17,234 nucleotides of DNA, from contig CAQTPN010000004.1 in NCBI GenBank assembly GCA_948888345.1, forward strand, positions 1 to 17,234. Reading direction: 5' to 3'. How positions within the stretch are numbered: the stretch's first letter is position 1; every line of letters begins with the position of its first letter. Made by a program: the position numbers and the translations under genes. The notes beneath the pieces were generated by a model that made no database searches, was not told the DNA's origin, and was given only the letters and a program-made list of their open reading frames with translations. This document shows, in pieces, positions 1 to 17,234 of this stretch. This DNA is from an uncultured bacterium. GTDB taxonomy: Bacteria; Cyanobacteriota; Vampirovibrionia; Gastranaerophilales; Gastranaerophilaceae.

Positions 1-322
1 TATCTTTTACCCATTGAAAAACAGCATTGGACAGAATTAAATCAAATTTTTTTTTTTTATTAATTTTAAGAATATCTCCCTTATAATATTTAAAAGGAGT
101 GTTTCCCGTAAAATTTTCCGTTAAATCATTTAAAAAAAGTTTGTTAAAATTAATGTTTTTAACAATTTCATCTGTTAAAAGCCCCGTTCCTGCACCTATT
201 TCAAAAACTGTGTAAAATTTTTTACCAAATCTTTGAATAAGCTCATGTGTCAGCTTTTTTGCCATCTTTCCTTGAATGATGGCATTTTTTCTATATGTAT
301 TTTTTGCCTTAACAAAATTCAT
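1..322 (-). CDS. bioC: Malonyl-ACP O-methyltransferase BioC (partial, 3' end cut by window edge)
   Basis: The visible part encodes about 107 N-terminal residues of a class I SAM-dependent methyltransferase. Motif I reads FEIGAGTGLLT, the acidic end of strand 2 is in LNDL, an aspartate follows in YYKGDI, and the motif IV-like stretch is FDLILSNAVFQW. In the BioC family this enzyme methylates the free carboxyl of malonyl-ACP so that fatty-acid synthesis can build pimeloyl-ACP methyl ester for biotin. The ATG is preceded by AAGGG about 9 nt upstream. The gene starts 14 nt after the bioG stop, so the two are co-transcribed. BioG is the esterase that removes the same methyl group, which makes BioC far more likely than a generic methyltransferase. 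The C-terminal half lies outside the window. Confidence 0.85.
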   Translation of the reverse strand, partial: MNFVKAKNTYRKNAIIQGKMAKKLTHELIQRFGKKFYTVFEIGAGTGLLTDEIVKNINFNKLFLNDLTENFTGNTPFKYYKGDILKINKKKKFDLILSNAVFQWVKD

Positions 323-336
323 ACCGGGTAAACCCT

Positions 337-1008
337 TTATGCTTCCAGTATTTTATCAAATGTTTCAAATTCAAAGAAAGGAAAATGTCCGGAATTTAAA
401 ATTACTTTATGCTTATTTTTCCAATCTCTTGAATTGAAGAAATTTTCCTGCGCTCTGAACGGGAAGATTTTATCATTCTTTGTTAAAATCATTGTCTCAA
501 ATTCAAACTCATCCCCGTCTTTAGCCTGCATAGAATATTTTTTAATATTTATGAGTTCATCCTTTAAATTACTTAAAGTTCTGTTTGCCTCTTTGATTTC
601 ATTTCCCATGCCTCCATTCAGCATATTTTCTTTAAATCTTGAAATTGTATCCATACTCATTGCATTAAGCATAATATTAAATACTTTGGGATTTATACCG
701 TATTTTTCATGGATTGGATAATAAGTTCCCGCAATCCCGACACTTTTATTAATTTCAGGAATTACCCTTGCCTTATAGGCTTCATTTAGTGCCCAGACTC
801 CGTAAGAATAAGCTATAAGATTAATTTCAGAATAAAAAGAAAAATCAAAATATTTAAGTTCATCAAAATTAAGCTCCGAATAATCATTCACAAAAAGGAT
901 ATCGGAAGTCTTTGTATCAAATTCTTCAAAACAGTTATAATCCGTGTAAAACCCGCCAAAAAATACTAAAAGCCTTGTTTTATCATAATTTATATGCTCC
1001 AGGTGCAT
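337..1008 (-). CDS. bioG: Pimeloyl-ACP methyl ester esterase BioG (DUF452 family)
   Basis: This is a 223-residue alpha/beta-hydrolase of the BioG (DUF452) type. By family knowledge it cleaves the methyl ester of pimeloyl-ACP, ending BioC-dependent chain extension in biotin synthesis; it replaces BioH in many bacteria. The N-terminus has the LLVFFGGFYTDY strand-loop typical of the family. The likely catalytic triad is Ser68 in AYSYGVWA (G-x-S-x-G with Ala in the first position), Asp179 in LTKNDK and His208 in NSGHFPFF. There is no signal peptide, so it acts in the cytosol. The ATG is preceded by GGAG about 9 nt upstream. bioC lies 14 nt downstream. The length is normal for the family. Confidence 0.88.
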   Translation of the reverse strand: MHLEHINYDKTRLLVFFGGFYTDYNCFEEFDTKTSDILFVNDYSELNFDELKYFDFSFYSEINLIAYSYGVWALNEAYKARVIPEINKSVGIAGTYYPIHEKYGINPKVFNIMLNAMSMDTISRFKENMLNGGMGNEIKEANRTLSNLKDELINIKKYSMQAKDGDEFEFETMILTKNDKIFPFRAQENFFNSRDWKNKHKVILNSGHFPFFEFETFDKILEA

Positions 1009-1043
1009 ATTTAAAATCTCCGTTTAATTTTTATTTTAAAATT

Positions 1044-1049
1044 ATTATA
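1044..1049 (-). promoter_or_regulatory. Putative -10 element of bioG-bioC
   Basis: On the minus strand the sequence reads TATAAT, 35 nt before the bioG start codon. A TTGAAG lies further upstream, but at only 14 nt spacing, so no convincing -35 box is present. Low confidence from a short motif in AT-rich DNA. Confidence 0.35.
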
Positions 1050-1096
1050 CCAGAAACGGCCCCCTTCAAGATTAGAGAATAAAATCAATATTGTAG

Positions 1097-1102
1097 TATA
1101 AT
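1097..1102 (+). promoter_or_regulatory. Putative -10 element of the TPR-dus-GIY-YIG operon
   Basis: A perfect TATAAT lies 33 nt before the TPR start codon. No good -35 hexamer is found at 16-18 nt spacing. Its position in the divergent gap between bioG and the TPR gene fits a promoter, but the evidence is only the hexamer. Confidence 0.35.
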
Positions 1103-1135
1103 TGGGTACAAGACTTTGAAATTTGAGGTTTTTCC

Positions 1136-3271
1136 ATGAATAAAAAAATATATGCATTTTTACTTATGGCGTTTTTAGCGGGTATTCAAATCGGATACGC
1201 TGATACTCCTGAGGATATTAAAGAAAGATACACAATTTATTACAATAACGGTGTCGGCTTTTATAAAGAAAAGCAGTATACAAATGCAATTAAAGAGTTT
1301 AAAAAAGTTTTAAGATATGTTCCCTATGATAACAATGTAAAAAATGCACTCTATACAGCTTATATTTCAAGAGGGGAATATTTTTTAAATACCGAAAAGA
1401 ATTATAAAAAGGCAATAAATGATTTTAAATCCGCTCTTTTTTATATGAAATACTGGAATGATAATAATTCTGACGTTGATAGAACAGAATTATCAAAAGT
1501 GGAAAGTAATTTAGCATCCCTTACAAAAAAATACGAAAATCTAAATACTGATGCAAAATTTCAAAATGCACAGAATTTAAGAATAGGGCAGGAAATAGCT
1601 GCAGCAGGATATGATTTAAACACACTTAAAGGTTCAAAATATAATTACAAAGTTTTAATATCCTTATATGATATCTATAAAAGCTTAAACAATCAAAAAA
1701 TGGCTCTTGATAACATTAGAGAAGGGGTAAAAGCAAATCCTAAAGACGGCATGGCCCATTATAAATATGCCCTGCTTCTGGATGATATTGGAAACGGCAA
1801 TGCCGCGCTTGATGAGTATACTCTTGCCTTTCAAAACGGAGACAATGAAACGCTTGAAACCCTAAAGAGACTCTGGATGGCAAGAAGTGCCAAAAATCCA
1901 AATAATGCGGAAGCCTTGATTAATCTGGGTGCAATTTATCAAAAACAGAAACAGTATGACCTTGCAAAGGCGCAATACCTTAAAGCACAGGATTTAAACC
2001 CCAATGACCCTGTTATTTTAACAAACATTGCATCTTTATATCTTGAAACAAATAACTACAACGGTGCTATTGATATTTATAATATGATGCTCCAAAAAAA
2101 TCCGAATGATATTAAGCCATTATTCTACAAGGCGCAGGCCTATACAAAACTTAATGATAATAAAAGTGCCATAGGTGAGTATAAAAAAATTCTAAAACTT
2201 CAAAGTGATAACGAAGAAGCAAAAGAAGCATTAAATGCACTTGTTTCAAATTTAAAAGGGGATGAATTAATTTCATATCTAAAGGAAGATGCTCTATCTA
2301 ACCCTCTAGATTATGATAAGCAGTTTAATTTAGCCTATGAACTGCATAAAAATAAAAATTACACAGAAGCTATAAACTATTACAAAAAAGCCATTACTAT
2401 AAATCCCAAGATGCCTGAACCTTATATAAACATTGCACAAATCTACAGGCTGCAGAATGATACAGTACATGCAAATGCAGTTATTAACCATGGGCTATCA
2501 AATATTCCTGATAATAAAGAATTATTATCTATGAAAAATGATGTGGAAACAGAGGTTGCAGGAAATCTTTACAACAGTGCCGCAAAATATTTTAATTCAG
2601 GAGATTATAAAACCGCACTTGAAAATTATTTAAAAATTCAAATGCAAACCCCTGAAGTTCTTTATTCAATAGCTTCCTGCTATTTTGAACTCGGGGACAA
2701 CAAAAAGGCAATAGAATACTTTAAACGCACTCTTGAAAAAAATCCGAATGATACAAAAGCTATGTATTTTATTGCAAATTCTTACGTAAATCTGCAAAAT
2801 TCAAACGAAGCAGCTTCTTACTTAAATAAAATTTTATCAATTGAACCAAATAATAACGATGCAAAAACTGCTCTAAATAGCTTAAAACAGGGAGAGGAAG
2901 GTAAAAACCTTGATATGGCAATAAATTTCTATGAGAAAAAACAGTACAAAGAAAGCCTTTCTTTGTTAGATAAAATAATTGCATCAAACCCGAAAAATGC
3001 TTATGCACATTATTATAGAGGGATAATTTTAGAAGAAACAAAAAATCCTGACGGAGCAATTGAAGAATATAAAAAAGGAATAGCGGCTGATAATAATTTT
3101 TCTCTTTGTTATTATATGCTTGCTGTAGCGTACGATAATAAAGAAGAATACAGTGAAGCTGTTTCATATTATGAAAAATATCTTACCCTAAAAAGCGGCG
3201 TAGATGATGATTACAGCAAATATGTTAACTCAAGGTTAAAAGAATTGAAGGATTATCTTGGACAGAAATAA
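1136..3271 (+). CDS. Exported tetratricopeptide-repeat (TPR) protein
   Basis: The 711-residue product begins with a signal peptide: a basic start, a hydrophobic core at about residues 6-20, and a likely cleavage after Ala22 (GYA/DTP). It should therefore be outside the cytoplasmic membrane. The rest is almost entirely TPR helices. Clear units include those around LINLGAIYQKQKQYDLAKAQ, NYTEAINYYKKAITINPKMP, DNKKAIEYFKRTLEKNPND and NPDGAIEEYKKGIAADNNFS, with the usual N-P-N/D at repeat ends. I estimate at least twelve repeats. TPR arrays are protein-binding scaffolds; no enzymatic domain is visible and the partner cannot be read from the sequence. GAGG lies about 8 nt before the ATG. The 3' end overlaps the next gene by 14 nt, so it leads an operon. 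Confidence 0.88.
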   Translation: MNKKIYAFLLMAFLAGIQIGYADTPEDIKERYTIYYNNGVGFYKEKQYTNAIKEFKKVLRYVPYDNNVKNALYTAYISRGEYFLNTEKNYKKAINDFKSALFYMKYWNDNNSDVDRTELSKVESNLASLTKKYENLNTDAKFQNAQNLRIGQEIAAAGYDLNTLKGSKYNYKVLISLYDIYKSLNNQKMALDNIREGVKANPKDGMAHYKYALLLDDIGNGNAALDEYTLAFQNGDNETLETLKRLWMARSAKNPNNAEALINLGAIYQKQKQYDLAKAQYLKAQDLNPNDPVILTNIASLYLETNNYNGAIDIYNMMLQKNPNDIKPLFYKAQAYTKLNDNKSAIGEYKKILKLQSDNEEAKEALNALVSNLKGDELISYLKEDALSNPLDYDKQFNLAYELHKNKNYTEAINYYKKAITINPKMPEPYINIAQIYRLQNDTVHANAVINHGLSNIPDNKELLSMKNDVETEVAGNLYNSAAKYFNSGDYKTALENYLKIQMQTPEVLYSIASCYFELGDNKKAIEYFKRTLEKNPNDTKAMYFIANSYVNLQNSNEAASYLNKILSIEPNNNDAKTALNSLKQGEEGKNLDMAINFYEKKQYKESLSLLDKIIASNPKNAYAHYYRGIILEETKNPDGAIEEYKKGIAADNNFSLCYYMLAVAYDNKEEYSEAVSYYEKYLTLKSGVDDDYSKYVNSRLKELKDYLGQK

Positions 3272-4223
3272 AACTTTTGATATAAAAAATATTAAGGTAA
3301 TTCAGGCACCTCTGGCAGGCATTTCAGATATTGTATATAGAAACCTTGTCAGGCGGTATGGAAGCAAATGTCTTCTGTCAACAGAAATGCTCTCATCTGA
3401 GGCCCTGAAAAATGTCCCGAATCCAAAGATTGCCGATTTTAAAGAAGAAGAATATCCGCTATCTTTTCAAATTGTCGGCCATAAGCCAGATTTGATGGTA
3501 AAGGCAGCAAAACTTTTAGAAGAGCGCGCAAGTGTTATTGATATAAATTCAGGATGCCCCGTAAATAAGGTTGTAAAATCAACAGATGGCGCAGGGTTGA
3601 TGAGAGAACCTTCCCTTGCTTATGAAATAGTACAGGCAGTGAGAGAAAATATTGATATCCCGTTAAGTGTGAAATTTAGGCTCGGGTGGAATAATGAGAG
3701 TAAAAATTTCATAGAATACGGTCAATTAATGCAAAAGGCCGGTGCTGATTTTGTAACACTTCATGGAAGATGCAGAAGCGACCTTTATTCGGGTAATTCA
3801 GATTGGGAAGCTATAGGACAGCTAAAAAAAGAATTAGACATTCCTGTTTTTGCAAACGGAGATATAAAAACCGTGGAAGATGCAGTCCGCTGCCTTGAAA
3901 TATCAGGAGCAGACGGTGTTTCAATCGGAAGGGGCATTATAGGCGATTTTACGCTTCCCTATAGAATTGAACATTATTTTAGAACGGGTGAAATTTTAAA
4001 TGAACCTTCACTTGATGATAAAATAAAAATGCTGACAGAACACCTTGAAGATGAGATTGAACTTCGCGGAGAAATTAACGGAATTAAATTTATGAGGAAA
4101 TTTTACGGATTTTATATTTCATCCGTGAAAAATGCCTCAAAATACAGGCAGGTTCTAGTAACACTTGAAAGTGAAAAAGAAGTAAAAAGGGCATTAGATG
4201 ACATACTTTGTTTACATGCTTGA
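3258..4223 (+). CDS. dus: tRNA-dihydrouridine synthase (DusB/NifR3 family)
   Basis: This 321-residue FMN-dependent enzyme reduces specific uridines in the tRNA D-loop to dihydrouridine with NADPH. The TIM-barrel signatures appear in order: QAPLAGISD (FMN site, about residue 16), INSGCPVNKV with the catalytic Cys100, VKFRLGW (about 138), TLHGR (about 167), FANGDI (about 198) and GVSIGRGIIGD near residue 220, followed by the helical C-terminal domain. The start is a TTG with AAGGA five nt upstream, inside the last codons of the TPR gene; no ATG gives a complete barrel. The TTG start and overlap suggest translation coupled to the TPR gene. The exact subfamily (A, B or C) is not certain from sequence alone, but it is closest to DusB/NifR3. 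Confidence 0.93.
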   Translation: MDRNKTFDIKNIKVIQAPLAGISDIVYRNLVRRYGSKCLLSTEMLSSEALKNVPNPKIADFKEEEYPLSFQIVGHKPDLMVKAAKLLEERASVIDINSGCPVNKVVKSTDGAGLMREPSLAYEIVQAVRENIDIPLSVKFRLGWNNESKNFIEYGQLMQKAGADFVTLHGRCRSDLYSGNSDWEAIGQLKKELDIPVFANGDIKTVEDAVRCLEISGADGVSIGRGIIGDFTLPYRIEHYFRTGEILNEPSLDDKIKMLTEHLEDEIELRGEINGIKFMRKFYGFYISSVKNASKYRQVLVTLESEKEVKRALDDILCLHA

Positions 4224-4467
4224 AACACAAAAAGGTACTATTTATACAGGAATTACAACCGATGTCTCAAGGCGTTTTAAGGAACATCAGGAAGGGATTT
4301 CAAAACACGGCGCAAAGTATACTAATGCAAATAAGCCTGTAAAAATTCTTTATACAAAAAGCTATGATACAAAATCTGATGCAATGAAAGAAGAGTACAG
4401 AATTAAACAGCTTACCCGCACGAAAAAGCTTGAACTTATAGAAACTACCCGAAAGGGTGATTTATAA
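4198..4467 (+). CDS. GIY-YIG nuclease-domain protein (UPF0213/YhbQ-like)
   Basis: This 89-residue single-domain protein has the GIY-YIG fold: FVYMLET and IYTGITTDVSRRFKEH give the two tyrosine strands plus the conserved arginine helix, and KEEYRIKQLTRTKK carries the later glutamate region. Small stand-alone members of this family (YhbQ/UPF0213) are widespread, and their cellular substrate is poorly defined. The reading frame begins 26 nt before the dus stop codon, with AAGGG upstream of the ATG, so it is the last gene of the TPR-dus operon. The co-location with dus does not by itself show a tRNA role. Confidence 0.87.
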   Translation: MTYFVYMLETQKGTIYTGITTDVSRRFKEHQEGISKHGAKYTNANKPVKILYTKSYDTKSDAMKEEYRIKQLTRTKKLELIETTRKGDL

Positions 4468-4504
4468 AAAATAATTTCAGCAATATTATATTTTAGAAAG
4501 GAAT

Positions 4505-4531
4505 AAAAAAAAGGGAGTTATCAAAACCCCC
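4505..4531 (-). terminator. Intrinsic terminator of cobO
   Basis: Read on the minus strand, a short GC-rich hairpin (GGG.GTT paired with AAC.CCC, five-base loop, one A-C mismatch) is followed at once by eight T residues. It lies about 110 nt beyond the cobO stop. On the plus strand there is no T-run after the hairpin, so it does not obviously end the convergent GIY-YIG operon. Confidence 0.6.
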
Positions 4532-4579
4532 ATTTCCCCATTAAAATCTTTTTCATCACTTCAATATAATTATACTAAC

Positions 4580-4608
4580 ATAAACACCCCGGACGGGCAA
4601 ATGTTTAT
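4580..4608. repeat. Inverted repeat in the convergent GIY-YIG/cobO gap
   Basis: Perfect 7-bp arms ATAAACA and TGTTTAT flank a 15-nt centre that itself contains CCC/GGG. It lies between two convergent genes. No T-run follows on either strand, so it may be a 3' stem or weak pause site rather than a full terminator. Confidence 0.35.
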
Positions 4609-4638
4609 TTCTCCTCTTTGTTCCATTATTACAATTTC

Positions 4639-5172
4639 TTAATATTCAATACCGCGGCGTGCCATAACACCTATATCGAAATAGTGTTTAACAGGCTGCA
4701 TTTCCGTTACAAGATGGGCCATTGCAATTAATTCCTGATTGGCTCTTCTTCCTGTTAATACAATCTCTAAGCTTCTTGGCTTATTTAAAAGTGCATTTTT
4801 AACATCCTGAACTTTTATCATTCCTAAATCAATACAAACGTTGATTTCATCTAAAATAATAAGTCCGTATTTGCCGCTTGCAATAGCATTTTTAGCAAAT
4901 TCCCATCCTTTTTTGGATTCCTTATAATCATCCATATTTAAATTATGAGAATAGCAAACCCTGTCTAAACCAAACTGTACCACTTCAAGATTATCCGCAA
5001 AACGGCCGGATGAAGCTATCTCACCGTAGGTTGTACCTTTATCACCCTTTGCAAATTGAATAATTAAAACTTTCCAGCCATGACCCAGGGCTCTTAAAGC
5101 TAAACCTAAACTTGCCGTAGTTTTCCCCTTGCCGTCGCCCGTATAAATCTGAATGTATCCGTTTTCTAACAC
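4639..5172 (-). CDS. cobO: Cob(I)yrinic acid a,c-diamide adenosyltransferase (CobO/BtuR)
   Basis: This 177-residue cytosolic enzyme transfers the adenosyl group of ATP to the cobalt of corrinoids, giving adenosylcobalamin or its precursor. The P-loop GDGKGKTTAS lies at about residues 12-21, the YTGDGKGK start is typical, LIILDEINVCIDLGMI is the Walker B-like strand, and LTGRRAN and MQPVKHYFDIGVMARRGIEY form the conserved C-terminus. The length is standard. The start is GTG with a strong GGAGG four nt upstream. No other cobalamin genes are in the window, so it could serve salvage or de novo synthesis. I found no cobalamin riboswitch in its short leader. Confidence 0.92.
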   Translation of the reverse strand: MLENGYIQIYTGDGKGKTTASLGLALRALGHGWKVLIIQFAKGDKGTTYGEIASSGRFADNLEVVQFGLDRVCYSHNLNMDDYKESKKGWEFAKNAIASGKYGLIILDEINVCIDLGMIKVQDVKNALLNKPRSLEIVLTGRRANQELIAMAHLVTEMQPVKHYFDIGVMARRGIEY

Positions 5173-5234
5173 GTTTCCTCCGCTTTAAGTGAACAAGTTA
5201 AAAACAGTTTTAAATTGTTCATCTAACACTTTTA

Positions 5235-5264
5235 ATAATAAACTAAAAGACTATTTTATGGCAA
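5235..5264 (-). promoter_or_regulatory. Putative sigma70-type promoter of cobO
   Basis: On the minus strand, TTGCCA (-35, five of six matches) and TATTAT (-10, five of six) are separated by 18 bp. Transcription would start about 55 nt before the cobO GTG codon. Confidence 0.5.
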
Positions 5265-5414
5265 TCAAAAGAACAAAAAATTTATCTAACTTTAGTATTT
5301 TACAATTGTAGAAGCGTGGTTTTATCCTATTTTTAGAGTATTTAAGAAATTAATATAAATGTTACATAAATATTTCGTATACTTTCTTAATGAATACTTG
5401 CAATCCTGATATCA

Positions 5415-5423
5415 TGGTAAAAT
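5415..5423 (+). promoter_or_regulatory. Extended -10 promoter motif facing a gene-free stretch
   Basis: TGGTAAAAT fits an extended -10 (TG-n-TAAAAT). The same nine bases occur 37 nt before thrS. A TTGCAA lies upstream, but at only 14 bp spacing. There is no plus-strand gene downstream before the strong terminator at 5508-5547. Confidence 0.4.
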
Positions 5424-5547
5424 TACCCATCTTTCAATAAAAAATCAGGTTAAATTTTATTAAGCTATTTGTTGAGTATTTCAATAAAAATGACTCTGAT
5501 TTTATTAAAAAACCATGCTTTTATTTTTAAAAAAGCATGGTTTTTAT
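5424..5547 (+). ncRNA. Candidate small structured RNA (unconfirmed)
   Basis: This 120-nt stretch lies in a 396-bp gap and has no credible open reading frame. It is bounded by an extended -10 motif on the left and a perfect 15-bp terminator hairpin on the right. Between them AAAATCAG (5441-5448) can pair with CTGATTTT (5496-5503), and inside that AATTTTATT can pair with most of AATAAAAAT, giving a long hairpin before the terminator. This is inference from layout and pairing; in AT-rich DNA such pairings also arise by chance. It could instead be only the 3' region of the convergent pseudopilin operon. The rest of the gap (5265-5414) shows nothing I can name. Confidence 0.3.
5508..5545. terminator. 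Strong bidirectional intrinsic terminator after the pseudopilin operon
   Basis: Perfect 15-bp arms AAAAACCATGCTTTT and AAAAGCATGGTTTTT enclose an 8-nt loop, with T-runs on both strands. It lies about 25 nt beyond the pseudopilin stop (minus strand), so it ends the holA operon. It also works for plus-strand transcripts crossing the gap. Confidence 0.85.
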
Positions 5548-5568
5548 TAGTACTGTTTTGATAAAAAT

Positions 5569-6759
5569 TTATATAAGAGGAAGCCTGAACAGTCCGGGGT
5601 TTGCAGGTCTTGCGAGTCTTTCAATACAGAAAGCATCCACGTTTCCGCTTGCACAGTCTTCAAGTGCTTTAAGTCTGTTTGCTCCTTGTCTTTCGATTTT
5701 TTCCGCTTTATCGGTACCGTCATCCCCGCAGAATGTCATTCTCGGTACAACGTTGTCACGTCCTGATTTGCAGGCAGCTTCCTGATAACTTATATCCCTC
5801 ATAATAACTTTTGTTTCCCTGTTTTCATTGTTTCCGCCTTCAGGGATAAGGCTTCTGTATAGGTTGTAGCCGAAAGGATAGTTTGTTTCAAGCCAGCTTT
5901 CAGTACGCGGAACAGGGGTATCAACTCCGCCGACAGATACCGTATTTGTGGGACAGTATAAATTGGTAGGATATGCCGGATTCGGATTATCTACAGCTTC
6001 GCCGACCGTTGTTGCCGTAGGGTCGGATGAACCTGTGTATAAAGAGCAGCTTCCGGGCGTAATAGTGCCGTCTATATATAATCTTAAGGGGAACTGGTCC
6101 TCTCCGAGTCTGTTCGGTTCTTTATCCCCGTTTACATCAATAAATATAGGCTTAAATTGAGAAACGGTAGTTTGAGTAAGTGCCTGCTCTTCGGGTGAAG
6201 CCTTATTTATATCAAGCCATGGTCTTTCAAGGAAATAATAAGATACCATATTTGATGCCTGGAAGTTTGCAACTCCGGCATTTCCGCCTTTGCCGTTACC
6301 CACGGGAAGTTTTGTGCCGTCTCCGTTTCCGTTTTTATATTTGCAGTGAATTGTATCATTATTTGCAAGAGTGAATAAATTTCCTACTTCCATACAAAAG
6401 ATTTCATCAATTGTATCCAAATCAACCTCCTCATCCGATGATGAAGGATTAGAGGCATTATATGACTGAATTGCCGAATTTATAGCATTAACCGCCGCCT
6501 CATCGGTTACGGGCAGTTTATATGTATTCGGCTGGCATCCGTATATTCCGCTGCCGCCTTCTTCCGTACATTTGTTCATAATTGCAACGGTTGCCTGTCT
6601 TAAATTATAAAACCCTGCGTATGCAAAGGGGCCTATCATAAATTTTTTGGGCTTGATTGCCTGCACTGAAAGCCCGACAAGAATTGCAAGCGCAATTAAT
6701 GCAACGCAAAGCTCTACAAGAGTCCAGCCGTTTTTTTGCTTAAATGTTTTCTTTTTCAT
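5569..6759 (-). CDS. Large type IV pilin-like / pseudopilin protein
   Basis: The 396-residue product has a class III leader: a basic 11-residue prepeptide ending in Gly11, then WTLVELCVALIALAILVGL. Prepilin peptidase should cut between Gly11 and Trp12. The conserved Glu is at +5 (Glu16), followed by the hydrophobic assembly helix. Trp at +1 is unusual; Phe is the norm. The globular part is much longer than a typical pilin and has ten cysteines outside the helix, enough for five disulfides. Residues 208-223 read D-V-N-G-D-K-E-P-N-R-L-G-E-D-Q-F, a calcium-loop-like pattern seen in many pseudopilins. It is the last gene of the holA operon: its ATG, with AAGGGA six nt upstream, lies inside the DUF3326 gene (20-nt overlap). 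A minor pilin or adhesive-tip role is possible but not shown. Confidence 0.85.
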   Translation of the reverse strand: MKKKTFKQKNGWTLVELCVALIALAILVGLSVQAIKPKKFMIGPFAYAGFYNLRQATVAIMNKCTEEGGSGIYGCQPNTYKLPVTDEAAVNAINSAIQSYNASNPSSSDEEVDLDTIDEIFCMEVGNLFTLANNDTIHCKYKNGNGDGTKLPVGNGKGGNAGVANFQASNMVSYYFLERPWLDINKASPEEQALTQTTVSQFKPIFIDVNGDKEPNRLGEDQFPLRLYIDGTITPGSCSLYTGSSDPTATTVGEAVDNPNPAYPTNLYCPTNTVSVGGVDTPVPRTESWLETNYPFGYNLYRSLIPEGGNNENRETKVIMRDISYQEAACKSGRDNVVPRMTFCGDDGTDKAEKIERQGANRLKALEDCASGNVDAFCIERLARPANPGLFRLPLI

Positions 6760-7744
6760 ATTTGTCCCTTATATATGTTAAACAATCCTGATAACTTTGA
6801 AATTCGCTTATTCCATCTGTCTTTGTCATTATACCATTTTCTTTAAGTTTGTTGCAATCAATTGAAAGAACGGTCTTATTTTTTACGGCGCAAACTTCAA
6901 TATTATTCTTCAGTGCTGATATAACGGCCTTTGAACCCAAGGCCCCATCTGGCACTATAAGACATTTTACATCTTTATTTAAAATTCCATTTGTTTTTGA
7001 TATTTTTGGCGCAATTGAAAGCCCGTCTAAAATACAGGGAAGATATGTCGATGAGATAAATTCTGAAGCCACCTTTTTATTTACGCTTTTAAATGTTATA
7101 TCAAGCCCGGAAAATGCCGGAGAATGCGCAGCGGGCAGCATAAGTTTTTTGGTCAGATAATGAGAAATTACAGCCTCAATTCCCCCTATAGGGTCAACTC
7201 CGATTCCGTTATTATAATTCTCATCCTCGCATTCATCATTGAAAAAACATACAACAGCAAGTGCATCAATTCCTTTATTTATAAGTTTTTTAGCCGCATT
7301 ATAAAGTGTTTTTTCATTATCAATATGTCCTGTCGATATCCCGCTTTTATCCTTTATAAGAGAAACTCCGACAGGTTCATCCGTAACTTCACAGTATGGA
7401 ATTTTATACCCTTTTACAACTTCAAGAGCCTTAATTGTATTAAGATGCAGATTTAAAATTCCTTCAGGGATTGATTTATCAAAAATTACCCCAATTTTAT
7501 TAAATTCACCATTATTTGGAATAAGCCTTATATTGCCGTTAAAAAATTCATCAAAAGCATATCCTTCAACATAATACATATCCTCATTTACAGCACTTAA
7601 AATTCCTGCATTTACAACATTTGGATTAACTATAACCTTAAAGTATTTTGAAAATTCTCTTACAACATGCCCGCCATCTCCTGCGTATCCGCCAATTTCA
7701 GCACCAATACCGGTTGGAATTGATAAGGCTATTATATTTTTCAT
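6740..7744 (-). CDS. DUF3326 family protein
   Basis: The 334-residue product starts MKNIIALSIPTGIGAEIGGY, with later conserved blocks YKIPYCEVTDEPVGVSL, GVDPIGGIEAVISHYLTK, AHSPAFSG and a C-terminal CLIVPDGALG. I recognise this as DUF3326, a family known mainly from cyanobacteria and plants with no established reaction. A Gly-rich GYAGDGGH start resembles nucleotide- or substrate-binding loops, but that is a guess. I chose the ATG at 7744 because GGAGAG lies six nt upstream and the conserved family start follows at once; an in-frame upstream extension adds 19 unlike residues. It lies 13 nt after holB and its 3' end overlaps the pseudopilin start by 20 nt. Confidence 0.8.
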   Translation of the reverse strand: MKNIIALSIPTGIGAEIGGYAGDGGHVVREFSKYFKVIVNPNVVNAGILSAVNEDMYYVEGYAFDEFFNGNIRLIPNNGEFNKIGVIFDKSIPEGILNLHLNTIKALEVVKGYKIPYCEVTDEPVGVSLIKDKSGISTGHIDNEKTLYNAAKKLINKGIDALAVVCFFNDECEDENYNNGIGVDPIGGIEAVISHYLTKKLMLPAAHSPAFSGLDITFKSVNKKVASEFISSTYLPCILDGLSIAPKISKTNGILNKDVKCLIVPDGALGSKAVISALKNNIEVCAVKNKTVLSIDCNKLKENGIMTKTDGISEFQSYQDCLTYIRDKYEKENI

Positions 7745-7757
7745 AAAAATCTCTCCA

Positions 7758-8720
7758 TCATTTTTGTCGGGCAAAATCCAAAAAAAGGCTTTCCAAAACA
7801 AATTTAATGTTTATAAATGCTTTAAGCCTTCTTTTTGCCTTTAAAATAAGCTTTATATGGTATTCAAACAGTTTAACCGCTTCAATATTATTAATATTAT
7901 TCTTTAAATTTGAAAGAATAAAATCTTCTAAATCATTAAAAAAATCAACCGGATTGATTTCATCCGCCTTTAGCTTATTTTCAATTTCAATAACCGTTTC
8001 AAGAGCCTCTTCTATTGTAAAATAAGGATATTTTTTTAGCATTTTAATGTCATCAAAATAAGGTTTTGCTTCTTTTGAGGCACTCCTTGCGCCGCCTCCT
8101 GAAAGTTTAAATACATTTGAGCGGGAAACAATTGTTGAGATTAAATCCTCCCTATTTTTTGTTAAAAATATAAATGTCGTGCGATCGGGAGGCTCTTCAA
8201 CAGATTTTAAAAGAGAATTTGAAGCATCTGCCTGAAACATTTTCATATTTAAAGGAAGAGGCACCCAGTTTTCCTCCGGAAAATCATACCCCAATGACTT
8301 AAATTTGCAGCATGAAGCTTCTTCAGCTGCGTTTTTTTGCTTAATTTTTGCATCACAAAATATAAAAACTCTGTGATAATCACAGGTTTCACTTAATGAA
8401 GATGTGATTTTTTTTGCCTGTGCAATTGAAATAACGGTTTTTGAAGGGTCATCCTTAAAATTTATCGGGGATACAATATTAACGCTCGGGTGTTTTATGT
8501 CCCTTATCCAGTTGCAGTTTATACATTTGCAGTTTGAATCCTTTTTATCACCTTTGCAGTTTAAAATTCTTGCAAGCTCCATTGAAAACATATACTCTGA
8601 AATTATATCAAGCCCTTCAAATACAATGGATTGCGGGAATTTATCAATATTATTTTGAATAAGTGTTTCAAAATAATCAGATATAAAAGGAAAATTTGAT
8701 TTTAAAATATCATTAATCAT
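7758..8720 (-). CDS. holB: DNA polymerase III delta' subunit, clamp loader
   Basis: This 320-residue protein is the delta' wrench of the replicative clamp loader, which places the sliding clamp on primed DNA. The N-terminal AAA+ domain lacks a working Walker A (the strand-loop is FEGLDIISEYM), as expected for delta'. Four cysteines at residues 55, 64, 66 and 69 form the zinc module. NSLLKSVEEPPDRTTFIFLT at about 168-187 is the family hallmark, and the SRC motif appears as IVSRS. An insertion of about 36 residues (about 125-161) sits between the FIFCDA strand and this hallmark. The start ATG overlaps the holA stop by four nt (ATGA), so translation is coupled. The C-terminal collar helices are weakly conserved but of normal length. 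Confidence 0.87.
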   Translation of the reverse strand: MINDILKSNFPFISDYFETLIQNNIDKFPQSIVFEGLDIISEYMFSMELARILNCKGDKKDSNCKCINCNWIRDIKHPSVNIVSPINFKDDPSKTVISIAQAKKITSSLSETCDYHRVFIFCDAKIKQKNAAEEASCCKFKSLGYDFPEENWVPLPLNMKMFQADASNSLLKSVEEPPDRTTFIFLTKNREDLISTIVSRSNVFKLSGGGARSASKEAKPYFDDIKMLKKYPYFTIEEALETVIEIENKLKADEINPVDFFNDLEDFILSNLKNNINNIEAVKLFEYHIKLILKAKRRLKAFINIKFVLESLFLDFARQK

Positions 8721-9724
8721 AAAGCTCCGTTCCTTTTATCTTGAAAAAAAGCACATTCAAAGGCAAGAAGGGCCTCTTTTTCCCCGCTTTTTATTTCAAA
8801 TTCAGCTTCAATTAAACCCTGTTTTATTTGAATAAGTTCATCCACACTTACCGTACGCAGTTTTTCAAGACTTTTTTTCACGGCAAAATCATTCTGCCCG
8901 GTTTTTCTTGCTATATCAAAGCTTGACATTGATTTTGAATAAACTTTGGTTATTAAAAGTTTTGAAAAAGAGCTTTGTAAAAAGGCTAAAATTTCAAGGT
9001 AGTGAGATTTATTCAGCATATTTGAAATTTCAAAAAGGGCTTTATCAAATTTTTTTTCTAAGATTAAATCATTTATTAAGAAAATATTCTGTCCGCCGCC
9101 CCCTGTTTTTTCTGCAATATCTTGTGTTATAAGGGTATCCGGATAAATTGTAAGCTTTATTTTATCAACAGCATTATTTAAATCGCGAAGCGACGGGCCG
9201 ACCTGCCTCATTATTGTTGTTAAAACATTATTATCGGCCTTTAGCCCTGCTTTTTGGACCATACCCTTTAAAACGGGGAGAATTTTATATTCTTCATAAG
9301 CCTTAAAGCTTGAAAACTCTTTAACAGTACCCGTTTTTTGAACGGCTTTAAATATTTTTTTTCTTGAATCGGGTTTTTTTCTGTCTCCCTTATCAATAGG
9401 ACAGGTTAAAATTATATGAACCCTGTCTGACACTAAATCAAACGCTTTTGTTACTTCATCCGTCTGCTTGTCATCAAGCTTTATCTTTTTTGCTGTCTCT
9501 AAAAAATATTTATCTGCCCTTATTTTATATACAACATCCCCAAACATCATAGGCTGGGTACAAAGTGCATCTATCAAAACTTTAAAATCAGGATTATCAA
9601 GGCATCTGTAATTCAGGGGCGAAATTTCATTCCCGTCACGAACTTTCAGCACCTCATCTTTAATGGTTTTTATTTCGTTTTCAAGCGTGAAATCCTCATC
9701 GCCCCAGAACAAATATACAGGCAT
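8717..9724 (-). CDS. holA: DNA polymerase III delta subunit, clamp loader
   Basis: This 335-residue protein is the delta subunit that opens the sliding clamp. The start YLFWGDEDFTLENEI matches the family's first strand and helix. GPSLRDLNNAVDKIKL (about residue 175) is the conserved central block, and QNIFLINDLILEKKFDKAL opens the C-terminal collar. The last 60 residues contain the usual two helices ending in EKEALLAFE. It is the first gene of the four-gene minus-strand operon and overlaps holB by four nt. The ribosome site before the ATG is weak: AAGG lies about 15 nt away. An upstream TTTATA-17-TAAAAT pair on the minus strand is a possible promoter but a poor match. Confidence 0.88.
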   Translation of the reverse strand: MPVYLFWGDEDFTLENEIKTIKDEVLKVRDGNEISPLNYRCLDNPDFKVLIDALCTQPMMFGDVVYKIRADKYFLETAKKIKLDDKQTDEVTKAFDLVSDRVHIILTCPIDKGDRKKPDSRKKIFKAVQKTGTVKEFSSFKAYEEYKILPVLKGMVQKAGLKADNNVLTTIMRQVGPSLRDLNNAVDKIKLTIYPDTLITQDIAEKTGGGGQNIFLINDLILEKKFDKALFEISNMLNKSHYLEILAFLQSSFSKLLITKVYSKSMSSFDIARKTGQNDFAVKKSLEKLRTVSVDELIQIKQGLIEAEFEIKSGEKEALLAFECAFFQDKRNGAL

Positions 9725-9820
9725 ATTCTAAATAAAACCTTTTAAAATCTCTTAAAACAATTTTAGCTTGAAAATTCAATTTTATAAAGAAAATTTTATT
9801 TAAAAATAGCAAAATAATAT

Positions 9821-9854
9821 TTTTTTGTGTTTTCTATGGACACCACACAAGAAA
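9821..9854 (+). promoter_or_regulatory. Leader hairpin touching the ribosome site of the SFKG protein
   Basis: TTTTTTGTGT (9821-9830) can pair with ACACAAGAAA (9845-9854) in RNA, with one G-U pair and a 14-nt loop. The right arm overlaps the start of the AAAGGA ribosome site. The effect depends on where transcription starts, which I cannot fix; a TAATAT at 9815 would start inside the left arm. Confidence 0.25.
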
Positions 9855-9863
9855 GGAATTAAG

Positions 9864-10544
9864 ATGCAGATAAATTCAATAAGACCGTATTCTCAAAATA
9901 CGAAAATTCCGTCATTTAAGGGCGCAAACCTTGTACAGGTTCCAAAAAAGGCATTTCAAAGCTCTGAAAAAGCTCTGATAACTTTTATGGAAGCTATCAC
10001 ATCTGCCGATGGTTCCAGACTGAAAGAAAATATATTTACAAGACTTTCAAATTCTTTTAATCCTGCCAAAGATAAGAAATTTGCCATTTATCAGGAAAAT
10101 CCTTCATACGTTTTAGTATCAGATGTTTTAAGAAGGTATGGCCTTAAAAGCTGTTCTGCTGAATGGTTTTCAAAAAATACAGGTATTCCTGTAAATGGCG
10201 AAAAACATCCGGATTTTCATTCTTTTCATGTCTTAACCGGCAAAGAAAAAGATGCCGCGTTAAATTTATTTTCTAAAAAGAATATCGATTCAATCTATGA
10301 GCAGGCAGCAGAAGAAATAAATAATTCAAAAGGTATTTCCGATGAACAGGTAAGAAAGATAAACAAAAGTTTCATTAATGGTGATTATGAAGCCGCGGAG
10401 AGGCAGGCAGAGTTTTTATTAAATGCAAAAGCAGCACAAATATTAGACAGCAGGATGGATGCCTCATTAAAAAATACACATTTTAAACATTTTAGAATAG
10501 GAAGCCTTGATGAGGTTAAAAATATAATAAATGAACTTGTATAA
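9864..10544 (+). CDS. Orphan protein with SFKG N-terminal tail
   Basis: I do not recognise the 226-residue product. The N-terminus MQINSIRPYSQNTKIPSFKG is polar and probably disordered, without a signal peptide or membrane helix. Similar tails ending in (S/N)FKG are, as I recall, common on orphan proteins of gut Melainabacteria; that is memory, not a search. The rest looks soluble and mostly helical, with a histidine-rich patch (HPDFHSFHVLTG, about residues 114-125) and a C-terminal helix-rich half. I chose the ATG at 9864 because GAAAGGA lies 7 nt upstream; an in-frame extension to 9825 starts at a TTG without a ribosome site. It stands alone between the holA operon and a terminator. Confidence 0.75.
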   Translation: MQINSIRPYSQNTKIPSFKGANLVQVPKKAFQSSEKALITFMEAITSADGSRLKENIFTRLSNSFNPAKDKKFAIYQENPSYVLVSDVLRRYGLKSCSAEWFSKNTGIPVNGEKHPDFHSFHVLTGKEKDAALNLFSKKNIDSIYEQAAEEINNSKGISDEQVRKINKSFINGDYEAAERQAEFLLNAKAAQILDSRMDASLKNTHFKHFRIGSLDEVKNIINELV

Positions 10545-10607
10545 CCTTAAATAAGGATTCATTTTTAATCAAAATTTATATCTAACTTAATTTATAATAT
10601 ACTAAAA

Positions 10608-10640
10608 GCCGGCAGTTAAATTTCTGCCGGCCTTCTTTTA
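10608..10640. terminator. Bidirectional terminator between the SFKG gene and the glucokinase gene
   Basis: Perfect 8-bp GC-rich arms GCCGGCAG and CTGCCGGC with an 8-nt loop are followed by CTTCTTTTA on the plus strand and by TTTTAGT on the minus strand. It sits between two convergent genes and can serve both. Confidence 0.8.
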
Positions 10641-10650
10641 TGGTTTAAAT

Positions 10651-11601
10651 TTAACTTTCAATTAAAAGGCTTGCGCCGATAACGCCTGCCGTATTTCCAA
10701 GCTCCGCATGAACAATTTCAACACTGGATGCTTGAATAGGCATGGCTCTTTTTTGAACCACTTCTCTTATGGGATTAAAAAGAATATCTCCGGCATCCGC
10801 TACACCGCCGCCTATAATTACTTTTTCAGGATTTAAAAGGTTAATAACAGATGTTAAACCAAGGCCGATTGTTTCACCTATTTTTCTGTAAATTTGCTTT
10901 GCAACAACATCCCCCTGCAATGCAGCCTGAGCCACAATATACGGGCTTAATTCTTCTGTTGCAAGTTCTTTAAATTTAGAAGATTTTCCGCCCATAATGT
11001 ATTCTTTGGCCATTTGAACAATAGCAGGGCCTGAAGCGTAAGCCTCAAAACATGCAAAATCACCGCATCCGCAAAGAGGGCCTTCACCCATAGACATTTT
11101 AATGTGGCCTATTTCACCTGCCGCATTTTTGGCTCCGCGGGCAAGCTTACCGTTTATAACAAGGCCTGAACCGATTCCTGTACCAACGGTAATACATACA
11201 AGATTCTGACAGCCCTTTCCCGCACCGTATTTTAATTCGCCGAGAGTTGCAACACGTACATCATTATCAAGTTTTGTTACAATGCCGAATTCTTTTTGCA
11301 TAATATCAGCTACAGGAACATCAACCCAGCCCGGCATGTTTGGCAAAAGCCTTACAACTCCTGCCTGATAATCAATCTGGCCCGGGAAGCCGAAGCCTAT
11401 AGCTTCAATTGAATTTTTATCCTGATTGGTTTCTTTCATTAAATCTGAAATAGCGATTTTAATATTTCCCAAAGTATGCTCATAACCCATATCTGCACGG
11501 GTGGGCGTTGTGTTTGAATAGACAATTTTACCGTCCATATCAACAAGTGCAATTTTTATGTTTGTTCCGCCAATATCCACACCAATTCTGTACTTTTTCA
11601 T
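10651..11601 (-). CDS. glcK: ROK-family glucokinase
   Basis: This 316-residue cytosolic sugar kinase most likely phosphorylates glucose to glucose 6-phosphate with ATP. The phosphate-1 loop is VDIGGTNIK (residues 8-16). The catalytic aspartate is Asp114 in KLDNDVRVATLGE. TVGTGIGSGLVINGKLARG is the phosphate-2 region. The ROK signature with its zinc site is visible as His166 (EIGH) and Cys177, Cys179 and Cys184 in LCGCGDFACFEAYASG. There is no N-terminal helix-turn-helix, so it is a kinase, not a ROK repressor. GGGAG lies four nt before the ATG. Specificity among hexoses (glucose, fructose, N-acetylmannosamine) cannot be fixed from sequence, though the overall pattern fits glucokinase. It is monocistronic, ending at a GC-rich terminator. 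Confidence 0.88.
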   Translation of the reverse strand: MKKYRIGVDIGGTNIKIALVDMDGKIVYSNTTPTRADMGYEHTLGNIKIAISDLMKETNQDKNSIEAIGFGFPGQIDYQAGVVRLLPNMPGWVDVPVADIMQKEFGIVTKLDNDVRVATLGELKYGAGKGCQNLVCITVGTGIGSGLVINGKLARGAKNAAGEIGHIKMSMGEGPLCGCGDFACFEAYASGPAIVQMAKEYIMGGKSSKFKELATEELSPYIVAQAALQGDVVAKQIYRKIGETIGLGLTSVINLLNPEKVIIGGGVADAGDILFNPIREVVQKRAMPIQASSVEIVHAELGNTAGVIGASLLIES

Positions 11602-11642
11602 AAATCTCCCTCTTTAAAATTATATCTGATTATGTTAAGCAG

Positions 11643-11651
11643 ATTATACCA
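11643..11651 (-). promoter_or_regulatory. Extended -10 promoter of the glucokinase gene
   Basis: On the minus strand TGGTATAAT is a perfect extended -10, about 42 nt before the start codon. No clear -35 is present, which extended -10 promoters can do without. Confidence 0.5.
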
Positions 11652-11779
11652 TTAAAAGCATTGTATAGGAAGTTTTAACCTTATGTAAACAAATGTAACA
11701 AAAGATTGCCTTTTTGAAATTATATACCTTTTAAATACTTTATATATATGTAACGAGTTTATTGAAAGTTTAGAGCAAA

Positions 11780-11950
11780 ATGGCAGTTCGTCCAACTGAT
11801 AGCATAGATAAAAAATTAGCTCAGATGTATGCATCCAAGGTAACAGTAAATCTTGAAGCTAAATCAACACTTTCCCCGAATGAATTCTGGAATTCAATGG
11901 AATTAATAGCTTTGAACAATAAAGCCGTCATGAATTTCAGATGTAAATAA
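11780..11950 (+). CDS. Putative 56-residue microprotein
   Basis: An intact 57-codon frame starts at ATG with GAG four nt upstream and encodes a polar, charged 56-residue product. It starts MAVRPTDSIDKKLAQMYASK and ends NFRCK. There is no signal peptide or membrane helix; the middle (SPNEFWNSMELIALNN) could form an amphipathic helix. I do not recognise it. Its balanced amino-acid make-up differs from the AT-rich flanks, and a good terminator follows 40 nt after the stop. Both favour a real gene. It stands alone between the divergent glucokinase gene and a convergent membrane-protein gene. The remaining DNA between 11652 and 11779 is AT-rich with TATATATA runs and no clear promoter. Confidence 0.6.
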   Translation: MAVRPTDSIDKKLAQMYASKVTVNLEAKSTLSPNEFWNSMELIALNNKAVMNFRCK

Positions 11951-11988
11951 AAAATTAATCAAAGATGGATTATGGAGTAGAAAAAATT

Positions 11989-12024
11989 CCGCCACCGCTT
12001 TTTTAAAGCCGGCGGCATTTTTTT
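11989..12024. terminator. Bidirectional terminator between the microprotein and membrane-protein genes
   Basis: CCGCC and GCTTT in the left arm pair with AAAGC and GGCGG in the right arm, with a small internal bulge. A seven-T run follows on the plus strand and AATTTTTT on the minus strand. It fits the ends of both convergent genes. Confidence 0.75.
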
Positions 12025-12041
12025 ATGCTGATTGCCTGATT

Positions 12042-13094
12042 TTATTTAATGAGTAATTTTCTTATTTTTTCTTCGATTTTTCTACAGTTTTTAGAATAAT
12101 AAAGGCCCGAAAAAATAATAAAAAGCCCGAATAAAACAAGCATAAGCGGAAAAATAGGAGAATCCTTAAAAATAACATACGCAAGGTGTCCTATATAAGC
12201 AAAAACACCAATTGCACCCCAAACGATGAAAATCTTTCTTTGCAAAATAATGCTTATTATCATATAAAAGAAGCTGAATGCAGCAATAACAAAATAAGCA
12301 AATTCATTATCTATTTTAAATTGCAGAAAAATTGAAGGTATTACACACCATAAAAGCGTTGAGCCAAAAATATAGAACCATCCTGAAAAATCATCTTTTG
12401 TTTTTCTATCAAATTTCAAAGCAATTCCAAGCATAAATATTGCAAAGAAAAATGTTGCAAAATTGCGCATTCCCCAGCTGGGCTCTATTAAAGCACCTTG
12501 TGCAAAAACAGGGACAATATCCATTGAAAGATACCAGAGAGCATAGCATACAGGAAGGGTTAAAAACGGGAATTTTCTGAATTTTAAAAAGATAAGACCC
12601 GCAAGAATTGTTGCTATCTCCATTAGTATCCATCCGCTTCTTATCCATTTATGAAAATCAGAATACCTGCTTAAATCATTCGGCATTATGCCGACCAGAC
12701 TTTCAAATGCCCAAACGCCAAGCGGTACAACACTTACAGCACAAGTATACAATAATCCGCCCGGTATTTTTTTATCTTTTTTCCAAAGAAGATTTCCTAA
12801 AAGTGTAAAGATTAAAAAATATACAATACAAACAGCCAAAAGCCCGCCATGTCCGAATGATTCCCAGATGTTCCCGAGATACCAGCCCATGGTGCTTATT
12901 ATAATTAATGCTCCAAAATAATATAAAAAATTTTCAAATGTAAATTTCTTACGGTTCTCTTTATCTATAGCATCATCTTTTAATTTTTTTTCTGCATTAA
13001 TCCCGTTTAAAAAATTAATAAGAACATCAAAAGTGTCTGCAGAAATAATTTTCTTATCAACAGCAAGAGATAAATCTTTTTCATCAAATTTCAT
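12042..13094 (-). CDS. Polytopic membrane protein, DUF2157-like
   Basis: The 350-residue product has a soluble N-terminus of about 50 residues (LSLAVDKKIISADTFDVLINFL, then a charged linker). About ten hydrophobic helices follow, such as FLYYFGALIIISTMGWYLG, GGLLAVCIVYFLIFTLLG and LMLVLFGLFIIFSGLYY, and a basic tail ends EEKIRKLLIK. The N-terminal 'vdkkIIs...' helix pair followed by many helices resembles DUF2157-type proteins, whose role is unknown; this match is tentative. No catalytic motif is visible. The ATG has AAGGG about 8 nt upstream. It is monocistronic between its own promoter and the shared GC-rich terminator, divergent from the ADP-ribosyltransferase-like gene. Confidence 0.8.
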   Translation of the reverse strand: MKFDEKDLSLAVDKKIISADTFDVLINFLNGINAEKKLKDDAIDKENRKKFTFENFLYYFGALIIISTMGWYLGNIWESFGHGGLLAVCIVYFLIFTLLGNLLWKKDKKIPGGLLYTCAVSVVPLGVWAFESLVGIMPNDLSRYSDFHKWIRSGWILMEIATILAGLIFLKFRKFPFLTLPVCYALWYLSMDIVPVFAQGALIEPSWGMRNFATFFFAIFMLGIALKFDRKTKDDFSGWFYIFGSTLLWCVIPSIFLQFKIDNEFAYFVIAAFSFFYMIISIILQRKIFIVWGAIGVFAYIGHLAYVIFKDSPIFPLMLVLFGLFIIFSGLYYSKNCRKIEEKIRKLLIK

Positions 13095-13120
13095 AATAAA
13101 AACCCTTAATTTTTTGTTTT

Positions 13121-13150
13121 ATTATAGTGATTTTAGCTTATTTACGGCAA
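13121..13150 (-). promoter_or_regulatory. Putative sigma70-type promoter of the membrane-protein gene
   Basis: On the minus strand, TTGCCG (-35) and a perfect TATAAT (-10) are 18 bp apart. Transcription would start about 20 nt before the ATG. Confidence 0.5.
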
Positions 13151-13239
13151 GCTTTGTTAAGCTAAATTTACACACCCTAAAACTTTTTAGCAATTTTTAA
13201 AACATTTTTTACTTTTTGAAATATATAAAAGGAGATAAA

Positions 13240-13929
13240 ATGAGCATAAATTTAACAAAATTTACACAGGCTGCAGGTGCAAGCTTACAAAATATTTCTC
13301 AAAAAGCAGCACCGCAGGTGCCCCAAAGTGCAAAATTTAATACAGGGATTTTACCCGCAGATACGGTAGATTTTTCTAAAGCGGCGAAAAAGGCTCAATT
13401 TCCTTTTACCGATAAAACCACACAGGTAGCAGAGCACCACAATATAAACGGTCAAAATAGCAATATAAGATGTGCTCTGAAACATCTTGAACAGGGTAAA
13501 GAGCTGAACAGAGGAGACAAATGGGCACTTGAAACAGTAGAAGAGCTGGATGCTGATTTTGCAAAGCTCCCGCCATTGGAAGACAATTTTACATTTTACA
13601 GAGGAAGAACAAAACACCCTGTTATAGAACGTTTTAACGAAGATTTTAATATAATTGAAGCTGCAAAAGAGGGTGAAATTATAGTCCCGGATAGAGCATA
13701 CAGCTACGGCGCATTTAATAAAAGCCTTGCAGAGCACTGGTCCGGCGGAATGGGCGATACCATGATGATTGAAATCCGCACCCCGAAAGGTGCCAAGGTT
13801 TCAAGAAATTTAGAGCACGGCGGCGAAGTTGTATTTCCAAGAGGAGCTGAATACAGGCTTTTATCAAAGGAAAAAAGCAATGATAACTGTTTAAATGTCG
13901 TATTAGAATACATTTTGCCTGAAAAATAG
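13240..13929 (+). CDS. Putative ADP-ribosyltransferase-fold protein
   Basis: The 229-residue product has a polar, probably disordered first 65 residues containing ADTVDFSKAAKK, then a domain resembling R-S-E type ADP-ribosyltransferases, which move ADP-ribose from NAD to a target. FTFYRGR supplies the strand-1 arginine (Arg121). PDRAYSYGAFNKSLAEHW (150-167) sits where the STS strand and following helix occur, with Ser155. MMIEIRTPKGAKVS and then EHGGEVVFPRGAEYRLLS carry the likely catalytic Glu196 before the family's V-x-F-P-R-G strand. The usual first Glu/Gln of E-x-E is Gly194 here, which is unusual. No signal peptide or partner immunity gene is seen. I chose the ATG at 13240 because a strong AAAGGAGAT precedes it; a TTG 24 nt upstream is in frame but has no such site. 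A weak AT hairpin with T-run follows the stop. The fold call is from motifs only. Confidence 0.65.
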   Translation: MSINLTKFTQAAGASLQNISQKAAPQVPQSAKFNTGILPADTVDFSKAAKKAQFPFTDKTTQVAEHHNINGQNSNIRCALKHLEQGKELNRGDKWALETVEELDADFAKLPPLEDNFTFYRGRTKHPVIERFNEDFNIIEAAKEGEIIVPDRAYSYGAFNKSLAEHWSGGMGDTMMIEIRTPKGAKVSRNLEHGGEVVFPRGAEYRLLSKEKSNDNCLNVVLEYILPEK

Positions 13930-13980
13930 TGAAAAATTGAACTTAAAAATTTTCTTATTTTTTATTGCAGCTTGTTTTTG

Positions 13981-13989
13981 TGGTAAAAT
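13981..13989 (+). promoter_or_regulatory. Extended -10 promoter of thrS
   Basis: TGGTAAAAT lies 36 nt before the thrS ATG and fits an extended -10. The leader would be short, leaving no room for a T-box or similar control element. Confidence 0.5.
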
Positions 13990-14025
13990 TCTACTTAGAA
14001 CTTTACTTATAAAGGAAGAATTGTT

Positions 14026-15807
14026 ATGGAAAATAAGGAAAATTTGGCTGAATTGCACACATTAAGGCATTCCTGCTCTCATATTATGGCGCAGGCTGTT
14101 CAAAATTTATACCCGAATGCAAAGCTTGCAATAGGCCCTGCAATTGATAACGGCTTTTATTATGATTTTGATATAGAAGGCACAACCTTAAAGGAAGAGG
14201 ATTTTGAGGCGATTGAAAAAGAAATGAAACGCCTTGTTGAAATGGATTTAAGGTTTGAAAAATATGTTATTCCTGATGTTCAGGCTCAAATTGATGAATT
14301 TAAAAATAAAGGCGAAATTTATAAAGCAGAACTTCTTGAAGAGCACAGGAATGACAATCCCACCCTTTATTTAACGAAAGATAAAGACGGAAATATACTT
14401 TTTGACGACCTTTGTTCAGGACCGCATCTTGAAAATACCAGAAAAATCAAGGCTTTTAAGCTATTATCTGTTGCGGGTGCCTACTGGAGAGGTTCTGAAA
14501 AAAATAAAATGCTGCAAAGAATTTATGCAACCGCTTTTCCTTCAAAAGATGAGCTTAAAGCCTATCTTGATATGCTGGAAGAAGCTAAAAAGCGCGACCA
14601 CAGAAAACTCGGCAAGGAATTGGATTTATTTTCCGTTCATGATGAAATCGGTGCAGGGCTTGTATTATGGCATCCTAATTTAGCCGTAGTGCGCGAAAAC
14701 ATTGAAAATTACTGGAGAGAAGAACACAGAAAAAGAGGGTATGTAATTGTTAACACTCCGCAAATTGCAAAAAGCAAGCTGTGGGAGGTTTCAGGACATA
14801 TTGACCATTACAGAGAAAATATGTTTTTTGTACAAAAAGAGGATGAAAACGATGACCAGTTCATCATTAAACCGATGAACTGCCCGTTCCATATTTTAAT
14901 ATATGCTTCTCAAAGACGCTCTTACCGCGATTTGCCGATTAGGATGGCTGAACTCGGCACGGTTTATCGTAAAGAAAAATCCGGCGCACTTGGCGGATTA
15001 ACAAGGGTTCAAGGGTTTACACAGGATGATGCACACATTTTCTGCACCCCCGAGCAAATTGTAAATGAAATTAATGAAATTATTGATTTTATTCAGGATG
15101 CAATGGCCATCTTTAATATGACATTTGAAGTTGAGCTTTCCACCCGTCCCGAGAGCTATGTAGGTGATTTAGAGCACTGGAATATGGCGGAAGCAGGGCT
15201 TAAAGAGGCTCTTGATAAACGCGGCATGAAATATGATATAAATGAAGGCGATGGTGCATTTTACGGGCCGAAAATTGATTTCAAATTCAAAGATGCAATC
15301 GGCAGAACCTGGCAGTGTGCTACAATTCAGCTGGATTTCAACTTACCTATAAGATTTGATTTAAAATATCAAGATAAAGACGGCGAATTAAAAACCCCGA
15401 TAATGCTTCACAGAGTAGTTTTCGGGTCTATGGAAAGATTCCATGGCATTTTAATTGAACACTACGCAGGCGCATTTCCAACCTGGCTTAACCCAAAACA
15501 GGCTGCCATTGTACCTATTGCAGACAGACATCTTGAAGCTTGTGAAGAATTGTTTACAAAACTTAAAAATAAAGGTATCAGAGTTGAACTTGATGACCGT
15601 TCCGAATCTATGAATCATAAAATCAGAGATTGTCTGCAAAATAAAAAAATCCCTTATGTGCTGGTTGTGGGTGATAAAGAAATTGCGGACGGCACAGTTG
15701 CGGTAAGGGCAAGAGGAAGAGGGCCTATTGGCACGTTTAATTTTGATGAATTTACCCAAAAACTGCTTGAGGAGATTAATTCCAAGGGTAAGACCATTGT
15801 AGAATAA
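14026..15807 (+). CDS. thrS: Threonyl-tRNA synthetase
   Basis: This 593-residue class II synthetase charges tRNA-Thr. The editing domain opens with HTLRHSCSHI (His15 and His19 of HxxxH) and later has Cys130 and His134 in DLCSGPHLENT. The catalytic core carries the zinc ligand Cys286 (MNCPFH), motif 2 around VYRKEKSGALGGLTRVQGF, His337 and a motif 3 region HRVVFGSMERFHGILIEHYA. The C-terminal anticodon-binding domain covers about residues 490-593. The N-terminal TGS domain of about 60 residues found in the E. coli enzyme is absent; the upstream DNA is non-coding and AAAGGAAG lies close before the ATG, so this is the natural start. Shortened forms of this kind occur in cyanobacteria and some other groups. 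It has its own promoter and a hairpin terminator. Confidence 0.96.
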   Translation: MENKENLAELHTLRHSCSHIMAQAVQNLYPNAKLAIGPAIDNGFYYDFDIEGTTLKEEDFEAIEKEMKRLVEMDLRFEKYVIPDVQAQIDEFKNKGEIYKAELLEEHRNDNPTLYLTKDKDGNILFDDLCSGPHLENTRKIKAFKLLSVAGAYWRGSEKNKMLQRIYATAFPSKDELKAYLDMLEEAKKRDHRKLGKELDLFSVHDEIGAGLVLWHPNLAVVRENIENYWREEHRKRGYVIVNTPQIAKSKLWEVSGHIDHYRENMFFVQKEDENDDQFIIKPMNCPFHILIYASQRRSYRDLPIRMAELGTVYRKEKSGALGGLTRVQGFTQDDAHIFCTPEQIVNEINEIIDFIQDAMAIFNMTFEVELSTRPESYVGDLEHWNMAEAGLKEALDKRGMKYDINEGDGAFYGPKIDFKFKDAIGRTWQCATIQLDFNLPIRFDLKYQDKDGELKTPIMLHRVVFGSMERFHGILIEHYAGAFPTWLNPKQAAIVPIADRHLEACEELFTKLKNKGIRVELDDRSESMNHKIRDCLQNKKIPYVLVVGDKEIADGTVAVRARGRGPIGTFNFDEFTQKLLEEINSKGKTIVE

Positions 15808-15815
15808 TTGATTTT

Positions 15816-15866
15816 TATAACGCTTATGAAAGCCTTGCCTGTAAAACGTTATAGGGCAAGGCTTTT
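15816..15866 (+). terminator. thrS terminator hairpin with a competing stem
   Basis: Perfect 11-bp arms AAAGCCTTGCC (15829-15839) and GGCAAGGCTTT (15855-15865) follow the thrS stop, with weak T-tracts after. The loop contains CGTTATA (15847-15853), exactly complementary to TATAACG (15816-15822) just before the hairpin. The RNA could form a pseudoknot, or a rival stem that breaks the terminator. Confidence 0.7.
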
Positions 15867-15928
15867 CAGTTTTTAAATATGTTTTTTGGGGTTTTTTAAA
15901 ATCAAATAGGCTAAAATACCTGCAGAGC

Positions 15929-15957
15929 TTGACTTTTAAATGTTAGAAAACTATATA
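15929..15957 (+). promoter_or_regulatory. Near-consensus sigma70 promoter opposing the 62-residue gene
   Basis: TTGACT and TATATA are separated by exactly 17 bp, the best promoter match in the window. No reading frame of note follows on the plus strand for over 300 nt. The transcript would run antisense through the 62-residue gene and could reach the XRE regulator. Confidence 0.5.
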
Positions 15958-16028
15958 AAAGCTTCTATCATAAAGATTTTAAGACATTTTTTGTCGGGAT
16001 ATTTTAAAAAAGCAGGATGTTTTGGCTG

Positions 16029-16217
16029 CTAATTTGCCATAATATCAGATATATCCTTCATTTTAGCGTTTAAAATTTTTATAAGCGGTATTAGTTCATA
16101 ATTGTTTTCTTTGGCCCAAAGGGTTATTGTTCTTGTTACAGGCTCGATTTCAAGGAATTTATCCGTGATATTTGCCAGTTTATTTGCAATTTTATTATAC
16201 ATTTCTTCATCAACCAT
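16029..16217 (-). CDS. Small unknown protein, 62 residues
   Basis: I do not recognise this protein. It starts MVDEEMYNKIANKLANITDK, is charged, lacks a signal peptide or membrane helix, and looks all-helical (residues 5-22 and 43-60), with TRTITLWAKENNYEL between. AAGGAG lies six nt before the ATG, a strong ribosome site that supports a real gene. It is divergent from the XRE regulator, with 75 bp between the two starts. A TATAAT on the minus strand in that gap (around 16234) may be its -10. The arrangement could reflect joint regulation, but nothing shows a toxin or antitoxin role. Confidence 0.7.
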   Translation of the reverse strand: MVDEEMYNKIANKLANITDKFLEIEPVTRTITLWAKENNYELIPLIKILNAKMKDISDIMAN

Positions 16218-16292
16218 ATTTTTCTCCTTTTAAATTATATAGGTGTGTCTTTGCGTACGTTTATAAAATAACTTTAGCATTAAAATAAAAGA

Positions 16293-16511
16293 ATGACAAG
16301 CAGTACGGAAAAAATTAAAGAAAAACTTAGAGCTAAAATAAAAGAATGCAGGAAAAAATTATCCCTGACTCAGTTGGAATTAGGAATTCAAGCCGATGTT
16401 ACGGAAGATTACGTACATTCTCTGGAAGCCGGAAGAAGAACACCCAGTCTTGATGTTTTATGCAGATTAGCTGATGCTCTTAAAGTTGAACCTTATGAAT
16501 TATTAAAATAG
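16293..16511 (+). CDS. XRE/Cro-family helix-turn-helix regulator
   Basis: This 72-residue single-domain DNA-binding protein has the five-helix Cro/C1 fold. KIKECRKKLSLTQLELGIQADVTEDYVHSLEAG spans helices 1-4, with LTQLELGIQADV and TEDYVHSLE as the recognition pair. RRTPSLDVLCRLADALKVEP is the typical end. Such proteins bind operators as dimers; here there is no sensor domain. No convincing ribosome site precedes the ATG, which is unusual beside the strong sites of its neighbours and may mean leaderless translation or a regulated long leader. It lies next to the divergent 62-residue gene and just before a large inverted-repeat element. Confidence 0.9.
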   Translation: MTSSTEKIKEKLRAKIKECRKKLSLTQLELGIQADVTEDYVHSLEAGRRTPSLDVLCRLADALKVEPYELLK

Positions 16512-16527
16512 GCCATTTTAAGTAAGG

Positions 16528-16719
16528 AAGCTTGAATGTAAAAATTCATCGGCGGTTTGGCAACACTCATAAAATTTCTAAGCTCACCTTTTATTGTTCG
16601 CAAACTCACCTGCGTTTTAAGCTAATAGAAACGCAGGTTCAAACATGCTCACTTTATATGTTCGCTAAGAAATTTTTATTCGCTTATGCTTAACGCCATA
16701 AATTTTTACATTCAAGCTT
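16528..16719. repeat. 192-bp nested inverted-repeat element
   Basis: The ends are perfect 19-bp inverted repeats: AAGCTTGAATGTAAAAATT at 16528-16546 and its complement at 16701-16719. The complementarity continues inward in degraded form (CATAAAATTTCTAAGC near 16568 against GCTAAGAAATTTTTAT near 16664). At the centre is a perfect 9-bp hairpin, CCTGCGTTT (16609-16617) with AAACGCAGG (16629-16637). Two direct copies of GCTCAC..TTAT..GTTCGC (16582-16601 and 16647-16665) lie inside the arms. No reading frame is carried. It looks like a small non-autonomous mobile element or a long folded RNA/DNA. I see no clear target-site duplication. Confidence 0.7.
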
Positions 16720-16720
16720 T

Positions 16721-16752
16721 TAATATTTTAATCGTAAACAATTAAAATATTA
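16721..16752. repeat. AT-only 12-bp hairpin
   Basis: TAATATTTTAAT and ATTAAAATATTA are perfect inverted arms with an 8-nt loop, directly next to the 192-bp element. They may be part of the same element or a weak transcription stop. Confidence 0.5.
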
Positions 16753-16754
16753 TA

Positions 16755-16766
16755 TTTTCGCGAAAA
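16755..16766. repeat. Perfect 12-bp palindrome TTTTCGCGAAAA
   Basis: A perfect palindrome with a CGCG centre stands out in this AT-rich stretch. It could be a protein-binding site or part of a repeat unit; no function can be assigned from sequence. Confidence 0.4.
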
Positions 16767-16797
16767 GAACTTTTTTAATAAAAAAGGACCAAAAACT

Positions 16798-16838
16798 CTG
16801 GATTGCCGCGGTCGTTTCACTCCCTCGCAATGACAAAG
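16798..16838. repeat. Dispersed palindromic repeat, left copy
   Basis: CTGGATTGC at the left and CGCAATGACAAAG at the right bound a 41-bp unit. It resembles the widely dispersed 'GTCATTGC...GCAATCCAG' repeats known from many bacterial genomes. It is in inverted orientation to the copy at 16939-16972. Degraded pieces with TTGCAATAACAAA lie between. Confidence 0.6.
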
Positions 16839-16938
16839 ATTTGAATGAGTAGTTACAAGTTGTTAAGTTCTCTTGCAATAACAAAAAAGCCTTCTTGTAA
16901 AAAATAAATTTCCTCTTTATTACAGCAGACAAACCGCG

Positions 16939-16972
16939 CTTTGTCATTGCAAGCGTTAGCGAAGCAATCCAG
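16939..16972. repeat. Dispersed palindromic repeat, right copy
   Basis: CTTTGTCATTGC at the left and GAAGCAATCCAG at the right form the inverse of the unit at 16798-16838. The 100 bp between the copies has no gene that I can support; frames seen there are translations of the repeats. A degraded remnant may continue at about 17012-17036. Confidence 0.6.
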
Positions 16973-17063
16973 AAGAAATGCTGAAAGGCAGTGAATTTGC
17001 CGCACTCCTGCCAGTCGCTTGCAAAGACGAAAGCAGAATTTTATCATTGTAAAACTGTAATAA

Positions 17064-17094
17064 AAAACCGCTTAAGTATTCCTTAAGCGGTTTT
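17064..17094. terminator. Intrinsic terminator of the HU gene
   Basis: Perfect 13-bp arms AAAACCGCTTAAG and CTTAAGCGGTTTT enclose a 5-nt loop. On the minus strand six T residues follow, so it ends the HU gene about 20 nt after its stop. Confidence 0.85.
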
Positions 17095-17115
17095 AAAATG
17101 TTTATTTTCAAAAAA

Positions 17116-17234
17116 CTATTTCTTATTAACAAGTTCTTTGAATTTTTTACCAGCTGAAAATGCAGGAACAGTTTTAGCGGCAATTTTAATTTCTTTACCT
17201 GTTTGAGGATTGCGGCCTGTTCTTGCAGCACGTT
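17116..17234 (-). CDS. hup: HU-family DNA-binding protein (partial, 5' end cut by window edge)
   Basis: Only the last 38-39 residues are inside the window. They read [20 protein letters not shown] and then [18 protein letters not shown] before the stop. [12 protein letters not shown] is the conserved DNA-binding arm of HU/IHF proteins, and [14 protein letters not shown] is the C-terminal helix. HU bends and compacts the nucleoid as a dimer. HU or IHF subunit cannot be told apart fully here, but the tail fits HU. A strong hairpin terminator follows. A longer frame that overlaps it on the same strand is out of phase and is not a gene. Confidence 0.93.

What the first reader, a model, noticed from the sequence alone, without database searches (positions are those of the whole stretch)
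13240..13929. ADP-ribosyltransferase-like protein with an altered E-x-E motif
The C-terminal 110 residues show the three ordered blocks of R-S-E ADP-ribosyltransferases: YRG with Arg121, a Ser-containing strand plus helix (YSYGAFNKSLAEHW), and GEVVFPRGAEYRLLS with Glu196. Phage, toxin and effector members of this class modify host or self proteins. Here it is a chromosomal stand-alone gene with a disordered tail and no toxin-delivery or immunity neighbour. The residue two before the catalytic Glu is Gly, unlike Glu (Arg targets) or Gln (Asn/Gln targets), so the target may differ.
Basis: partly seen in the sequence, partly recalled or inferred. Interest (0 to 1): 0.7.

Follow-up and report, generated by a model that had tools for sequence, protein, structure and literature searches.

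The report
Hybrid-active-site ADP-ribosyltransferase in gut Melainabacteria
This gene most likely encodes an enzyme that attaches ADP-ribose to an unknown target; it belongs to a large unnamed family in gut-dwelling relatives of cyanobacteria whose active site mixes features of two classes of such enzymes that are usually kept apart.

Summary
The ORF at 13240-13929 (229 aa) is real. Residues 51-229 have an ADP-ribosyltransferase (ART) fold: a confident AlphaFold model whose listed PDB matches are ARTs, and Pfam PF03496 at E <= 0.1 in 28 of 47 aligned members, the window protein not among them. An aromatic residue follows at +11 (103 of 120; 116 of 119 in a sister family) and the turn before Glu196 is 14 residues against a median of 22 in ordinary ARTs of the same order. 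This makes an R-Y-E enzyme: Arg of the cholera-toxin class, Tyr of the diphtheria-toxin/PARP class. Published R-Y-E ARTs are few. Here aromatic-type rows form one clade; the family profile matches 105 of 286 genomes of the gut order Gastranaerophilales. No signal peptide, no linked ADP-ribosylhydrolase; accessory insertion between glk and thrS. Target and role unknown.

The parts
13240..13929 (+). CDS of the ART-like protein, 229 aa plus stop
   Evidence: 119 homologues listed and fetched
13230..13234 (+). AGGAG, probable ribosome-binding site of the CDS
   Evidence: sequence
13240..13389 (+). residues 1-50, low-confidence (probably disordered) N-terminus without a hydrophobic signal-peptide-like stretch; D-T-V-D-F-S motif at residues 41-46
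13390..13926 (+). residues 51-229, ART domain
   Evidence: pLDDT block means 90 (51-60), then 93-98; listed PDB matches are ARTs
13435..13470 (+). residues 66-77, conserved start of the first helix (His66, Asn73, Arg77)
   Evidence: H66 117, N73 116, R77 117 of 120
13600..13602 (+). Arg121, motif I arginine
   Evidence: 119 of 120; aligned with the Arg of ordinary ARTs
13699..13740 (+). residues 154-167 (YSYGAFNKSLAEHW): Tyr156 in the column of the class-defining Ser, Ala158, Ala164, Trp167 at +11
   Evidence: Y156 120 of 120; aromatic at +11 in 103 of 120
13804..13827 (+). residues 189-196 (RNLEHGGE), shortened turn with the catalytic Glu196 and Gly194 two before it
12042..13094 (-). DUF2157-like membrane protein gene in the same extra segment between glk and thrS; no sign that it belongs to the ART
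   Evidence: Pfam PF09925 E 5.2e-4, below the curated cut-off; synteny; no tblastn relative at E 1e-4 in the 151 loci held

Best explanation
The gene encodes a single-domain mono-ADP-ribosyltransferase of an R-Y-E family. Inferred chemistry: NAD+ binds in the ART cleft with Arg121 on its phosphates; Tyr156 and Trp167 hold the nicotinamide between two aromatic rings, as the Tyr pair of PARP and diphtheria-toxin-like enzymes does; Glu196 stabilises the oxocarbenium ion and ADP-ribose passes to the acceptor. Because the turn before Glu196 is about 8 residues shorter than in ordinary ARTs and has no Glu/Gln and no aromatic residue at the two specificity places, the acceptor is probably not chosen as in Arg- or Asn-modifying ARTs; the conserved S-R-N-x-E-H-x-G-E turn would form another acceptor site. 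The gene is an accessory, patchily held trait, not a core gene. Since it lacks an export signal and an immunity gene, it probably acts on something whose modification does not harm its own cell at rest: a host, competitor or phage target, or a regulated target of its own. Shown here: fold, conservation, column alignment, clade, insertion site. Inferred: NAD+ chemistry, acceptor, role.
Against: No enzyme assay. No coordinates were available, so the Tyr156-Ser equivalence rests on sequence profiles, not on a superposition; a register with Tyr156 as the aromatic before an Ala/Gly in the Ser place needs a two-residue gap and is disfavoured, not excluded. 17 of 120 members have no aromatic at +11 (N 14, C 2, H 1) and 17 have Cys at 154. 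Ordinary ARTs also have an aromatic at +11 in 8 of 27, so +11 alone is not diagnostic. Among the 95 rows that reach the column, 4 divergent ones matched by the profile have Ser (L101-L103) or Cys (L090), so a profile match is not always R-Y-E. The window protein alone has no Pfam match. The transporter neighbours may stem from one event.
Confidence: 0.72

Rival explanations
1. An R-S-E ART of ordinary kind: Ser155 does the work of the STS Ser and the enzyme modifies a protein side chain, with only the -2 residue changed.
For: The closest solved folds are C3-, ExoS- and Vip2-like enzymes, which I recall as R-S-E class; PF03496 matches members; Ser155 stands in 98 of 120.
Against: Ser155 is Ala in 106 of 119 sister proteins and in 14 of 120 here; it lies one residue off the Ser column in all six profile alignments and, as the neighbour in a strand, should face the other side (inference).
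Confidence: 0.12
2. An RNA- or other nucleic-acid-directed ART, like the two Rhs enzymes with an R-Y-E triad.
For: RhsP2 and RhsF-CT modify RNA, and the RhsF authors suggest a link of the triad with RNA (passages); the turn lacks the published specificity residues; sister-family domains lean basic (81 of 112 net positive, median pI 8.3).
Against: The window domain has net charge -6, pI 5.6; 57 of 118 family domains are net positive, median 0, whereas RhsP2 uses basic residues beside the active site for RNA (passages). In RhsF the Tyr sits 11 after the Ser-equivalent, so the two published triads are not the same arrangement.
Confidence: 0.25
3. A catalytically dead ART fold used for binding.
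For: Departs from the consensus at the Ser, the -2 residue and the turn; 17 of 120 lack the +11 aromatic.
Against: Arg121 119 of 120, Glu196 120 of 120; sister family Arg 118 and Glu 114 of 119 (3 gaps, D 1, N 1); purifying selection; RhsP2 shows that an R-Y-E triad can work.
Confidence: 0.1
4. A secreted antibacterial toxin of a polymorphic-toxin system.
For: Patchy, variable N-terminal extensions (listed lengths 126-522 aa); some ordinary ARTs of the same order look like this, with ADP-ribosylhydrolase neighbours.
Against: 0 of 81 family-profile places near an ADP-ribosylhydrolase gene; by a crude hydrophobicity test 1 of 120 family proteins has a signal-like start (an upstream-extended start), against 7 of 20 complete ordinary ARTs. 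Other kinds of immunity gene were not searched for.
Confidence: 0.2

Closest known systems
PF03496 ADP-ribosyltransferase exoenzyme family (R-S-E class)
   Same: Fold, Arg121, Glu196, Asn of the first helix; 28 of 47 members match the model at E <= 0.1.
   Different: Tyr in the Ser column, 14 instead of a median of 22 residues between the PKG Pro and the Glu, no Glu/Gln at -2; the window protein itself does not reach the model.
RhsP2 toxin domain (R1490-Y1524-E1576)
   Same: R-Y-E triad; its Tyr-to-Glu distance of 52 equals the Ser-to-Glu distance in RhsF, so its Tyr is probably in the Ser place, as here (my arithmetic on numbers).
   Different: Rhs toxin C-terminus, RNA target, basic residues beside the site; no direct sequence or structure comparison made here.
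RhsF-CT of Chromobacterium violaceum (R1403-Y1456-E1497)
   Same: Called R-Y-E, RNA-modifying.
   Different: Its Tyr lies 11 after Ser1445, the Ser-equivalent, so it corresponds to the +11 place here, not to Tyr156.
EcPltA (pertussis-like; given as R9-Y67-E118 in PMC13324451)
   Same: Arg, Tyr and Glu named as catalytic residues in that paper.
   Different: Its Tyr aligns with RhsF Tyr1456, again the +11 place, by that paper; not compared here.
H-Y-E class (PARP, diphtheria toxin)
   Same: Tyr plus aromatic at +11; no ARTT loop with Glu/Gln (passages). PARP1 numbers; diphtheria toxin Tyr54/Tyr65 recalled, not from a passage read.
   Different: Arg instead of His in motif I; the listed fold matches are mostly enzymes I know as R-S-E class.

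Membership tests
ART superfamily | ART fold (split beta-sheet core with NAD cleft) | tested here: met
R-S-E class (PF03496 type) | Arg in motif I | tested here: met
   119 of 120, aligned with ordinary ARTs
R-S-E class (PF03496 type) | Ser of the Ar-x-S-T-S motif (motif recalled; Ser of the triad) | tested here: not met
   Tyr156 in that column in 120 of 120 and 115 of 119; Ser in 26 of 27 ordinary ARTs, Ala in 1
R-S-E class (PF03496 type) | Glu or Gln two before the catalytic Glu, aromatic residue three further up (ARTT consensus of PMC7827354, passages) | tested here: not met
   Gly194 in 109 of 120; Leu191 at the aromatic place in the window; E/Q/T at -2 in 21/5/1 of 27 ordinary ARTs
H-Y-E class | His in motif I | tested here: not met
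   Arg121
H-Y-E class | Tyr, with a second aromatic residue 11 further on | tested here: met
   103 of 120 here, 116 of 119 in the sister family; PARP1 spacing
R-Y-E enzymes (RhsP2) | R, Y in the Ser place, E | tested here: met
   by alignment only
R-Y-E enzymes (RhsP2) | transfer of ADP-ribose to RNA | not testable with these tools
   needs an assay; the acidic window domain speaks mildly against it
Polymorphic ART toxin with ADP-ribosylhydrolase immunity | linked ADP-ribosylhydrolase gene | tested here: not met
   0 of 81 family-profile places within 5 kb; the window's 17 kb shows none among its listed ORFs by my reading, no model run on all of them
Known anti-phage defence genes (PADLOC) | match to a PADLOC model | tested here: inconclusive
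   no model for the window protein at E <= 1; elsewhere weak matches in at most two members (best E 0.0053)

The most novel reading that the evidence does not exclude
Gut Melainabacteria carry a lineage of hybrid ARTs in which one ancestral change put a Tyr/aromatic pair (PARP/diphtheria style) into a cholera-style Arg/Glu site and the target-choosing turn was cut short and rebuilt as S-R-N-x-E-H-x-G-E; these enzymes ADP-ribosylate a new kind of acceptor, inside their own cells or in phage or host, without an immunity partner and in some genomes beside a gene for NAD+ precursor uptake.
Probability: 0.35. Interest if true: 0.75.

Novelty: new variant of a known kind. Interest (0 to 1): 0.58.

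Why it matters
ART classes are defined by their triads, and the authors of PMC13324451 write that the R-Y-E variation had been reported only in RhsP2 before RhsF (passage). Here it is the rule of a whole clade of stand-alone genes, so one can test what the Tyr does, how a cholera-type site turns into a PARP-type site, and whether target choice follows the turn. It also points to an enzyme activity in the gut order Gastranaerophilales; my two searches (order name with ADP-ribosyltransferase: 0 papers; Melainabacteria with ADP-ribosyl: 2 listings, on sirtuins and on urea in cyanobacteria, not read; open-licence PMC papers only) gave no account of one.

Tried and rejected
Tried and rejected. (1) The N-terminal D-T-V-x-F-S motif as a general sorting signal: a pattern for it is in the first 150 residues of 83 of 120 family proteins, but in 439 non-ART ORFs it is hardly commoner in the first 80 residues than further in or after shuffling (7, 11 and 5 hits; 0.20, 0.14, 0.14 per 1000 residues). 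(2) DUF2157 as a partner gene: no tblastn relative in the 151 loci held. (3) Operon with thrS: by eye four relatives share a short stretch (GGTAAAAT) before thrS with the window; BLAST gives only 13-14 bases at E 0.09-0.5, so this is weak. (4) Phage origin: no confirmed relative in IMG/VR (53 pattern matches, none confirmed); three Streptomyces phage ART matches for a homologue at E 5e-3 to 4e-2. (5) Foreign composition: GC 0.389 over 13301-14000, inside the window's range 0.283-0.447, not telling. (6) Promoter scan around the gene found 3 sites, shuffles give 2.9. (7) Macrodomain partners: in 47 of 286 genomes; 1 of 81 family-profile places within 5 kb of the 53 places I copied (G032, 3.2 kb). 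(8) L020 (Cryosericum, E 4e-4) was not followed. (9) NCBIfam: 13 families, each in one member only, best E 0.0013. (10) No solved structure by sequence alone; with the profile 12 weak rows, the third being C3larvin at E 0.25, the first two unrelated proteins. (11) A neighbour common to the family: in 20 loci (19 related and the window) 14 neighbour clusters recur in 2-4 loci, none in more.

Limits. One search used 81 family-profile places from the list and 106 (the best-scoring ones; weaker ones left out) and the 29 ADP-ribosylhydrolase places. One search used the 150 transporter places I copied from the list, which is capped. Conservation counts use the 120 proteins listed (of 213), and the 119 new ones among 120 listed (of 128). 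Of 33 ordinary ART loci six were dropped (L106, L127, L128 not cut; L109, L122, L124 wrong frame or partial); three of the 27 (L118-L120) are near-identical. The trees used the window, 24 sampled family rows, 22 sampled sister rows, 13 deep rows that I chose and 25 ordinary ARTs; I labelled rows R-Y-E by Tyr or Phe in the Ser column. In one search one sister row (P0239) fell inside the family. The signal-peptide test is a 12-residue hydrophobicity threshold only.

Full report
What is there. The window holds one ORF at 13240-13929 (+), ATG start, AGGAG five bases upstream, 229 aa. A TTG start at 13216 would add 8 residues, but the ATG with its ribosome-binding site is the better start. The neighbours are a DUF2157-like membrane protein on the other strand (12042-13094) and thrS (14026-15807; named from its sequence by me; a match in 286 of 286 genomes of the order).

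Active site. In 120 aligned proteins Arg121 stands in 119, Asp151, Tyr156, Ser188, Gly195, Glu196 and Lys210 in all, His66, Arg77, Arg189, Asn190 and Glu192 in 117, His193 in 118, and Gly194 in 109. The Ser does not. I took ordinary PF03496 proteins from the same bacterial order, cut 27 usable domains and aligned the two profiles six ways. Every alignment puts Tyr154 on the aromatic residue of the Ar-x-S-T-S motif, Tyr156 on its first Ser and Ala164 on the helix Ala, without a gap between 151 and 164, with Arg on Arg and Glu on Glu. A MAFFT alignment of 85 proteins gives the same register. In the 27 ordinary ARTs that column is Ser in 26 and Ala in 1, and the residue at -2 is Glu 21, Gln 5, Thr 1.

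A sister family. A second profile search listed 119 further proteins. In them Arg stands in 118, Tyr156 in 115 (Phe 3, Cys 1), Glu196 in 114 (3 gaps, D 1, N 1), and the residue 11 after the Tyr is aromatic in 116. In the window's family it is Trp in 98 and Phe in 5 of 120, and not aromatic in 17. PARP1's pocket residues in print (His862, Tyr896, Ala898, Ser904, Tyr907, Glu988; passages of PMC13241013) show the same spacing of +8 and +11; +2 is Ala or Gly in 104 of 120 of the window's family but Thr in 105 of 119 of the sister family. I recall the same spacing of 11 for Tyr54 and Tyr65 of diphtheria toxin; a search for that gave one listing that I did not read. Between the PKG Pro and the catalytic Glu there are 14 residues (14-18) here, 15 (10-22) in the sister family, 22 (18-29) in ordinary ARTs (medians, ranges). 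The ARTT consensus X-X-aromatic-X-X-E/Q-X-E (passages of PMC7827354) reads R-N-L-E-H-G-G-E in the window: neither specificity place is met.

One origin. With the motif columns 152-168 left out, the R-Y-E rows (Tyr or Phe in the Ser column) form one side of one branch (55 against 30 rows, one change, SH-aLRT 90; shuffles mean 25 changes, 0 of 500 as low). With them in, the clade has SH-aLRT 96. Several deep rows have long branches, so their place is unsure. Of 95 rows that reach the column (many genes twice, through overlapping loci), 91 are aromatic, L101-L103 have Ser and L090 Cys.

Known R-Y-E enzymes. RhsP2 (R1490-Y1524-E1576) is an ART that modifies RNA; changes of its Arg or Tyr impair NAD+ binding (passages of PMC12340436). 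RhsF-CT is the second, and its authors write that the variation had been reported only in RhsP2 (passage of PMC13324451). The same paper gives EcPltA as R9-Y67-E118 and says that RhsF Tyr1456 aligns with that Tyr67, while RhsF Ser1445 aligns with the Ser of ScARP (section 8 read). So RhsF's Tyr lies 11 after the Ser-equivalent, and RhsP2's is the one that resembles Tyr156 here (my arithmetic). A search for the three triads found 25 papers, 20 listed, of which two hold R-Y-E; the other five were not shown; a second search gave one of these two.

Where it occurs. A scan of 84,980 species' contigs with one protein found none; with the profile 20 loci, several titled Gastranaerophilales or Melainabacteria, many only 'uncultured bacterium' or 'bacterium', one 'Clostridia', one weak Cryosericum match. 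In 286 genomes drawn from the order of one titled Gastranaerophilales, 105 have a match to the family profile (1-3 each), and 115 an ordinary PF03496 match. The window's ThrRS is up to 83% identical to that sample, so the window belongs there by inference; no whole genome of it is held.

Neighbourhood. Among 19 related loci and the window, 14 neighbour clusters recur in 2 to 4 loci and none in more (the listing was cut). Two loci (L003, L014) have a nicotinamide mononucleotide transporter gene 2.2 and 1.2 kb from the ART (PF04973, E 1.4e-36 and 8.4e-38). In the order 214 of 286 genomes have such a gene; 4 of 56 family-profile places in genomes with a listed one lie 49-72 bases from it (G271, G109, G191, G211), convergent by the strands, where about 0.3 would be expected within 5 kb by chance in 2 Mb genomes (my estimate). 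Three of the four (L088, L092, L099) have alike ART motifs, so this may be one event; the window has no such neighbour among its ORFs by my reading. In 12 thrS regions fetched from close genomes, some cut by contig ends, no ART was found; in the 4 that show glk next to thrS (L147, L149, L150, L151) the two lie less than 500 bases apart, with a stretch alike to the window's small ORF (about 71% over 235-264 bases), whereas the window has the DUF2157-like gene and the ART in addition. So the ART is an accessory piece, gained here or lost there. Of 106 listed ordinary ART places 13 lie within 5 kb of an ADP-ribosylhydrolase gene, all 13 convergent, against 0 of 81 family-profile places. In polymorphic toxins such hydrolases are proposed immunity proteins (passages of PMC3482391), and a Listeria ART-hydrolase pair is in the PDB (8za7, title seen). 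By a crude test 1 of 120 family proteins has a signal-like start, an upstream-extended one, against 7 of 20 ordinary ARTs. dN/dS is 0.19-0.32 in ten pairs of five relatives.

Against. No assay, no superposition; the acidic window domain (net -6) argues mildly against RNA, while the sister family leans basic (81 of 112 net positive); 17 of 120 members lack the +11 aromatic. I therefore hold the enzyme reading at 0.72 and the claim of a new acceptor much lower.

Verdict. It is a new variant of a known kind, interesting because a hybrid triad known from a few toxins is here the rule of a whole clade.

Noticed in passing
G157:C30, G251:C18, G118:C2, G192:C4, G096:C1, G245:C8, G113:C7, G077:C4, G221:C23, G278:C13, G200:C6, G117:C4, G234:C110: Thirteen convergent pairs of an ordinary PF03496 ART gene and an ADP-ribosylhydrolase (PF03747) gene 0.2-1.5 kb apart in the Gastranaerophilales sample: probable toxin-immunity pairs.
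   Followed up: partly
G271:C25, G109:C11, G191:C30, G211:C6; L003 10753-11478, L014 5933-6634: Nicotinamide mononucleotide transporter (PF04973) genes beside ART genes of this superfamily: convergent at 49-72 bases in four genomes, 1.2-2.2 kb away in two loci.
   Followed up: partly
G239:C129 and G237:C20: Runs of five ordinary ART matches (as listed) within about 8.5 kb of one contig; 8 matches in the 1.7 Mb genome G239, 7 in G237.
   Followed up: no
window 11780-11950 (+): 56-aa ORF between glk and the extra segment; the DNA is about 71% alike in the same place in four relatives; below the 80-aa limit of the ORF list.
   Followed up: partly
window 9864-10544 (+): ORF with N-terminal PSFKG motif, lying between holA and glk, whose aligned ends are 13-18 bases apart in four relatives; a pattern for this motif has 22 hits in the N-terminal 80 residues of 439 ORFs against 5 after shuffling, and 27 in the remaining, twice as long, parts.
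   Followed up: partly
subgroup with C-A-Y, for example P0104, L016: Subgroup with Cys154, R-I-V instead of R-G-R and Asn at +11 (14-17 of 120): a further change of the pocket or a decaying branch.
   Followed up: no
many of P0062-P0094; L056: Long N-terminal extensions (total 386-522 aa in many), KPEV-type repeats in L056, before the same ART domain.
   Followed up: no
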